This document shows positions 1-64,000 of a DNA stretch of 64,000 nt, piece by piece. The position numbers were made by a program, and so were the translations under genes. The stretch comes from Caulobacter sp. BP25 (GTDB lineage: Bacteria > Pseudomonadota > Alphaproteobacteria > Caulobacterales > Caulobacteraceae): NCBI RefSeq assembly GCF_002737755.1, contig NZ_PEGH01000019.1:186001-250000 (forward strand), in the 5' to 3' direction. The notes under the pieces are model-generated. The model was not told the origin of the DNA and searched no databases. It saw only the letters and a program-made list of their open reading frames with translations. The first letter of the stretch is position 1. Each line of letters opens with the position of its first letter.

Positions 1-179
1 GAGCTGATGTCGACACTCGTCGTACTCGTCTCGAAGCCCGCGTCACTCAGCACCTTGGCGGCGGCTTCGGCGTTGGCCTGATGTAGATCGGCCAGCAGCA
101 CATGCTTGCCCGCGCTCACCCGGCGGGCGATGGCCTGGCCGATCGAGCCGGCCCCGATGACGACGACCACTTGGGCCAT
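1..179 (-). CDS. SDR-family NAD(P)-dependent oxidoreductase, N-terminal part
   Basis: Only the first 59 codons are inside the window; the gene continues past its left edge. The start reads MAQVVVVIGAGSIGQAIA, with the Gly-rich Rossmann motif GAGSIGQ at residues 9-15 and an acidic residue after the second beta strand (LLADLHQ), which is typical of short-chain dehydrogenases. The substrate cannot be judged from this part. It is transcribed away from the LysR regulator at 408, and this divergent pairing suggests the regulator controls it. The family call is fairly safe, the specificity unknown. Confidence 0.8.
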   Translation of the reverse strand, partial: MAQVVVVIGAGSIGQAIARRVSAGKHVLLADLHQANAEAAAKVLSDAGFETSTTSVDIS

Positions 180-407
180 GGCGGTGTTCCTCTTTCCGCG
201 GATCCAGCAATGGCTGGACGATCAAGGCGCCATCTTACCGCCGGCGCGTCGAACGATTAGCCGCAACAAACAGCATGGACCTATGTCGCCAATTCATCAG
301 TGCGTCCTGCACCACGTCGCCGCGTCGGAACCCTTTCAGGCTTCGCCCTCGCTCTTTCATGCGATAAAACGCTGGGATCGAAACTCATCCATGCCGAAGG
401 ATCATCA
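180..407. promoter_or_regulatory. Divergent intergenic region between SDR and LysR genes
   Basis: These 228 bases separate two divergent start codons and must hold both promoters. A ribosome-binding sequence AAGGAT (397-402) lies five bases before the LysR start at 408. I did not find a clear LysR dyad by eye. Confidence 0.45.
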
Positions 408-1304
408 ATGCGTCGCGGGGATCTGGCGGACCTGATGAGCTTCCTGGCGGTCGCCGATGAGCGGAATTTCACGCGGGCGGCGGCGAAGCTGGGCACCTCC
501 CAATCGGCGCTCAGCCACACGATCCGCCGCCTTGAGGCGCAGCTTGGCCTGCGGCTTTTGACCCGCACGACCCGAAGCGTCTCGCTCACCGAGGCGGGTG
601 AGCGCTTGGTGCAGACCCTTCGCCCCGCCTTCGACGACATCGGACGGCAGCTCGCCGACCTGACCGAACTTCGCGAGAAGCCGGCGGGCCTCGTGCGGCT
701 GACCACCAGCGCCCATGCCGCGGAGACCGTGCTTTGGCCGGCGCTGAAGACCTTCCTGGTCGACTATCCCGACATCAAGGTCGAGATAAGCACCGACAGC
801 ACGCTGATCGACATCGTCGCGGAGCGTTATGACGCCGGCGTGCGGCTGGGCGAGTCCCTGGCCAAGGACATGATCGCTGTGCCGATCGGACCGCCCCTGC
901 GCATGCTCCTGGTCGGATCTCCGGCCTATTTCGCGCAAGGACGCGACAAGCCGAGAACCCCGCACGAGCTGACCGACCACCTGTGCATCAATCTGCGGAT
1001 GCGAACGATGGGCGGACTTTATGTCTGGGAGTTCGAACAGGACGGTCGAGAGCTCAAGGTGCGGGTCGACGGCCGCCTGGTGATGAACGACACCAAGATG
1101 ATCGTCCGCGCGGCCGTGGATGGCTTTGGTCTAGCGTTCCTGATGGAAGACAGCGTCCGCCCCTACCTCGACAATGGCCAGCTAGTAACGTTGCTGGAAG
1201 ATTGGTGTCCGCCTTTCGCCGGCTACCATCTCTATTATCCCAGCCGACGCCAACCGACGCCGGCCTTCGCGGCCCTCGTTGACGTCCTGCGGTATCGGGC
1301 TTGA
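408..1304 (+). CDS. LysR-family transcriptional regulator
   Basis: This is a 298-residue LysR regulator of normal length. The N-terminal winged helix-turn-helix covers roughly residues 5-65 and includes FTRAAAKLGTSQSALSHTIR. It is followed by the linker helix and a LysR substrate-binding domain from about residue 90. The ATG at 408 was chosen because AAGGAT sits at the right distance and the HTH begins just after; an upstream in-frame extension lacks family similarity. The divergent SDR gene is the likely target. The effector is unknown. Confidence 0.9.
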   Translation: MRRGDLADLMSFLAVADERNFTRAAAKLGTSQSALSHTIRRLEAQLGLRLLTRTTRSVSLTEAGERLVQTLRPAFDDIGRQLADLTELREKPAGLVRLTTSAHAAETVLWPALKTFLVDYPDIKVEISTDSTLIDIVAERYDAGVRLGESLAKDMIAVPIGPPLRMLLVGSPAYFAQGRDKPRTPHELTDHLCINLRMRTMGGLYVWEFEQDGRELKVRVDGRLVMNDTKMIVRAAVDGFGLAFLMEDSVRPYLDNGQLVTLLEDWCPPFAGYHLYYPSRRQPTPAFAALVDVLRYRA

Positions 1305-1397
1305 TGACGGGCTAGACGGGCTGGGAGATTAATGAAAATCCCGCATAGGTTCATGCGACCTTTGCCACCTAATCCCTAGCTGTCCGCCTCCCTAGTT

Positions 1398-1415
1398 TGG
1401 CCGCTGTATCGGCCA
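1398..1415. promoter_or_regulatory. Inverted repeat upstream of the first RND operon
   Basis: TGGCCG and CGGCCA flank six bases (CTGTAT), ending 15 bases before the GTG start of the pump gene. The position fits an operator or a promoter-overlapping hairpin. No regulator can be assigned. Confidence 0.35.
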
Positions 1416-1430
1416 GCTAACGGAGTTCCC

Positions 1431-4400
1431 GTGATCGCGATCGTCAAGACCGCCCTGACGCGGCCCCTCACCTTCATCGTCATGGCGATTCTGATCGTCA
1501 TCATGGGGGTGATTTCGGCGCTCCGTACGCCGATCGACATTTTCCCGGAGATCCGCGTTCCGGTGATCGCCGTCGCCTGGACCTATTCGGGCCTCTCGCC
1601 CGAGGACATGTCCGGCCGGATCGTCACGCCCTACGAGCGCGCCCTGACCACCACGGTCAACGATATCGACCGCATCGAGAGCCAGTCGCTTCTCGGGATC
1701 GGGATCGTCAAGATCTACTTCCAGCCCAAGGCCGATGTGCGCACCGCCACCGCCCAGGTGACGTCGGTGTCCCAGACCCTGTTGCGGTCCCTGCCGCCCG
1801 GCGTCAGCCCTCCGCTGATCCTGAACTACGACGCCTCGACCGTGCCGATCCTTCAGTTGGCCGCCTCGGGGCAAGGCATGTCCGAAGGCCAGGTCTTCGA
1901 CCAGGCCTGGAACCAGGTCCGACCGCGTCTCGTGACGATCCCGGGCGCGGCGATCCCGCTCCCGTCCGGCGGGCGCCAGCGGCAGGTCCAGATCGATCTC
2001 AATCCTGAAGCGCTTCAGTCCAAGGGCCTTTCGGCCGCCGACGTCGGCGCGGCGATCGCGGCCCAGACCCAGATCACGCCCGCGGGCTTCATCAAGATCG
2101 GCGCCTTCCAGTACGCCGTCAGGCTCAACAACGCGCCCGCCTCGATCGAGGAGCTGAACGATCTGCCGGTGAAGGTCGTGGACGGCGCGACCATCTACAT
2201 GCGCGACGTCGCGCATGTGCGCGATGGCTCGGCGCCGCAGACCAATGTCGTCCACGTCGACGGCGCGCGCTCGGTGTTGCTGACGGTGTTGAAGAACGGC
2301 GCGAACTCGACCTTGGCGATCGTCGATAGCGTCAAGTCGGCCTTGCCCACCATTCAGCAGACCCTGCCGGCGGCGTTCAAGATCGTGCCGATCGGCGACC
2401 AGTCGGTGTTCGTCAGAGCCGCGATCCAGGCGGTGATCCACGAGGGCGTGATCGCTGCGGTCCTCACCTCTCTGATGATCCTGCTTTTCCTAGGCTCCTG
2501 GCGCTCAACGGTGATTATCGCCGTTTCCATCCCCCTGGCGGTCCTCGCGGCGATCAGCGGCCTGTCCGTGACCGGCAATACGCTCAATATCATGACCCTG
2601 GGCGGGCTTAGCCTGGCGGTCGGCATCCTGGTCGACGACGCGACGGTCACCATCGAGAACATCAACTGGCACCTTGAGCAGGGCAAATCCGTGCGCCAGG
2701 CCATCCTTGATGGCGCGGCTCAGATCGTCGGCCCCGCCTTCGTATCCCTGCTTTGCATCTGCATCGTCTTCGTCCCGATGTTCTTCTTGCCAGGGGTTTC
2801 GGGGTTTCTGTTCGTGCCGCTGGCCCTGTCGGTGGTGTTCGCGATGGTCGCCTCGTTCGTGCTTTCGCGCACGTTGGTGCCGACCCTGGCGATGTATCTT
2901 TTGCGGCCGCATGTGGCCGGAGATCACAGCGCCGAACCAACGCGCAATCCCCTGGCGCGCTTCCAGAAGCGCTTTGAACAGAAGTTCGAAGGCCTACGCT
3001 TGGCCTATGGCCGGCTGCTGCGGGGCGTGCTGGCCGCGCCGCGCGCCTTCATCGGCGTCTTCGTGGCCAGCGTCGCGCTGTCGTTCGTCCTCACGCCGCT
3101 TCTGGGCCAAAACTTCTTTCCGACGGTCGACGCGGGCGCCATCGCCATTCACGTCCGCGCGCCGGTCGGCTCGCGCATCGAAGACACCTCGGCGCGATTT
3201 GACCGGATCACCCGCGCGATCCGCCAGGTCATTCCCCAAGACGAACTCGTCTCGGTCGTCGACAACATCGGCCTGCCGGCCAGCGCCATCAACTCCGTGT
3301 ACAACACCTCTGGAACGATCGGCTCTCAGGACGGTGACATCCTGATCCAACTCTCCAAGGATCACGCGCCGACAGCCGAGTACGTCCGCAAGCTGCGCGA
3401 AACCTTGCCGCGATCCTTTCCGGGCGTTCAGTTCGCGTTTCTGCCCGCCGATATCACCAGCCAGATCCTCAACTTCGGCGCGCCCGCGCCGATCGACATC
3501 CGTGTCACCGGCCCGAACACCAAGGCCAACGAAGCTTACGCCCGCACGATCCTGCGTCGTGTGAGCACGATCCCAGGTCTGGCCGACGCGCGCATTCAGC
3601 AATCGTCCCGCTATCCGCAGCTGGCGGTCAATGTCGATCGCAGCCGGATTGGCCAGCTGGGTCTGACCGAACGGGACGTCACCACAAGCCTGGGCTCGAC
3701 CCTGGCGGGGACGCTGCAGACCGCGCCCGTGTTTTTCCTCAACCCCGAAAACGGGGTGTCCTACTCGGTCGTGGCCCAGGCTCCCGAACATACCGTCTCG
3801 TCCTTCGACGACCTGGCGAACATCCCAGTGACGGGCGCGGGCGCTCCGCAGGTGCTCGGCGGGCTGGGCCAGATCGCGCGCGGAGCCACCGCGGCCGTGG
3901 TCAGCCACTACAACATCCAGCCAGTGATCAACATCTACGCCACGCCCAACGATCGCGACCTCGGCGCGGTCAGCGCCGATATCGAAAAGGTCCTGGCCGA
4001 GCTGAAGGCCGAAGCGCCCAAGGGCGTGACCGTCACCCTGGGCGGTCAGGCGGCCACGATGAAGACGGCCTTCACGGGTCTTGGCCTGGGTCTTCTGGGC
4101 GCCGTGGTGCTGATCTACCTGCTGATCGTCGTCAACTTCCAGAGCTGGGTGGACCCGCTCGTCATCATCACCGCCCTGCCGGCCGCCCTGGCCGGGATCG
4201 TGTGGATGCTGTTCGCCACTGGCACCACCTTGTCGGTCCCCGCCCTGACCGGCGCGATCATGTGCATGGGGGTCGCCACCGCAAATTCCATCCTGGTGGT
4301 GAGCTTCGCCCGCGCGCGCCTGGCCGACACCGGCGATGCGCTGAAGTCGGCGCTCGAAGCGGGCATGAGCCGCTTCCGCCCGGTGCTGATGACGGCCCTG

Positions 4401-4604
4401 GCGATGATCATCGGCATGCTGCCCATGGCCATCGGCTTGGGCGAGGGCGGCGAGCAGAACGCCCCGCTCGGGCGGGCGGTAATCGGCGGCCTGCTCGTGG
4501 CGACCTTCGCGACGCTCATGTTTGTCCCGGTGGTCTTCAGCCTCGCCCATCGCCGCGCCAAGCCCGCGCGTGACACCCAAACCTCGGAGATCGAGAATGT
4601 CTGA
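1431..4604 (+). CDS. RND efflux transporter, inner-membrane pump (AcrB/HAE superfamily)
   Basis: The 1057-residue protein has the full RND layout: a first transmembrane helix near residues 10-30, two large periplasmic loops, and transmembrane blocks around residues 335-490 and 870-1040. The proton-relay aspartates lie in GILVDDATVTIEN. It would export drugs or other amphiphiles using proton influx, together with the adaptor and outer-membrane factor encoded next. A GTG start is preceded by CGGAG five bases upstream. The pump gene comes first in the operon, before the adaptor, which is the reverse of the common order. Its 3' end overlaps the adaptor gene by eight bases. The substrate is not predictable. 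Confidence 0.93.
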   Translation: MIAIVKTALTRPLTFIVMAILIVIMGVISALRTPIDIFPEIRVPVIAVAWTYSGLSPEDMSGRIVTPYERALTTTVNDIDRIESQSLLGIGIVKIYFQPKADVRTATAQVTSVSQTLLRSLPPGVSPPLILNYDASTVPILQLAASGQGMSEGQVFDQAWNQVRPRLVTIPGAAIPLPSGGRQRQVQIDLNPEALQSKGLSAADVGAAIAAQTQITPAGFIKIGAFQYAVRLNNAPASIEELNDLPVKVVDGATIYMRDVAHVRDGSAPQTNVVHVDGARSVLLTVLKNGANSTLAIVDSVKSALPTIQQTLPAAFKIVPIGDQSVFVRAAIQAVIHEGVIAAVLTSLMILLFLGSWRSTVIIAVSIPLAVLAAISGLSVTGNTLNIMTLGGLSLAVGILVDDATVTIENINWHLEQGKSVRQAILDGAAQIVGPAFVSLLCICIVFVPMFFLPGVSGFLFVPLALSVVFAMVASFVLSRTLVPTLAMYLLRPHVAGDHSAEPTRNPLARFQKRFEQKFEGLRLAYGRLLRGVLAAPRAFIGVFVASVALSFVLTPLLGQNFFPTVDAGAIAIHVRAPVGSRIEDTSARFDRITRAIRQVIPQDELVSVVDNIGLPASAINSVYNTSGTIGSQDGDILIQLSKDHAPTAEYVRKLRETLPRSFPGVQFAFLPADITSQILNFGAPAPIDIRVTGPNTKANEAYARTILRRVSTIPGLADARIQQSSRYPQLAVNVDRSRIGQLGLTERDVTTSLGSTLAGTLQTAPVFFLNPENGVSYSVVAQAPEHTVSSFDDLANIPVTGAGAPQVLGGLGQIARGATAAVVSHYNIQPVINIYATPNDRDLGAVSADIEKVLAELKAEAPKGVTVTLGGQAATMKTAFTGLGLGLLGAVVLIYLLIVVNFQSWVDPLVIITALPAALAGIVWMLFATGTTLSVPALTGAIMCMGVATANSILVVSFARARLADTGDALKSALEAGMSRFRPVLMTALAMIIGMLPMAIGLGEGGEQNAPLGRAVIGGLLVATFATLMFVPVVFSLAHRRAKPARDTQTSEIENV

Positions 4605-5751
4605 CGCCACCCGTAGCCGGCTCATGGCCGCCGCCGCGATCGTGACCGTCGTCGCCGTGATCGGGGCGGGCTTGGCCTCTCGCGCCGGGCGCGAAAAGCG
4701 CCTGACCGCCTGGACGCATGAACAAGCCATTCCCACCGTCGCCGTGATCCGGCCGACGCCGATGGCCGTCGATGGAGATCTCACCCTCCCTGCCAGCCTG
4801 CAGGCCATGGAGACGGCGCCGATCTACGCCCGCACGAGCGGTTATGTCCGTCGATGGCATGTCGATATCGGCGATACGGTGCGACGCGGTCAGCTCCTGG
4901 CCGAGTTGGACGCCCCCGAGGTCGAACAACAGCTGGAGGCCGCGCGCGCCGACCTCGAGACGGCGATCGCCAATCAGCAACTGGCCGCCACCACGGCGCA
5001 GCGCTGGAACACGCTTCTGGCCAAGGACGCGGTGTCGAAGCAGGAGGCCGACGAGAAGGCTGGCGATCTGCGCGCCAAGACGGCGATCGCAAACGCCGCC
5101 CGCGCCAATGTCGCCCGCCTTGCGACCTTGGCCGGCTTCACGCGGATCACCGCGCCATTCGATGGGATCGTCACCACGCGAACAGCCCAGGTCGGCGCGC
5201 TGGTGACCGCGGGAAACGCCGCAGCGCAGCCCCTGTTCACCATCGCCGACATCCGTCGCATCCGCGCGTTCGTGCGCGTGCCACAGCTCTATTCGGGTGA
5301 AGTCAAACCCGGGATGGCGGTCACGATGACCCTGCCGGAATACGCCAGCCGCGAGTTCCCCGCGACTCTGACCCGCAGCGCCGGCGCCCTGGAGCCTAGC
5401 TCCGGCGCCCTGCTGGTCGAACTTCAAGCCGCCAACGCCGATCGCGCCCTGAAGCCCGGCGCCTATGCTCAAGCCAGGTTCCCGCTGCGTGGCGGGGGCA
5501 AGGCCGTCACCCTGCCGCCGAGCGCCCTAATCATCGGCGAGGACGGGGTTCAGGTGGCGCTGATCGGCTCGGACGGCAAGGCCGAGCTTCGCTCGGTCAC
5601 CTTGGGTCGCGACCAAGGCAAGACGGTGGAGGTCGTGGCCGGCCTCGGCGCTGGCGACGCGGTCATCGACAGCCCTCCAGAGTCTTTGCAGACCGGCGAT
5701 CCCGTGCGCCGTCTGGCTTCCAAGGAGGAACAAGCCCGTGCGGCGCGCTGA
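4597..5751 (+). CDS. RND efflux periplasmic adaptor (membrane fusion protein)
   Basis: The 384-residue adaptor has an N-terminal membrane anchor or signal (about residues 8-26), a split biotinyl-lipoyl-like domain (TSGYVRRWHVDIGDTVRRGQ and the later FDGIVTTRTAQVGALV), an alpha-helical hairpin between them, and C-terminal beta-barrel and membrane-proximal domains. It bridges the pump at 1431 and the outer-membrane channel at 5738. The ATG at 4597 overlaps the pump stop, which implies translational coupling. Family assignment is secure. Confidence 0.92.
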   Translation: MSDATRSRLMAAAAIVTVVAVIGAGLASRAGREKRLTAWTHEQAIPTVAVIRPTPMAVDGDLTLPASLQAMETAPIYARTSGYVRRWHVDIGDTVRRGQLLAELDAPEVEQQLEAARADLETAIANQQLAATTAQRWNTLLAKDAVSKQEADEKAGDLRAKTAIANAARANVARLATLAGFTRITAPFDGIVTTRTAQVGALVTAGNAAAQPLFTIADIRRIRAFVRVPQLYSGEVKPGMAVTMTLPEYASREFPATLTRSAGALEPSSGALLVELQAANADRALKPGAYAQARFPLRGGGKAVTLPPSALIIGEDGVQVALIGSDGKAELRSVTLGRDQGKTVEVVAGLGAGDAVIDSPPESLQTGDPVRRLASKEEQARAAR

Positions 5752-7111
5752 CCTTGTCATGGCGCTGACGGCTCTTGGCCTTGGCGTCTGCGCCTTCGGC
5801 GGTCCGTCCCTCGCCTCCTCCATCGCGACGGCGCCAGATCGTCCGTCCTCCGAGGCCGGTAGCCCCGGCGTCGCCTGGTGGACGATGTTCGGCGACCCCG
5901 TCCTCGACGCGCTGCAAGACCGCTTGCAGAGGGACAATCCAGAGCTGGCGGCGGCCGGGGCGCGGTATGAGCAGGCCCTGGCTCTGCTCGGCGGGTCGCG
6001 CGCCGAAACCGCGCCGCAGATCCAGGCGGGCGCCCAGATCGAGCGCAGCCGGGTCTCGCGCGACCGTCCTCTTTCGTCTGGCCGGGCGGCGACCTATGAC
6101 GACCTGCGGCTCGGCGCGGCGCTTAGCTATGAGCTTGATCTGTTTGGACGCCTGCGCGAGGGCGTACGCGCCAGCCAAAGCCAAGCCCTTGCCGCCAAGG
6201 CCGATGTCGAAGCCGTGCGCCTCGGCCTGCAAGCGCAACTGACCAGCGCCTATTTCCAAATGCGGGAGTACGACGCTCGGATCGCGTTGCTAGACGAGAC
6301 CGTGCGGGCGTACGGGCGGGCCTATGAGCTCACCCAGGCGCGACATGCTGGCGGGATAGCCTCTGGCATGGATGTCAGTCGGGCTCGAACCCAGGCGGCG
6401 ACCGCCGCCGCCGAGCGCGACGCGGCCATCGCCGCGCGGGCGCGGGCCGAGCACGCCGTCGCCGTCCTGATCGGCCAGCCCCCTGGCGATTTTAGGCTGG
6501 CGTCGAACGGCAAGCTCGGGGACGCGCCCGCGCCGCCGCAAACCTTGCCCTCGACCTTGTTGCAGCGACGCCCTGACATCCAAGCGGCCCAGCACCGCGT
6601 GACGGCGGCCAACGCGCGGATCGGCGTGGCGCGCGCGGCCTTCTTCCCCTCGATCACACTGGGCGCGGCCGGCGGCTATCAGGCCACCCATGACGACCTT
6701 ATCCGTCGCCCCAACAGCTATTGGTCCCTTGGCCCCATCGCCCTGAGCCTGCCGCTTTTCGACGGTGGCGCGCGGCGCGCCGACCTGCGCTTGGCGCGCG
6801 CGGAACATGAGGAGGCGAGCGCGGCCTATCGGCGGGTCACGCTGGCGGCTTTCCAAGAGGTCGAGGATGACTTGGTCACCGCGCGTCAGCTGGCCCAACA
6901 GATCCGCGACCAGGATATAGCCGCGGCCTCCGCGGCCAGAACCCGGGATCTAGCCTTGGATCGCTATCGTGACGGCGCGGCGGACTATCTGGAGGTCGCG
7001 ACCGCCCAGACCGCGGCCTTGGACGCCCAGCGCGCGGTCCTCAGCCTGCGCGCCCAAGCGTTTGCGCTGGCCGCCGATACGGTCCGCGCGCTGGGCGGCG
7101 CGCCGGAGTAA
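5738..7111 (+). CDS. Outer-membrane efflux factor, NodT/TolC family
   Basis: This 457-residue protein begins at a GTG preceded by AAGGAGG (5722-5728) and overlaps the adaptor by 14 bases. An N-terminal signal sequence is followed by two outer-membrane efflux (OEP) repeats, with NodT-like features such as WWTMFGDPVLDAL near the start and the LLQRRPDIQAAQHRV motif midway. It would form the trimeric channel-tunnel for the RND pump of the same operon. The gene ends two bases from the convergent TetR gene at 7113. Confidence 0.92.
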   Translation: MRRADLVMALTALGLGVCAFGGPSLASSIATAPDRPSSEAGSPGVAWWTMFGDPVLDALQDRLQRDNPELAAAGARYEQALALLGGSRAETAPQIQAGAQIERSRVSRDRPLSSGRAATYDDLRLGAALSYELDLFGRLREGVRASQSQALAAKADVEAVRLGLQAQLTSAYFQMREYDARIALLDETVRAYGRAYELTQARHAGGIASGMDVSRARTQAATAAAERDAAIAARARAEHAVAVLIGQPPGDFRLASNGKLGDAPAPPQTLPSTLLQRRPDIQAAQHRVTAANARIGVARAAFFPSITLGAAGGYQATHDDLIRRPNSYWSLGPIALSLPLFDGGARRADLRLARAEHEEASAAYRRVTLAAFQEVEDDLVTARQLAQQIRDQDIAAASAARTRDLALDRYRDGAADYLEVATAQTAALDAQRAVLSLRAQAFALAADTVRALGGAPE

Positions 7112-7112
7112 C

Positions 7113-7706
7113 CTAGGAGGACGTGGCCAGGCCAAAGCGCGCGAGCACGCCGCGCCGCGCCCGCATCAGGATCAGTTCGGAGCGCTCGAAATCAAGCTCG
7201 ATTCTGGCCATGCAGACGGCCCCGACAAGCTCGGACAGCAGCGAGGAGGCGGCCTCCAGAGGCGCGGGATGCTCCATCCGCGCGAAAAGCGCGGCCAAGG
7301 CGTCGATGAGCTGTCTCATGCCAAGGGCGGTCCGGGCGCGGGCGGTTTCATTTAGCCGCGGCGCATCAGCCGAAAGAAACGGGATCGGACATCCGGCGCC
7401 GCGGGCGTCGCAGTGCGCGCGCGACAGATAGAAGCCGATGTAACTCACCAAGCCCTCGGCCGGCGACCGCCCCTCGCTCAGGGCTTTGATCTGATCGGCG
7501 CCCTCCAGGAACATCTGATCGATCGCCTGTGCGATCAGGTCGTCGCGTGAGCCGAAGTGCGCATAGAAGCCGCCGTGGGTGAGGCCCGCCCGCGACATCA
7601 CCTCCGCCACGCCGACCTTCTGCACGCCTTGCGCCCTGATCGCCTTGGCCGCCTCCTTCAGGACGCGCGCGCGGGTCTCCTGCTTGTGCTCGGGCGCATA
7701 ACGCAT
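7113..7706 (-). CDS. TetR/AcrR-family repressor (paralog of the one at 23409)
   Basis: This 197-residue TetR-type regulator has its helix-turn-helix at about residues 25-50 (VMSRAGLTHGGFYAHF), followed by an all-alpha ligand domain. The N-terminal third is nearly the same as in the regulator at 23409-24002, and the recognition helix is identical. It is divergent from the thiolase gene at 7860 and convergent with the RND operon, so it probably represses the thiolase/thioesterase pair and itself through the element at 7758-7785. Control of the efflux operon is possible but not shown. Confidence 0.9.
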   Translation of the reverse strand: MRYAPEHKQETRARVLKEAAKAIRAQGVQKVGVAEVMSRAGLTHGGFYAHFGSRDDLIAQAIDQMFLEGADQIKALSEGRSPAEGLVSYIGFYLSRAHCDARGAGCPIPFLSADAPRLNETARARTALGMRQLIDALAALFARMEHPAPLEAASSLLSELVGAVCMARIELDFERSELILMRARRGVLARFGLATSS

Positions 7707-7757
7707 GCCTTGATCGTGCCTTTCCGCGACAATTGGCCGTTGGCTTCAGCTTGCCAC

Positions 7758-7785
7758 GATCCTTATTGTATTATACCCATCATAT
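7758..7785. promoter_or_regulatory. Candidate TetR operator, copy 1
   Basis: A 28-base AT-rich element starts GATCCTTAT and ends ATCATAT. It matches 23 of 28 positions of an element in the same kind of place at 24022-24049. Both lie between a TetR gene with the same recognition helix and a divergent target. That it is the operator is inferred from this co-occurrence. Confidence 0.55.
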
Positions 7786-7859
7786 CAACGAAGACCGGCG
7801 CGCTCCGCCTTTCTAGGCGGAGGGGCGCGAGCCGGCCCGAAACCGCAGCCAAGGGAGAC

Positions 7860-9026
7860 ATGGCCATGCCGCAAGCTGTCATCGCCGCCTATGTCCGCAC
7901 GCCGTTTCATTTCGCGCGAAAAGGCGCCTTGGCGACCGTGCGGCCAGACGACCTGGCCGCCATCGCGCTCCGCGGTCTGATCATCAGGACGGATATTGAT
8001 CCGGCAGCGATCGACGACGTTCTGCTCGGCTGCGCCTACCCTGAAGCGGCCCAGGGCTCGAACATCGCCCGTCTGGCCCTGCTGCTGGCCGGCATGCCGA
8101 TCACCGTGTCGGGCATGACCGTCAATCGGTTCTGCGGCTCGTCGATGTCGGCCATCCACATCGCGGCAGGCCAGATCGCCATGGGCGCGGGTGAAGCGTT
8201 TCTCTGCGGCGGCGTTGAGTCCATGAGCATGGTCCCGCAAGGCGGCTTCAACTTCTCGCCCAACCCGCGCTTCAAGTCGCGTGAACATCCAGACGCCGAG
8301 CTGGAGCTCGAGGCCTATATCGCCATGGGCGATACGGCCGAGAATGTCGCGCGGCGCTACGGCGTCTCGCGCGAGGATCAGGACCGCTTGGCCCTGGCCT
8401 CTCAACAAAAGGCCGCGGCGGCCCAGGCCGAAGGGCGGTTGGCGGGCGAAATCATCCCCGTCACGACGCCGGAGGGCGTGGTTGTCGATCAGGATGGCTG
8501 TCTTAGACCGCAGACGACGCTGGAAGGCTTGGCCGCGCTACGGCCAGTATTCCAAGCGGAAGGCACGGTGACAGCGGGAACGTCATCGCCGCTCACGGAC
8601 GGCGCGTCGGCGACCCTGGTGTGCACCGAAGCCTTCGCGCGGACCCACGGCCTGGAGATCCTGGCGCGTATTCGCGCGGTCGCGACCGCCGGCTGCCCGC
8701 CCGAGATCATGGGCATGGGCCCGGTTCCGGCCACGCTCAAGGCCCTGGAGCGCGCGGGGCTGTCGGTCGCCGACATCGACATCTTCGAGATCAATGAGGC
8801 CTTCGCCAGCCAGGCGGTGGCCTGCATGCGCGAACTGAAGATCGACGAGGCCAAGGTCAATCTGGACGGCGGCGGCATAGCCATCGGCCACCCCTTGGGC
8901 GCCACGGGCGCGCGCATCACGGGCAAGGCCGCTCAACTGCTCAAGCGTCATGGCGCGCGCCTGGCGGTCTCCACCCAATGCATCGGCGGCGGACAGGGCG
9001 TGGCCACGGTGCTGGAGGCGCTCTAG
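7860..9026 (+). CDS. Acetyl-CoA acetyltransferase family thiolase
   Basis: The 388-residue enzyme is a complete thiolase. The nucleophilic cysteine is C92 in NRFCGSS, the NEAFA motif and GGGIAIGHPLGATGAR carry the conserved histidine, and the C-terminal CIGGGQG holds the second cysteine. It would cleave or form beta-ketoacyl-CoA in fatty acid or aromatic side-chain breakdown. The start at 7860 follows AAGGGAGA; a second in-frame ATG two codons later is also possible. A thioesterase gene follows 39 bases downstream, probably in the same transcript. Confidence 0.92.
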   Translation: MAMPQAVIAAYVRTPFHFARKGALATVRPDDLAAIALRGLIIRTDIDPAAIDDVLLGCAYPEAAQGSNIARLALLLAGMPITVSGMTVNRFCGSSMSAIHIAAGQIAMGAGEAFLCGGVESMSMVPQGGFNFSPNPRFKSREHPDAELELEAYIAMGDTAENVARRYGVSREDQDRLALASQQKAAAAQAEGRLAGEIIPVTTPEGVVVDQDGCLRPQTTLEGLAALRPVFQAEGTVTAGTSSPLTDGASATLVCTEAFARTHGLEILARIRAVATAGCPPEIMGMGPVPATLKALERAGLSVADIDIFEINEAFASQAVACMRELKIDEAKVNLDGGGIAIGHPLGATGARITGKAAQLLKRHGARLAVSTQCIGGGQGVATVLEAL

Positions 9027-9065
9027 CGCCGCCAATCAAAACAAAGTCGCCTCGGGAGGATTATC

Positions 9066-9563
9066 TTGCAGACCCTGGAGAGAAGCCGACTGATCACCTG
9101 GTCGGATCCCGACCAGAGCCGAGCGCGCTCGGCCGGACTGACCGGCCTTGAGATCATGCGCGGAATCCGCGATGGCGCGCTGGCCCCGCCGCCCATGGCC
9201 CGCCTGATTGGCTTTGACTGCGTGGTCGCCGAGCCCGGTGAGGTCGTCATGGAGCTCAGGGCCGAGGAATCGCTCGAAAACCTCATGCCCATGCTTCATG
9301 GCGGCGCTGCGGCGACCATGCTCGACACCGCCATGGCGGCGGCCGCGCATACGGTTCTGCCGGCCGACCAAGCCAGCGTCACCCTCGATCTGAAGCTCAA
9401 CTATCTTCGTCCGCTGACGAGCGCCTCTGGCCTGATCCGCGCACGGGGCAAGGTTCTGCATCAGGGCCGCACGAGCCTCTATGTCGAAGGCGAAGCTCGA
9501 GACGAAAAGGGACGCCTAGCCGTCCACGCCGTAGGCAATTTTTCGATCATCTCGGTACGCTGA
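9066..9563 (+). CDS. PaaI-type hotdog-fold thioesterase
   Basis: The 165-residue protein belongs to the PaaI/4-hydroxybenzoyl-CoA thioesterase superfamily. The typical MLHGGAAATMLDTAM segment (catalytic-site Gly and Asp region) is followed by the LKLNYLRPL strand. It would hydrolyse acyl- or aryl-CoA esters. Translation appears to start at the TTG at 9066, because GGGAGGA ends six bases before it and no better start lies nearby. It is likely co-transcribed with the thiolase upstream, giving a two-gene CoA-ester module. Confidence 0.85.
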   Translation: MQTLERSRLITWSDPDQSRARSAGLTGLEIMRGIRDGALAPPPMARLIGFDCVVAEPGEVVMELRAEESLENLMPMLHGGAAATMLDTAMAAAAHTVLPADQASVTLDLKLNYLRPLTSASGLIRARGKVLHQGRTSLYVEGEARDEKGRLAVHAVGNFSIISVR

Positions 9564-9906
9564 CGGCCACCCGGCTACAAACGGCTGGCGTCATGCTTCG
9601 CGGGCGCCGGGCTTGCGGCGCACTAGGCAGCCTGGGCCAGACTTTGCGGCCTCGCCCCTCGATGGAAGGTCTGGAGAGTGGCGGCGATCAAGGCGCAATG
9701 CGCCACGACCATCTAATGATCATGGTCATATAATAGGACGCCGCAGGCGCATCCCCCCTCCTCATCACGAGGAAAGACGCGACGCACGCCGCCACTCCGC
9801 ACGTGAACCCGTCACACTCATGAGGCAATTTGTCACTTTATTGCTTTTGTCATTTAGAGACATTATTGCTGATTGATAGCCGTTCCACGGCGCGGAGGAA
9901 AACGCG
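9564..9906. other. Intergenic region with dyad and AT-rich repeats before the aldo/keto reductase
   Basis: I see no convincing gene in these 343 bases. There is a dyad (9707-9727) followed by a TATAAT box (9729-9734). Nearer the next gene, an AT-rich stretch (about 9828-9880) contains two copies of TTGTCA followed by TTTA-like sequence, which may be operator half-sites. Confidence 0.45.
9707..9734. promoter_or_regulatory. Dyad GACCAT-N9-ATGGTC next to a TATAAT box
   Basis: GACCAT (9707-9712) and ATGGTC (9722-9727) form an inverted repeat around ATGATCAT, immediately followed by TATAAT (9729-9734). The arrangement resembles a repressed promoter. The regulator is unknown and the distance to the reductase start is about 170 bases. 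Confidence 0.4.
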
Positions 9907-10796
9907 ATGTCAGATATCAACGCCGCGGTGGCGGGCTCCTTCCTTATCGGCGGGGACCTGCGCATCAACCGCCTGGGTTATGGGGCGATGCGCATCACGG
10001 GCCCCGGCTTCTGGGGCGAACCCGTGGATCGGGACGAAGCGCTGCGCGTGCTGCGCCGGGCGCCGGAGCTGGGCATCGATTTCATCGACACGGCCGACAG
10101 CTACGGCCCGTTCGTCAGCGAGGACCTGATCGCGGAAGCCTTGTCGCCCTATGACAACATGGTGATCGCCACCAAGGGGGATTGGTTCGCCCGGGCGTCA
10201 CCGACGAACTTTGGCCGATCATTGGCCACCCCGCCTACCTGAACCAGTGCGTTCGCATGAGCCTGCGGCGTCTTAAGGTCGAACGGATCGACCTTTGGCA
10301 GTTGCACCGTGTGGACCCGAACGTGCCGGAAGCCGATCAATTCGGCTTTATCGCCGATATGATTGAGCAGGGCCTTATCCGCCATGCGGGCTTGAGCCAA
10401 GTGACCATCGAGCAGATCAAGACGGCGCAGCAGTACTTCCCGGTGGCGACCGTGCAGAACATGTACAATCTGGCGCACCGGGTCGACGAAGACGTGCTCG
10501 ACTACTGCGAAGCCAACGGCATAGGCTTCATTCCCTGGTTCCCGCTCGCCTCTGGAGGGCTGGCGCAGCCCGGCGGCCTCGTCGACGCGCTGGCCAGGGC
10601 CAAGGGCGCGAGCGCCAGCCAGATCGCGCTCGCCTGGATGCTCAAGCGCAGCCCGTCGATCATCGCCATTCCCGGCACCAGTCGCGTCAAGCACCTGGAG
10701 GAGAACGTCGCCGGCGGCGCGGTCGTTTTGACCGACGAGGAGTTCGAGGCGCTAAACACGGCGTCGCCCGCTCCCCTAAATCTGACCAGACACTAA
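9907..10796 (+). pseudogene. Aldo/keto reductase, frameshifted
   Basis: Two adjoining frames together give one aldo/keto reductase of about 296 residues. The first (9907 to about 10180) carries [11 protein letters not shown] with the catalytic Asp and Tyr, and VIATKG with the catalytic Lys. The second, read to 10796, starts with [16 protein letters not shown] and includes LWQLHRVDP and the NADP-binding IPGTSRVKHLEEN. The break falls in a run of five G at 10176-10180, just after the catalytic Lys codon; one extra G restores the frame. It is either a real null mutation or a sequencing error. The start has CGGAGGA upstream. Confidence 0.85.
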
Positions 10797-10905
10797 GGTC
10801 GAGGCGGCTCAGCGGCTCCGCCGCGCAGTCGCCCCACCCTATGATGGCCGGTCCGCGCTAGCGCGGACCGGCGCCGCCGCCTCGCCTATTGAATACCGCC
10901 CGGCC

Positions 10906-12342
10906 TCACGACGCGCTCCAGCCGCCGCCCAGCGCCTGGAACGAGCGGATCGCCGCGCGCGCGGCCTCGGTTCTGGCTTGCGCCCGAGCGTCCCGTACGG
11001 CAAGCAGCCGCGCATCGGCGTCGAGCACCTCGACCAGACTGACCGCGCCTGCCTCATAGGCCACTTGCGAGGCGGTGCGAGCCTTGGCCAATGAGGTCTC
11101 TCCATCGGACAGGACGCGCGTCTGCTCCTCGCGCTTGACGAGACTGACAAAGGCGTTCTCCACGTCCTCGCTCGCCCGCAGCACGGCTTGCTGATAGGCC
11201 GCCAGAGCTTCGGCCTTACGCCCTTTCGCCGCCTTGACCTCTGCGTTGACACGACCGAAATCGAACAGCCGCCAGCGCAGCCCCAGCACGCCCTGCGCCT
11301 GGGTCGCCGGCCCCTCGAACAGCGTGCCGCGACTGGTCGTCGCGGTCCCGACCAGTCCGCTCAGCGAGAGCTTGGGAAAGTATTGCGAGAGCGCCCATCC
11401 AACCTCGGCGTTGCTGGCGCGCAGGCGCTGCTCGGCGACGATCAGGTCAGGGCGGCGACGCAGAAGCTCGGCGGGTCCGCCGGCGTCGGCCAAGCCTGGC
11501 GCGGCGGGGATCGCGGCGGGTGGAGTCAGTTCCGCGCGATAGGTCCCGGGCTGAGCGCCCTGGATGACATCCATGGCGTTGAGCGCCGCCTCCAGGCCTT
11601 CCTCAAGCACCGGAATGCTGGCGCGGGTCTGCGCCAAGGCGCCTTGCGCCTGTTGCAGCTGCAGGTCCGCCGCGGCGCCGCGCTCGTACTGTAGACGCAC
11701 TGTGTCGACGAGCTTGGACTGGGTCTCGACCTGACGGCGCGCGATCGCCAGCCGCTCCTGGAGGCCTCTCACCAGCAGATAGGTGTCGGCCGTCTGAGCG
11801 GCCACGGCGAGCCTGGCCGCCGCCACGCCGGCCTTGGCCGCTTCGTAACGGGCCAGAGCCGCCTCGCGATCACGACGGGTTCCGCCAAAGACGTCGAGCT
11901 CCCATCCCGCGACCAGATTGCCCTCGTAGGAGGACCCATCCCGGTCAAAGCCGGGCGTGGCGGCCAGCAGACGGCCAGTCGGCGTCTGGGTGGAGGTGTG
12001 AACCGTGGCGGCCTGGCCCTGGATCGACGCCGACGGCAAGAGCGCCGCCGTGGCTGCGCCAAGACCAGCCCGGGCCTGCGTCACGCGAGCCGTCGCCTGA
12101 GCCAAGTCGAGGTTCTGGGCCAGAGCCCGGTCAACCAAGCGGTCGAGGACCGGATCGTTGAAGCCCCGCCACCAGGCCTCGGCCGGCGCTGGGGCGACGA
12201 TCCGCGCGGCGATAGCTGGCTGCCCCATGAAGGCGCCCGCCTTGGGCGCGGGGGGCGCGACATAGTCCGGACCGACGGCGCAGCCCGAGAGGAGCGTGAC
12301 ACCGGCGGCGGCCAGCAAGGCGGGAAAACGGACAGAGCGCAT
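10906..12342 (-). CDS. NodT-family outer-membrane efflux lipoprotein
   Basis: This 478-residue protein is an RND outer-membrane factor. The N-terminus MRSVRFPALLAAAGVTLLSG ends in a lipobox with the acylated cysteine at residue 21, followed by VGPDY, typical of NodT/OprM lipoproteins. Two OEP repeats follow, with LLRRRPDLIVAEQRLRASNA midway. It is divergent from the TetR gene at 12435 and from the adaptor/pump pair downstream of it. Sharing of near-identical dyads suggests it supplies the outer-membrane channel for that pump. The start was set by the signal peptide; the upstream in-frame extension lacks similarity. Confidence 0.92.
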   Translation of the reverse strand: MRSVRFPALLAAAGVTLLSGCAVGPDYVAPPAPKAGAFMGQPAIAARIVAPAPAEAWWRGFNDPVLDRLVDRALAQNLDLAQATARVTQARAGLGAATAALLPSASIQGQAATVHTSTQTPTGRLLAATPGFDRDGSSYEGNLVAGWELDVFGGTRRDREAALARYEAAKAGVAAARLAVAAQTADTYLLVRGLQERLAIARRQVETQSKLVDTVRLQYERGAAADLQLQQAQGALAQTRASIPVLEEGLEAALNAMDVIQGAQPGTYRAELTPPAAIPAAPGLADAGGPAELLRRRPDLIVAEQRLRASNAEVGWALSQYFPKLSLSGLVGTATTSRGTLFEGPATQAQGVLGLRWRLFDFGRVNAEVKAAKGRKAEALAAYQQAVLRASEDVENAFVSLVKREEQTRVLSDGETSLAKARTASQVAYEAGAVSLVEVLDADARLLAVRDARAQARTEAARAAIRSFQALGGGWSAS

Positions 12343-12368
12343 GGGACTCCCGCTGAGCTCAAACAAGG

Positions 12369-12396
12369 TTGTGACCATATGCCAATATCGTCACTA
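12369..12396. promoter_or_regulatory. Candidate TetR operator between OMF and TetR genes
   Basis: TTGTGACCA (12369-12377) and TCGTCACTA (12388-12396) form an imperfect inverted repeat with a 10-base spacer. The left arm and spacer length are the same as in the element at 13089-13116. It lies between the divergent OMF and TetR starts. Confidence 0.65.
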
Positions 12397-12434
12397 GTTT
12401 GTCAATCTCGATAACGGGTGCTAGCGTCCCTGGT

Positions 12435-13058
12435 ATGAGCACGATCGACTCTTCTTCTCCGATGGCAGGCCGGCGCGGCCCTACCGAACACGGCGTGCGC
12501 GATCAGATCGTCGAAGCGGCGCGAGCGCATTTCAGTCGCTTTGGCTACGGCAAGACCACGGTCGCGGACCTGGCCAAGGCCATCGGCTTCTCCAAGGCCT
12601 ACATCTACAAGTTCTTCGATTCCAAGCAGGCGATCGGCCAGGCGATCTGCGCCCAAACCCTCGAGCAGGTTTTCGCCGGCGGTAAGGCCAGCATCGCGGA
12701 GGGCAAGTCAGAATCGGACAAGTTGCGTAGATTTTTCAATGGAATAATCGCAGCGAGCGCCGAACTCTTCTTCGAAGACAAGATGCTCTACGACATCGCC
12801 GCCCATGCGGCTGAAGAGCGGTGGCCCTCGGTGATCGCCTACATGGAATGCGCCGAGGAGACGCTGAAGACGATCATCCTCGCGGGGCGAGAATCTGGCG
12901 AATTCGAGCGCAAGACGCCGATCGACGAGACCTGCGAGGCGATCCTGCTGGCCATGCAGAGCTTCATGAACCCTCTGATGCTGAAGCATAACCTGAAGGA
13001 CCTACCCGAGGATCCCGCCAAGGTGATCAACCTAGTGCTGCGCAGCCTCGCGCCGTAG
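12435..13058 (+). CDS. TetR-family repressor of the second RND system
   Basis: The 207-residue protein has an N-terminal TetR DNA-binding domain (TTVADLAKAIGFSKAYIYKF, helix-turn-helix about residues 43-62) and an alpha-helical C-terminal domain. The start at 12435 is favoured since the region before it has no family similarity. It lies between the divergent OMF and the adaptor/pump genes, and a dyad with TTGTGACCA arms occurs on both sides of it. This suggests it represses itself, the OMF and the pump genes. Confidence 0.88.
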   Translation: MSTIDSSSPMAGRRGPTEHGVRDQIVEAARAHFSRFGYGKTTVADLAKAIGFSKAYIYKFFDSKQAIGQAICAQTLEQVFAGGKASIAEGKSESDKLRRFFNGIIAASAELFFEDKMLYDIAAHAAEERWPSVIAYMECAEETLKTIILAGRESGEFERKTPIDETCEAILLAMQSFMNPLMLKHNLKDLPEDPAKVINLVLRSLAP

Positions 13059-13088
13059 TTTCATCGCTGTGACATAACGACCCCGATG

Positions 13089-13116
13089 TTGTGACCAGTT
13101 GACATATTGGTCACAA
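13089..13116. promoter_or_regulatory. Candidate TetR operator before the adaptor gene
   Basis: TTGTGACCA (13089-13097) and TGGTCACAA (13108-13116) are perfect 9-base inverted arms around a 10-base spacer, ending 44 bases before the adaptor start. A related element with the same left arm lies upstream of the regulator itself. Confidence 0.72.
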
Positions 13117-13160
13117 GGCATCAGCTTAAGCGCCTTCCGTTCAGGCAGGACTCTTAAGCC

Positions 13161-14249
13161 ATGTCGTCTCGAACCCTAGCCCTCGCCCTGCTCATGGGCG
13201 GTCTGGCGCCCCTGGCCGCCTGTGGCGGTAAAGCTGGCGCGGACGACCCGCGCACCACACCCCCCATTGTCCGTGTGACCACGGCGGGCGCGGCGGCCCA
13301 AGGCGAGCGGCGGTTCAGCGGCGTCGTCACAGCGCGCGTCCAGAGCGACCTGGGCTTCCGGGTCGGGGGCAAGGTGGTGGAACGCCTGGTCGACGCCGGA
13401 CAGACGGTTCGGCGCGGCCAACCGCTGATGCGGATCGACGCCACCGACTACGCCCTGGCCGTCTCGGCCCAGAACCAGCAGGTCGAAGCCGCGCGGGCGC
13501 GGGCCCTGCAGACGGCGTCCGACGAGCGTCGCCTGCGCGGCCTCGTCGCGGCGGGAGCGGTTTCCGCCATCACCTACGACCAGGCAAAGGCCGCGGCCGA
13601 CGCCGCCAAGGCCCAGCTCGACGCCGCCGAGGCCCAGGCGCGCGTGACCCGCAACACCGCCGGCTACGCCGTGCTGACCGCCGACGCCGACGGCGTGGTG
13701 GTCGAAACCCTCGCCGAGCCCGGCCAGGTCGTGGCCGCCGGCCAGCCCGTGGTTCGCCTGGCGCATGCCGGTCCCCGCGAGGCCACCATCACCCTGCCCG
13801 AGACGGTCCGCCCGGCGGTGGGTTCACAGGCGCGGGCCTTCAGCTTTGATGGCGGCGCTGTCGGTCAGGCCCGGCTGCGTCAGCTCTCCGACGCGGCCGA
13901 TCCGCGTACGCGTACGTTCGAGGCCAAGTATGTCCTCAGCGGCCCGGCCGCGCAGGCGCCGCTGGGCTCGACGATGATCGTGGCCCTGCCCACCCAACCC
14001 AGCGGCTCGGTCAAGGGTGTCGAAGCGCCGATCGGCGCGCTCTACGACGCAGGCAAGGGGCCGGGCGTCTGGGTGATCAAGCCCGGCGCCTCGACCGTTG
14101 AATGGCGCCCCGTACGCTTGGCCGGCGTCAGCGCCGAGACGGTGACGATCACCGAGGGCCTTCGTGGCGACGAACAGTTCGTCGCCCTGGGCGCCCATCT
14201 GCTGCACCAGGGTCAAAAGGTCCGCGTCCAGACCGGAGCGGCGCGATGA
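13161..14249 (+). CDS. RND efflux periplasmic adaptor, lipoprotein
   Basis: The 362-residue adaptor starts with a lipoprotein signal ending LAPLAAC, with the acylated cysteine at residue 21. It has the split lipoyl-like motifs (FRVGGKVVERLVDAGQTVRR and the later DADGVVVETLAEPGQVV) around a helical hairpin, then a beta-barrel domain. It would join the RND pump encoded immediately downstream (ATGA overlap) to an outer-membrane channel, probably the NodT protein at 10906. A perfect dyad upstream implies TetR control. Confidence 0.92.
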   Translation: MSSRTLALALLMGGLAPLAACGGKAGADDPRTTPPIVRVTTAGAAAQGERRFSGVVTARVQSDLGFRVGGKVVERLVDAGQTVRRGQPLMRIDATDYALAVSAQNQQVEAARARALQTASDERRLRGLVAAGAVSAITYDQAKAAADAAKAQLDAAEAQARVTRNTAGYAVLTADADGVVVETLAEPGQVVAAGQPVVRLAHAGPREATITLPETVRPAVGSQARAFSFDGGAVGQARLRQLSDAADPRTRTFEAKYVLSGPAAQAPLGSTMIVALPTQPSGSVKGVEAPIGALYDAGKGPGVWVIKPGASTVEWRPVRLAGVSAETVTITEGLRGDEQFVALGAHLLHQGQKVRVQTGAAR

Positions 14250-17200
14250 ACTTCAATCTTTCCGCCCTGGCGGTCCGCGAGCGGTCGATCACCCTCTTCC
14301 TGATCATCGCCATCACCTTCGCCGGCGCCTTCGCCTTCATGAAGCTGGGCCGCGCCGAGGACCCCAGCTTCTCGATCAAGGTGATGACCATCGTCAGCGC
14401 CTGGCCCGGCGCGACGGCCCAGGAGATGCAGGACCAGGTCGCCGAGCCGCTGGAAAAGCGGATGCAGGAGCTGAAGTGGTACGACCGCTCCGAGACCTTC
14501 ACGCGCCCGGGGCTGGCCTTCACCACCCTAACCTTGAAGGATCAGATCCCTGCCAAGGAGCTGCAGGAGCAGTTCTACCAGACCCGCAAGAAGATGGCCG
14601 ACGAGGCGCCCAACCTGCCGCGTGGCGTGCTGGGGCCGTTCGTCAATGACGAGTACGGCGACGTGACCTTCGCGCTCTATGCGCTGAAGGCCAAGGGCGA
14701 GCCCCAACGCCTGCTGGTCCGCCAGGCCGAGACCCTGCGCCAGCGCCTTCTGCATGTGCCCGGCGTCAAGAAGGTGCAGATCATCGGCGAGCAGCCGCAG
14801 AAGATCTTCGTCGAGTTCAGCCAGGCGCGCCTGGCGACCCTGGGCGTTAGTCCCCGCGATCTCTTCGCCGCCCTGAATGACCGCAACCTGGTCACCCCCG
14901 CAGGCGCGATCGAGACACAAGGCCCGCAGGTGCAAATCCGCCTCGACGGCGCCATCGACAGCCTGGAGACCATCAAGGAAACGCCGATCGTGGTCGGCGG
15001 CCGTACGCTCAAGCTCGGCGACATCGCCGACGTCAAGCGCGGCTACGAGGACCCAGCCACCTTCCTGATCCGCAATGGCGGCGAGCCGGCCATCGTGCTG
15101 GGCGTGGTGATGAAGGATCGGTTCAACGGTCTGGAGCTGGGCAAGAACCTCGAGAATGAAGCCAAGGCGATCCAGGGCGAGATGCCGCTGGGCATGAGCT
15201 TTTCGAAGATCACCGACCAGGCGGTGAACATCCACGAGGCCTACAGCGAGTTCATGCTGAAGTTCTTCGTGGCCCTGGCCGTGGTCATCGTGGTCAGCCT
15301 GATCAGCCTGGGTTTCCGCGTGGGCGTGGTCGTGGCCATGGCCGTGCCGCTGACCCTCGCCGGCGTCTTCGTGATCATGCTGGTCACTGGCCGAGACTTC
15401 GACCGCATCACCCTGGGCGCGCTGATCCTGTCCCTGGGTCTCCTAGTCGACGACGCCATCATCATCATCGAGACGATCGTCGTGAAGATGGAGGAAGGCA
15501 AGGACCGGATCTCGGCGGCGACCTACGCCTGGGGCCACACGGCCGCGCCGATGCTGGCCGGCACCCTGGTCACCATCATCGGCCTGATGCCGGTGGGCTT
15601 CGCGCAGTCCTCCGCCGGCGAATACGCGGGCAACATCTTCTGGGTCGTCGCCTTCGCCCTGATCACCTCGTGGTTCGTGGCGGTGATTTTCACGCCCTAT
15701 CTTGGCGTGCTGATGATCCCCAAAATCAAGCCGATCGAGGGCGGCCACGCGGCGATCTACGACACGCCGCGCTATCGCAAGCTGCGCGCCCTGGTCACCT
15801 GGACAGTGGTCAACCGCTTCAAGGTCGCGGCCGGCGTCGGCGTGGCCATGGTCTTGGCCGTGCTGATGATGGGCGGGGTCAAGCAGCAGTTCTTCCCCGG
15901 CTCGGATCGCCCGGAGGTTCTGATCGAGGTTCAGATGCCGGAGGGCCAGAGCATCGGCTCGACCAGCCAAGCCGTGGCCAAGGTCGAGGCGTGGCTGGCC
16001 AAGCAGCCGGAAGCCAGGATCTATACGAGCTACATCGGCCAGGGCGCGCCGCGCTTCTTCCTGGCCATCTCGCCCGAGTTGCCCGACCCGTCCTTCGCCA
16101 AGATCGTCGTGCTGACGCCCAACGAGAAGGCGCGCGACGCGCTGAAGAAGCGTTTCCGCCAGTTCGCGGCGAACGGCGCGGTTCCGGGCGCGAAGCTGCG
16201 CGCCACTCAGATCGTCTTCGGCCCGCCCTCGCCCTTCCCGGTCGCCTTCCGGGTCATGGGGCCGGACGCCGCTCGCGTGCGCGACATCGCCGAGCAGGTC
16301 AAAGGCGTGATGCTGGCCGACAAGGGCATGCGCCAAGTCAATCTCGATTGGGGCGAGCGCACGCCGACCGTGCATTTCGTGCTCGATCAGGATCGGCTGA
16401 ACGCCTTCGGCCTCAGCTCGACCGACGCTTCCCAGCAGCTTCAGTTCTTGTTGAGCGGCGTGACGGTGACGCAGGTGCGCGAAGACATCCGGACCGTGGA
16501 CGTTGTCGCACGGACCAACGGCCAGGACCGTCTCGATCCGGCCAGGCTTGGCGCCTTCACCCTGGTCGGGGCCGCCGGCCAGCGCGTACCGCTCGACCAG
16601 ATCGGCAAGGCCGAGATCCGCATGGAGGATCCCATCCTGCGCCGCCGCGACCGTATTCCGACCATCACCGTGCGCGGCGATATCGACGAGCGCCTGCAGC
16701 CGCCGGACGTCTCGATCGCGGTCCAGAAGTCGCTGCAACCGATCATCAAGGCCCTGCCGGCCGGTTATCGGATCGAAATGGGCGGCTCGATCGAAGAAGC
16801 TGGCAAGGCCAACGCCGCCTTGGCCGTCGTCTTCCCCCTGATGTTCGTCCTGATGATGATCGTGATCATCTTCCAGGTTCGGTCGTTGTCGGCGATGTGG
16901 ATGGTGCTCTTGACCGCGCCGCTGGCTCTGGTGGGCGTCGCACCGACCTTGCTGATCTTCCATCAGCCCTTCGGGTTCAACGCGATCCTGGGCCTGATCG
17001 CCCTGGCCGGGATCATCATGCGCAACAGCCTGATCCTCATTGGCCAGATCCAGATCAACCAAGAGGAGGGTCTTGATCCCTTCCACGCCGTCGTCGAGGC
17101 CACCGTCCAAAGGGCGCGCCCCGTGATCCTGACGGCCCTGGCGGCGGTGTTCGCCTTCATGCCCCTGACCCTGTCGGTGTTCTGGTCCTCAATGGCCTAC

Positions 17201-17341
17201 ACCCTGATCGGCGGCACGATCGGCGGCACCATCCTCACCCTGGTCTTCCTGCCGGCGCTTTACGCGATGTGGTTCAGGATCAAGAACGCCCGCGATGAAG
17301 ACGGGCGAACGACGACGGGGTCACCAGTCCTGACCCCGTAG
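14246..17341 (+). CDS. RND efflux transporter, inner-membrane pump
   Basis: At 1031 residues this is a full-length HAE/AcrB-superfamily pump. A first membrane helix follows RERSITLFLIIAITF, the large porter domains contain AWPGATAQEMQDQVAEPLEK, and the proton-relay aspartates lie in LGLLVDDAIIIIET. The second membrane block is near residues 860-1015. The ATG overlaps the adaptor stop by four bases. It is a different subfamily from the pump at 1431. The substrate is unknown. Confidence 0.93.
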   Translation: MNFNLSALAVRERSITLFLIIAITFAGAFAFMKLGRAEDPSFSIKVMTIVSAWPGATAQEMQDQVAEPLEKRMQELKWYDRSETFTRPGLAFTTLTLKDQIPAKELQEQFYQTRKKMADEAPNLPRGVLGPFVNDEYGDVTFALYALKAKGEPQRLLVRQAETLRQRLLHVPGVKKVQIIGEQPQKIFVEFSQARLATLGVSPRDLFAALNDRNLVTPAGAIETQGPQVQIRLDGAIDSLETIKETPIVVGGRTLKLGDIADVKRGYEDPATFLIRNGGEPAIVLGVVMKDRFNGLELGKNLENEAKAIQGEMPLGMSFSKITDQAVNIHEAYSEFMLKFFVALAVVIVVSLISLGFRVGVVVAMAVPLTLAGVFVIMLVTGRDFDRITLGALILSLGLLVDDAIIIIETIVVKMEEGKDRISAATYAWGHTAAPMLAGTLVTIIGLMPVGFAQSSAGEYAGNIFWVVAFALITSWFVAVIFTPYLGVLMIPKIKPIEGGHAAIYDTPRYRKLRALVTWTVVNRFKVAAGVGVAMVLAVLMMGGVKQQFFPGSDRPEVLIEVQMPEGQSIGSTSQAVAKVEAWLAKQPEARIYTSYIGQGAPRFFLAISPELPDPSFAKIVVLTPNEKARDALKKRFRQFAANGAVPGAKLRATQIVFGPPSPFPVAFRVMGPDAARVRDIAEQVKGVMLADKGMRQVNLDWGERTPTVHFVLDQDRLNAFGLSSTDASQQLQFLLSGVTVTQVREDIRTVDVVARTNGQDRLDPARLGAFTLVGAAGQRVPLDQIGKAEIRMEDPILRRRDRIPTITVRGDIDERLQPPDVSIAVQKSLQPIIKALPAGYRIEMGGSIEEAGKANAALAVVFPLMFVLMMIVIIFQVRSLSAMWMVLLTAPLALVGVAPTLLIFHQPFGFNAILGLIALAGIIMRNSLILIGQIQINQEEGLDPFHAVVEATVQRARPVILTALAAVFAFMPLTLSVFWSSMAYTLIGGTIGGTILTLVFLPALYAMWFRIKNARDEDGRTTTGSPVLTP

Positions 17342-17345
17342 TCGA

Positions 17346-17400
17346 CGGCCGCCGGCTCAGGGGCTGCCTCGCCCCCCCAGCCCCTCAAAGCCGGCGGCCG
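17346..17400. terminator. Long GC-rich hairpin after the second RND operon
   Basis: CGGCCGCCGGCT (17346-17357) pairs with AGCCGGCGGCCG (17389-17400), with a nested GGGGCTG/CAGCCCC stem. It starts five bases after the pump stop codon. No U-run follows, so it may act as a terminator or RNA-stabilising hairpin. Confidence 0.55.
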
Positions 17401-17437
17401 ATATCTCGCGAACTGGAAACGATCATTGGAGATCGCG

Positions 17438-18040
17438 ATGGCGACCCAAGCATCAGAGTCTCAAGCCCGCTCCGACGTGGCCGCGCGTGTGAAGCGCGCG
17501 GCGTCAACGCTCTTTTACCAGCGCGGGATTCTCGCCGTGGGGGTGAACGAGATCGCGTCAGCAGCGGGCGCGACAAAGATGAGCCTTTATCGCCACTTCC
17601 GCTCCAAGGACGAACTCGTTATCGCGTGCCTTGAGGCCAACGTCGCCGACGAGTTAGATCGGCTAAGGGCCATCGCGCGCCAATCTCCTAACGACCCGCT
17701 GGGCCAGCTCCGGGCCATTATCGCCGACGCCCATCAACGCATGTCGGCGCCGGGCGCGCGAGGCTGGATGCTCGCCAACGCGGCGATCGAGATTCCCGAT
17801 CCCAGCCACCCGATCCGCGCCGTCTGCGCCTGGGGTGAGGCGGTCCTGCGCAGCAAGATTCTGCAGATCGTTCGGAGGACCGGCCTTAGTCGTCCCGAGG
17901 CCCTCACCGATGGGCTCCTGCTGGTGCTCTATGGCGCGGCTTTTAGCTGGCGAGGACCTGGCGCCGGCGGCCCATCAGCGGCGATGGTCGAAACATGCGA
18001 GGCCCTTTTGGCCTACCACGCCCAAGGGGGCGCGAAATAG
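17438..18040 (+). CDS. TetR-family transcriptional regulator
   Basis: The 200-residue regulator has an N-terminal helix-turn-helix (VNEIASAAGATKMSLYRHFR, about residues 36-55) and a C-terminal alpha domain. The ATG at 17438 follows GGAG; a TTG twelve bases earlier is an alternative. It lies on the same strand as the RND pump, 96 bases after it and beyond a strong hairpin, so it is probably a separate unit. Its target is not evident. Confidence 0.87.
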   Translation: MATQASESQARSDVAARVKRAASTLFYQRGILAVGVNEIASAAGATKMSLYRHFRSKDELVIACLEANVADELDRLRAIARQSPNDPLGQLRAIIADAHQRMSAPGARGWMLANAAIEIPDPSHPIRAVCAWGEAVLRSKILQIVRRTGLSRPEALTDGLLLVLYGAAFSWRGPGAGGPSAAMVETCEALLAYHAQGGAK

Positions 18041-18372
18041 TCACCGCGAGCGGTCTGGCCGATCACCGCTCTCAGGGGAGCGTTAGGACGCAGGTCACTA
18101 GCCGGACCGACATCGCCGGCGCCGGCCTTGAATGCCACGCTCATGGCTTCCAGGCGCCTCATTGAACGGGAGGGAGACGAGCCCCCGCCTGCCCTCCCGT
18201 TCGCTACGGCCCGCTTGCGCGGTCGCGCTACATCATTCCCAAGACGGGGCCGAGCCCCAGGGATGCGTCAGACGGCCACCTGCGAGCGGACTCCACGGGG
18301 TGAGCGCCACCTCTGCGCGGGCATCCCACCGACTGACACCTAAGCGGCGCTGGAAACACCACACGCCCAGCG
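18041..18372. other. Intergenic region with hairpins
   Basis: No gene is supported here. Two inverted repeats are visible: GAGCGGT/ACCGCTC (18048-18054 and 18065-18071), just after the TetR stop, and a perfect 11-base repeat at 18164-18202. The region lies between the 3' ends of two convergent regulators, so the hairpins may end transcription from both sides. Confidence 0.5.
18164..18202. repeat. Perfect 11-base inverted repeat
   Basis: GAACGGGAGGG (18164-18174) and CCCTCCCGTTC (18192-18202) are perfect arms around 17 bases. The repeat lies in a convergent intergenic region and resembles a dispersed palindromic repeat or terminator stem. Confidence 0.55.
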
Positions 18373-19260
18373 CTAGCGCCTACGCATACCCCTCAGAAGC
18401 GCCTGGCGGGCATGGGCCACGCGGGGATGTCTGAGCGCCGTGGACAGCCAGACCAGGGAATAGCTGAGGCTCATCACCCGGTTGGGCGCGGCGATCTCGG
18501 CTAGAACGCCCTGCCCGATCTCTTTCTGGCAAAGATAGTTCGGCATGATCGACCACCCGGTCCCGGCGGCGAGCAGGTTGCGCAAAACCCTTAGATCCGG
18601 ACAGGTCACTGCGGGAGACGCGGCCAGGTCGCCGAGGTTGTTGCCGGCAAGCCAGGCGTCAATCATCGGCCGATCCAGACTGTAGGAAAGCACCGGCTCG
18701 CGCCCAAGACCCTCTTCCAGGCTAGAGGCGGCGAGGATCCGCGCGGCCACCACGGGCGCGGCCACCGCGCGCAGCGTCTCCTCGCGAATGACCTCGGAAC
18801 GCAGTCGGCTGTCGGTGATCGGATAGGCCGAAACGCCGAGGTCGAAGTTTCCCTCGATCAACATCTGCTGCACCAGATCTCTATTCGCGGGCTGGAGCCT
18901 GATGCGGATGCCTGCCTCCACGAGAGCGGGCAAATGCTGGGTCACAACCTCGGCGATGAAATCGGCATGGCCAAGGATGCGCACCGCGCCGGTGAGTTCG
19001 GACGACCGCGCCCTGGCCTCCGCCAGCGCTTCTTCGGCGCGATCGAGGTGCTCTCCCAGATCGGCCGCCAGTTCGTCCGCCGCGAGCGTTGGCCGCACGC
19101 CGCGCGCCAGCCGCTCAAAGAGCGGTCGTCCCAGCGCCACTTCGAGACCAGCGATGTGCTGGGAGACATTCGATTGGGTGAGGTTGAGGCTCCGGGCGGC
19201 GCTGGACAGCGACCGCAACCGATAGACTTCGACGAAGGTTCGCAGCCGAGAAAGGGACAT
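18373..19260 (-). CDS. LysR-family transcriptional regulator
   Basis: The 295-residue protein has a LysR winged helix-turn-helix at residues 3-62 (LSSAARSLNLTQSNVSQHIA) and a periplasmic-binding-protein-like effector domain from about residue 88. It is divergent from the aldehyde dehydrogenase gene at 19362. A dyad in the shared spacer (19268-19285), immediately next to its own start codon, is a likely LysR box. It therefore probably activates the dehydrogenase in response to an aromatic compound and represses itself. Confidence 0.9.
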   Translation of the reverse strand: MSLSRLRTFVEVYRLRSLSSAARSLNLTQSNVSQHIAGLEVALGRPLFERLARGVRPTLAADELAADLGEHLDRAEEALAEARARSSELTGAVRILGHADFIAEVVTQHLPALVEAGIRIRLQPANRDLVQQMLIEGNFDLGVSAYPITDSRLRSEVIREETLRAVAAPVVAARILAASSLEEGLGREPVLSYSLDRPMIDAWLAGNNLGDLAASPAVTCPDLRVLRNLLAAGTGWSIMPNYLCQKEIGQGVLAEIAAPNRVMSLSYSLVWLSTALRHPRVAHARQALLRGMRRR

Positions 19261-19267
19261 TTTCTAC

Positions 19268-19285
19268 CCATCATATTTTTGATGG
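19268..19285. promoter_or_regulatory. Candidate LysR box between LysR and aldehyde dehydrogenase
   Basis: CCATCA and TGATGG are perfect inverted arms around TATTTT. This fits the AT-rich interrupted dyads bound by LysR proteins. The left part, TACCCATCATAT (19265-19276), is also found exactly at 7774-7785. Confidence 0.55.
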
Positions 19286-19361
19286 CAGCAAGCAAGCGCC
19301 TTGTGAGTCAAGCCCCGGGTCGGGGCCTACAAGGACACCAGCTTCTTCCAAGGACCATCCC

Positions 19362-20786
19362 ATGACCGCTACGAGCACCGCCCAAGACCTGCAGGCGATC
19401 TTGCAAACCATGAAGAAGGCCCAACGCGCGGCAGGTCCGGCCAACGCTGATTTGCGCCGTGATCGACTGGCCCGCGCGGCGGCCCTGCTGCAAGACAACC
19501 GCGTCGCCCTGGCTCGCGCCATGAGCGACGACTTCGGCCATCGCGCCGTCTATCACTCCCTAACCGCCGATATCGCCACGACGATCGCCGCCCTTCGCTA
19601 CAGCGCCGACCATGTCGCCGAATGGATGGTCCGGGAGGAGGTCGTGACCTCCGACAGCGCGGTGAAGGCCTGGATCGAGCCCCAGCCTTTGGGCGTCGTG
19701 GGTATCGTCTCGCCCTGGAACTTCCCGCTGAATCTCGCCTTCTCGCCACTGGCCGGCGTGCTCGCCGCCGGCAACACCGCGCTGATCAAGCCCTCGGAGC
19801 TGACCCCGAATACCTCGGACCTGCTCGCCGATCTGGTGGGAACGCTGTTCGACGCCGATGAACTGGGCGTTGTGATCGGCGGACCGGATGTGGCCCAGGC
19901 CTTTACCGCCCTGCCCTTCGACCACCTGGTCTTCACCGGTAGCGGCAACGTCGGACGCCAGGTCATGCGCGCCGCCGCCGCCAACCTCACGCCCGTGACG
20001 CTGGAACTGGGCGGCAAGTCTCCCGTGGTCATAGACGAGGGCTTCGACGTCGCGGTCGCCGCGGAACGAACCCTGACGGTCAAGACCTTCAACGCCGGCC
20101 AGATCTGTCTTTCGCCCGACTATGTCATGCTGCCCGAAGGGGCCCAGGACGCCTTCATAACCGCCGCGCGCACGTTCATCGCCGGCGCCTTTCCGACGAT
20201 CCAGGGCAATGACGACTACACGTCTGTCATTTCCGACCGGCATTTTGCCCGTCTGGTCGGGCTGATCGACGACGCCAAGGCCAAGGGCGCCTCGGTGATC
20301 TCGCTGGCCCCGGCTGGAGAGCCCGCCTACAGCGCCGAGACGCGCAAGATCGCGCCCGTACTGCTGCTGGGAGTCGATCAGACCATGCAGGTGATGCAGG
20401 AGGAGATCTTCGGCCCGATCCTGCCCGTCATGACGATTGCCGGCCTTGATCAGGCGATCGACCATATCAACGACCATGATCGTCCTTTGGCGGCCTATCT
20501 GTTCGCCAACAGCCAAGCCTCGATCGAGCGGTTCTCGGCCCAGGTGACCTCGGGCGCGCTGATCGTGAACGACATCATGCTGCACGCCAGCATGGACGCC
20601 CTGCCTTTCGGTGGCGTCGGCGCATCGGGCACGGGAGCCTATCACGGCGTTCACGGCTTCCGCCGCTTCAGCCATCTGAAATCCGTGGTGCATCAGGGCC
20701 AGGCGGGGACGAGCGGCCTGCGGCTGCGCGCGCCCTACGCTCAGAAGCAAGCCGCGCTCGAAGAGGCGCTCGCCGCGCGCCGCTAG
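19362..20786 (+). CDS. Coniferyl-aldehyde-dehydrogenase-type NAD(P) aldehyde dehydrogenase
   Basis: The 474-residue enzyme is a complete aldehyde dehydrogenase: the PWNFPLNL cofactor motif, the general base E215 in LELGGKSP, and the catalytic cysteine C249 in NAGQICLSPDY. The start and overall sequence resemble coniferyl aldehyde dehydrogenases (CalB type), which oxidise lignin-derived and other aromatic or medium-chain aldehydes to acids. AAGGA lies seven bases before the ATG. Downstream genes on the same strand encode a DJ-1-like protein and a ferritin-like protein. The exact substrate is inferred from the family only. Confidence 0.88.
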   Translation: MTATSTAQDLQAILQTMKKAQRAAGPANADLRRDRLARAAALLQDNRVALARAMSDDFGHRAVYHSLTADIATTIAALRYSADHVAEWMVREEVVTSDSAVKAWIEPQPLGVVGIVSPWNFPLNLAFSPLAGVLAAGNTALIKPSELTPNTSDLLADLVGTLFDADELGVVIGGPDVAQAFTALPFDHLVFTGSGNVGRQVMRAAAANLTPVTLELGGKSPVVIDEGFDVAVAAERTLTVKTFNAGQICLSPDYVMLPEGAQDAFITAARTFIAGAFPTIQGNDDYTSVISDRHFARLVGLIDDAKAKGASVISLAPAGEPAYSAETRKIAPVLLLGVDQTMQVMQEEIFGPILPVMTIAGLDQAIDHINDHDRPLAAYLFANSQASIERFSAQVTSGALIVNDIMLHASMDALPFGGVGASGTGAYHGVHGFRRFSHLKSVVHQGQAGTSGLRLRAPYAQKQAALEEALAARR

Positions 20787-20859
20787 GCGCCTGCCGCTGT
20801 TTTCCGGATCGCATAACCCCAAAGCCGCTCTCAGGGCGGACTGAAATTGGAGAAAAGAC

Positions 20860-21537
20860 ATGAAAATTCTGATGGTTCTGACCAGCCACGACACCCTGGG
20901 CGACACCGGCAAGAAGACCGGCTTCTGGCTGGAGGAGTTCGCCGCGCCCTACTACACGTTCCTGGACGCCGGCGCGCAGATCACGGTGGCCTCGCCCGCT
21001 GGCGGCCAGCCCCCGCTAGACCCCAAGAGCGATCTGCCCGACTTCCAGACCGAACTGACCCATCGCTTCAAGGCCGATCCGGCGGCTCAAGCCGTCCTGG
21101 CCAACACCGTCAAGCTCGACGCCGTTCGCCAGGAGGACTTCGACACCGTCTTCTATCCCGGCGGCCACGGTCCTCTCTGGGATCTGGCCGAGAGCCCGGT
21201 CTCCATCGCCTTGATCGAAAACTTCGAGCGCGCGGGCAAGCCGATCGGCTTTGTCTGTCACGCCCCTGGCGTTCTGCGCCATGTGGAGGCCGCCAATGGC
21301 GACCCCATCGTCAAGGGGCGCGCCGTAACGGGCTTCACCAACGGCGAGGAAGCCGCTGTCGAGCTCACGGACGTGGTGCCGTTCCTGATCGAGGACGAGT
21401 TCATCGCTCAAGGCGCGGACTACCGCAAAGGTCCAGACTGGGCGCCCTTCATCGTCGAGGACGGCAAGCTGGTCACCGGCCAGAATCCCGCCAGCAGCGA
21501 AGGCGTCGCCAAGGCGCTGATCACGCAGCTGAGCTAG
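20860..21537 (+). CDS. DJ-1/PfpI family protein (Hsp31-like glyoxalase or deglycase)
   Basis: The 225-residue protein is a type-1 glutamine-amidotransferase-like DJ-1/PfpI member. The nucleophile elbow FVCHAPG carries C133, and FYPGGHGPLWDL supplies the oxyanion region. The length and the TGFWLEEFAAPY motif fit the Hsp31/glyoxalase III branch, which acts on methylglyoxal or damaged proteins. TTGGAGA precedes the start. Lying downstream of an aldehyde dehydrogenase, it may serve reactive aldehyde detoxification. A terminator hairpin follows. Confidence 0.87.
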   Translation: MKILMVLTSHDTLGDTGKKTGFWLEEFAAPYYTFLDAGAQITVASPAGGQPPLDPKSDLPDFQTELTHRFKADPAAQAVLANTVKLDAVRQEDFDTVFYPGGHGPLWDLAESPVSIALIENFERAGKPIGFVCHAPGVLRHVEAANGDPIVKGRAVTGFTNGEEAAVELTDVVPFLIEDEFIAQGADYRKGPDWAPFIVEDGKLVTGQNPASSEGVAKALITQLS

Positions 21538-21548
21538 TCCCGAGCCTT

Positions 21549-21580
21549 GAGGCGGCCCTAGGCCGCCTCTTCCCCTCTTC
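21549..21580 (+). terminator. Rho-independent terminator after the DJ-1-like gene
   Basis: GAGGCGG (21549-21555) and CCGCCTC (21563-21569) form a stem with a seven-base loop, followed by a pyrimidine-rich TTCCCCTCTTC tail. It lies 12 bases after the stop codon. Confidence 0.65.
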
Positions 21581-21600
21581 ATACGAAATACGAGACCAAC

Positions 21601-22056
21601 ATGAGCAGCGAGATCCAAACCGCGCTGAACGGCCTAATCAATCAGTTCTGGTCAGGCCTGATCCAGCACCGCACCCACGCGACCGCCTTGAGCGCGCTCG
21701 GCTACGAGAAGCTCGCCAAGGCCATGCAGCAACGCATCTCGGACGAGCCCGAGACTATCGAGGCTCTTCAAAAGCGCTTGCTGGACCTGGGCGGTGAGAT
21801 CGTCTTCCAGACCTATGCGCCGGTCCTTGGCCAGGATGTGCGCGGCATCCTTGGCAACGACCTGCGACTTCAGGAGCAAGGCCTTCCCGTGCTTGCCGAC
21901 GCGGTGCGCCTGGCCGCCGAACGGGGCGACGTTGTCACGCGGCGGCTTCTGGAGGACGTCCTCCTCGACGAGGAGGCCCACCTCAACTGGCTTCGAGACG
22001 AGACCAGCCTTCTTGAACGCCTGGGAGACGCGCTCTACCTGGCACGCGCGGCTTGA
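21601..22056 (+). CDS. Bacterioferritin-like protein with degenerate ferroxidase site
   Basis: The 151-residue protein has the length and helix pattern of bacterioferritin. The fourth helix LLEDVLLDEEAHLNWL matches the Bfr DEEGHIDWL segment and keeps the Glu and His metal ligands. By eye alignment, the first-helix glutamate is replaced by Phe, the EMKHAD segment that carries the haem Met and metal ligands reads DEPETI, and a further ligand is Gln. It may thus not oxidise iron or bind haem in the usual way. It follows the DJ-1-like gene after a terminator. Function unknown. Confidence 0.72.
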   Translation: MSSEIQTALNGLINQFWSGLIQHRTHATALSALGYEKLAKAMQQRISDEPETIEALQKRLLDLGGEIVFQTYAPVLGQDVRGILGNDLRLQEQGLPVLADAVRLAAERGDVVTRRLLEDVLLDEEAHLNWLRDETSLLERLGDALYLARAA

Positions 22057-22106
22057 CGATCCCCGGGATGACCGCCTGGGGACGAGTATCTCCCCCGGGC
22101 GGCGTC

Positions 22107-22226
22107 CTAACGGCTCATGTCGTAGAGGACTTCGCGAAGGTACTTCAGCATAAGCGCCACCCGAGACTCCCGACGCGGCGTGACCGTGGCGGCGATGGGC
22201 TGGCGGGTCGATCTGGGCGTGGCCAT
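22107..22226 (-). CDS. Possible 39-residue basic small protein
   Basis: A short reading frame encodes MATPRSTRQPIAATVTPRR at its start and ends LKYLREVLYDMSR. AAGGAT lies nine bases before the ATG. The N-terminus is basic and Pro/Thr-rich and the C-terminal half could be an amphipathic helix. It lies alone between two convergent genes. I recognise no family; the evidence is the ribosome-binding site and sensible composition only. Confidence 0.35.
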   Translation of the reverse strand: MATPRSTRQPIAATVTPRRESRVALMLKYLREVLYDMSR

Positions 22227-22311
22227 CGAAGTCTATCCTTGCCTTAGCGGAGCTCGACGCTCTTGGGAAAACCGGCGCGGACACAGCCGACATCAGCGAA
22301 TGCGCCGGGGC

Positions 22312-23412
22312 CTAACGCTCGAGCTTCACACTGACCGTCGTCGATAGGCCCGGCCGCAAGCGCGCGACCTCGGCCTGGCCCGGGTCGATCCGGATCCGGA
22401 CGGGCACGCGCTGGACGATCTTGGTGAAGTTACCCGTCCCCGGTTCGAACGGCAGCAGCGAGAACTGGGAGCCCGACCCTGGCGCGAAGCTCTCCACGTG
22501 GCCTTTCAGCGCCTTGCCGTTCAGGGCGTCGACCTTGATCGTCGCTTCCTGGCCCGGCAGCATCCGCTCGACCTGGGTCTCCTTGAAGTTCGCCACGACG
22601 TAGAGCGCCTTCATCGGCACGATGGTCATGAGACGCGTACCCGGCTGGACATAGTCGCCAGGCTCGGCCTGCCGGTCGCCGACCACGCCGTCGATAGGCG
22701 AGCGCACAAGGGCGTGTCCTTGGTCCTGACGGGCGAGCGCGAGCGCGGCGCGAGCCCGCGCGACGGCAGCATCGGCTTGAGACAGACCCGCGATCAGCGT
22801 GGCGCGCTTGGCGGCGGTGACCGCCGCCTGGTCTTCCGCCACGGCCAGCTGGGCGCGGCTACGGTCGGCGGTCGACTGGGCCCCGATGGCCGTCGCCCGA
22901 AAACGCTCGACATCCCGGCGGGCGACCGCGCCGCTATCGGCCAAATCCTCGTAACGCCGGCGGTCGGCCTGGGCCCGGGTGTTCTCGGCGTCGGCCGCGG
23001 CGATGGCCGTCTTGGCGGCGCGCACATTAGAGCCCGCTAGGCGTTGCTCGGCGTCCAGCGAGACAAGGGCGGCGCGCGCGCTGCTGGCCGCGGCCTCGGC
23101 ATTGGCGAGATCGGCGTCCGCGGCCGCAAGGCGGGCGTCGAATTCCTCGGGGTCGATCCGGACCAGCGGATCACCGCGTCGAACGGCTTGATTGTGCGCC
23201 ACCAACACCTCGGCGACCAAACCTCGAACGCGAGGCGCGATGGTGGAGCTGTCAGCCTGTACATAGGCGGCGTCGGTGGACACGGATCCCTTGGGCATGG
23301 CGATCAGGGCCGCGCCGCCAGCCGCCACGATGATCGCGCCGCCAACGGTCAGCACCGTCTTGCGCGACAGCAGCGCCTTGGCGGCGGCGGGCTTGAGGGT
23401 CGTGTCGGTCAA
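22312..23412 (-). CDS. HlyD/EmrA-type membrane fusion protein
   Basis: The 366-residue protein has one N-terminal membrane helix (about residues 20-40), then a lipoyl-like half-motif (IAPRVRGLVAEVLVAHNQAV), a long coiled-coil hairpin (about residues 85-210), the second half-motif (VRSPIDGVVGDRQAEPGDYV) and a beta-barrel domain. This is the EmrA type, which works with a 14-helix MFS exporter. The partner is probably the divergent EmrB-type gene at 24064. It is translationally coupled to the TetR gene before it (four-base overlap). Confidence 0.9.
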   Translation of the reverse strand: MTDTTLKPAAAKALLSRKTVLTVGGAIIVAAGGAALIAMPKGSVSTDAAYVQADSSTIAPRVRGLVAEVLVAHNQAVRRGDPLVRIDPEEFDARLAAADADLANAEAAASSARAALVSLDAEQRLAGSNVRAAKTAIAAADAENTRAQADRRRYEDLADSGAVARRDVERFRATAIGAQSTADRSRAQLAVAEDQAAVTAAKRATLIAGLSQADAAVARARAALALARQDQGHALVRSPIDGVVGDRQAEPGDYVQPGTRLMTIVPMKALYVVANFKETQVERMLPGQEATIKVDALNGKALKGHVESFAPGSGSQFSLLPFEPGTGNFTKIVQRVPVRIRIDPGQAEVARLRPGLSTTVSVKLER

Positions 23413-24002
23413 TGCGCCGTCTCCAGATCAAGGCGGCGCTTAAGCTCCGAACGACAGCGCACGAGCAGCGCATCGGAGCGCGCCGCATCCGGCTCGGCGC
23501 GCGCCAGCATCACCGCGCCGACCAGTTCGGCGAGTACGGAGGCGACCTCCTCATCCGCCCGGCCGCGACCAAGCGCTGAAAGATGGGCGGCGATCACGTC
23601 CGTCAGGTGACGCACGCCTTGCACGTAGCTTTGACGCGCCGCTTCGGTCAGTCGGGGAATGTCGACCGCCAGATACGGTAACGGGCAGCCACTGACGCGC
23701 GAGTCCCGATGGCGGGGCGACAAGTAAAAGTCGATGTAGTCGATCAGGGCCTCGCGCGGCGGCAATCCCTTCATCTTCTCGAGCTTCGCGGTCGGCCCGC
23801 CCTCGAACATGTGGGCGATGGCTTCAGCGATGAAGTCCTCCTTGGAGGCGAAGTGGGCGTAAAAGCCGCCATGGGTCAGGCCCGCGCGCGACATGACGCC
23901 AGCGACGCCGACGCGGTGTGGTCCCTCCTCGCGGATGGCCTTAGCGGCTTCGTCCAACACCTTCTTTCGGGTGCGCGCCTTGTGGTCGCTGTCATATCGC
24001 AT
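23409..24002 (-). CDS. TetR/AcrR-family repressor of the split EmrAB system
   Basis: The 197-residue regulator is a close paralog of the one at 7113-7706, with the same recognition region VMSRAGLTHGGFYAHF and similar C-terminal domain (SGCPLPYL, LVGAVMLAR). It is the first gene of a two-gene unit with the EmrA-type adaptor and is divergent from the EmrB-type exporter. One operator in the 61-base spacer (24022-24049) could therefore control the whole export system and the regulator. Confidence 0.9.
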   Translation of the reverse strand: MRYDSDHKARTRKKVLDEAAKAIREEGPHRVGVAGVMSRAGLTHGGFYAHFASKEDFIAEAIAHMFEGGPTAKLEKMKGLPPREALIDYIDFYLSPRHRDSRVSGCPLPYLAVDIPRLTEAARQSYVQGVRHLTDVIAAHLSALGRGRADEEVASVLAELVGAVMLARAEPDAARSDALLVRCRSELKRRLDLETAH

Positions 24003-24021
24003 CTTGCGGCCTCGCTTAGAT

Positions 24022-24049
24022 GATCCTTATAATATTATGACTATCATAT
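24022..24049. promoter_or_regulatory. Candidate TetR operator, copy 2
   Basis: A 28-base element begins GATCCTTAT, contains the near-palindrome TTATAATATTATGA, and ends ATCATAT. It matches 23 of 28 bases of the element at 7758-7785. It fills most of the spacer between the TetR and EmrB-type start codons. Confidence 0.6.
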
Positions 24050-24063
24050 TTTCAAGAGCGGCC

Positions 24064-25650
24064 ATGAACGCCCAGGACCACAGGCCGATCGACCCGGGCG
24101 CGCTGCCGACCAAGGTCAAGTTCCTGATCTTCGGAGTCATGGCCTTCGGCCAGTTCATGGCCCTGATCGACATCCAGATCGTGGCCGCCTCGCTGAACGA
24201 TGTGCAGGCGGGGCTGTCGGCGGGACCCGACGAGATCAGCTGGGTTCAGACCGGCTACCTGATGGCCGAGCTGGTGATGATCCCGTTCGCCGCGTTCCTC
24301 GCCCAGGCCCTGTCGACCCGGTGGCTGTTTGCGTTATCGGCCGGCCTGTTCACGCTGTCATCGGCGCTGTGCGGCATGGCTTGGGACATCGACTCGATGA
24401 TCCTGTTTCGCGTGCTACAGGGCTTCACCGGCGGGGCCATGGTGCCCACCGTGTTCGCCACCGGCTTTGCGATGTTCTCCGGACCGCAGCGGGCGATGAT
24501 CCCAGCGATCCTGGGCATGGTCTCGGTTCTGGCGCCGACGTTGGGACCCACGGTCGGCGGCTGGCTTACCCAAGCCGTAGGATGGCGGTCGATCTTCTAC
24601 ATCAACATCATCCCAGGCGCGCTCGTGACGCTCCTGGCGATCACGGTCATCAAGGTCGATCGACCCAATTTCAAGATGCTGAAGGCCATCGACTATTCGC
24701 ATCTCGTCGCCATGGCCGTCTTTCTGGGCGGACTGGAATATGTGCTGGAGGAAGGTCCGCGAAAGCAGTGGTTCGAGGACACAGGCATCGCCATCACCGC
24801 CTGGGTGGCGCTCGTGGCCTTCGCGCTCTTCGTCGAGCGCTCGTTCCGCTCCGGCGGTCCGATCGTCAAGCTCACGCCGTTTCGCAAGCCGACCTTCGCC
24901 TTCGCCTGCGCCTTCAACTTGGTGATCGGCTTTGGCCTCTACGCCTCGACCTACCTGATCCCGGTATTTCTGGGCCGGGTGCGCGGGTACGACAGCCTCG
25001 AGATCGGCACGACCGTGTTCGTGACCGGCATCGCCCAGATCCTGTCGACGGTGGTCGCCGCTCGCCTCTCAACGAAAGTCGATCAACGCATCGTCGTCAG
25101 CATCGGCCTGACCCTTTTCGCCGCCGCCCTGTGGCTGACCTCGCACATGAGCAGCCAGTGGGGCTTCGCCGATCTCCTGGTTCCCCAGGCCCTGCGGGGT
25201 TTCGCGATCATGCTTTGCATCGTGCCCAGCGTTGGCCTGGCGCTTGGCGGTTTCGAGATGGCCGAATTGCGCTACGCATCGGGGCTCTTTAACCTGATGC
25301 GCAACCTAGGCGGGGCGATCGGCATCGCCGTGGTCAACACCTGGCTCGGTGACAACACCCGCATCCACGTGGCCCGTCTCGGCGAGGCGCTTGGCGTTGC
25401 TGGCCGCGCCGGTTCCGAGGCGCTTTCGAACATGACCGACAGCATCGCGGCGCGAACGCCCGACGCCGCTCACGCTGCACTGATCCTGCAAGGCGAGCTG
25501 GCCAGGGTGGTGGGCCGGGAAGCCCTGACACTGGCCTTCAACGACGTCTTCCGCGTCATGGCGATGTTGTTCCTCGCAGCGCTCGTCATGGCCCCGTTCT
25601 GCAAGCCTCCGCCGTTGAACGGCGCAAAACCGCCGCCGGACAACCATTAG
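24064..25650 (+). CDS. EmrB/QacA-type MFS exporter (DHA2, 14 helices)
   Basis: The 528-residue protein is a drug:proton antiporter of the DHA2 family. It has 14 predicted membrane helices, the early ALIDIQIVAASLNDV motif, motif C in LGPTVGGWL, and a C-terminal tail. It would export hydrophobic compounds through the EmrA-type adaptor encoded divergently at 22312. I chose the ATG at 24064; an in-frame ATG at 24037 would fall inside the presumed operator, making it less likely. Confidence 0.9.
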   Translation: MNAQDHRPIDPGALPTKVKFLIFGVMAFGQFMALIDIQIVAASLNDVQAGLSAGPDEISWVQTGYLMAELVMIPFAAFLAQALSTRWLFALSAGLFTLSSALCGMAWDIDSMILFRVLQGFTGGAMVPTVFATGFAMFSGPQRAMIPAILGMVSVLAPTLGPTVGGWLTQAVGWRSIFYINIIPGALVTLLAITVIKVDRPNFKMLKAIDYSHLVAMAVFLGGLEYVLEEGPRKQWFEDTGIAITAWVALVAFALFVERSFRSGGPIVKLTPFRKPTFAFACAFNLVIGFGLYASTYLIPVFLGRVRGYDSLEIGTTVFVTGIAQILSTVVAARLSTKVDQRIVVSIGLTLFAAALWLTSHMSSQWGFADLLVPQALRGFAIMLCIVPSVGLALGGFEMAELRYASGLFNLMRNLGGAIGIAVVNTWLGDNTRIHVARLGEALGVAGRAGSEALSNMTDSIAARTPDAAHAALILQGELARVVGREALTLAFNDVFRVMAMLFLAALVMAPFCKPPPLNGAKPPPDNH

Positions 25651-25724
25651 CCGTGGGTGATGGCCAAACTGCCGAGACGCGCCAGGCTTCCCCGGCCGTG
25701 CGGTCGGGTGGGAAGGCGTCATAG

Positions 25725-25763
25725 CCATCGCTTAAAAGCGGAGCTTCCGAAGCTCAGCGATGG
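25725..25763. repeat. Nested hairpin downstream of the EmrB-type gene
   Basis: CCATCGCT (25725-25732) and AGCGATGG (25756-25763) are perfect outer arms. Inside, GAGCTTC and GAAGCTC pair across a single base. It may terminate the exporter transcript or be a mobile-element remnant. Confidence 0.55.
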
Positions 25764-25853
25764 GTCATTAGCCGCTAGCATGACCGTCAATGCAGCCCGG
25801 ATGCGTCAAGCCTCAGGCTCGTAGCTCAACGGCGACGGACCGCTGGTCGGCAA

Positions 25854-25886
25854 GCTGCTTGCCAGTTGCTTGCCAGTTACTTGCCA
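25854..25886. repeat. Three-copy 11-base tandem repeat
   Basis: Three consecutive units read GCTGCTTGCCA, GTTGCTTGCCA and GTTACTTGCCA. They lie about 90 bases before the tRNA fragment. Such repeats occur as arm-type recombinase sites, but three copies alone do not prove it. Confidence 0.6.
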
Positions 25887-25973
25887 GAAACGAACCGAAA
25901 TGGACCGAGCGAGACGGCAAGAACCCAACCGCAACGCCTTATTCCATCTGGATTTCAGCTAGATTTACGATCG

Positions 25974-26018
25974 TTCACACCGAGGGGGTCACAGGTTCAA
26001 TCCCTGTCGCATCGACCA
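25974..26018 (+). other. 3' half of a tRNA-Val(CAC) gene: putative attachment site
   Basis: The sequence runs from the anticodon loop TTCACAC (anticodon CAC) through the anticodon 3' stem CGAGG, variable loop GGGTC, T arm ACAGG-TTCAATC-CCTGT, acceptor CGCATCG, discriminator A and CCA. The bases before it do not pair as a 5' anticodon stem, and no D arm or 5' acceptor is present, so it is not a working tRNA gene. Such 3' fragments are typically left when an element integrates into a tRNA gene. Confidence 0.75.
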
Positions 26019-26074
26019 TTGTTTCTTCCAAATCGCTTTCCATAAAGTTCGCCGGACGTGAGCCACGCTGACGT

Positions 26075-26683
26075 TCAGTCGGCGACCTTGGCGTAGGCTC
26101 GGATGAAGGTGTCGGCGGCGGCCTCGGCCGCGATCGACAGGCTTTCCTCGTCAACGCTTTTCGCCGACCCTTCCAGCAAGCGTTGAATCGGGCCGGCCTC
26201 GCACAGAGCGTGCAACTGGTTGACGGCCGTCCAAGGGTCGACGCGGCGCATGCGCCCCTCGTCCATCGCCCGCTCGAAGTCCTCGGCCATCCGAGCCCAT
26301 CCGCGCTTGGGTCCGTTCTCGTAGAACAGGCGTCCCAGGTCAGACTTCGCGCCCTCGGCATAGACGATCCGCCGGAACGCTATGACTTCATCGCTGCTGA
26401 TGAACCGCACGAAGGTCTGCGCGAACCGCCGCACCGCCTCGGCAAGATTCTCGCCGCCATGGAAGGCCTCGAACATGGGCTCGACCTGCGCGGCGCCTTT
26501 CTCAAGCATCATCGCGACAAACAGCTCCTCCTTGGAGGCGAAGTAGCTGTAGAGCGTCTGCTTGGATCCGCCCACGCGCGCGGAAACCTCCGCCATGCTG
26601 GTCGCGACATAGCCGCGCTCCAGGAACACGCTCTTGGCGGCTTCCAGGATCGCGCGCCGCTTCTCTTCGCTCTTAACCCGCAT
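26075..26683 (-). CDS. TetR-family transcriptional regulator
   Basis: The 202-residue protein has a TetR DNA-binding domain at residues 5-55 (TSMAEVSARVGGSKQTLYSYFA) and a C-terminal domain with RFISSDEVIAFRRIVYAEG, which resembles the AefR-like group. The start MRVKSEEKRR at 26683 was chosen on homology; the upstream in-frame extension is not family-like. A dyad at 26762-26778 lies in the spacer to the divergent DUF3429 gene. It may control that gene and itself. Confidence 0.88.
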   Translation of the reverse strand: MRVKSEEKRRAILEAAKSVFLERGYVATSMAEVSARVGGSKQTLYSYFASKEELFVAMMLEKGAAQVEPMFEAFHGGENLAEAVRRFAQTFVRFISSDEVIAFRRIVYAEGAKSDLGRLFYENGPKRGWARMAEDFERAMDEGRMRRVDPWTAVNQLHALCEAGPIQRLLEGSAKSVDEESLSIAAEAAADTFIRAYAKVAD

Positions 26684-26761
26684 GGCCAGCGGCCTCACAA
26701 ACTCTTTTCTAGACCAAGCCGTACACTTCAGCCCAGAAGGCGTCATCGTCGAATATAGCGC

Positions 26762-26778
26762 AACCGTCCTGTACGGTT
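26762..26778. promoter_or_regulatory. Candidate operator AACCGT-N5-ACGGTT
   Basis: AACCGT and ACGGTT flank CCTGT, 79 bases upstream of the TetR start. A related half-site, GCCGTACA, occurs nearer the regulator (about 26722-26729). CCGTAC-type dyads are common for this TetR group, so control by the adjacent TetR protein is plausible. Confidence 0.5.
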
Positions 26779-26896
26779 TGAAAAAGGATCGACGCACAGG
26801 CTTCAGCCCCACGGCGCGGCGTCATCCGATCGCGTGAACCGTCCGTATCCCTTCTCTGAGCCCTTGGCGGGCGCTCGATCAGAGGAGCGGGAAATC

Positions 26897-27373
26897 ATGT
26901 CGCGCGTGGAAGGAGTCGGCCAAGAGCGGTCCCAGGCTCAATTGATGACAGCGCTCGGGGCGCTGGGCTTGATCCCCTTCCTGGCGCCGCCGGTTCTGCG
27001 GATCGACTGGTTCGAGCCTATCCTAGCCTGGAGCAGCCTTCAGATCATCTATGGCGCGGCCATCCTGTCCTTCCTGGGCGGCGTGCGGGCGGCGCAGGCG
27101 GTGTTCAGCGACGATTGTCGCGCGGACACGCTGATCCTGGCCATGGCGCCGCCGCTGGTCGGCTGGGTCCTCGCCGCGATCGGCGTCATGGGACAGACCG
27201 AACCACGCCTGGCTGCCGACGCCCTTCTGGGCATGGCCGCCGCCCTGGCCGCCCAGGGCGTCTGGGACGTCACCTCCAGCGCTCTCCCAGAATGGTATCG
27301 ACAGCTGCGGCTGCCGCTTACGGCCATGGCTTGTATCGGCCTGGTGATCGGCGCGGCCGTGGTGGGCGGCTGA
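26897..27373 (+). CDS. DUF3429 family membrane protein
   Basis: The 158-residue protein has about five hydrophobic segments and the motif IIYGAAILSFLGGVRAAQAV seen in DUF3429 proteins. It is an inner-membrane protein with no assigned function. The ATG at 26897 follows AGAGGAG; a GTG at 26834 would give a longer product without a good ribosome-binding site. The next gene, an SDR, starts two bases after its stop, so they are co-transcribed. Confidence 0.8.
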   Translation: MSRVEGVGQERSQAQLMTALGALGLIPFLAPPVLRIDWFEPILAWSSLQIIYGAAILSFLGGVRAAQAVFSDDCRADTLILAMAPPLVGWVLAAIGVMGQTEPRLAADALLGMAAALAAQGVWDVTSSALPEWYRQLRLPLTAMACIGLVIGAAVVGG

Positions 27374-27374
27374 G

Positions 27375-28115
27375 ATGGCCTTGGACGACACGCGCGCCCC
27401 ACGACTGGCAGTCGTGATTGGCGCGGGCGGCGGCCTGGGCCGCGCCTTCGTGAAGGAACTGCGAAGCGAGCCCGGCTGGACCAAGGTGGTCGGCGTCGGC
27501 CGACGACGACCGGACGATTGGCCAGAAGACCCTCGCCTGCCGTTCCTGGTCGCCAACCTGCTAGACGAGGACGCCCTGGCGGATCTGGCGAGCGCGCTGT
27601 CGGCACTGGGCTCGCCCGGCCTGATCCTGATCGCGACCGGCCTTCTGCATGAGCCTGGCCTGATGCCCGAGAAGGCGATGAAGACGGTGACGGCCGCCAG
27701 TCTCTCGCGACTGTTCGAGGTCAACGCGGTGCTGCCAGCGCTAATCTGCAAACACCTGGCGCCGCTACTGCCCCGAGACGAACGCAGCGTGATCGCCGCG
27801 CTCTCGGCCCGCGTGGGCAGCATTGGAGACAACCGGCTGGGCGGCTGGCACGCCTATCGCGCCAGCAAGGCGGCCCTGAACATGCTGATCCGGTGTCAGG
27901 CCATCGAGCTGGCGCGCGAACGCCCGTTGGCCATCTGCGCCGTCCTGCATCCTGGAACCGTGGATACGCCGCTTAGCGCGCCGTTCGCGCGGGCCAGCCG
28001 TTCGGTCGAGCCGCCGCAGACCGCGGCCGCGCGCCTGCTGAAGGTCATCCACCAGCTCGAACCCGCCGACAGCGGCGATTTCTTCGACTACGATGGGGCT
28101 CCCATCCCCTGGTGA
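27375..28115 (+). CDS. SDR-family oxidoreductase
   Basis: The 246-residue enzyme has the SDR fold markers GAGGGLGRAF near residues 17-26, an NAG-like position in VNAVLPALI, a serine in ALSARVGS and the catalytic pair Y161 and K165 in YRASK. It resembles the C-factor-like SDR group, whose substrates are generally unknown. It directly follows the DUF3429 gene. Confidence 0.88.
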   Translation: MALDDTRAPRLAVVIGAGGGLGRAFVKELRSEPGWTKVVGVGRRRPDDWPEDPRLPFLVANLLDEDALADLASALSALGSPGLILIATGLLHEPGLMPEKAMKTVTAASLSRLFEVNAVLPALICKHLAPLLPRDERSVIAALSARVGSIGDNRLGGWHAYRASKAALNMLIRCQAIELARERPLAICAVLHPGTVDTPLSAPFARASRSVEPPQTAAARLLKVIHQLEPADSGDFFDYDGAPIPW

Positions 28116-28194
28116 TCGCACCTCCGTAGCCGCCCGCGCTGCGCGCTCCCGCCACGATCTGCTACCGCTGCGACGATCACGGAAGGAGCCCACC

Positions 28195-29211
28195 ATGCGC
28201 GTGGCGATGTTCTCGGCCAAGGCCTACGACCGGCGTTTCTTCGACGCCGCAAACGCCACATTCGGTCATCGCATCGACTACTACGAGGCCCGCCTGGACG
28301 CCTCCTCCGCGCCGCTGGCGGTCGGCTATCCGGCGGTTTGCGTGTTCGTCAACGACCGGCTCGACGCCGCGACGCTGGAGGCCTTGGCGACCGGCGGCAC
28401 GCGGACCGTGGCCCTGCGGTGCGCCGGCTTCAACAATGTCGACCTGGCGGCGGCCGAGCGGCTGGGCGTCACGGTTGTCCGGGTGCCGGCCTATTCGCCC
28501 GAGGCGGTGGCCGAGTTCACCCTGGGCCTGCTGCTGGCGCTGGACCGCAACATCCCGCGCGCCTACGCCCGGGTGCGCGAAAACAACTTCGCGCTCGATG
28601 GTCTGATCGGCCGGAACCTCGCCGGACGCACCGCCGGGGTGGTCGGCACGGGCCGCATCGGGGCGCTGGTGGCGCGGATGCTGCGACTGGGCTTTGGCTG
28701 CGATGTGCTGGCGAGCGACGTCGTGCAAGACCCCGCCCTGGTCGCCGCTGGCGTCCGCTATGTCCCGGTCAAGACGCTGCTGCGCGAGTCCGAGATTATT
28801 TCGCTGCACTGCCCGCTGACGCCGGAGACCCGCCACCTGATCGACGACACCGCAATCGCGGCCGCCAAGCCCGGGTTTCTGATCGTCAACACCAGCCGAG
28901 GCGCACTGATCGACACCACCGCCCTGATCGCGGGGCTGAAGTCACGCCAGGTCGGCGGCGTGGCGCTGGACGTCTATGAGCAGGAAGCGGACCTGTTCTT
29001 CGAAGACCTGTCGAACGAGATCATCCAGGACGACCTCTTCCAGCGCCTGTTGACGTTCCCGAACGTGCTGGTGACCGGACACCAGGCGTTCCTGACCGAA
29101 GAAGCTCTCACGGCGATCGCCGAAACAACGCTGGGCAATCTGGCCGACGTGGAGGCTGGGCGCCCGTCGGCGCACGCGGTGTCCGCGAACGCCGTCAGGC
29201 CAGCGCATTAG
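28195..29211 (+). CDS. ldhA: D-lactate-dehydrogenase-type 2-hydroxyacid dehydrogenase
   Basis: The 338-residue enzyme belongs to the D-isomer-specific 2-hydroxyacid dehydrogenases. The NAD motif is VGTGRIGALVARML, the catalytic Arg lies in NTSRGALID, Glu in the loop near YEQEADLFFED, and His296 in GHQAFLTEEA. The DLFFEDLSNEIIQDD stretch is characteristic of fermentative D-LDH (LdhA), which reduces pyruvate to D-lactate. GGAAGGAG precedes the ATG. It may be transcribed with the upstream SDR gene or from its own promoter in the 79-base gap. Confidence 0.88.
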   Translation: MRVAMFSAKAYDRRFFDAANATFGHRIDYYEARLDASSAPLAVGYPAVCVFVNDRLDAATLEALATGGTRTVALRCAGFNNVDLAAAERLGVTVVRVPAYSPEAVAEFTLGLLLALDRNIPRAYARVRENNFALDGLIGRNLAGRTAGVVGTGRIGALVARMLRLGFGCDVLASDVVQDPALVAAGVRYVPVKTLLRESEIISLHCPLTPETRHLIDDTAIAAAKPGFLIVNTSRGALIDTTALIAGLKSRQVGGVALDVYEQEADLFFEDLSNEIIQDDLFQRLLTFPNVLVTGHQAFLTEEALTAIAETTLGNLADVEAGRPSAHAVSANAVRPAH

Positions 29212-29222
29212 GCCTTGAGGCC

Positions 29223-29558
29223 TCAGTCAGCCTTGTCCTGCAAAGACACGCGCAGGCGGGCGGCGACGTCGCCCAGGGTGATGGCGTTCAGAGCGTCGTT
29301 GACCTCGAGACGACCGGTGTGATGGCTCTCGTGAAGGACGCGGCCGGTGAAATCGGTGATGGCGGTGATGTGCTGAGCCAGCATGTCGACCATGTGCAGT
29401 TCGTGCATGACCGCCAAGCGGTGCTCTGCTGGAACGACCTCAAGTATCTTGCCAAGCGCCACGTCCAGATGTCCGCACGCCACCGCCGCGATCGACATCT
29501 CCGCCGAGATCGCTTCCAGCACCGTCTCAACGCCCACCGGCGCCAAAGTCTCAGACAT
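29223..29558 (-). CDS. Small all-helical protein with a CheZ-like DxxxQ motif
   Basis: This 111-residue protein matches no family I can name. It is predicted to be helical, and the central helix ELHMVDMLAQHITAITDF contains D-x3-Q. The same spacing forms the active site of CheZ-type phosphatases of CheY-P. The similarity is short and may be chance. It is convergent with ldhA (12-base gap). Confidence 0.65.
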   Translation of the reverse strand: MSETLAPVGVETVLEAISAEMSIAAVACGHLDVALGKILEVVPAEHRLAVMHELHMVDMLAQHITAITDFTGRVLHESHHTGRLEVNDALNAITLGDVAARLRVSLQDKAD

Positions 29559-29629
29559 CCCTAACCCCCTATTTTGAAGGCCGCAAAACAGCACACGCCC
29601 CCCGATAGGGGCAAGACCTAGGTGTGTGC

Positions 29630-29663
29630 GGCCAATGATCGCGCCAAAGCGAGGTCATTGGCC
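29630..29663. repeat. Inverted repeat between the helical protein gene and the GST gene
   Basis: GGCCAATGA (29630-29638) and TCATTGGCC (29655-29663) are perfect 9-base arms with a 16-base loop. It is downstream of the GST gene and upstream of the small helical protein gene, so it may terminate the first or regulate the second. Confidence 0.5.
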
Positions 29664-29754
29664 GTCAACAACGTCAGATCGAGGCAAGTTGCAACCACTG
29701 ATCGCAACATGAAGAGGGTTCACCTAGACTTCGGCCGGAGATTTCCCCGGTCCT

Positions 29755-30483
29755 TTAAGCCGCCTGACGCAGTCCCCAGGGGTGGGCGGGGTAGAACTGG
29801 CTCATCATGCGGCCGACATAGGCCACAAGGCGCGGATAGCTTTCCGCCTCGCGCCGTAAGGGCGAGTCGAAGAACGGCGTCATGATCGCCGCCAGCATCG
29901 CGAAGCCCGCGGCGTCCACGCCGACCGGATGCGTGTCCCGCATCAGATAGGTCTTGTCCTCAAGCAACTCGTCCAGCGAACGCAACGAGAGGCTGCCCAA
30001 CCAGGCGACCTCCTCGCGCAGGTGACGACCAACGCCGACGGCCCGCACATTGGCCGTCACCGCTTCCAGCAGACCCTTGCGAAGCGCCTCGCGCAAAGGT
30101 TCCGGCGCCTGGTCGAACCATCGCGCCGGGCCCTTGGCGAAGTTGGCCGGCTCTAAGAAGCGGAAATAGCTGGAAACCCAGCCCAGCTGGTTCTCGATCA
30201 TCCGTTCGATGGCCCAGGCCTGGGCCCGCTCCTTGCCAGACAGGCCGATGTCGAGATCAATATCGTACTTCTGCTCGATGTGAGCGCGGATGAAGGTGGA
30301 GTCGCCGATGGCCTGGGCGGCGTCTTCGATCCAGGGCAGCTGGCCTTTGGGGGCGGTCTCGCGGCTGCCGACCGTCTTGCGATAGTCAAGAGCGGCCATC
30401 ATCAGCTGGACCTCGGTCTTGGTCACATACGGGCTGATCTCGGGCAGCCCAAACCCGGCTCCGGCGGCGAACAGCGTGATCAT
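29755..30483 (-). CDS. Glutathione S-transferase family protein
   Basis: The 242-residue protein has a thioredoxin-like N-terminal domain (LFAAGAGFGLPEISPYVTK, then GQLPWIED as the cis-Pro segment) and a helical C-terminal domain ending with YPRLVAYVGRMMSQFYP. It resembles the metaxin/FAXC-like group more than classical detoxifying GSTs. AGAGG lies before the ATG. It is divergent from a WYL-domain regulator, with a 24-base palindrome between the starts. Confidence 0.82.
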   Translation of the reverse strand: MITLFAAGAGFGLPEISPYVTKTEVQLMMAALDYRKTVGSRETAPKGQLPWIEDAAQAIGDSTFIRAHIEQKYDIDLDIGLSGKERAQAWAIERMIENQLGWVSSYFRFLEPANFAKGPARWFDQAPEPLREALRKGLLEAVTANVRAVGVGRHLREEVAWLGSLSLRSLDELLEDKTYLMRDTHPVGVDAAGFAMLAAIMTPFFDSPLRREAESYPRLVAYVGRMMSQFYPAHPWGLRQAA

Positions 30484-30531
30484 GGTCCCTCTCCGATCCC
30501 GAATGTCGTGATGGAGCTTGCTACCGCCACC

Positions 30532-30555
30532 CTACTGCCAGCATGCTGTCAGTAG
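30532..30555. promoter_or_regulatory. 24-base near-perfect palindrome, likely WYL-regulator operator
   Basis: CTACTG, one variable base, CAGCATGCTG, one variable base and CAGTAG make a palindrome with only one mismatched pair. It lies between the divergent GST (49 bases from its start) and the regulator (21 bases from its start). Confidence 0.75.
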
Positions 30556-30575
30556 CGATCGCCGATATGTGAGCC

Positions 30576-31295
30576 ATGAGACGCGCCGAACGCCTTTTCC
30601 AGATCATCCAGATCCTGCGCCGCAGCCGCGCGCCGGTGACCGCCGACGCCATCGCCGCCGAGCTGGAGACCTCCAAGCGCAGCGTCTATCGCGACATCGC
30701 CGCCCTGGTTGGCCAGCGGGCGCCGATCCGCGGCGAGGCCGGCGTGGGCTATGTGCTCGAAGCCGGCTTCGACATGCCGCCCCTGATGCTGACGCCCGAC
30801 GAGATCGAGGCTGCGGTGCTGGGCGCGCAGTGGGTGGCCGGACGCGGCGACCCGGTGCTGGCCAAGGCGGCCAAGGACCTGATCAGCAAGATCGCCTCGG
30901 CCGTGCCGGACCGCCTTCGCCCCTATGTGCTGGAGCCGGCGACCGGCGCCGCACCGGCCTGGAAGCCGCAGACTGACCGCATCGACGTCGCTCAGGTCCG
31001 CGCCTGGATTCACGCGGGTCGCAAGATCCGCCTCGACTACAGCGACGAGGCCGGCGCGGTCAGCAACCGGGTCATCTGGCCCGTCACGGTCGGCTATCGC
31101 GAGACCATCCGGATGATCATCGCCTGGTGCGAACTGCGCGAGGCGTTCCGCACCTTCCGCACCGACCGCGTGGTCGGCGCCGCGTTCCTGGACGAGCGGC
31201 ACGGCAAGCGCCCGGCGGTGCTGCGCGCCGAGTGGATCAAGTTCCGCGACGCCGAGATCGCCGCCTGGAACGCCCGCAAACGGGAAGCCTGCTGA
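30576..31295 (+). CDS. YafY-type HTH and WYL-domain transcriptional regulator
   Basis: The 239-residue protein starts with a DeoR-like winged helix-turn-helix (VTADAIAAELETSKRSVYRD, residues 21-40) followed by a WYL domain from about residue 130, which includes KIRLDYSDEAGAVSNRVIWP. WYL proteins sense small ligands and control adjacent genes. A 24-base palindrome directly upstream, shared with the divergent GST gene, is the likely binding site. Confidence 0.88.
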   Translation: MRRAERLFQIIQILRRSRAPVTADAIAAELETSKRSVYRDIAALVGQRAPIRGEAGVGYVLEAGFDMPPLMLTPDEIEAAVLGAQWVAGRGDPVLAKAAKDLISKIASAVPDRLRPYVLEPATGAAPAWKPQTDRIDVAQVRAWIHAGRKIRLDYSDEAGAVSNRVIWPVTVGYRETIRMIIAWCELREAFRTFRTDRVVGAAFLDERHGKRPAVLRAEWIKFRDAEIAAWNARKREAC

Positions 31296-31299
31296 CGCC

Positions 31300-32283
31300 T
31301 TAAATCCCGTGCCGCTTGGCGAAGGCCTCGAACAGGCTGGGCCAGGCCGCGACCGGCTTGTCGGGCGTGAACCGCAGGCCAAAGCCGTGGCCGCCCTCCT
31401 CGAAGACATGCAACTCGGTCGGGACCGCCTTGGCCTTCAGCGCCGAGAACATGACCAGGGCGTTCTCGACCGGCACGGTCTTGTCGTCAGCCGCATGCAG
31501 CAAGAACACCGGCGAAAGGCCTTCGCGCACCTGCTTCTCGGGCGAAAGCGCCAACGCGCGCTCGGGCGAGGCGTCGCGCGTCAGCAACTGCTTGCGCGAC
31601 CCAGCATGGGCGATCGAAGGGTCCAGGCTGATGACGGGATAGACCAGGGCCGACAAGCTCGGCTTGGCCGGCATTTGATCGACCGCGTCGATCGGATCGT
31701 AGGTCGGCGCGTCGAACCGGACCGTCAGGTTAGCCGCCAGGTGACCGCCAGCCGAGAAGCCCATGATCGCGACCCGATCGGGCGAGAAGCCCATGGCCGA
31801 GGCCTTCGAACGGATCAGGCGGATCGCGCGCTGGGCGTCCTGCAGCGGCGCGTCGCCGCCCGCCGTCCAGCCATCGCCCGGCATCCGGTAGAACAGGACA
31901 AAGCAGGTGTAGCCGCTCTCGTTTAGCCGGCGAGCGGTCTCGTAGCCTTCCTTGTCCAGCACGACGCGCTCGTAGCCGCCGCCGGGGATCAGCATCACCG
32001 CCGCGCCGTTCGGCGTCTTGGGCCGGAACACAGCGAGCGTCGGCTTGCGAGTGTGGACCTGGGCGCGGTCGCGCGGGCCGCCGGGCGTGGTGCGATCGAC
32101 GATTTGCTCCTCGACCGTGACGCCCTCCCCGCCCGGCGCGCCGTTCGGCCAGAGGGTGATGATCTCGGTGGGATCGGCCAGCGCCGCCTTGGAGGGTTGC
32201 ACAGCCGCCTCCGCCCTTTGCGTCGCTAGGGATCCCAGGACGCCGGTGACAAAGGCCGCAAGGGCGCCGCGACGGTTTAGCAT
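31300..32283 (-). CDS. Alpha/beta hydrolase, acetyl-xylan-esterase-like, secreted
   Basis: The 327-residue protein has a signal-like N-terminus (MLNRRGALAAFVTGVLGSLA) ending about ATQRAEA. The hydrolase core has the oxyanion motif IPGGGY, the nucleophile GFSAGG, the aspartate in AADDKTVP and histidine in EGGHGFGL. This pattern fits BD-FAE/acetyl-xylan esterases that deacetylate plant polysaccharides. A perfect LacI-type palindrome lies upstream (32347-32360), suggesting sugar-responsive control. Confidence 0.85.
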   Translation of the reverse strand: MLNRRGALAAFVTGVLGSLATQRAEAAVQPSKAALADPTEIITLWPNGAPGGEGVTVEEQIVDRTTPGGPRDRAQVHTRKPTLAVFRPKTPNGAAVMLIPGGGYERVVLDKEGYETARRLNESGYTCFVLFYRMPGDGWTAGGDAPLQDAQRAIRLIRSKASAMGFSPDRVAIMGFSAGGHLAANLTVRFDAPTYDPIDAVDQMPAKPSLSALVYPVISLDPSIAHAGSRKQLLTRDASPERALALSPEKQVREGLSPVFLLHAADDKTVPVENALVMFSALKAKAVPTELHVFEEGGHGFGLRFTPDKPVAAWPSLFEAFAKRHGI

Positions 32284-32346
32284 GGGATCGAAAAGCCTTC
32301 TGACGGGATGTTGTGGACGGGACCCTAAAGCGGCTTTCGCCGATTT

Positions 32347-32360
32347 GGAAACCGGTTTCC
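32347..32360. promoter_or_regulatory. Perfect LacI-type palindrome GGAAACCGGTTTCC
   Basis: This 14-base perfect palindrome with a central CG pair matches the general form of LacI-family operators. It lies 64 bases upstream of the esterase start. The candidate regulator is encoded at 34670. Confidence 0.65.
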
Positions 32361-32367
32361 GCGATCG

Positions 32368-33174
32368 CTAGATCGACGCGAACCGCAGGTGGTGCAGCAC
32401 GATCCCGCTGGTCGTGGCGACATTCAGCGAGTCAAAACCGTTGGCCATCGGTATCCCGACAGTCCGGGCGCGCGCCATAAGCTCGGGCGACAGACCAGGT
32501 CCCTCCGCGCCCAGCAAGACGGCGGTGCGGGGCGCGGGCTTGAGCTGTGCCAGGATTTCGGACGCAGACGGACTGAGCGCCAGGGCCTCGAAGCCCGTGC
32601 GCGCCAGCAGGTCAGCGATGTCCTCATCTCGGCCCAGCCGCGCGGTCGGGACTGACAGAGCCGCGCCCACCGAGACCCGGATCGCTTTGCGATACAGCGG
32701 ATCGCAGCAGTCGGCGTCCAGGATGACCGCGTCCGCCCCGAAGGCGGCGGCGTTGCGATAGATGCCGCCGATATTGTCGTGATTGGCGATCCCGCAAAGC
32801 ACCAGAACCACCGCCCGCGCGGGCAGGCCCGTCAATAGATCGGCGGCCGCGACAGGCTCGGGCTTGCGCCCCACCGCCAGCACGCCGCGATGCAGGTGGA
32901 AGCCGGCTATGGCGTCCAGCACGGCCTGGTCGGCGAGATGGACCGGGACATCCTCCGGCAAGCCGGCGAAGACGTCCTCCAGCTTGTCTCGCCGCTTGGG
33001 GTCGATCAGCAGCGAGACGACCCGCTGGGGCGCATCCCGGACGAAGGCCCGCAGAACCGTCTCGCCCTCGGCGATGAACAGGCCATCTCGCCCGACCAGG
33101 TCGCGCTCCTTGATAGACCGGAACGGAGCGACGGCGGGATCGTCGGGATCGGTGACGACGCGGAACTGCGGCAA
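32368..33174 (-). CDS. TrmH/SpoU-family RNA 2'-O-methyltransferase
   Basis: The 268-residue protein has the SPOUT motifs: NHDNIGGIYRNAAAFG (motif 1 with catalytic Arg), LLGAEGPGLS (motif 2) and SLNVATTSGI (motif 3), which form the knotted SAM site. An N-terminal substrate-binding domain precedes them. It would methylate a ribose in tRNA or rRNA. Translation seems to start at the TTG at 33174, with AGAGG about six bases upstream. It follows the MFS gene with a 19-base gap and may share its transcript. Confidence 0.87.
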   Translation of the reverse strand: MPQFRVVTDPDDPAVAPFRSIKERDLVGRDGLFIAEGETVLRAFVRDAPQRVVSLLIDPKRRDKLEDVFAGLPEDVPVHLADQAVLDAIAGFHLHRGVLAVGRKPEPVAAADLLTGLPARAVVLVLCGIANHDNIGGIYRNAAAFGADAVILDADCCDPLYRKAIRVSVGAALSVPTARLGRDEDIADLLARTGFEALALSPSASEILAQLKPAPRTAVLLGAEGPGLSPELMARARTVGIPMANGFDSLNVATTSGIVLHHLRFASI

Positions 33175-33193
33175 GGCGGCCTCTAGCGAAGGA

Positions 33194-34450
33194 TTAGCGC
33201 ACCCCTCGTATCGGCAGGATCGCCAGACCGCCAGCCAGGGCCAACGCCGCCGCCGTGAGGAAGAAGGTCTGGTAGTTCATCTGGGTGGGCCCAAGCGCCC
33301 ATACGGCCAGGGCGGGAGCCAAGGCCTGCGGCAAGGTGTTGGCCAGATTGATGACCCCCAAGTCTTTGCCCGCGTTGCGCTGCGAAGGCAGAACCTGGGT
33401 CACCAGGGCGATGTCCACGGCGTAGAAACACCCAGCGCCGCAGCCCAACACCACATAGGTCACCAGCAACAGCGGCCAGCTGGGCGAGAGCGAGAAGACG
33501 ATCATTGTCGCGGCGATCATCAACGCCGCGCCGAAAGCAAACAGCTTGCGCCGCCGTAGTCGATCCGACAGCACCCCGCCCAGCAGGGCGAACGCCACGT
33601 TCGAAGCCGTCGAGACCGTCGTCAGGATCGCCAATCCTTCTTCAGCCCTATGGCCGGGGAACAGGCGCGGATAGGCCAGCACGTCCTGCAGGAAATAGAG
33701 CATGTAGTTCTGGGTCAGGCACAGCGCGACCAGCACCATGAACCGTCCGGCCCAAGCGAAAGCGAAGTCAGGGTGTTTTCGGGGATTCACCCACAGCCCC
33801 GACAGGAAAGAGGCGAGACGAAACGGCGGCACGCTGCTCTTGGGCAAGGGCGGATCGCGCAGGCTGACCACCAGCGGCAGAAGCCCGATCAGCAGCGCCG
33901 CCGAGATCGCCGCATAGCGCTGCCCCTCGACGACGAGTATTCCGCCGATCAGCACCGCGCCGGCGGCGGTGCCTAGGGGATTCCCCAAGCTTTGAAACGC
34001 GGCCACCAGGCCCTTCTGCCCATCGGGCACGCGATCGGGCATCACCGCCACCAGGGCCGAAAAGCAGAGATTGAAGGTCAGCTGGAACAGGATCATGCCG
34101 CCGATCAGGGCCAGCGGCGTCGTGGCGCGCATGATCGCCAGATAAGCCAGGGAGGCGCCGATCGCGCCGACCACGATCCAAGGTCGCCGGCGCCCGAAAC
34201 GCGAAGTGGTGCGGTCACTGATCGCGCCGGCCAGCAGATTCGCGACACTGGCGACGATCGCGCCATAGAAGGCGACCTGGCTGAGCACCACGGCCTTGCC
34301 CGCTGGATCAATCGCCTCGGCCTTCAATGGCAACAGCACTTGAAGCAGCGGCTGGAACGAGACGAACGCGCCGATCTGCGCCAGCGTATAGGTCGCGATA
34401 AAACTCGCGCGCACCGGCTCCTGGGGCCGCGCCCGATCCTCTGGCCGCAT
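33194..34450 (-). CDS. MFS transporter, sugar or glycoside type
   Basis: The 418-residue protein has 12 predicted membrane helices and the MFS motif A-like loop AGAISDRTTSRFGRRRPW, which is typical of the GPH/SLC45-like carbohydrate carriers. GGGGGAG precedes the start. It is divergent from the LacI-family regulator at 34670, which supports uptake of a sugar or oligosaccharide under LacI control. The substrate cannot be read from sequence. Confidence 0.87.
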   Translation of the reverse strand: MRPEDRARPQEPVRASFIATYTLAQIGAFVSFQPLLQVLLPLKAEAIDPAGKAVVLSQVAFYGAIVASVANLLAGAISDRTTSRFGRRRPWIVVGAIGASLAYLAIMRATTPLALIGGMILFQLTFNLCFSALVAVMPDRVPDGQKGLVAAFQSLGNPLGTAAGAVLIGGILVVEGQRYAAISAALLIGLLPLVVSLRDPPLPKSSVPPFRLASFLSGLWVNPRKHPDFAFAWAGRFMVLVALCLTQNYMLYFLQDVLAYPRLFPGHRAEEGLAILTTVSTASNVAFALLGGVLSDRLRRRKLFAFGAALMIAATMIVFSLSPSWPLLLVTYVVLGCGAGCFYAVDIALVTQVLPSQRNAGKDLGVINLANTLPQALAPALAVWALGPTQMNYQTFFLTAAALALAGGLAILPIRGVR

Positions 34451-34669
34451 ATCAACTCCCCCGGAGCGAGCGATCGGCGTCGCCCGCCCTCATTCTTGAA
34501 CCGGACCCGAGCAGGTCCGCGCGGTCTACGCCGCGTCTTTTCGCACAGTGGCCGCCCGGCCCTTGCCGCACAAGGGGCGCTATACTGTCGTCCAGAGGTT
34601 TCCATCTGGGCCGCGCAGGCTCTAGGCTGCGCGCTCTGGCGTGAGTCTCTCGAGGGGGCGAGGCGAACT
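34451..34669. promoter_or_regulatory. Divergent promoter region of MFS transporter and LacI regulator
   Basis: The 219-base spacer contains CCAGA/TCTGG arms around GGTTTCCA (about 34593-34610). GGTTTCC is also half of the palindrome upstream of the esterase. This may be a half-site for the LacI protein. Confidence 0.4.
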
Positions 34670-35722
34670 ATGGCTTCGGTGACGATCTACGACGTCGCCG
34701 CGCGGGCGGGCGTCTCGATCAAGACCGTCTCGCGGGTGATGAACAAGGAGCCGAATGTTCGGCCCGCCATGCGCGACCGTGTCCTGCAGGCGGCGGGCGA
34801 ACTCGGCTACAGCCCAAACCTGTCGGCGCGCAGCCTGGCGGGATCACGCTCTTTCGTGATCGCCGTCTTCGTCGACGCGGCCTTGACCATTGACCACTGG
34901 CGCAGCGAGCGCGGCGCGGACTATCTGAGCCGCATCCAGCTGGGGGCCACGCTGGAATGCCGCGAGGCCGGCTACCACCTGCTGATCGAACTGATCGACC
35001 ACGAAGGTCCGCAAGTCCGTCAGGAGGTCGCGGCCCTGCTGGCCGCCCTGAAGCCGGATGGCGTGATCCTGACGCCGCCGTCCTCGGACAACCCCGTGGT
35101 CCTGGAACTGCTCGACAAGGCCGGCACGCCCTATGTGCGCCTCGGCCCCGAGCGGGCCGAGGGTCTTGGCCCCCGCGTCCACATGGACGACGTCGCCGCC
35201 GCCCGCGAGATGACCGAGCACCTGATCGGCCTGGGCCACCGGCGGATCGGCTTCATCGTTGGAGAGCCGCGCTACGGCGCCAGCCAAGCGCGGCGCGAGG
35301 GCTATCTGTTGGCGATGAAGGCGCACGGCCTGCCAGTCTCTGAGGGACTGGTGCGCCAGGGCGACTTCACGTTCCAGTCGGGCGTGGCCGAGGCCAAGGC
35401 GCTGCTAGCCCTGCCGGACCGGCCGACGGCGATCTTCGCCAGCAACGACGACATGGCCCTGGGCTGCGTCGCCTCCATCGCCGAGGCCGGACTGATGACG
35501 CCCGGCGACATTTCGGTGGCAGGCTTCGACGACAGCTCCAGCGCCCGCTTCAGCCGCCCGCAGCTGACCACCGTGCGCCAGCCGGTGGCGGAGATGTCCT
35601 CGGTCGCGGCCAAGCTGCTGATCGCTCAGGCCAGGACGAACGAACCCGCGGAAAGGCCAGAGGATATTCTCCTGCCCTTCGAGCTGATCCACCGGGCCTC
35701 GACAGCGCCGCCGCCGCGCTAG
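34670..35722 (+). CDS. LacI-family transcriptional regulator
   Basis: The 350-residue protein has the LacI helix-turn-helix at its start ([20 protein letters not shown]) and hinge helix (NLSARSLAG), followed by a two-lobed sugar-binding domain with [10 protein letters not shown] and [14 protein letters not shown]. This is a standard LacI repressor responding to a sugar. The divergent MFS transporter is its probable target. The esterase with an upstream GGAAACC palindrome may be another. Confidence 0.92.
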
Positions 35723-37255
35723 CGCCCTGGGCGAGCGTAGGCGGCGATACGCGCGTGCGCCACATGGACCGCGTTGTCGTCCGACGGCTCGCCGCCGCCA
35801 GCCACGCCAAGCGTCCGCGCCGGCTCCGCGCCCAGGCGAAAAGCGGCCACGTGCTCTGACAGGTCGGACGCCTCGACGCGCAGGGCGTGGGTCGACTGGG
35901 TGGACTGAGCCACCATGGCGGCGTTGTGCTGGGTGACCTGATCCAGCTGATTTACGGCCGAATTGACCTGACCGAGGGCCCCAGCCTGATCGCTGGCGGA
36001 GGCCGCGATCGCGGTCACCATCGCCCCGATGCCGCCGACCTTCTCGACGATCCCGCGCAACGCCTCGCCCGTCTGCCCCACCAGTTCGACACCCTCGCCC
36101 ACTTGACGGCTGGACTCGGTGATCAGCGACTTGATCTCCTTGGCCGCTTCGGCCGAGCGCTGGGCCAGCGCCCGCACCTCCTGCGCCACGACGGCGAAGC
36201 CCTTACCCGCGTCACCCGCCCGGGCCGCCTCGACCCCCGCGTTCAGAGCCAGGAGGTTAGTCTGGAAGGCGATTTCGTCGATCACGCCCAGGATCTGGTT
36301 CACCTGCTGCGACTGGGCCTCGATCTTGGTCATCGCCTGGGCGGCGCGGCCGACCACATCGCCGGAGCGTTTGGCCTCGGCGCTGGCCTCATCGACACGG
36401 GACGAGACCTCACGGGCGCTCTGAGCCGTCTTGCCAACAGCGGTGGTCAGTTCCTCGACCGCGGCGGCGGTTTGCTCCAGGGTGGCCGCCTGCCGTTCGG
36501 TGCGCTCGGAAAGATCCTCGGCGTCGCGCGCGATTTGCTCGGCGCCGGCGAGGATGCCGACCGCCGAGCGCTCGACCGCGTGCATAGCCGCGTCCAGCGC
36601 GCCCACCGCCTTCTCGAAGTCAATCTTCAGGCTCTGGAACTCTGGCGAGAGCTGACCCTCGACTCGAGTCGAAAGATCCCCCTCCGCCAACCGGGCCAGC
36701 GCCACGCCCAGAGCCTTGACCGCCCCGGCCTGACGCCGCTGGCCCGACTCGCGCTCAGCCTCCAGCGCCCGGCGCTGTTCCTCCATAAAGGCAAGATAGC
36801 TGGAGATGGCCAGGTCCATGTCCAGGAAGATGGCCTTGACCATGGCCGCAAGTCCGTCCGCCAGCTGCTGGTCGGACTTGCCGGCGTTGAACAATCCCTT
36901 GGCGCGCTTGGCGATCACCGCGCGGATCAGCTCCTCGGCGACCACGGCGTAGCCGCCGATGTACCAGCGCGGCTCAAGCTCGGCATGCACGTGGGCGCGA
37001 CCGATCCGCTCCACGTCGCGCACATAGCTGTCACCGTACTCGGCCTGGGCGATGCGGCGCCAATGCGCCGCCTGGGCGCGCTGGGCGCCGGCGACTTGCC
37101 GTCTCAGGAAAGGCGCGGATCTGCTCGTAGAACTGTCCCAGCGCGTTTTCGATCTCGTCGTCGATGACCGGCTGAACGGCGCGCAGGGCCGAACGCGCGC
37201 GCTCGTCAAACCGCATGAAGGCCATTCGCTGGTCCAGCTTCGCGTCCGCGCCCAT
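35719..37255 (-). pseudogene. Globin-coupled methyl-accepting chemoreceptor, frame-disrupted
   Basis: The first 40 or so residues ([18 protein letters not shown] to [11 protein letters not shown]) are the N-terminal helix of a protoglobin sensor. The rest, in another frame, contains the globin part with the likely haem-binding His ([19 protein letters not shown]), a HAMP-like linker and a full chemoreceptor signalling domain with the hairpin tip [20 protein letters not shown]. The frames meet near 37090-37110, where about seven to eight residues of the usual family sequence are missing. This fits a small out-of-frame deletion. No membrane helices are seen, so the receptor was cytoplasmic. A shorter product from an internal start cannot be excluded. 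Confidence 0.82.
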
Positions 37256-37476
37256 GCCGCTACTCCGAACTCTAGTTACATCTTGGATTGAGTTCGTTGG
37301 TGCCCCCCAATGTCTTAACCGACGTTAAATCCAGAACCGGAACTTCATTCACTTTTCGCCACGCCGCCGCCTCAACGTCACGTCATATCGAAACAAGCTG
37401 CGCCTTGACGCGTTTTGCACTTGTCAGGTCCATGGCGGGGCTTGGATATAAACGAGAGCACACCCTCAAGGACCTC

Positions 37477-38592
37477 ATGGCGCTTCCTGCGGACTTTACC
37501 TTGGCCGAACAGGATGGCCGCGCGACGGCGGTGCTGTCGGGAGACTGGACCGCCCGTGGGCTGTTGGACGCCGGCTTGCGCCTGGCCAAGGCCCTGGACG
37601 GCGTGGAAAGTCCCGCCTTCGACCTCACAGGCGTCAACCGCTGCGACACCGCCGGCGCCTACGCCATCCTGCGCGCTGCGGACGACCGCTTGAAGCCCGA
37701 GGACGTCAAGGCCCGCCACGGCGTCCTGCGCCTGTTGGAGCTGGTGTCCGCCGCCATTCAGGTTCAGTCCGAGCCGACCGTGCGCCCAGGCGGCTTCAGG
37801 GCCCTTCTGGAGCGGATCGGGCGCGGCGTCTTCGGCCTGTTCTCCGACGCCTACAGCACCCTGGCCTTCCTGGGCCATCTGCTCACAGCGGTCGGCCGCA
37901 GCATCGTCAATCCTCGACGAATTCGTTGGGCGCCGATCGTCGCCCTATGCGAGCGCGCGGGTCTGGACGCCTTGCCGATCGTGGCGACCACGACCTTCTT
38001 CATCGGCGCGGTGGTGGCCCTGCTGGGCGCCAACATGCTCACCGACTTCGGCGCGCAGGTCTATTCGGTCGAGCTGATCGGCATTTCGGTGATGCGCGAA
38101 TTCAACATCCTGATCACCGCGATCCTGCTGGCGGGCCGCTCGGCGTCCAGCTTCGCGGCCGAGATCGGCTCGATGAAGATGAACCAGGAGATTGACGCCA
38201 TGCAGGTCATGGGCGTCGATCCCTACGAGGCGCTGGTGCTGCCGAGGTTCGCCGCCCTTCTGCTGACGATCCCGATCCTGACCTTTGTGGCGACGATCGC
38301 GGGCCTGGCCGGCGGCATGCTTGTCGTGTGGGTCGTGCTGGATTTGTCGCCCAACTTCTTCCTCCAGCGGATCGTCGACTATGTGGGGGCCACCCACTTC
38401 TGGATCGGCATGTCCAAGGCGCCCGTCATGGCCGCCGTCATCGCCGCAATCGGCTGCCGTCAGGGCATGGAGGTCGGCCAGGACGTCGAGGCGCTGGGCC
38501 GCCGTGTCACCGCCGCGGTCGTCCACGCCATTTTCGCGATCATCCTGATCGATGCGGTGTTCGCCCTGATCTACATGGAGCTGGACATATGA
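37477..38592 (+). CDS. mlaE: ABC lipid-transport permease MlaE with N-terminal STAS-like domain
   Basis: The 371-residue protein has an N-terminal STAS-like domain (about residues 10-105; FDLTGVNRCDTAGAYAIL) fused to an MlaE permease domain with five to six membrane helices, including MNQEIDAMQVMGVDP, the conserved cytoplasmic loop. MlaE moves phospholipids between inner and outer membrane with MlaF and MlaD. The ATG at 37477 follows AAGGA (37468-37472); the longer upstream frame is not family-like. It is the first gene of a four-gene operon with overlapping ends. Confidence 0.92.
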   Translation: MALPADFTLAEQDGRATAVLSGDWTARGLLDAGLRLAKALDGVESPAFDLTGVNRCDTAGAYAILRAADDRLKPEDVKARHGVLRLLELVSAAIQVQSEPTVRPGGFRALLERIGRGVFGLFSDAYSTLAFLGHLLTAVGRSIVNPRRIRWAPIVALCERAGLDALPIVATTTFFIGAVVALLGANMLTDFGAQVYSVELIGISVMREFNILITAILLAGRSASSFAAEIGSMKMNQEIDAMQVMGVDPYEALVLPRFAALLLTIPILTFVATIAGLAGGMLVVWVVLDLSPNFFLQRIVDYVGATHFWIGMSKAPVMAAVIAAIGCRQGMEVGQDVEALGRRVTAAVVHAIFAIILIDAVFALIYMELDI

Positions 38593-39422
38593 CCCGTCCT
38601 GCCCCGATGCCCGCCCCCGTCGAGACCGCTGACAGCGAGACCTTTCCGATCGAAGTGCGCGGCCTGGTGTCCCGCTTCGGCGACCATGTCGTCCATGACG
38701 GCCTGGACCTGAAGGTCGAGCGGGGCGAAGTCCTGGGGGTGGTCGGCGGCTCGGGCACCGGCAAGTCGGTGCTGCTGAACACCATCATTGGCCTGAAGGC
38801 GCCCGACGGCGGCCATGTGCGTCTGTTTGGCGGGGATATGCGCACGGCCTCGCGCCGCCGCTGGTCCTCGATCGAACGCCGCTGGGGCGTGCTCTTCCAG
38901 CAGGGCGCCCTGTTCTCGAACCTGACGGTGCGCGAGAACGTCGCCGCGCCGCTGCACGAGCACACCCGCCTGCCCCGCCGCGAGATCGACGAGATCGCCG
39001 ACCTGAAGATCGCCATGGTCGGCCTGCCCGCCCACGCGGCGCTGCTGAAGCCGGCCGAGCTGTCGGGCGGCATGCGCAAGCGCGCCGGCCTGGCCCGTGC
39101 GTTGGCCATGGATCCGGAGCTGCTGTTTCTGGACGAGCCCACCGCCGGCCTCGATCCGATCAGCGCCGCGGCGTTCGACGACCTGATCAAGGACCTCTCC
39201 GCCAGCCTGGAGCTGACGGTGTTCATGATCACCCACGATCTGGACAGCCTCTACGCCATCACCGACCGCGTGGCGGTGCTGGCCGACAAGAAGGTGGTCG
39301 CCGTGGCGCCGGTTCACGAACTGGAGCGTTCGGATCATCCCTGGATCAAAAAGTACTTCCTGGGCCCGCGAGGACGCGCCGCCGCGTCCGCCGAGTCCCT
39401 GGCCGAGGCGAGGATCGACTGA
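38589..39422 (+). CDS. mlaF: ABC transporter ATP-binding protein MlaF
   Basis: The 277-residue ATPase has Walker A GGSGTGKSVLLN, a Q-loop in VLFQQGAL, signature LSGGMRKRAGLARAL, Walker B LLFLDEPTAGLD and the switch histidine in MITHDLDS. RKR after the signature Gly-Met is typical of MlaF. It powers the MlaE permease. Its start overlaps the mlaE stop (ATGA) and its stop overlaps the mlaD start. Confidence 0.94.
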   Translation: MTRPAPMPAPVETADSETFPIEVRGLVSRFGDHVVHDGLDLKVERGEVLGVVGGSGTGKSVLLNTIIGLKAPDGGHVRLFGGDMRTASRRRWSSIERRWGVLFQQGALFSNLTVRENVAAPLHEHTRLPRREIDEIADLKIAMVGLPAHAALLKPAELSGGMRKRAGLARALAMDPELLFLDEPTAGLDPISAAAFDDLIKDLSASLELTVFMITHDLDSLYAITDRVAVLADKKVVAVAPVHELERSDHPWIKKYFLGPRGRAAASAESLAEARID

Positions 39423-40360
39423 TGGAAAGAAACGCCAACTACGCGGTGGTGGGCGCGATCACGCTGGCCCTTTTCATAGGGCTGATCGTCTTCGCCGTCT
39501 GGCTGGCCAAGATCAGCTTCAATCGCGACTACGACCTCTACGACGTCCTGTTCGTCGGTCCCGTCCGCGGACTGTCGCAAGGCGGTGAAGCGCACTTCAA
39601 CGGCATCAAGGTCGGCGAGGTCACGCGGATCGAGCTGGACAAGAGCGATCCCAACCGCGTGATCGCTCGGATCAGCGTCACCTCGGACGTGCCGATCAAG
39701 GTCGACAGCTACGCCACGCTGGAGCCGCAAGGCATCACGGGCGTGAACTACATCCAGATCACCGCCGGCTCGCCCAACGCGGAACTGCTGAAGGACACCG
39801 TCAAAGGTGGCAGCGTGCCGGTTCTGCGCAGCCAGCGCAGCGCCCTATCCGACCTGCTGGAGGGCGGCGGCACCGTCCTGACCCGCACGATCGAGGCGCT
39901 GGACCGCGTCAACCGCGTGCTCTCCGACAAGAATATCAAGACCTTCACGGCCACGCTCGGCGACGTCCAGGCGGTTACCGCCGAGTTGCGCGAACGCAAG
40001 GAAGTGATCGCCGACGCCCAGAAGGCCTTGCAGAGCATCGACCAGACGGCGCAGTCGATCACGGAACTGGCCAACAGCGCCGACGGTTTGGTCAATGGCG
40101 ACGCCAAGCGCACGCTGAAGGAGTTGGGCGACGCCGCCGCCGAGCTCAAGGCTGCCGCCAAGGACGCGCGCGGCATGGTGGGCAAGCTGGAAGGCCCGAC
40201 CAGCGACTTCGCGACCACCGGCCTGCCCCAGCTGTCGGCAGCTATCGTCACCCTGCAATCAGCCGCCGAGTCTCTGGATCGGCTGGTCGGCGAGGTCGAA
40301 CAGAACCCTCGCGGCGCGCTTAGCAAGGCGCCCGCCAAGGAATTGGAGGTCAAACCATGA
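39422..40360 (+). CDS. mlaD: MCE-family lipid-binding protein MlaD
   Basis: The 312-residue protein has one N-terminal membrane anchor (about residues 9-29), an MCE domain (roughly residues 39-118, containing VRGLSQGGEAHFNGIKVGEV and EPQGITGVNYIQI) and a long helical C-terminal region that may form a needle or coiled coil. MCE proteins form hexameric rings that pass lipids across the periplasm. It is coupled to mlaF (TGATG-type overlap) and to the lipoprotein gene after it. Confidence 0.92.
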   Translation: MERNANYAVVGAITLALFIGLIVFAVWLAKISFNRDYDLYDVLFVGPVRGLSQGGEAHFNGIKVGEVTRIELDKSDPNRVIARISVTSDVPIKVDSYATLEPQGITGVNYIQITAGSPNAELLKDTVKGGSVPVLRSQRSALSDLLEGGGTVLTRTIEALDRVNRVLSDKNIKTFTATLGDVQAVTAELRERKEVIADAQKALQSIDQTAQSITELANSADGLVNGDAKRTLKELGDAAAELKAAAKDARGMVGKLEGPTSDFATTGLPQLSAAIVTLQSAAESLDRLVGEVEQNPRGALSKAPAKELEVKP

Positions 40361-40992
40361 GCCCGATCCGCAACATCGCTCGCCTCACGGCGGTCGCGGC
40401 GCTCGCCATGGGCCTCTCGGCCTGCATTAGCGTCTTCCCGAAGACCAAACCGGCAGGCCTCTATCGCTTCGGCGAGGCGCAGGTCAGCGCGCCCAAGGGC
40501 CCGCCCGGCGCCATGTTCAGCGTGCTCAAGACGCCCTCGACCTTCACCCGCGCCGCCGCCGGCGACCGCATCCTGACCAGCAGCCAGGGTCAGGTGGCCT
40601 ATATCGCCGACGCCCGCTGGGTCTCGTCGGCCTCCGTCCTGTTCGAGGAGGCGGTCGCCCGCGCGTTTGAGAACGATCCTGGACGGGCCCGCCTGATCGG
40701 TCGCGGAGAGGTGGCCAAGGCCGATCTCGCCCTGCGCCTGGAGGTGCGGACCTTCGAGACCGACTACGTCAACGGCCCCAAGGCCGCGCCGGAAGTGGTG
40801 GTGAGCGTGCGGGGCGTTCTGAACCGCAACACCGACCGCACGCTCGTCGGCGACAAGGTTTTCGAGGCCCGCGTGAAGGCGGCGGACAACCGCGTCTCGG
40901 CCATTGTCCCAGCCTATGACAAGGCCGTCGCTCAGGTGCTGGGCGAGATCGTGGGCTGGGTGAACGCAGCCAGCCCGGCCGTCGCGGGCTAG
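40357..40992 (+). CDS. ABC-type transport auxiliary lipoprotein of the Mla-like system
   Basis: The 211-residue protein has a lipoprotein signal ending GLSAC with the acylated cysteine at residue 23, then the ABC_trans_aux fold (FSVLKTPSTFTRAAAGDRIL, QVAYIADARWVSSASVLFEE). Such proteins accompany MlaE/F/D operons and probably dock the complex at the outer membrane. It overlaps the mlaD stop by four bases and is the last gene of the operon. Confidence 0.88.
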   Translation: MSPIRNIARLTAVAALAMGLSACISVFPKTKPAGLYRFGEAQVSAPKGPPGAMFSVLKTPSTFTRAAAGDRILTSSQGQVAYIADARWVSSASVLFEEAVARAFENDPGRARLIGRGEVAKADLALRLEVRTFETDYVNGPKAAPEVVVSVRGVLNRNTDRTLVGDKVFEARVKAADNRVSAIVPAYDKAVAQVLGEIVGWVNAASPAVAG

Positions 40993-40995
40993 CTG

Positions 40996-41760
40996 TTACA
41001 GCGCGGCCAGCGGCTCGGTCACCGCGCCGTATCCCGCCTCGGGCGGGATACGGAGGACCTCTCCGTCCACCCAGGGCTCGACCGTGATCAGCTCCCGCGC
41101 CGAGGCCCGGCGGACAGCGTCGGCCGGATCGGTGCTTTCGGCCAAAAGCTGCAGGTTCATACGCGTGGGGAAGATCACTTTGCGCGCGCCAATCGCCGCC
41201 AGCTCAAGAGCTCGGCGCGGCGCGATCCATTCGGCGTCAACCGCCTCATGGCCGTCGCAGATCGCCTGCTGGGCCAGCGGCGCGTGGGCGACATAGAACC
41301 AGGTGTCGAACCGCTTGGGCATCAGCCTCGGCGTAATCCAGCGGGCGAATACGGTCAGGGCCGACAGATCGAGGCTTAGGCCAAGATCCGCCACCACCTC
41401 AAGGAACGGGACCTTGTCCTCAGCCACCGCCGCCCGGGTGTCCTTGGCGGCCTCGCCCGCGTAGAACGCGCCGTCGCGATCGCGCGCCAGCAGGACGCCG
41501 GCCTCCTCGTAAGCCTCGCGCAGGGCCGCGATACGCAAGGCCGCGTCATCGGCCTCCACCGTGTCAAAACCCAGAGCGTGCTCGCGCCATCGTGGATCGC
41601 CGTCGCCCTGATGGCTTTTGCCGCCGGGAAACACCAAGGCGCCGGCGGCGAAGTCTATCTGATGGTGCCGCTTGACCATCAGGACCTCGAAATCAGGCGC
41701 GTCTCGAAGCAGTAGTATGGTCGCGGCCGGGCGTATGGCGCCCTGAAATGACTCGGACAT
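40996..41760 (-). CDS. NUDIX hydrolase
   Basis: The 254-residue protein contains the Nudix box helix in ALREAYEEAGVLLA (REx2EExG core), preceded by FPGGK with a longer than usual insertion between the two. This fits the RNU/NUDT19-like subgroup that hydrolyses CoA or nucleoside diphosphate derivatives. The start MSESFQGAIRP was chosen over an upstream in-frame ATG by homology. A 20-base palindrome lies 42 bases upstream. It is convergent with the mla operon (gap of three bases). Confidence 0.85.
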   Translation of the reverse strand: MSESFQGAIRPAATILLLRDAPDFEVLMVKRHHQIDFAAGALVFPGGKSHQGDGDPRWREHALGFDTVEADDAALRIAALREAYEEAGVLLARDRDGAFYAGEAAKDTRAAVAEDKVPFLEVVADLGLSLDLSALTVFARWITPRLMPKRFDTWFYVAHAPLAQQAICDGHEAVDAEWIAPRRALELAAIGARKVIFPTRMNLQLLAESTDPADAVRRASARELITVEPWVDGEVLRIPPEAGYGAVTEPLAAL

Positions 41761-41801
41761 AGCGACAGTCTGGCGCCGCACCAGCGCCATCACCAGCCCA
41801 G

Positions 41802-41821
41802 ATTCGAACGATCGTTCAAAT
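41802..41821. promoter_or_regulatory. 20-base near-perfect palindrome upstream of the NUDIX gene
   Basis: GAACGATCGTTC (41806-41817) is a perfect 12-base core, and ATT/AAT extend the symmetry with one mismatched pair. It ends at the stop codon of the DUF2336 gene. The form is typical of TetR operators. Confidence 0.5.
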
Positions 41822-42954
41822 CAGGCTGAGGCAGATCGCCGCTTTTCGGCGCTACGCTCCATGCGCTCCAGCAGATAGTCTGTGTCGTCGCGCGAAGCCG
41901 CATGCGGCGACGTCAGGAAGCGCTGCATCATGTGCTCCTGGAACCGCTCCCGATCATGGTCTCCGCCGTCGAGCTCCAGGCTGTGGAACGCGTCCACGCC
42001 AGCCTTGAACGCCGCATACAGGCGTGGCGGCAGGCTGGCGCGCTCGCAGACAGCCTTCAGGCCCAGCGGCCCGGCGTCATGGATCATCAGCCAGGCTCGA
42101 TGGTGGGGAATGCTGGCCAGCTCCGCTACGCCCCATTCGAAGAAGGTCATATGGCCGTGCGCCAGGGCGCGCAGCAGCAGCGAGGGCGAGAGCCGGCCAA
42201 CGCTGTGCAGATGCGCGACGAAGGCCTTGGGGTCGGCGGTCCGGCCAGCCTGGTCGACCAGATCAATCGTCGCCCGCTCCTTGGCGTCGACAATCAGCTC
42301 CAGCGTCAGCTCGGCCGACAAGGCGTGATGAGTCAGGATGTGATCGCGCAACTGGTCGCCGACCAGGTCGATCAGGCGCTCGGCCACGGCCAGGGGAAGG
42401 GTGGCGCGGTAGGCTACAGACTGCAGCACCTGTTCGGACTTGGCGAAGCGGGAAATCGCCTTCTTCAGCGAGACCTCGGAGAAGCGGGCGTTGTCGTTAG
42501 CGCAGACCGCGGCGACCGCCTCCTCCCCCGCCTCGTCGATCAACTGAGCCGTGATCCGGCTGGACAGCTTCGGGCGCTTGGCCACGGCCAGCTGGCGCGC
42601 GGGTCCGCCGACGCGGATGATCTCGGCAAGGTCGGCGTCGGAGAAGATGGGCGAAAAGCTGATGATCGGCAGGCTGACCGACTCGATATCCCGCGCCAGA
42701 CGCATGACCACATCGTGAGGCAGGACCTTGGAGCTTTTAAGCGTCACGGCCATGGCCCGGCGCACCAGCTCGGCCGCGTCTGCGGCCATCACTCGCAGGA
42801 TGTCATGGGCGACCTGGCGATCCTCTTCGCCAAGCTCGGCGCGGTCGATGTTGCGGCACAGCTTGTGAGCAGCCAGCGCACGCTCGTCGGCCGTCGCACC
42901 CTTCACCAGCATCCGGATGTCGGCTTCGGTCAGTGCTGCGCGCGTCGTGGCCAT
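41821..42954 (-). CDS. DUF2336 family protein
   Basis: The 377-residue protein is a repeat-rich, all-helical DUF2336 member. The region from about residue 20 to 260 resembles HEAT-like repeats (LPIISFSPIFSDADLAEIIR, VAYRATLPLAVAERLIDLVG). DUF2336 proteins are common in alphaproteobacteria and mostly uncharacterised; some have been linked to regulation. It is divergent from the hybrid histidine kinase at 43161. Confidence 0.85.
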   Translation of the reverse strand: MATTRAALTEADIRMLVKGATADERALAAHKLCRNIDRAELGEEDRQVAHDILRVMAADAAELVRRAMAVTLKSSKVLPHDVVMRLARDIESVSLPIISFSPIFSDADLAEIIRVGGPARQLAVAKRPKLSSRITAQLIDEAGEEAVAAVCANDNARFSEVSLKKAISRFAKSEQVLQSVAYRATLPLAVAERLIDLVGDQLRDHILTHHALSAELTLELIVDAKERATIDLVDQAGRTADPKAFVAHLHSVGRLSPSLLLRALAHGHMTFFEWGVAELASIPHHRAWLMIHDAGPLGLKAVCERASLPPRLYAAFKAGVDAFHSLELDGGDHDRERFQEHMMQRFLTSPHAASRDDTDYLLERMERSAEKRRSASA

Positions 42955-43160
42955 GGATCGCCCGTCCGGACCGGAGGTGTGTGTCGAAACCTGTCGTGCG
43001 TGTCAGCGAAAGCCCTTCCACGGAGCCTTCGCGAGTCACGATCATCATCCGTTAGGCTTAACGATTGTTTGCGCCCGAACGCCAGGGATTAACGACGTGC
43101 CGTAACGCTGAGCAAAGGACGCGCTCCTAAGGTACCCAGCCCATCATCAGGAGCCTGTCC

Positions 43161-44951
43161 TTGCTCGCCGAGCGCCGCCAGAACGAAGACCCCGTCGGAA
43201 GCGCGCAGCTGGCCAAGGCTCTGGACGCCCAGGCCGCCCTGCTGCCTTACGCCCTTGGGGTTTTCGCCATCAGCCTGCCGCTGTTCGTCTGGGTGGCCTC
43301 CTTCGCCGAGAACAGCATCTGGATGACGGCCAGCTTCGCGATTTTCGCGATCAACTGGGGCGCTTTCTATCTGGCCGTTAACGCGCTGCGCGACGACGGG
43401 TCGCGGGATCTGGGCCGTCGGGCGCGAATCCATGTGGCCTGCGGCGTGCTGTGGGCGCTTGCTGTCGCTCAGATCTCGGCTTTCGCAGTCGGCGCCGGTC
43501 CCGCGCGCGAGACGCTGCTCATGCTGGCGACAGCCGGAGCCGTGCTGTGCGCCTTCTTCTCCGCGCCGTACCTGCCGGCCCTGTTGATCGTCGCGCCACT
43601 GGCCGCCGCTGGCCCGCTGGTCGCGCAGTTCATCGGACCCGCGCCGCATACGGGTCTTGAGCTGACCTGGGGCGCAACCGCTCTGGCCCTGGCTCTGGCC
43701 ATGATCCACAATCGAACCCTGCGCCGACAACACCACCTGGCGGTCGCCCACGAGCAGCTGGTCGACGAGCGCTTGCGCGTCCTGGAGACCGCCGAGCGGA
43801 CCGCTCGCTCCAAGTCCGACATCGTCGCCACGCTCAGTCACGAGATCCGCAACGGCCTGACCGGCGTGACCCACGTGCTCGCCGCCGCCGCTGGCCGTGG
43901 CGGACGCGCTGCGCCATCGCGCGAGCAGCTAAACGCAGCGCTGGACGCCGCCCAGGATCTGATCGCCGTGCTGAACGCGACGCTTGATTCCGAGACGGCC
44001 GAATCCGGCCGCCTCAGCGTCGAACGGCAAGCCTTCGATCCCGTCCGGCTGATTCAGGATCTCGTGCTGCTGGAAAAGCCGCACGCCGGCGCCAAGGGGC
44101 TTGAGCTTTCGATCCACATCGACCCGGTGCTGCTGGGGCGCGATCGCGGGGCGACGGTCGCCGATCCCCTGCGCACGCGCCAGATCATGTCCAACCTGCT
44201 CAGCAATGCGGTCAAGTATACGGTGCGGGGCCGCATCGAGGTCCGGCTTGAGCTACGCGATGACCATGTGGCGGTTGAGGTCGCCGACACTGGTCCTGGT
44301 CTGTCGTCCGACGAGCTGGAGCAGGCCTTCGAGCCCTTCCGGCGGGTGGAGCGCACCGGCGCGGGCGTCAACGGCGCGGGCCTTGGCCTTTCGCTGTCGC
44401 GTCAGCTTTCGCGGCTAATGGGCGGCGCGCTGGAAGCCAGCAGCGCGATGGGCGTCGGCAGTTGCTTCACGCTGCGTCTGCCGTTTGATCCGCTGGCCGA
44501 ACGCGGAGGCCACGAAGTCGCTATGGCCGCCGATCCCCTAGGCGCCCCACGGGCGATGCGCGTGCTGATCGCCGAGGACGACGCCCTGAACGCGGCCATG
44601 CTGCGCGCCATCCTGGAGCAACTGGGCCATCAGGTCGTCCATGCCCAGAACGGCCGTCGCGCTGTGGACCTGGCCGGGATCGCCGAGTTCGACCTTCTCA
44701 TGCTGGACGGTCGCATGCCGGTTATGGATGGCCCTGCGGCCATCAGGGCCCTGCGGGAAACCGACGGCCCCAACCGGCGCGCGCCGATCATCGCGATGAT
44801 CGACGGCGACGGCGACGAGGCCCGCGAGAGCCTCGACGCTGGGGCCGACATCACGCTGCGCAAGCCCGTGAGCGTGGCAGGCGTGGCGCGGGCTGTCGCC
44901 GACGCGGCGGCTCTGGAGCGCCTCGAGGCCTTGCGAACCGCCGCCGCCTGA
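43161..44951 (+). CDS. Membrane hybrid histidine kinase with C-terminal receiver
   Basis: The 596-residue protein has five to six N-terminal membrane helices (about residues 25-185), a short coiled coil, a dimerisation domain with H227 in LSHEIRNGLTGV, an ATPase domain (NLLSNAVKYT, VADTGPGLS, GAGLGLSLSRQL) and a receiver from about residue 468, with phospho-acceptor D516 in LMLDGRMPVMDG. The conserved Thr/Ser after the fourth strand is replaced (PIIAMIDGD). The TTG start is supported by AGGAG eight bases upstream. The signal and the downstream partner are unknown. Confidence 0.9.
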   Translation: MLAERRQNEDPVGSAQLAKALDAQAALLPYALGVFAISLPLFVWVASFAENSIWMTASFAIFAINWGAFYLAVNALRDDGSRDLGRRARIHVACGVLWALAVAQISAFAVGAGPARETLLMLATAGAVLCAFFSAPYLPALLIVAPLAAAGPLVAQFIGPAPHTGLELTWGATALALALAMIHNRTLRRQHHLAVAHEQLVDERLRVLETAERTARSKSDIVATLSHEIRNGLTGVTHVLAAAAGRGGRAAPSREQLNAALDAAQDLIAVLNATLDSETAESGRLSVERQAFDPVRLIQDLVLLEKPHAGAKGLELSIHIDPVLLGRDRGATVADPLRTRQIMSNLLSNAVKYTVRGRIEVRLELRDDHVAVEVADTGPGLSSDELEQAFEPFRRVERTGAGVNGAGLGLSLSRQLSRLMGGALEASSAMGVGSCFTLRLPFDPLAERGGHEVAMAADPLGAPRAMRVLIAEDDALNAAMLRAILEQLGHQVVHAQNGRRAVDLAGIAEFDLLMLDGRMPVMDGPAAIRALRETDGPNRRAPIIAMIDGDGDEARESLDAGADITLRKPVSVAGVARAVADAAALERLEALRTAAA

Positions 44952-45031
44952 GCCGTCTGCCGTAAGGTAAGCCTTTCACGCTCCGCCGCCCTCCCCCATG
45001 GTTCTGTCCAAGAACACAATGGGAGGACGCG

Positions 45032-46222
45032 ATGCTGGAAGGACTGCGGGTCATCGAGCTGGCGACCTACATCGCCGCCCCGGGCGCGGCGGGGATCATG
45101 GCCGACTGGGGCGCGGACGTGATCAAGGTCGAGTCGCCCGAGGGCGACCCCATGCGGCGCTTCTTCGACACCATTGGTTCGGACCAGGACGCCAACCCCG
45201 TCTTTGAACTGGACAATCGCGGCAAGCGGGCCGTGGTTCTCGATATTCGCAGCGACCTGGGCCGCGAGGCGCTGAAGGCTCTGGTCGCGACGGCCGATGT
45301 CTTCCTGACCAATGTCCGCCCCGCCGCGCTAGCCCGCGCCGGCCTGGACTTCGAGGCTCTGAAGGCCGTCAATCCGCGCCTGATCTACGCCAGCCTCACC
45401 GGCTATGGCCTGACGGGGCCGGACGCGGACAAGCCCGGCATGGACGTCGCCGCCTTCTGGTCGCGCGCCGGCGTTGGAGCGATCACCGCACCGAAGGGCT
45501 CGGAGCCGTTCCCGATCCGCACGGGCATGGGGGACCACGTGACGTCGCTGGCGACGGTCTCGGCGATCCTGGCAGCCGTTTTCGAGCGCCAGCGCACCGG
45601 CGAAGGGCGGCTGGTCGAGACCTCGCTGCTGCGGACTGGCGTCTATGCGATCGGCTCGGACATGGCGATCCAGCTACGCCTGGGAAAACTGGCCTCGACG
45701 CGAGGCCGCCGCGAAGCCGTGCAGCCACTCGCCAATTTCTACAAGACAGCCGACGGGCGCTGGATCTGTCTCTTGCCGCGCCAGGGTTCGGTCGACTGGC
45801 CGCGCATCGCCGCCGCCGCCGGCCGGCCAGAACTGGTCGACGACCCACGCTTTTCCTCGGCCAAGGCCCGGCGCGAGCATGGTGAGGCGCTGGTCGACAT
45901 CCTGGACGCCGCCTTCGGCGCCATGACCTACGCCGAAGCCGCCAAGGCGCTGGACGCCGGCGACATCACCTGGGCCCCCTATCAGACCCCGCGCGAGCTG
46001 GCGCAGGACCCACAGGCCGAAGCGGCGGGCTGTTTCGTGGAGACGCCCAACGGGCGCGGCGGGACTTTCCGTGCTCCAGCCGCCCCGGCCCGCTTCCCGG
46101 GCGCGCCTGACGGACCACGCGGCCCCGCCCCCGCACTCGGCGCGGACACAGCGGCAGTGTTCCGCGAGCTTGGATGGGACGAGGAAAGGGTAGCCGCCCT
46201 GACAGCGGTCAGCGCTGCTTGA
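45032..46222 (+). CDS. CaiB/BaiF-type (family III) CoA-transferase
   Basis: The 396-residue protein has the family III fold with MADWGADVIKVESPEGDP near the N-terminus and the catalytic aspartate D168 in GMGDHVTS. It would transfer CoA between carboxylic acids. GGGAGGA precedes the ATG. Its last 14 bases overlap the convergent transglycosylase gene. The substrate is not evident; an acyl-CoA dehydrogenase is encoded nearby at 48071. Confidence 0.9.
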   Translation: MLEGLRVIELATYIAAPGAAGIMADWGADVIKVESPEGDPMRRFFDTIGSDQDANPVFELDNRGKRAVVLDIRSDLGREALKALVATADVFLTNVRPAALARAGLDFEALKAVNPRLIYASLTGYGLTGPDADKPGMDVAAFWSRAGVGAITAPKGSEPFPIRTGMGDHVTSLATVSAILAAVFERQRTGEGRLVETSLLRTGVYAIGSDMAIQLRLGKLASTRGRREAVQPLANFYKTADGRWICLLPRQGSVDWPRIAAAAGRPELVDDPRFSSAKARREHGEALVDILDAAFGAMTYAEAAKALDAGDITWAPYQTPRELAQDPQAEAAGCFVETPNGRGGTFRAPAAPARFPGAPDGPRGPAPALGADTAAVFRELGWDEERVAALTAVSAA

Positions 46223-47087
46223 CCTTGTCGTTGGCCTCGGCCAGCACGCGCAGCATCTCGGCCGAGAACATCGAATTGGCAAGGCGCTGACCGGCGCCCA
46301 TGCCCGAGGAGCCTGACGAACCCGCGCCGCCGAACGGATCACCGACGTCCTGCGAGCCACGCAGGATGAGGTTCATCACCGCCTCCTGCTGCTGGATATG
46401 CTCCAGGCGACGGCCGCTAGCGTACTGCGTGAAGCCCTGGTCATCATCGGCCGGGCGCGACGGCGCCGGATCGGCGATCCGGGTCGAGCCGCCAGTCTTG
46501 GTCAGGTTCGCGTAGAGCTCGCCCACCGTTGTGTGGCGACCGTCGCGATAGAAGATCGAGCGGTTGGCTTGGGCGGCTTCGGGGAACATCGCCGCAGCGC
46601 TGGCGCTCGGCGAGGTCGTGGCCGCTTGTATCAGCTTGGCCGAGCCCTGCGGCCCCAGGAAGTGGGCGGCGTAGAGCTCGCCGGCCGTGGGCGAGCGCCC
46701 CACCCGGCCGCGCAGGTACGAGGCGTGATCCGAGGTCAGCTCGCCGGCCATCAGCGAGGCGGCGTGGGGATCCATCTTCAGGCCCAGAACCGCTTTTCGG
46801 GCCTCGTCGCCAGCGACGCGATAGCGACCATCGGAGCTTTGCGTGATCAGATCGGCGTAGCGAGCGTAGCCGTACTTGGAGCCGTGCTTCTTCAGCGTGG
46901 CCAGCCAAGTCTGGTCGACAAACTGGAAAAGACCCGACGCCGACGAGGTCCGCGCCTTGGCGGCGGGGTTGAAACCGCTCTCGCGCTTGGCCGTCCCCAT
47001 CAGGAAGGTGAAATCAACCCCCGTCGCGCTGGAGGCGCGCTGGATGGCCGACTCAACGACGCTGCGAATGGAACCTACGGCGGGCAT
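46209..47087 (-). CDS. Lytic transglycosylase (SLT domain) without signal peptide
   Basis: The 292-residue protein has an SLT-type lysozyme fold in its first half: catalytic E36 in KRESGFNP, then ASGLFQFVDQTWL, and a C-terminal disordered, Gly/Ser-rich stretch with a final helix (LANSMFSAEMLRVLAEANDK). It lacks a signal peptide, so it may be exported by a dedicated route such as the flagellar system or act after lysis. A CtrA-type box lies 25 bases upstream of its start. The start MPAVGSIRSV was chosen by the domain. Confidence 0.85.
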   Translation of the reverse strand: MPAVGSIRSVVESAIQRASSATGVDFTFLMGTAKRESGFNPAAKARTSSASGLFQFVDQTWLATLKKHGSKYGYARYADLITQSSDGRYRVAGDEARKAVLGLKMDPHAASLMAGELTSDHASYLRGRVGRSPTAGELYAAHFLGPQGSAKLIQAATTSPSASAAAMFPEAAQANRSIFYRDGRHTTVGELYANLTKTGGSTRIADPAPSRPADDDQGFTQYASGRRLEHIQQQEAVMNLILRGSQDVGDPFGGAGSSGSSGMGAGQRLANSMFSAEMLRVLAEANDKVKQR

Positions 47088-47112
47088 GGGTCTCAGGAGT
47101 CGGCGATCATAG

Positions 47113-47127
47113 TTAATTCCCAATTAA
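47113..47127. promoter_or_regulatory. CtrA-type binding site TTAA-N7-TTAA
   Basis: TTAA (47113-47116), seven bases, and TTAA followed by C (47124-47128) match the Caulobacter CtrA box exactly. It also forms the perfect inverted repeat GTTAATT-CCC-AATTAAC. It is close to the transglycosylase start (minus strand) and 150 bases from tonB. Confidence 0.7.
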
Positions 47128-47280
47128 CCACGTTCCGCGTCGCGCGTCCGGAGACGAGATGCCGCAGGCGATCTTACGGGCGTAAGAGAAATCTCCATCA
47201 GGATTACGATTGTCAATTTACAAGAGCGCGCACGCGTGCTGACCTGATCCTACGGATGTAATTCCACTAGGGAGATCAAT

Positions 47281-47994
47281 ATGGCTCTGGCCCTGTATCC
47301 CAATGGTTCCGGCATTTCTGGCCTGGACGCGGCGCCGCGCAAGCCGTCCCGCGTACTGATCCTGGGCCTCGGCGTCTCGGCCACCGCGCACATGATGCTG
47401 ATCGGCTACCTCGCCTATCAGAAGTGGACCCAGCCCCTTCCGACGGCTGAGCCCGACAAACCGTTCGTGATCGAGCAGGTCTACACGCCCAAGCCGCCCC
47501 CGCCTCCCCCGTCGCAGACCCCGCCGCAGCAGAATCAGATTCGGCTGCATACGCCGGTCCCCACACCCCTGCCGACGCCCGAGCCCTTGCCGATCGAGCC
47601 GGTGAAGGTGGACGGTCCGCCACAGCCAGGTCCGTCAACCTTGCCGACCGCGCCAACCGCGCCAACCGCGCTCGCGACGCCGCCGGCCCCGCCGACCAAG
47701 GTGATCACCCGAGCCAACTGGCTGCGCGTTCCGTCCGCCGATGATGTGGCGCGCTACTATCCTGAAAGCGCGGTGCGTCGCGGGGTCTCCGGTTCGGCCA
47801 CCCTGAGCTGCGCGGTGACAGTCAGCGGCGCGGTTCGCAACTGCGCGGTCGTCTCCGAAACCCCTGCGGACGAAGGCTTCGGCGCGGCCGCCCTGAAGAT
47901 CTCGCGCTTCTTCAAGATGAAGCCGCAGATGGAGAACGGCGAGCCCGTGGACGGCGCAACCGTCAGCATCCCGATCCGGTTCAACGCGGACTGA
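47281..47994 (+). CDS. tonB: TonB-family energy transducer
   Basis: The 237-residue protein has an N-terminal membrane anchor (about residues 25-46), a Pro-rich periplasm-spanning region ([28 protein letters not shown]) and a C-terminal TonB domain ([40 protein letters not shown]). It passes energy from ExbB/ExbD to outer-membrane receptors. AGGGAGA lies before the ATG. It is not next to exbBD; a second TonB is in the exb operon at 59504, so the two may serve different receptors. Confidence 0.88.
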
Positions 47995-48021
47995 GAAAGC
48001 TTCGTCCGGTGTTGAAACGGC

Positions 48022-48060
48022 GGCCGGGTCGCGCCTTCCAGCGACCCGGCCATGCCTTTT
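48022..48060. terminator. Bidirectional terminator between tonB and the acyl-CoA dehydrogenase
   Basis: GGCCGGGTCGC (48022-48032) and GCGACCCGGCC (48041-48051) form an 11-base stem followed by ATGCCTTTT. It lies between convergent genes. Confidence 0.7.
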
Positions 48061-48070
48061 CAGGCGCCGC

Positions 48071-49234
48071 CTAGTAGCTCTTGGGCAGGCCCAGGACGCG
48101 CTCGGCGATGAAGTTCAGGATCATCTCGCGGCTGATGGGCGCGATGCGGGCGATCATCGCCTCGCGGAAGTAGCGCTCGACGTCGTATTCCTTGGCGTAG
48201 CCCATGCCGCCATGCGCCAGCACCGACGCCTCGCAGGCATGGAAGCCAGCTTCCGCCCCTAGATATTTGGCGGCGTTGGCCTCGGCCCCGCACTCCTGGC
48301 CCGCGTCGTAGAGCGCGGCGGCCTTGAAGGCCAGGAGGTTGGCGGCCTCGAGCTCAGCCCACGACTTGGCAAGCGGATGCGCCACGCCCTGGTTCTGTCC
48401 GATCGGCCGGCCGAACACCACGCGTTCCTTGGCGTAGGTCGTAGCCTTGGCCAGGGCCGCACGACCCAGGCCGATGGCCTCCGCAGCGAACAGCACGCGC
48501 TCGGGATTGAGGCCATGCAGCAGATACTGAAAGCCCTTGCCCTCCTCGCCGACCAGATCCTCGGCCGGGACGAACAAGTCCTCGATAAAGAGCATGTTAC
48601 ATTCGACGGCCTTGCGGCCCATCTTCGGGATCGGCTTGGCCTCGATCTTCTCGCGGTCGGTATAGAACAGCGACAGGCCCTGGGTCGGCTTGGCGCACTG
48701 GTCCTTAGGGGTGGTGCGGGCGATGATCAGGATCTTGTTGGCGCGCTGGGCGCCGGTGGTCCAAATCTTCCGGCCGTTCAGGCGATAGCCGCCGTCCACC
48801 TTCTCGGCCCGCGTCTCCAGGCTGGAGGTGTCGAGGCCCGAGTTGGGTTCGGTAACGGCGAAGCACATCTTGTCCTCGCCGGAGATCAGGCGCGGCAGCA
48901 GGCGCTCGCGCTGCTCATCCGTGCCGAACTTTACCAACGGCATGGGGCCAAAGATGTTCAGGTGGATCGCCGAGGCGCCCGAAAAGCCCGCGCCCGACTG
49001 CGCCACGGTCTGCATCATCACGGCGGCCTCGGTCAGGCCCAGGCCGGCGCCGCCCACGCTTTCGGGCATGGCCACGCCCAGCCAGCCGCCTTCGGCGATG
49101 GCGGCGACGAAGTCCTCGGGGAAGTTTCCGGTCTCGTCGGTGCGGCGCCAGTATTCATCGTCGAAGGCCGCGCAGACCTTGGCGACGCCCTCGCGGATGG
49201 CTTCCTGCTCTTCGGTCAACCAGAATCCGGACAT
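48071..49234 (-). CDS. Acyl-CoA dehydrogenase
   Basis: The 387-residue flavoprotein has the N-terminal helical domain, the FAD-binding middle strand domain (CFAVTEPNSGLDTSSLETRA, WTTGAQRANKILI) and the C-terminal helical domain (KYLGAEAGFHACEASVLAHG, YDVERYFREAMI). It oxidises an acyl-CoA to the 2-enoyl-CoA. Its length and motifs are complete. The chain length or substrate is not decided by sequence. Confidence 0.92.
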   Translation of the reverse strand: MSGFWLTEEQEAIREGVAKVCAAFDDEYWRRTDETGNFPEDFVAAIAEGGWLGVAMPESVGGAGLGLTEAAVMMQTVAQSGAGFSGASAIHLNIFGPMPLVKFGTDEQRERLLPRLISGEDKMCFAVTEPNSGLDTSSLETRAEKVDGGYRLNGRKIWTTGAQRANKILIIARTTPKDQCAKPTQGLSLFYTDREKIEAKPIPKMGRKAVECNMLFIEDLFVPAEDLVGEEGKGFQYLLHGLNPERVLFAAEAIGLGRAALAKATTYAKERVVFGRPIGQNQGVAHPLAKSWAELEAANLLAFKAAALYDAGQECGAEANAAKYLGAEAGFHACEASVLAHGGMGYAKEYDVERYFREAMIARIAPISREMILNFIAERVLGLPKSY

Positions 49235-49268
49235 CCGGCCTTACTCCCCTGCGCTGTGCGTCGCCCCT

Positions 49269-50279
49269 TTAGGCCTTCTCGAACCGTCGCGCATCGAGAG
49301 CAGCGGCGTCGGGGCCTGGGTTATCGCTTGTCAGATAAGCCGCCACCATATCCGCAACAAGCGGCGCGAACAGCCATCCGTTACGTCGGGCGCCAACCGC
49401 CAACATGACGCCCGGCGCTCGGCTCCAGCCCACGAGCGGCAAACCGTCGGGCGTGGTGGCTCGCACGCCGACCTCCACCACCGCGTGATCGAGATCGAGG
49501 CCCGGGCGCAGGTCTTGGGCGGCGCGACGCAGCGCCTGAGTCGCTGACGCGTCCGGCGCAAGATCGTCGCGCCCCGCCTCCATGGTCGCGCCGATGGACA
49601 GGGCTGCCTCTCCAGGCGCCAGATAGACGCCCTGGCCGCGCACCACCGCAGCGTCGTGATCCGGGGCGGAGGTGCGGAGAATTTGTCCCTTGATCGGCGC
49701 TAGCGCCGAGGTCTCGGGCGCTATGCGGCCATCGCGAACGCCCGGCCCGGTGGCCAGAACCAGCACATCGAAAGACTCGACTCGGCCATCGGTCAGCGTC
49801 AGAGCGCCGGACTCAAAGGAAACGACCTCGCCAGGATCGAAAACCGCACCGACGTCTTCCGCCGCCGCGCGGAGGTTGGTCAGGGCCGATCGCGCTTCCA
49901 GCCGCCAGTCCTCGGCGATCGTATCGCCCGCGGCGAGGCCCAGTTGCTCCAGCCGCGCCGCGACCTCAGCCCGCCAAGCCTTGGAGCCCTCGAGCCGCAC
50001 GCCAGCGCGCGAAAGAGCGATCGCCAGGGCCTCGGCGAAATCCGGCCAGAGATCACGGGCGCGGCGCATCAGCGGCAGATGATCACGCGAAAGGGGGTCG
50101 AATAGCGCCTCGCTGACGGGCGCCAGCATGCCAGCGGCCACACCGGACGCGTTTAGGCCCGGCGGCGAAGGATCAAACACCGTGACCGCCCGTCCGGCCT
50201 GGGCCAGTCGTAACGCCACCGCCGAGCCGAAGGCCCCGGCTCCCGCCACCGCGATCTTTGCGCCGTCATCTGATTGCAT
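49269..50279 (-). CDS. thiO: FAD-dependent glycine oxidase (ThiO-like)
   Basis: The 336-residue flavoprotein has the dinucleotide-binding motif IAVAGAGAFGSAVALRLAQA near the N-terminus and the DAO fold, including GVAAGMLAPVSEALFD, which is typical of ThiO, and a C-terminal ATTPDGLPLVGWS followed by VGARRNGWLFAP. ThiO makes the imine of glycine for thiamine thiazole synthesis. No other thiamine genes are next to it, so the role is inferred. The ATG at 50279 was chosen over an upstream start because the FAD motif begins at once. Confidence 0.8.
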   Translation of the reverse strand: MQSDDGAKIAVAGAGAFGSAVALRLAQAGRAVTVFDPSPPGLNASGVAAGMLAPVSEALFDPLSRDHLPLMRRARDLWPDFAEALAIALSRAGVRLEGSKAWRAEVAARLEQLGLAAGDTIAEDWRLEARSALTNLRAAAEDVGAVFDPGEVVSFESGALTLTDGRVESFDVLVLATGPGVRDGRIAPETSALAPIKGQILRTSAPDHDAAVVRGQGVYLAPGEAALSIGATMEAGRDDLAPDASATQALRRAAQDLRPGLDLDHAVVEVGVRATTPDGLPLVGWSRAPGVMLAVGARRNGWLFAPLVADMVAAYLTSDNPGPDAAALDARRFEKA

Positions 50280-50446
50280 CCGGCGCAGACACATTCCCGT
50301 ATCGTGCACGTCAAGCCCGGACGCAGCCATAATCGTTTCATTGACCCGTTGCGTGTAAGCGTGGGCGTGACGACTCCGCGAAGCTCGGTCTATATCGTTA
50401 ATACTCGCGTTTGAGCCGCGTCGCGGCGTTGAGGGATTTAAGGCGG

Positions 50447-50854
50447 ATGAACGATCGACCCGCGGCTGAGCAGGCCCACCCCGTCGACCTGTACGTGGGC
50501 GCGCGGCTGAGGATTCGCCGAAAGATGATGGGTCTCAGCCAGACCCAGGTCGCTGACGCCCTCGGGATCACCTTCCAGCAGATCCAGAAGTATGAGCGCG
50601 GCGCCAACCGCATCAGCGCCAGCAAGCTCTATGACGCCGCCAAGCTGCTGCAGGCCCCGGTCTCCTATTTCTATGAGGGCCTGGAAGACACCGACGGCGG
50701 CATGGACGACGGCTTCGCCCAGCGCATGACCGAGTTCGTCTCGACGCCCGAAGGCTTGGAATTGGCCGGGCTGTTCCCGCGCCTGGCCGATCGGCGCCTG
50801 CGTCGCCGGGTCGTCGACCTGGTCCGCGCCATGGTGGACGACGAAGCGCCGTAA
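50447..50854 (+). CDS. XRE-family helix-turn-helix regulator
   Basis: The 135-residue protein has a Cro/C1-type helix-turn-helix (RLRIRRKMMGLSQTQVADAL, then ITFQQIQKYERGANRISASK, residues about 21-75) and a short C-terminal extension. This is a widespread alphaproteobacterial type of small XRE regulator, related to those in stress and cell-cycle control. The ATG follows AAGGCGG. The target genes are unknown. Confidence 0.85.
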   Translation: MNDRPAAEQAHPVDLYVGARLRIRRKMMGLSQTQVADALGITFQQIQKYERGANRISASKLYDAAKLLQAPVSYFYEGLEDTDGGMDDGFAQRMTEFVSTPEGLELAGLFPRLADRRLRRRVVDLVRAMVDDEAP

Positions 50855-50963
50855 CGGCCGCCTGCCGCTTCGGCTGGCCAGTCACCCGCGCCCGAACCCT
50901 GTTGATACGCCAACGCAACGGCGATTTGGGCTGGCGGTGATCGGTGGCCTCCAGCCAATGATG

Positions 50964-51003
50964 CGTCAGCTATCTGCCCGAACACCCGTCAGCTATGTCC
51001 CCG
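50964..51003. repeat. Two 17-base direct repeats
   Basis: CGTCAGCTATCTGCCCG (50964-50980) and CGTCAGCTATGTCCCCG (50987-51003) match at 15 of 17 positions with a 23-base period. They resemble repeated ends of an insertion sequence, but no transposase is present. They lie 40 bases from the 3' end of the truncated ligD. Confidence 0.45.
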
Positions 51004-51042
51004 GCCTGAACAACAAGGGCGGGATGACAATTTATGGTGGGG

Positions 51043-52038
51043 CTATTTCGTCTTCTCGCCGCCCAGCCTCCTGATCGCCGCCGCCAAGTCCCGCTCACTC
51101 TCCGCATAGACGTCCCAAGCGTCGAGGCTCTTCAAAAACCCCGGCGCGGTGCGCAGATTGAAGCGCTTGGGGTTCAGCCCCTTCCTCACCTGGGTCCAGG
51201 ACACCGGCCACGACACCGGCGCGCCCGGCCGGCCCCGGGGCGATAGCGGCGCCACCGCCGTGCTCATGCGGTCGTTGCGCAGGTAGTCGAGGAAGATCTT
51301 CCCGCCCCGCTCCCTCTTGGCCATGTTCAGCAGGTAGCGCTCGGGGCTGTCGGCCGCCATTTGGGCGCAGACCTCGCGGGCGAAGGCCTTGGCTGTGTCC
51401 CAGTCGACCGCTTCTCCCTTTTTTGGGGGCTTCAGCGGCGTCACGACATGCAGCCCCTTGCCGCCCGTGGTCTTGCAGAAGGGCGACAGGCCCAACGCCT
51501 CCAAACGGTCACGGATCTCCCGCGCGCCCTCCACAACGGCGTCGAACGACACGTCGGGCGCGGGGTCCAGGTCGAAGACCAGGCGGCCGGGAACGTCCTG
51601 CTTGTTCGGCCGGCAGTTCCAGGGGTGAAGCTCGGTCGCGCCCCACTGGGCGGCCGCCACCAGGCTCTCCACGGTGTTGAAGACCAGGTAGGGCTTGCGG
51701 TCGCCGCTGACGACCATGTCGTCGATCAGGGACGAGACACCCTTGCCTGAATGACGCTGGAAGAACGTCTCGCCGTCGATGCCGTCGGGCATGCGGATCA
51801 CCGAGCACGGGCGGCCCTTGATGTGCTCCAGCATCCAATCGCCGACCGCTTCGAAGTATTCCGCCAGCTCGAGCTTGGTTCCCGGCGTCCCATCGCCGGC
51901 GTCGGACCACAGGGGCTTGTCGGGATTGGAGATCGCCACGCCCCGCACCGAAGCCTTGCCGTTTCTTCGCTTCGACAGGGGCGTCACTTTCGGTTCAAGA
52001 AGTTCGACCGCTTCGGCCAGGGCGGGCGCTTCAGCCAC
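51043..52038 (-). CDS. ligD: LigD polymerase domain (AEP primase-polymerase), separated from the rest of LigD
   Basis: The 331-residue product is a complete LigD-type polymerase domain (archaeo-eukaryotic primase family), which fills gaps and adds ribonucleotides in bacterial end joining. It has [23 protein letters not shown] with the metal-binding aspartates, [14 protein letters not shown], and [20 protein letters not shown]. In full LigD proteins of this kind it follows a phosphoesterase and a ligase domain; here the ligase is absent. Translation would need a GTG at 52038 that lacks a ribosome-binding site, so expression is doubtful. No ku gene is in the window. Confidence 0.85.
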
Positions 52039-52184
52039 AGGTCGTAGTGTAGTCGAGTGGAGGCGTGTTTCTGGATGAAAAAGCGCGCGCGCTCGGACGC
52101 GGCGACGGCGACTTGGCCCGAGGGCTCGGCTGTCTTATCGAAGTCGCGCTTGGCCTCGTGGGCCGTGAGCTTGCGCCCCGCCAT
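51984..52184 (-). pseudogene. ligD: LigD N-terminal phosphoesterase stub
   Basis: The frame starts with the conserved LigD 3'-phosphoesterase N-terminus and ends soon after [19 protein letters not shown], which matches the domain's QKHxARRLHYDLRLE segment. It then runs out of frame into the polymerase-domain linker. The rest of the phosphoesterase and the entire ligase domain (well over 1 kb in family members) are missing, so this is the 5' remnant of a three-domain ligD. Confidence 0.8.
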
Positions 52185-52195
52185 CCCTAGCCGCC

Positions 52196-52465
52196 CTATT
52201 CGCCGCCGAAGACTTGCGGACGCTCGTCGTCGACATCGCGACCGTCGCCGGGGTCCTCGTCCCGCTCCAGTTCGATGATCTCCTCGTCATCGAGATCCTC
52301 GCCGATCAGGGCGTCATCGTCGTCGGCGTCGCCCTCGGCCTGGGTGACGTCCAAGACGTCCGGCAGCTCCTCGAAGGTGCGAAACTCGCCATCGCGGCCG
52401 ATCACGTCGTCGTCCATCACCTCGGCGCCGTCCTGGCCGTCCCATCCGTTTTCGACTTCGGTCAT
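52196..52465 (-). CDS. Small highly acidic hypothetical protein
   Basis: The 89-residue protein is very rich in Asp and Glu (DADDDDALIGEDLDDEEIIE) with no membrane segment or Cys. I recognise no family. AGGAGAAG lies upstream of the ATG at 52465. It ends 12 bases before the LigD stub, so it was probably co-transcribed with ligD. Acidic proteins can mimic DNA or act as disordered regulators, but nothing shows this here. Confidence 0.7.
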   Translation of the reverse strand: MTEVENGWDGQDGAEVMDDDVIGRDGEFRTFEELPDVLDVTQAEGDADDDDALIGEDLDDEEIIELERDEDPGDGRDVDDERPQVFGGE

Positions 52466-52803
52466 GACTCTTCTCCTATGGTCGTAGGAGAAATGGATGG
52501 CGGCTTCCGGCGTTCCGGGTGTCGTCAACGAGCGCCTCGCCAAGCGACCTGAGAGCGCCCGAAACGCGATTCCCTCGCGGAATCACCTATGGCGCGAGCC
52601 AGCTGGTAATCCACTTTCGGGACTAAAATTAACGCCTTTGCCCTGAAACCTGCCCTTCGGGAGAAGACGATTTCGTGAAAAACCCAGGCCCACGGGCGTT
52701 TTGCCCCCATGAATCGACGTTTTAACCTTCCCTTACGGGTGACAAACGCGTTCAGCCTCGTCAGGCTTCAACACTTCCCTGATTCACAGGAATGAGCTTA
52801 GAG
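52466..52803. other. Divergent intergenic region before the HU gene
   Basis: The 338 bases hold the promoters of the acidic protein (minus) and HU (plus). CTCGCG/CGCGAG arms (about 52577-52601) make a possible hairpin. I see no gene. Confidence 0.45.
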
Positions 52804-53085
52804 ATGACGAACGTTTCCGATCTGGTCGACGCCGCTGTCGCCGCTGACGACAAGCTGACCAAGACCCAAGCCAAGGCCATCATCGACGGCGTCTTCAAGT
52901 CGATCTCCGACGCCGCCGTGAAGGGCGAAGAAGTCTCGATCCCGGGCTTCGGCAAGTTCAAGGTCCAGGCCAAGCCGGCCCGCACCGGCCGCAACCCGGC
53001 CACCGGCGCGACCATCGAAATCGCCGCCAGCAAGAAGGTCGCCTTCACGCCGGCCAAGCAACTGAAGGACGCCGTCAACGGCTAA
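52804..53085 (+). CDS. HU-family DNA-binding protein
   Basis: The 93-residue protein matches HU/IHF: an N-terminal helical dimer domain (LTKTQAKAIIDGVFKSISDA), the GEEVSIPGFGKFKV turn, the DNA-intercalating beta arm with GRNPATGATIEI, and the C-terminal helix. It is a nucleoid-compacting, DNA-bending protein. An ATG four codons earlier (52792) is possible, but its ribosome-binding site is too close; the start at 52804 matches the family N-terminus better. Confidence 0.92.
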   Translation: MTNVSDLVDAAVAADDKLTKTQAKAIIDGVFKSISDAAVKGEEVSIPGFGKFKVQAKPARTGRNPATGATIEIAASKKVAFTPAKQLKDAVNG

Positions 53086-53091
53086 GCCTTT

Positions 53092-53129
53092 CGTCGAGAG
53101 GCGGACGTCCAGACGGCTGCCCCTCGACG
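53092..53129 (+). terminator. Hairpin after the HU gene
   Basis: CGTCGAG (53092-53098) and CTCGACG (53123-53129) form a stem with further pairing inside. It begins seven bases after the HU stop. No strong U-run follows. Confidence 0.45.
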
Positions 53130-53137
53130 TTGCTATT

Positions 53138-53175
53138 CACGCGCGATCTCTCGCCTCAGGCAAGAATCGCGCGTG
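53138..53175. repeat. Perfect 10-base inverted repeat before the SOS box
   Basis: CACGCGCGAT (53138-53147) and ATCGCGCGTG (53166-53175) are perfect arms around 18 bases. It ends 11 bases before the SOS box and may be a terminator for HU read-through or a second regulatory site. Confidence 0.5.
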
Positions 53176-53186
53176 GAGACTTTTCA

Positions 53187-53201
53187 GAACAAATCAAGAA
53201 C
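53187..53201. promoter_or_regulatory. Alphaproteobacterial SOS box GAAC-N7-GAAC
   Basis: GAAC (53187-53190), AAATCAA and GAAC (53198-53201) match the alphaproteobacterial LexA site (GTTC-N7-GTTC on the other strand). It ends 15 bases before the radical SAM gene start, so LexA would block this operon directly. Confidence 0.8.
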
Positions 53202-53216
53202 GATAACGTGCTGCTT

Positions 53217-54437
53217 ATGGCCGTTCTCGATCTTAGGCGTAAGCTCGCTATCCTCTCCGACGCCGCCAAGTACGACGCCTCTTGCGCCTCGTCCGGCGCT
53301 CAAAAGCGCAACTCGCTAGGTGGCCAGGGCGTGGGCTCAACAGAGGGCATGGGCATCTGCCACGCCTACGCCCCAGATGGTCGCTGCATCAGCCTGCTGA
53401 AAATCCTGCTGACCAACTTCTGCATCTACGACTGCGCCTATTGCATCAACCGCGTGTCGTCGAACACGGCCCGGGCGCGCTTCTCGGTGAAGGAGGTCGT
53501 CGACCTCACCCTGAACTTCTACAAGCGCAACTACATCGAGGGCCTGTTCCTGTCGTCGGGCGTCATCCGCACCGGCGACTACACAATGGAGGAGATGGTC
53601 AGGGTGGCAAAGTCGCTGCGGCTGGACCACGATTTCCGCGGCTACATCCATCTGAAGCTGATCCCCGAGGCCTCGCCAGAGCTGGCGGCCGAGGCGGGGC
53701 TCTACGCCGATCGGGTGTCGATCAACATCGAACTGCCGCGCGACGACAGCCTCAAGGCCTTGGCGCCCGAAAAGGACGTCACCGACATCAAGCGCGCCAT
53801 GGGCCGAATGCGCCTGGAGATCGAGGATCGCGCAGATCCCGCGCGCAAAGCGGGGCGCCGGACCTTCGCGCGCAGCCAGTCGACCCAGCTGATCGTCGGG
53901 GCGGACGCGGCCAAGGACGGCGACATCCTGGCCCGCAGCGCCAACCTCTATGGCGCCTATCGGCTGAGCCGCGTCTACTATTCCGCCTTCAGCCCCATCC
54001 CGGACGCCAGCCATCGCCTACCGCTGGCCCGCCCGCCGCTGCTGCGCGAGCACCGCCTATATCAAGCCGACTGGCTGATGCGGTTCTATGGCTTCGAGCG
54101 GCCCGAGATCGTCGCCGAGGGCGAGGACCTGGATCTGTCGGTCGATCCCAAGACCGGCTGGGCGCTGAGGAACCGGGGACGCTTCCCCGTCGATATCCAG
54201 ACCGCCGATCGCGAGACCCTGCTGCGCGTGCCCGGCTTGGGCGCCAAGGCCGTGGGACGCGTCCTGGCGGCCCGCAAGGTCGCGCGCTTGACCCTGGACG
54301 ACTTGAAGCGCGTGGGGGCTGTCCTGAAGCGCGCCAAGCCTTTCGTCGTGACCGTCGATTGGACGCCGGGGGCTCTGACCGATCGCGACAGCCTGAAGGC
54401 GGCGCTGGTCCAGCCCCAGCAGCTGAGCCTGTTCTGA
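53217..54437 (+). CDS. Putative DNA modification/repair radical SAM protein with C-terminal HhH
   Basis: The 406-residue protein has the radical SAM cluster motif CIYDCAYC (C69, C73, C76), the barrel segments GLFLSSGVIRTGDYTMEEMV and YIHLKLIPEASPE, and a C-terminal helix-hairpin-helix (LLRVPGLGAKAVGRVLAARK) that suggests DNA binding. It fits the family called 'putative DNA modification/repair radical SAM protein', which is paired with a uracil-DNA-glycosylase-like partner, as here. The reaction is unknown. The ATG at 53217 was chosen at the family N-terminus; it lies 16 bases after an SOS box. Confidence 0.9.
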   Translation: MAVLDLRRKLAILSDAAKYDASCASSGAQKRNSLGGQGVGSTEGMGICHAYAPDGRCISLLKILLTNFCIYDCAYCINRVSSNTARARFSVKEVVDLTLNFYKRNYIEGLFLSSGVIRTGDYTMEEMVRVAKSLRLDHDFRGYIHLKLIPEASPELAAEAGLYADRVSINIELPRDDSLKALAPEKDVTDIKRAMGRMRLEIEDRADPARKAGRRTFARSQSTQLIVGADAAKDGDILARSANLYGAYRLSRVYYSAFSPIPDASHRLPLARPPLLREHRLYQADWLMRFYGFERPEIVAEGEDLDLSVDPKTGWALRNRGRFPVDIQTADRETLLRVPGLGAKAVGRVLAARKVARLTLDDLKRVGAVLKRAKPFVVTVDWTPGALTDRDSLKAALVQPQQLSLF

Positions 54438-55933
54438 TGCGGGTCGTTCGGCTGGCGTGCGAGACCGACTTCGCCGGTTGGCGGACGGCGGCGCGGGCGC
54501 TGCGGGCGGAGGGGGTGGAGCCTGAGGGCGTGGTGTGGACGGTGGAGAGAGACCTCTTCTCCCCTTCCCCTTGCGGGGAGGGGGCTGGAGCTGGAGGTGT
54601 CAGCCCGGCGAACTCAGAGCAAACACCCCCATCCCCAACCCCTTCCCCGCAAGGGGGAAGGGGCTTTACTGTCCCAGCCGCCTTCCTGGAGCTGGCCGAG
54701 CAGGTCATCCTAAACCGCGCGCCGGAGCGCTTCGCCCTGCTCTACCGCATCTTGTGGCGGCTGGAACGCGAGCCGCGCCTGATCGAGAACCCCGCCGACG
54801 CCGACATGGCCAAAGCCCGCGATATGGCCAAGGCCGTCAGCCGCGCCGCGCACAAGATGAAGGCCTTCGTCCGCTTCCGGCTGGTCGAGGGCGCGGCGAC
54901 CGAGACCTACGCCGCCTGGTTCGAGCCGGCGCACCGCGTCACCGAGGCGGTCGCGCCGTTCTTCGTGCGCCGCTTCACCGCCATGGACTGGACGATCCTG
55001 ACGCCCGACGTCTGTGTCGCCTGGGACGGCGAGCGGTTGATGGTGTCGGAAGGCGCAGACCCGGCCGACGCACCGTCAGAGGACGCGCAGGAGGAGCTCT
55101 GGCGCACCTACTACGCCTCGATCTTCAACCCGGCGCGGCTGAACCCCAAGCAGATGCGCCAGGAGATGCCCAAACGCTATTGGCGGAACCTGCCGGAGGC
55201 GGCGCTCATTCCGGAACTGATCGCCACCGCCCAGGAGCGCGCCGCCGCCATGGTCGCCGCCCCCACTCGACCGCCCTCCGAACGGGTGCTGAAGGCCGCG
55301 CTGCGACATTCACGCGACGCCTCTTTTGGGCAAGGCGCGCCGACGACGCTGGAGGAGGCGGAGGCCGGGATTCAGCTCTGCCGACGTTGCGACCTGTGGC
55401 GCGACGCGACCCAGGGCGTGCCGGGGGAAGGCCTTGGTCGCGCGCCGCTGATGTTCGTCGGCGAACAGCCGGGCGATCAGGAAGATCTGGCCGGGCGGCC
55501 TTTCGTCGGACCGGCTGGCCAGGTGTTCGACAAGGCGCTGGCCGAAGCAGGCGTGCCCCGCGACCAAGCGTTCGTTACCAACGCCGTAAAGCACTTCAAG
55601 CACGAGGTCCGCGGCAAGCGGCGCTTCCACAGGACGCCGGATCGCGGCGAGGTCGCCGCCTGCCGCTGGTGGCTGGACGCCGAGCGGCGGATCGTTCGAC
55701 CTCGGGTGATCGTGATGCTGGGCGCGACAGCGGCTCTGGGGTTGATCGGCAAGCCGACGCCCATCGAGGCCAATCGCGGCAGGGCCTTGCAGTTGCCAGA
55801 CCAAGCTCAGGGCCTGGTGACCTATCACCCGTCTTTCCTGCTGCGCGCGCCTGACGCCGCGGCCAAGGCGCGCGCCTATGCGGAGTTTGTCGAGGACCTC
55901 CGAATGGCGGCAGCGCTGGCTGGGCTGACATAG
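54437..55933 (+). CDS. UDGX-like uracil-DNA glycosylase fused to an N-terminal DUF, with in-frame repeat insertion
   Basis: The 498-residue protein has two parts. Residues 1-280 are the DNA-metabolism domain found N-terminal to such glycosylases (ERFALLYRILWRLEREPRLI, FVRRFTAMDWTILTPD). Residues about 290-498 are a UDG: CRRCDLW, motif GEQPGDQEDLAGRPFVGPAG, then NAVKHFKHEVRGKRRFH and TYHPSFLLR. The KRRFH (H398) corresponds to the KRRIH of UDGX, whose His bonds covalently to DNA after uracil removal. Residues about 40-77 come from an inserted palindromic repeat. The start is coupled to the radical SAM stop (TGATG). Confidence 0.9.
   Translation: MRVVRLACETDFAGWRTAARALRAEGVEPEGVVWTVERDLFSPSPCGEGAGAGGVSPANSEQTPPSPTPSPQGGRGFTVPAAFLELAEQVILNRAPERFALLYRILWRLEREPRLIENPADADMAKARDMAKAVSRAAHKMKAFVRFRLVEGAATETYAAWFEPAHRVTEAVAPFFVRRFTAMDWTILTPDVCVAWDGERLMVSEGADPADAPSEDAQEELWRTYYASIFNPARLNPKQMRQEMPKRYWRNLPEAALIPELIATAQERAAAMVAAPTRPPSERVLKAALRHSRDASFGQGAPTTLEEAEAGIQLCRRCDLWRDATQGVPGEGLGRAPLMFVGEQPGDQEDLAGRPFVGPAGQVFDKALAEAGVPRDQAFVTNAVKHFKHEVRGKRRFHRTPDRGEVAACRWWLDAERRIVRPRVIVMLGATAALGLIGKPTPIEANRGRALQLPDQAQGLVTYHPSFLLRAPDAAAKARAYAEFVEDLRMAAALAGLT
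54556..54666. repeat. Palindromic repeat element inserted in frame in the UDG gene
   Basis: Arms such as CCCCTTCCCCTTGCGGGG (left) and CCCCGCAAGGGGGAAGGGG (right) form a long imperfect inverted repeat, extended inward by GGAGGTGT/ACACCCCC. This is typical of dispersed intergenic palindromes in Caulobacter-type genomes. It codes for a low-complexity Pro/Gly/Ser stretch without breaking the reading frame. Confidence 0.8.
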
Positions 55934-55939
55934 AAGGTG

Positions 55940-56051
55940 CTCCCCCGCGATGCGGGGGAGCTGTCAGGGCGTGACCGAGGGGGCAAATGCAGCATAAGCC
56001 CAGATCGCCCTCTCCGCCCCTCAGGGCCATCTCCCCCGCATCGCGGGGGAG
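55940..56051. repeat. Paired palindromic repeat in an intergenic region
   Basis: CTCCCCCGC-GAT-GCGGGGGAG (55940-55960) and CTCCCCCGC-ATC-GCGGGGGAG (56031-56051) are two self-complementary hairpins that are also inverted with respect to each other. They fill the gap between the convergent UDG and hemerythrin genes. The form is that of a REP/BIME-like unit. Confidence 0.75.
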
Positions 56052-56062
56052 GAACCTACGCC

Positions 56063-56599
56063 TCAGTGCGCCTTGGCGCCCATCTTGGCCATCAGCTCTT
56101 CCTTGCGCGCCTTGAGCCGTTCCCCCATGGCGTCGAGGTCCTCGTCGCCCCTCTTGGCTTGGGCGAAGAAACCGCCGGGTTGTTCCTCTTCCTTGACGTG
56201 GTGCTTGATGTACTCGCCCAGCACCTTGACCTTGGCGTCGTAGAACTCCTGGCCCGGCTTCATCGCTTCGATTTCAGCGATCAGCTTCTTGGCGCCGTCG
56301 TGCTCGACATAGGCCTCGTCGATCAGGTCGTCCTCGACGTCGCCACGCTCTTCCGGATAGAGGATCTCCTCCTCGATCTGCGTGTGCACCTTCAGGGCCA
56401 GGGCGATCTGGTTGAACAGCTCCTGCTTCTCGCTGTTGCTTTCCAGCTGTTCGTATTCGTCGAACATTTTCTCCACCTCGCGGTGGTCCTGCTTGAGCAG
56501 GCGGATGGCTAGCGGGTCGCGGCGACCGGTGCGGCGAGTGGCCTTGCGGGCCTTGGCGGTCTTGGCTGTGGTGGACGAATTCTTGGTGGCGGCGGCCAT
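56063..56599 (-). CDS. Hemerythrin (HHE) domain protein with basic N-terminal tail
   Basis: The 178-residue protein has a lysine/alanine/arginine-rich N-terminal tail (TAKTAKARKATRRTGRRD) like histone H1, followed by a hemerythrin cation-binding domain with LLKQDHREVEKMFDEY, VHTQIEEEILYPE, VEHDGAKKLI and YIKHHVKEEE, which supply the di-iron ligands. It may bind oxygen, NO or iron; the basic tail might bind DNA. AGGAG lies upstream of the ATG at 56599. Confidence 0.88.
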   Translation of the reverse strand: MAAATKNSSTTAKTAKARKATRRTGRRDPLAIRLLKQDHREVEKMFDEYEQLESNSEKQELFNQIALALKVHTQIEEEILYPEERGDVEDDLIDEAYVEHDGAKKLIAEIEAMKPGQEFYDAKVKVLGEYIKHHVKEEEQPGGFFAQAKRGDEDLDAMGERLKARKEELMAKMGAKAH

Positions 56600-56698
56600 G
56601 TAAATCTCCTGGATAATCCCGACCGCCAACCAACACCGATGCCGTGCTACACGTTCCGGCGCCGTCCAAGTCTCACATGCGAGGCATGTGCAGAAGAC

Positions 56699-58426
56699 CT
56701 AGTCGGGACGGGACGGCCCCGCCAGCACCGCGTCCAACTCGGCCGCCAGCGCCTCTATGCGGTAGGGCTTGACCAGCACCCGCCGCCCTTCCTTGCTGGC
56801 CGCCGCCGCGGCCGCGCTGTAGCCGGTGGTCAGCACCACCGGCAGGTCGGGACGCAGGCGGGAGATGTCTCGCGCCAGATCAAGGCCGCCGATATCGCCC
56901 GGCATGACCATGTCGCTGAACACCAGCTGGAAGCCTGGATCGCTGCGCAAGGTGTCGAGGGCCCCGGCGCCGTCACCGACCCGCTGCACGTCATAGCCCA
57001 GCTCTCGCAGCATCTCCTCGACCAGATGGGCGACACTGTCATCGTCCTCGACCAGTAGGATCCGCTGGCGATCCCCCCGCAACGAGGTGGGCTTTTCGAG
57101 CAACGGCGCGGGACCGAGGAGCGCCTTGGTTGAACGCGGGATGCGTAGCCAGATCGTCGTCCCCTCACCCAGAGCGCTGTCGACGCCGACTTCGCCGCCG
57201 GAGGCGCGTGCGAAGCCATACACCTGGGACAGTCCCAGCCCGGTTCCCTTGCCAACGGCCTTGGTCGTGAAGAAGGGCTCGAACAGGCGGCTGACCATGT
57301 CGGGCGCGACGCCGACGCCGGTGTCCCGTATCGAAAGCCGGACCATATCGCCAACGCCGTCAGGCTGGCCCGAAGGCTCGTTGCGAGCTTCGATCGTGAT
57401 CGTTCCACCGTCCGGCATCGCGTCACGGGCGTTGATGGCGATGTTCAGCACCGCCACCTCCAACTGGGAGGCGTCCACCTCGACCCGCCAGAGGTTTGGC
57501 GGCAATTGCATGCGCACGGTGACATCCTCGCGCAGGGAGCGATCAAGGATCGCAAGCATGCCGGAAAGGCGCTCGCCGATGTCGATCACCTCGGGCTTGA
57601 GCGGCGTGCGGCGGGAAAAGGCCAGCAATTGCTGCGTCAGGCTGGCGCCGCGGTCGATAGCCTGACGGATGCCGTCGCGCAGCCGGTCGCGCCGGGTCGG
57701 ATCGGAGGTGCGCTCCAGAAGGTCGAGACCGCTGGAGGCGACCATCAAGAGATTGTTGAAATCATGAGCCACGCCGCCGGTCAGCTGCCCCATGGCCTCC
57801 ATCTTCTGAGACTGGCGCAGGGCGTCCTCGGCCTTTTCGCGCTCGCGGATCTCGGCCTTGAGCTTGCGATAGGCCTCAGCTTCCCGCGCGTTGGCGGCGC
57901 CCAGCACGGCGACCAACAGCGCCGCCATGACAATTAGCAGGCCAAAGCCGGCATAGCGCATCGCGCGTCGCGCCGGTGACTCCAGCACCGTGCGCAAATA
58001 GACTGAGCCCAGCACGGTCCCGCCCTCGGTCACCTGCGCCGTCAGGACGAGGCGCGCGCCGTCACGACGGGGCGGCGCGATCGCGTTCCTGGCGGGGGGC
58101 GGCGCGCCACCCCGCGCATAACTGGCCGCCAGCTCCCCCCTCATGTCGTAGGCCGCAACGGCCTCGACATCCGGGTTCGAGCTTTGAGCCCCCACGTACT
58201 CCTGGGCGGCGGAACGATCGTCAAAGGCCAGGGGCGCCGCAAGGCTGCCGGCGAGAATCCGCAACTGTACTTGAGCCTGACGAAAGCGCTCCTGCTCGCT
58301 CAAGCGCTCATTGTAGACGGCCATGCCGAAGGCAGCGACGACGATAGCGATGGCCAAGGCGACCGCCATCGACACCGTCAACGCCGGACGCCAGCGCCGG
58401 GAGCCAGACGACGCCGCCTCGCTCAT
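56699..58426 (-). CDS. CHASE8-domain hybrid histidine kinase
   Basis: The 575-residue protein has two membrane helices (about residues 18-38 and 156-177) enclosing a CHASE8 periplasmic domain (LAGSLAAPLAFDDRSAAQEY, AVAAYDMRGELAASYAR). A coiled coil follows, then the kinase with H221 in GVAHDFNNLL, an ATPase domain (INARDAMPDGG, GTGLGLSQVYGF) and a receiver with D505 in LVFSDMVMPG. CHASE8 is the sensor of YfiN. Here it is attached to a kinase and overlaps by four bases the upstream YfiR gene, whose product probably controls it. Confidence 0.92.
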   Translation of the reverse strand: MSEAASSGSRRWRPALTVSMAVALAIAIVVAAFGMAVYNERLSEQERFRQAQVQLRILAGSLAAPLAFDDRSAAQEYVGAQSSNPDVEAVAAYDMRGELAASYARGGAPPPARNAIAPPRRDGARLVLTAQVTEGGTVLGSVYLRTVLESPARRAMRYAGFGLLIVMAALLVAVLGAANAREAEAYRKLKAEIREREKAEDALRQSQKMEAMGQLTGGVAHDFNNLLMVASSGLDLLERTSDPTRRDRLRDGIRQAIDRGASLTQQLLAFSRRTPLKPEVIDIGERLSGMLAILDRSLREDVTVRMQLPPNLWRVEVDASQLEVAVLNIAINARDAMPDGGTITIEARNEPSGQPDGVGDMVRLSIRDTGVGVAPDMVSRLFEPFFTTKAVGKGTGLGLSQVYGFARASGGEVGVDSALGEGTTIWLRIPRSTKALLGPAPLLEKPTSLRGDRQRILLVEDDDSVAHLVEEMLRELGYDVQRVGDGAGALDTLRSDPGFQLVFSDMVMPGDIGGLDLARDISRLRPDLPVVLTTGYSAAAAAASKEGRRVLVKPYRIEALAAELDAVLAGPSRPD

Positions 58427-59049
58427 CGCGGGCCGCCCCGGGGCGAGACCGACAGCGACTGTAGCTTGGAGCTCAACGTCAAGCCCTGGGCCTGGGCGGC
58501 ATCAGAGCGAATATCGAAACGCACCCTGCCCTCGACCGTGACGAACTGGATCATGGCTTCCGGCGCCTCCAGCGTCTCGTCGGCGACGGTCAGAACCGGA
58601 TAACCCGCGACCGCCGCGAACATCTGGCTGGGAGGCTGCGCACGCGACGCCGACACGAACAACATGTGGCACTCGGCGGCCTTGGTCACGGCCTGAAGCC
58701 GAACGACCACGATCGGATGCTCACCGACGCGGCGTCCAAGCGTCACGCGGTCGATCAGCCTCCCGAATGGATCATAGCCGCCAATGCACAATCGGAAGGG
58801 ACTGGTCGGCCCTTCGAAGGCGCTTTCGGGCCAGGTCACGAACGGCGTGAACTTGGCGAGATAGTCCGCCTTGATCCCATAGGGCCCCCGTTCGCCAGCG
58901 TGGTCGTGGCCGCGACGGCCATGATCGTGGGCGAGCGCCTGACTCGACGCGATGCACAACAGAAGCATCGCCCCAGCAAGCCGCCACAGCAGCCTTAGAC
59001 GACCTCCAGACGGCGCGCGTGAAGCGCTGGGCGGAATGCCCCAGACCAT
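58423..59049 (-). CDS. YfiR (DUF4154) family periplasmic protein with His-rich N-terminus
   Basis: The 208-residue protein has a signal peptide (hydrophobic AGAMLLLCIASS, cleavage about QALA) and then a His/Asp-rich stretch HDHGRRGHDHAGERG before the YfiR fold (YLAKFTPFVTWP, FRLCIGGYDPFG, CHMLFVSAS, VLTVADE). YfiR binds the periplasmic domain of YfiN and represses it. Since its gene is coupled to a CHASE8 kinase, it should act on that. The His-rich start might bind metal. The start codon is not certain. Confidence 0.87.
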   Translation of the reverse strand: MVWGIPPSASRAPSGGRLRLLWRLAGAMLLLCIASSQALAHDHGRRGHDHAGERGPYGIKADYLAKFTPFVTWPESAFEGPTSPFRLCIGGYDPFGRLIDRVTLGRRVGEHPIVVVRLQAVTKAAECHMLFVSASRAQPPSQMFAAVAGYPVLTVADETLEAPEAMIQFVTVEGRVRFDIRSDAAQAQGLTLSSKLQSLSVSPRGGPR

Positions 59050-59255
59050 AGTTCAGTCCCCTCCAGCGGCTATCGAAACCCGGCGTTGCGGATTCAACGC
59101 GTCGACGGTCTCGTCGGTCGTGGCGATCTAGACCGCAACCTTAGCGTCTGCGCAGCGGATTCGGGCAAGGCATCGAAAGCGCGGCTCCAAGCGCTGAGTT
59201 TCAAACCCTTTCCATGACATTTTGGAGGCCTAGCTTCGGGCGCGAGCCATAAAGC

Positions 59256-59285
59256 AAAAAGCCCGAGGCGAACCCCGGGCTTTTC
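59256..59285 (-). terminator. Terminator of the tRNA-His gene
   Basis: On the minus strand AAAAGCCCGGGG pairs with CCTCGGGCTTTTT across a short loop and ends in a U-rich tract. It starts 13 bases after the CCA end of tRNA-His. Confidence 0.75.
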
Positions 59286-59297
59286 AAGTGCTTGCGA

Positions 59298-59374
59298 TGG
59301 TACCAGCTCTCGGGCTCGAACCGAGGACCTCTAGATCCACAATCTAGCGCTCTAACCAACTGAGCTAAGCCGGC
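59298..59374 (-). tRNA. tRNA-His (anticodon GTG)
   Basis: The minus strand folds into a full cloverleaf: acceptor GCCGGCT/AGCTGGT, D arm TTAGCTCAGTTGGTTAGAGC, anticodon stem CTAGA/TCTAG with loop TTGTGGA, T arm CTCGG-TTCGAGC-CCGAG and encoded CCA. The discriminator is A73 and no G-1 is needed by pairing, as known for alphaproteobacterial tRNA-His. Confidence 0.96.
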
Positions 59375-59445
59375 TCATCGCGAGGCGTCGTCTTTAGTCG
59401 GATCGGCCCCTGGGATCAAGCGCCGATCCAGACGATTTTAACAGG

Positions 59446-59476
59446 AAAACGCCCCGGAGCGGAAACTCCGGGGCGC
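59446..59476 (-). terminator. Terminator of the exbB-exbD-tonB operon
   Basis: On the minus strand CGCCCCGGAG and CTCCGGGGCG form a perfect 10-base stem around six bases, followed by TTTT. It lies about 30 bases after the tonB stop. Confidence 0.82.
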
Positions 59477-59503
59477 TTCTTAGTCATCGTCTGGACCCAG
59501 ACC

Positions 59504-60235
59504 CTATTGCGGGACCTGGAACACCAGCGGGACGGTCACCTGGCCACCGTCGACGGGCGCGCCGTCGAGGGTCTTCGGCTTCATCCGGAACAGGCGCGAC
59601 AGACGCAGAGCCGCGTCGCCGAAGCCCATGTCGGCCGGACTCTCGGAGATGACCGAGCAGCCTTCCAGCGTGCCTTTCGCCGTGACGGTGCACGAGATCG
59701 TCGCCTTGCCGCTGACTTCCATCCGCTGAGCGCGGTCGGGGAAGTAGCGGGCCATGTCGTCCGCGCTGGGCTTACGGGCCCAGTCCGGACGGGTCACGAC
59801 CGAGGCGCGAGCCGGCGGGTTCGTCGGAACCGGCGGAGCCTGCGAGATAACCGGCGGAGCGGTCGTCTCGACCCGCTTTTCAACGGGCGGGATCGGCAGC
59901 GGCGGCGGCGGCGTCACGTCCGGCGGCGGAGCCACCGGGGGACGCGGCTGCACCACGGCCGGAGGCGGCGGCGGCTCGTTGGTCGGCGGCGGCGGCGGCG
60001 GAGGCGGCGGCGGCGGCGGCGGCGGCGGAGGCAACTCCACAACGGTCGCGTCGTCCGAGTACTCCTGGAACACTGCCTCGAACTTCTGCTTCGCAAGATA
60101 AACGAAGAGAAGTGCGTGCAGACCAGCCACCACTGTCAGGGAGATGCCAAAAGCACCAAAACCCTTTTTCCGACGCGGGCGCTCCGAAGTGAGCGGATCG
60201 TAGTGGCGATGCTCGGGCGTTTGTTGTTCAGCCAT
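59504..60235 (-). CDS. tonB: TonB-family energy transducer of the exb operon
   Basis: The 243-residue protein has a membrane anchor (FGISLTVVAGLHALLFVYLA), a Pro-rich spacer with a run of 16 prolines followed by other Pro-rich repeats, and a C-terminal TonB domain (SADDMARYFPDRAQRMEVSG, FGDAALRLSRLFRMKPKTLD). It transfers proton-motive energy from ExbB/ExbD to outer-membrane receptors. It is the last gene of exbB-exbD-tonB, with gaps of only a few bases. The Pro run is coded by a simple CGG-type repeat. Confidence 0.92.
   Translation of the reverse strand: MAEQQTPEHRHYDPLTSERPRRKKGFGAFGISLTVVAGLHALLFVYLAKQKFEAVFQEYSDDATVVELPPPPPPPPPPPPPPPPTNEPPPPPAVVQPRPPVAPPPDVTPPPPLPIPPVEKRVETTAPPVISQAPPVPTNPPARASVVTRPDWARKPSADDMARYFPDRAQRMEVSGKATISCTVTAKGTLEGCSVISESPADMGFGDAALRLSRLFRMKPKTLDGAPVDGGQVTVPLVFQVPQ
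59984..60031. repeat. Trinucleotide repeat coding the polyproline run of TonB
   Basis: The tract is made almost only of GGC units (with a few GGA) on the plus strand and encodes 16 consecutive Pro residues in the minus-strand tonB. Such tracts change length easily. Confidence 0.8.
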
Positions 60236-60247
60236 GCAGCACCCCTA

Positions 60248-60679
60248 CTAGCTATCATCCCGCCCAACGAGCGCCACGCTGTAGAAGCCGTTATCCTGGA
60301 GAGTGTTCATCACCTCCATGAAAGCCCCATAGCGAACCTTTTCGTCGGCCCGGATGAAAATGCGCTCCTTCGTCGGATCGCGGCGGCCCATGCTCTTGGT
60401 GATATCGAAGCCCAGCTCATCAATGCTGGTTTCGTTATCGCCCAGGTAGAGCTGCCCCGACTGCTTGATCGAGACGTAAACCGGCTTGGATGGAGGCGGC
60501 GATGATTTCGCCACCGCCGGCGGCAGGTTCACCTCGACCGACACGGAAGCCAGCGGAGCGGCCACCATGAAGATGATCAGAAGGACCAGCATAACGTCCA
60601 CGAAGGGCGTAACGTTGATCTCACTGTTCTGTTCGACGTTGAACCTGTCGCCCCCACCGCCTGAGAGTTTGGCGGCCAT
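60248..60679 (-). CDS. exbD: Biopolymer transport protein ExbD
   Basis: The 143-residue protein has the N-terminal EINVTPFVDVMLVLLIIFMV helix with the proton-carrying Asp, and a periplasmic domain with IFIRADEKVRYGAFMEVMN. It forms the proton channel of the TonB motor with ExbB. It starts five bases after the exbB stop and ends 12 bases before tonB. Confidence 0.94.
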   Translation of the reverse strand: MAAKLSGGGGDRFNVEQNSEINVTPFVDVMLVLLIIFMVAAPLASVSVEVNLPPAVAKSSPPPSKPVYVSIKQSGQLYLGDNETSIDELGFDITKSMGRRDPTKERIFIRADEKVRYGAFMEVMNTLQDNGFYSVALVGRDDS

Positions 60680-60684
60680 GGGTG

Positions 60685-61587
60685 TTACGCCCCCTTGTCG
60701 AGCTGACGCGAGATGGCGTTCATCAGTTCAGCAACGAAACCTTCCGAACGCGTGCCGTAGGCCGAGATGCGGGTCTGGAAGTAGTTGTAGAAGATAACGG
60801 CCGGGATAGCGGCGAAGAGGCCGATACCGGTGGCGAGCAGGGCTTCAGCGATACCCGGCGCCACGACGGCGAGGTTGGTCGTGTTGGTGTTCGCGATGCC
60901 GATGAACGACGTCATGATGCCGTACACCGTACCGAACAGACCGATGAACGGACCGCCCGAACCAACCGAAGCCAGGAACACCATGCCGCCCGACAGGCGC
61001 TTGGCCAGCGAGGCTTGAACGGCGCTGATGGCGTAGGTGGCGCGAGCCAGCGTCGAGTCGCGGTGTTCGCCAGCCACTTGCAGGCCAGCTTGACGCGACA
61101 GTTCGACTTCTTGCGAGGCGGCCGAGGCCATGTCGGCCAGCGGGTTACCTTCGAACTCTTCCGACGAGCTGATGCGCGCGATGTCAGCGATCGAGCGAGC
61201 GCCGCGGAAGGCTTCCAGGAACTTGTCCGACTGCTTGTTCAGGGCGCTGAACTCGAAAATCTTGGTGAGCAGCAGAACCCACGAGAAGACCGAGGCCAGA
61301 ACCAGGCCGATCATGACGACCTTAACGACCGCGCCGGCTTGCATGAACATGCCGATCGGGGTCAGCGAGTGGCCGGCCGGCTTGGCGGCTTCCTCGGCGG
61401 GAGCGGCCTCGGGGGCCGGAGCAGCAGCGGCGTCAGCAGCCGGAGCGGCAGGATCGGCCGGAGCGGCGGCTTCCGAAGTCGCGGGGGCCGGAGCCGCGGC
61501 GTCTTGGGCAAAAGCCGGGGCGCTCACCATCAGCGCAACGGCGCCAACGAGAGCGATGAGGGGGGTCTTCCGTTTAATGTCGAGCAT
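60685..61587 (-). CDS. exbB: ExbB (MotA/TolQ/ExbB family) with signal peptide and Ala/Pro-rich N-terminal extension
   Basis: The 300-residue protein begins with a cleavable signal (MLDIKRKTPLIALVGAVALM, ending APAFAQ) and an Ala/Pro/Glu-rich periplasmic segment to about residue 75. Three membrane helices follow, with the MotA/TolQ/ExbB motifs VGSGGPFIGLFGTVYGIM and GIAEALLATGIGLFAAIPA. It is the proton-channel subunit that powers TonB. The start at 61587 is favoured by the signal peptide; a much longer upstream reading frame is composed of unlikely Arg-rich sequence. Confidence 0.93.
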   Translation of the reverse strand: MLDIKRKTPLIALVGAVALMVSAPAFAQDAAAPAPATSEAAAPADPAAPAADAAAAPAPEAAPAEEAAKPAGHSLTPIGMFMQAGAVVKVVMIGLVLASVFSWVLLLTKIFEFSALNKQSDKFLEAFRGARSIADIARISSSEEFEGNPLADMASAASQEVELSRQAGLQVAGEHRDSTLARATYAISAVQASLAKRLSGGMVFLASVGSGGPFIGLFGTVYGIMTSFIGIANTNTTNLAVVAPGIAEALLATGIGLFAAIPAVIFYNYFQTRISAYGTRSEGFVAELMNAISRQLDKGA

Positions 61588-62157
61588 CTGTCGCCAGTTC
61601 CTGATTGGTCTAGCACGTTTGGACCGAGGGTCGTCGCGCGAGAGCGTCTCCACCCTAACTCTGAATAGCCCGTTCCTAGGTTCGATTTCTCTCACCTCGG
61701 GACGGACCCGCTTCGCTGCGCTCGACCCGTTACGCCCCTCACGAGGACCAGGCCTCCAGAAGGATCGTTTCGAAGCGCGTGCGACCGATGCCCTTTGAAG
61801 GGGCTCCGGTCTTACCGCAATGTTAGAATTGCGGCTGTGGTCCTTTGGCAACCCCTTTTCGCACCGTCAAGGGTCTCGTTTGGGCACAAAATCGTCGTAG
61901 ACGCCTGACACCCCCAGCTTTTACCGCGACGCACAAAGGGGTTTTCAGGAAAACGGGGCGTTTTTCCCCCAGCAGGAAGATTGGCGATGCTGCACCGCAG
62001 CAGGGCAACAAAACAGTGGTCGCCGAAGAAAGGCGCCTGCCGGCTTGGCAAATGAGCGCGCGCGTCTTGGGAGCGGACGCTTCGGTATGAAAGAAAAATG
62101 ACGCCCCACGCCCTGAACCAGAGCCTTGGGTGTGAACCTTGTGGGAGGCGAAGAAGG
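61588..62157. other. Gene-free region between exbB and tRNA-Phe
   Basis: I find no supported gene in these 570 bases. They hold the exbB promoter, including an inverted repeat at 61815-61834. Several reading frames cross it, but none has a ribosome-binding site or family-like composition. Confidence 0.55.
61815..61834. promoter_or_regulatory. Inverted repeat upstream of exbB
   Basis: CCGCAAT and ATTGCGG are perfect arms around GTTAGA, 228 bases upstream of the exbB start. Metal-responsive repressors such as Fur or Zur commonly control exb-tonB genes, but the bases are not a clear match to either. Confidence 0.45.
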
Positions 62158-62233
62158 TGGTGCCTGGGGCCGGAATCGAACCAGCGACACGCGGATTTTC
62201 AATCCGCTGCTCTACCAACTGAGCTACCCAGGC
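62158..62233 (-). tRNA. tRNA-Phe (anticodon GAA)
   Basis: The minus strand gives a standard cloverleaf: acceptor GCCTGGG/CCCAGGC, D arm TAGCTCAGTTGGTAGAGC, anticodon stem GCGGA..TCCGC around TTGAAAA, T arm GCTGG-TTCGATT-CCGGC and an encoded CCA. It lies downstream of the maf-RNase-yacG operon on the same strand. Confidence 0.97.
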
Positions 62234-62332
62234 ATCTGACCTTGGCGGGAAGAAACCGCCTCGGCGAACTCGCCGCGAAGCGAGGAGCCGGGTCTATAGA
62301 GAAGGCGCGCGGCGAAGTCCAGCGCCCTTTTG

Positions 62333-62506
62333 TCATTCCTTGTTGATGACTTCTGACGAAGGATTCTCGTCGGAGTCCTCGCCCCCGGCGACGACGTAAC
62401 GGCCGCTGAACCAGCGCTGCAGGTCCACGTCCGCGCACCGCTTGGAACAGAAGGGGCGGAAGGCCTTTTCGACAGGCTTGCCGCAAATCGGGCACCCCGT
62501 GCTCAT
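62333..62506 (-). CDS. yacG: DNA gyrase inhibitor YacG
   Basis: The 57-residue protein has a zinc knuckle with four cysteines (C5, C8, C20, C24) in CPICGK and FCSKRCADVDLQRW, followed by an acidic tail. This is YacG, a small gyrase-binding zinc protein. Its ATG overlaps the stop of the RNase E/G gene. Confidence 0.92.
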   Translation of the reverse strand: MSTGCPICGKPVEKAFRPFCSKRCADVDLQRWFSGRYVVAGGEDSDENPSSEVINKE

Positions 62507-63549
62507 GTGGCGAACACCTCCATGCGGTCGTCTGGCCAATTGGTTATAGATTCTATGCTGAAACGACGCCCCAAGCGCTCGGCGACCCCGGCGTCCAGCT
62601 CGACGGAAAACGCTTCGGCGACCGCGGGCGAGCAGCGGGCCGTCAGGCGAGCCCCGCCCTGCGCCCTGCCCTCGCGCTCCAGAGCGCGCGCCAGTCGACG
62701 GGCTTGGTGACGGGGATTCGGAGCACCCGTTGGCGTCAGGAGGCGATCCAGGATCGGCGGCGCGCGACGGGGGACGATCATCTCCAGCGTGCCGAACTTG
62801 CTGATCGCGCCCACGCCGACGCCCGGGTTATCCGCCGCGAAGGCGTTGCGAGCGGCCGTGGTCAGGGCCTGTCCGTCGTGACCGCGTCCGACGAGGTCGA
62901 AGACGATTATCCCCCCGAGCCCCTTCAGGCGCAGCACCCGCGCCGCGACGCTGAGCGCGGCCATGTTGGCCTGCCGGGCGGCGCGTTTCGAATCGGACGC
63001 CTCGCGGGCGCCGAGATCCACGTCGATGGCGGTCAGAGCCCGCGTCGGCTCGACGGCGATATCGCCGCCGCCTGGCAGAGCGAATACGGTCGTCAAGGCG
63101 CCGGCCTCAGCCTCCTCGACGGCCTGGAGCGCCTTGTCGCCCGTCGTGGGCGAACCGGCCTTCACAGAGTGCCGCAACCGCTCCTCGACGGACGGGGCGG
63201 CGGTCACTACGCGCGGTTCGCCCTCGCCTTCCGCCACGAAGCGGGCGACGGCCGCCTTATCTTGACGTGAAGCGGTCTTGATCTCGATCTCGACCACGCC
63301 ACCTTCGACGAGCTTGGGCATGTCGGGCCGTAGCGGCAGGATCACATCCTGGCCGCCCGGCAAGGCCACGAAGGCCGAGGCGAAGGTCTTTTCGATCTTC
63401 TTGACGCGCGCGACTCCGCTCACGCCCTCGGCGTCCAGCGGGTCGTCAGTGGGCCATGAGATGAACAGGCGTTCGGGGCGGCCATCCAGGGTGATGACCC
63501 CGACGGTCTCGCCGACGCCCTTGTAGAGGTACGCGCGGCGCTCGCTCAT
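62503..63549 (-). CDS. Short ribonuclease E/G family protein
   Basis: The 348-residue protein resembles the catalytic half of RNase E/G: an S1-like segment (VSGVARVKKIEKTFASAFVA) and the DNase-I-like region with the metal-binding aspartates in TRALTAIDVD and GLGGIIVFDLVGR. It has no zinc-link Cys pair and no C-terminal scaffold. It may process tRNA or rRNA, possibly the adjacent tRNA-Phe. It is coupled on both sides (maf before, yacG after). Confidence 0.88.
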   Translation of the reverse strand: MSERRAYLYKGVGETVGVITLDGRPERLFISWPTDDPLDAEGVSGVARVKKIEKTFASAFVALPGGQDVILPLRPDMPKLVEGGVVEIEIKTASRQDKAAVARFVAEGEGEPRVVTAAPSVEERLRHSVKAGSPTTGDKALQAVEEAEAGALTTVFALPGGGDIAVEPTRALTAIDVDLGAREASDSKRAARQANMAALSVAARVLRLKGLGGIIVFDLVGRGHDGQALTTAARNAFAADNPGVGVGAISKFGTLEMIVPRRAPPILDRLLTPTGAPNPRHQARRLARALEREGRAQGGARLTARCSPAVAEAFSVELDAGVAERLGRRFSIESITNWPDDRMEVFAT

Positions 63550-64000
63550 CGCTTGTAGCCCAGGCCAGTCAAAAGATTCAGCGTCTCGTACAGCGGCAGG
63601 CCCACGACGCTGGGATAGGAGCCCTGCAGGTCGGTGATAAAGCCGCCGGCTAGTCCCTGCACGCCGTAGCCCCCCGCCTTGCCCCTCCACTGGCCGCTAG
63701 CGACGTAGCCGTCGCGCTCGACGTCGGACAGGCGCTTGAAGCCGACCTTGGTCTCGACCAGGCGCGACGCTTCTCGCCCATCAGGGGCGATCAAGGCGAC
63801 GCCGGTGAAAACCTTGTGGTTCCGGCCTGACAGCAGCTTGAGACAATAGAGGACGTCGGCCTCTGTCTCGGCCTTGGGCAGGATACGGCGGCCGACGGCG
63901 ACCACTGTGTCAGCGGCCAGCACGAAATCACCCGGCGCGCGGATGGCGACGGCGCGCGCCTTCTCCACCGCCAGCCGCAAGGCATGGCGGCGAGGGGTCT
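63546..64000 (-). CDS. maf: Maf/YhdE-type nucleotide pyrophosphatase, 5' end outside the window
   Basis: The visible 150 residues are the C-terminal part of a Maf protein: VLAADTVVAVGRRILPKAET (with the metal-binding Asp), LLSGRNHKVFTGVALI, and GYGVQGLAGGFITDLQGSYP followed by SVVGLPLYET. Maf proteins hydrolyse non-canonical or selected nucleoside triphosphates. The N-terminal SxSPRR region lies past the right edge. Its stop overlaps the RNase E/G start by four bases. Confidence 0.92.
   Translation of the reverse strand, partial: TPRRHALRLAVEKARAVAIRAPGDFVLAADTVVAVGRRILPKAETEADVLYCLKLLSGRNHKVFTGVALIAPDGREASRLVETKVGFKRLSDVERDGYVASGQWRGKAGGYGVQGLAGGFITDLQGSYPSVVGLPLYETLNLLTGLGYKR

Follow-up and report, generated by a model that had tools for sequence, protein, structure and literature searches.

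What does a radical SAM protein do in an operon with a UdgX-like glycosylase? In the window analyzed here, a stretch of 64,000 nucleotides from Caulobacter sp. BP25, a radical SAM gene is preceded by a candidate SOS box and directly followed by a gene with a UdgX-like domain. From the letters alone, the two proteins had been read as a LexA-inducible repair pathway in which a radical reaction handles a base or the covalent adduct formed by the glycosylase. The DNA-repair setting of that proposal is retained here, but a radical SAM protein devoted mainly to the UdgX adduct is not supported. We consider the locus to be, with fair probability, a LexA-repressed operon for a DNA-lesion-processing system. 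Its features are the following.

53187-53201, plus strand: LexA/SOS box GAAC-N7-GAAC, GAACAAATCAAGAAC, ending 15 nt before the ATG at 53217
53217-54437, plus strand: radical SAM/helix-hairpin-helix (HhH) protein, TIGR03916 (rSAM_link_UDG), 406 residues, by profile score and AlphaFold model
53283-53387, plus strand: additional invariant cysteines C23, C48 and C57 (plus H49), from 41 members
53421-53444, plus strand: CxxxCxxC radical SAM cluster motif, C69/C73/C76, invariant in 41 diverse members
54189-54272, plus strand: HhH DNA-binding motif, residues ~325-352, by HHH_5 and the family profile
54437-55933, plus strand: gene 2, DUF4130-UdgX fusion, 498 residues, by open reading frame, profile scores and AlphaFold model (pLDDT 88.5)
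54455-55201, plus strand: TIGR03915 region, gene 2 residues 7-255, 216.5 bits against a cut-off of 112.25
54561-54662, plus strand: palindromic repeat of ~102 bp with 40-nt inverted arms, inserted in frame into the linker that precedes DUF4130
54722-55198, plus strand: Pfam DUF4130 within the TIGR03915 region, 146 bits
55205-55906, plus strand: UdgX domain, TIGR03914, 315 bits against a cut-off of 189.95
55460-55474, plus strand: UdgX motif A, GEQPG, residues 342-346
55616-55630, plus strand: UdgX R-loop, KRRFH, residues 394-398, with the cross-linking His398

The layout agrees with the sequence-only reading in its coordinates: the box is perfect and lies 15 nt before the radical SAM start, and the stop codon of the radical SAM gene (TGA, 54435-54437) shares one base with the ATG of gene 2 at 54437 (TGATG). 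The box has no significance by itself, since 1.34 bare GAAC-N7-GAAC matches are expected per window by chance and the genome-wide count (62 + 48, compared with 58 + 72 for a reversed control pattern) is also at chance level; as stand-alone evidence it was therefore rejected. It is significant because of its position and its conservation across orthologues.

The search of other genomes for the gene pair with a LexA box was run on alphaproteobacterial loci and on loci from beta- and gammaproteobacteria and related groups. A perfect box lies within 120 bp upstream in 134 of 139 alphaproteobacterial loci, four others have a box with one mismatch and one has none (138/139 with at most one mismatch), compared with ~0.1% for random windows of the same loci. 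Within Caulobacterales, a perfect box is found just upstream in 27 of 28 loci. The box varies in the six loci that represent other families of this order: four have it in the GTTC orientation, one has a GAAC box at a different distance and one (L037) has a one-mismatch site only. The box is thus not merely copied sequence. The 36 loci from beta- and gammaproteobacteria and related groups carry the E. coli-type box CTGT-N8-ACAG instead, perfect in 25 (background 0.7%) and with one mismatch in a further five Pseudomonas-like loci. After thinning to less than 75% identity, 28 of 32 alphaproteobacterial loci retain a perfect box (31 of 32 with one mismatch allowed), as do eight of ten from the beta/gamma group. 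In two verrucomicrobial loci (L220 and L221), a site resembling TGTTC-N4-GAACA lies at the start codon; no recognized box was found in L143, L183, L199 and L200. In the genome of Caulobacter sp. BP25 itself, where 16 stretches were checked, the motif also precedes imuA, ssb, ruvC, tag, a PA0069-family radical SAM gene and an HhH-GPD glycosylase gene, and lexA (G000:C7:92013-92708) has two boxes just upstream. By its sequence, the conserved direct-repeat promoter box (GAAC/GTTC-N7) places the operon in the alphaproteobacterial LexA regulon, and LexA control, as first proposed, is supported by sequence and conservation. For operons of this type in Caulobacter, PMC8565304 cites da Rocha et al. 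2008 as reporting damage induction and LexA binding.

Gene 2 had been taken for a glycosylase, which holds for the UdgX domain at its end; its first half, the DUF4130/TIGR03915 region, had been overlooked, and its presence changes the reading of the operon. Among 397 sampled Pseudomonadota genomes, 103 encode a TIGR03916 protein scoring over the cut-off, and in all 103 a TIGR03915/DUF4130 gene lies on the same strand within 6 kb of the radical SAM gene (Fisher p = 8e-93). UdgX directly follows in 75 of the 103, is cut by a contig end in one more (G229) and is absent in ~27. SOS control follows the same division. Loci without UdgX retain the LexA box in 31 of 33 cases (12/13 in alphaproteobacteria and 19/20 in the beta/gamma group, one mismatch counted), as do all three DUF4130 genes without a radical SAM partner; standalone udgX genes have a perfect box in only two of 20, one of which (L294) lies in the relic of a decayed DUF4130 gene. 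SOS control thus belongs to the radical SAM-DUF4130 core and not to UdgX. On these genomic patterns, the radical SAM protein and DUF4130 are the constant core, an obligate pair, and UdgX is a fused accessory that is often missing, although its membership in the operon is supported.

These patterns bear directly on the proposal of a radical SAM role in the UdgX reaction, in which the protein would either remove or remodel the His-DNA adduct or prepare the UdgX substrate. The overlapping genes of a single operon speak for it, as do the UdgX domains fused in about three quarters of the Pseudomonadota members with the cross-linking His kept. About a quarter of the Pseudomonadota members and several other loci, however, have a radical SAM protein of this family with all six cysteines and no UdgX. 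Mapping presence of UdgX onto the radical SAM tree takes 15 changes, and at least eight gains or losses are forced by well supported branches; 16 genomes of the Pseudomonadota sample have UdgX scoring over the cut-off and no radical SAM gene. We regard this explanation as very improbable, and the claim that the radical SAM protein exists mainly for the UdgX adduct is not supported, given constant pairing with DUF4130 and frequent absence of UdgX with the LexA box intact.

The UdgX domain itself is well defined. It matches the M. smegmatis UdgX structures with Z scores of ~30 (29-30) at 48-50% identity, and all three published UdgX marks (motif A GEQPG, R-loop KRRIH and motif B HPS(S/A)(L/V)(L/V)R; PMC10359453) have counterparts in gene 2, including an HPS-x-LLR motif B. 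Nearly all of the 146 fused UdgX domains retain the loop His, the gene of L182 being the clear degenerate exception. The earlier assignment as UDGX-like is borne out by the TIGR03914 score, the motifs and the fold, and the numbering of H398 is correct (GEQPG begins at residue 342 and KRRFH spans 394-398), and on this evidence the C-terminal domain of gene 2 is a UdgX with an intact predicted cross-linking site. It differs from M. smegmatis UdgX in being C-terminal, fused to DUF4130 and SOS controlled beside a radical SAM gene.

The radical SAM protein passes TIGR03916 (NCBIfam) with 543.4 bits against a cut-off of 343.5 over residues 6-401, and its AlphaFold model (pLDDT 83) contains a radical SAM barrel. 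Six cysteines, namely C23, C48, C57 and the CxxxCxxC trio, are invariant across the 41 diverse members. The HhH motif reported earlier is genuine, although its sequence signal is weak: Pfam HHH_5 matches with E = 3e-4, under the gathering score, and the family profile compared with HhH chains of ComEA and RuvA gives E values of 0.002-0.05. A divergent radical SAM/HhH subfamily (L228-L243; ~290 bits), found mostly by searching the phylum of a Verrucomicrobiaceae genome, lacks C48 and C57 and keeps the radical SAM and HhH regions. DUF4130 is present in none of the 12 genomes bearing this subfamily, compared with four of four with the proper type, which suggests, at the level of sequence, that C48 and C57 are related to the DUF4130 partnership.

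Proteins, RNA or cofactors are the targets of many radical SAM enzymes. The radical SAM protein could accordingly modify a protein partner (DUF4130, ImuB/DnaE2 or the clamp) and not DNA, and the obligate partnership with DUF4130 and the co-occurrence of C48 and C57 with DUF4130 would fit such a role. Conservation of the HhH region argues the other way, and so does the subfamily without DUF4130, which keeps both radical SAM and HhH; we think modification of a protein distinctly unlikely.

Among the fold matches listed, the closest to the radical SAM model are lipoyl synthase LipA (Z = 17.8), HydE (17.7), BioB and RlmN, which is a general radical SAM barrel signal; none of these is a DNA enzyme. 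Despite the barrel Z score of 17.8, the protein lacks the N-terminal CX4CX5C auxiliary-cluster motif of LipA, C23, C48 and C57 being spaced differently. Spore photoproduct lyase (SplB) is a radical SAM enzyme with DNA as its substrate, and its precedent, together with the SOS control and the HhH motif, favors direct reversal of an SplB type, with the radical SAM protein splitting a UV thymine dimer or related photoproduct and DUF4130 as a helper. The label 'SplB-like photolyase' was applied by Anand et al. 2013 (PMC3765255), and SplB is SOS controlled in several species (PMC8565304). The two proteins are alike in being radical SAM proteins linked to DNA damage. At E <= 0.001, however, NCBIfam returns TIGR03916 only and no spore photoproduct lyase model, and the best PDB folds listed are LipA, HydE and BioB. 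SplB is not among the 50 best fold matches, an absence that says little either way. The HhH motif, the extra invariant cysteines and the obligate DUF4130 also set the protein apart from SplB. This explanation appears unlikely.

The reading that we prefer is direct processing of a DNA lesion by the radical SAM-DUF4130 core. DNA damage would lead to cleavage of LexA, and the operon would be made together with the ImuA-ImuB-DnaE2 mutasome. The HhH motif would guide the radical SAM protein to DNA with DUF4130 as its working partner, and a 5'-deoxyadenosyl radical would be applied to a replication-blocking damaged base or sugar, which would be repaired or converted. UdgX may then excise uracil arising from deamination or from the converted base and cap the abasic site via His398, so that the capped site would be shielded from breakage while the damage is handled. 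DNA is proposed as the substrate because of the HhH motif, the SOS control and the neighboring genes only. More specifically, and tentatively, the core may represent a novel type of enzyme for direct reversal or base conversion in DNA. C23, C48 and C57 would then supply an additional metal or redox site, DUF4130 would either complete the radical SAM/HhH protein or be acted on by it, the lesion would be one that blocks replication and is encountered by the SOS mutasome, and UdgX would be an optional product trap.

Neither the trio, which has names in NCBIfam, nor this kind of operon with its SOS control is new to the literature. All curated cut-offs of the TIGR03916/TIGR03915/TIGR03914 families are passed here, and the two-gene order and LexA control are those of the COG4277-COG1573 SOS operon of Caulobacter, Verrucomicrobia and Bacteroidetes (cited in PMC8565304); nothing essential differs, and gene 2 here has the palindromic repeat in its linker. 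Anand et al. 2013 (PMC3765255) linked DUF4130, the radical SAM protein and UDGs, and SOS regulation of the two-gene COG1573-COG4277 operon was described for Bacteroidetes in 2021 (PMC8565304), in a paper that also cites it for Verrucomicrobia and Caulobacter. A literature search, mostly of non-subscription papers, returned nothing on the dispensability of UdgX, on boxes tracking the core or on the association between the cysteines and DUF4130, and nothing was found on a radical SAM protein combined with a glycosylase and HhH. The trio occurs in several phyla and is LexA controlled across lineages with different LexA motifs, which indicates that cells treat it as front-line damage repair. The results point to the radical SAM protein and DUF4130 as the primary unit for biochemistry and to UdgX as an accessory, and the operon offers a concrete setting for UdgX, the physiological role of which is not agreed.

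The mutasome shares the LexA regulon with the operon and is physically joined to it in some alphaproteobacteria. With neighbors recognized by eye from the sequence, L119 and L128 have the one-strand order imuA-imuB-radical SAM-DUF4130/UdgX-dnaE2, and in L120 and L137 the mutasome genes are divergent from the radical SAM operon. The two systems differ in that the mutasome copies past lesions, whereas the operon encodes a glycosylase and a radical SAM enzyme. A gene for a hemerythrin HHE protein (Pfam PF01814; 56063-56629, minus strand) lies just downstream of the operon in the window, and in several sphingomonad-type loci (L104, L109, L123, L125, L130 and L206) a hemerythrin-like gene separates the radical SAM gene from gene 2. 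In L066 and L207, the radical SAM gene and the gene for the DUF4130-UdgX fusion are separated by a nucleoside-deaminase-like gene, recognized by eye. No steady partner was recognized among recurrent neighbors beyond imuA/imuB/dnaE2, hemerythrin and a deaminase. Near the operon in the window, a gene with a LigD primase-polymerase domain (51043-52038, minus strand) lies upstream of an HU gene (52792-53085). A phage system or viral spread was considered and rejected, as relatives were found on only three contigs in four viral scans. One 240-kb record labeled 'Acinetobacter phage MD-2021a' (L246) has the pair beside glyS/glyQ and other bacterial genes and looks like a bacterial contig labeled as phage.

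The DUF4130 half of gene 2 has no sequence match in the PDB, and in fold searches with the gene 2 model the matches were filled by UDG folds. The linker that carries the palindromic repeat is predicted to be disordered. Related copies of the repeat are present elsewhere in the genome (best 89%), the repeat is missing from several relatives, and several other Caulobacter species have different inserts at the same site of gene 2, suggesting that this linker site is an insertion hot spot.
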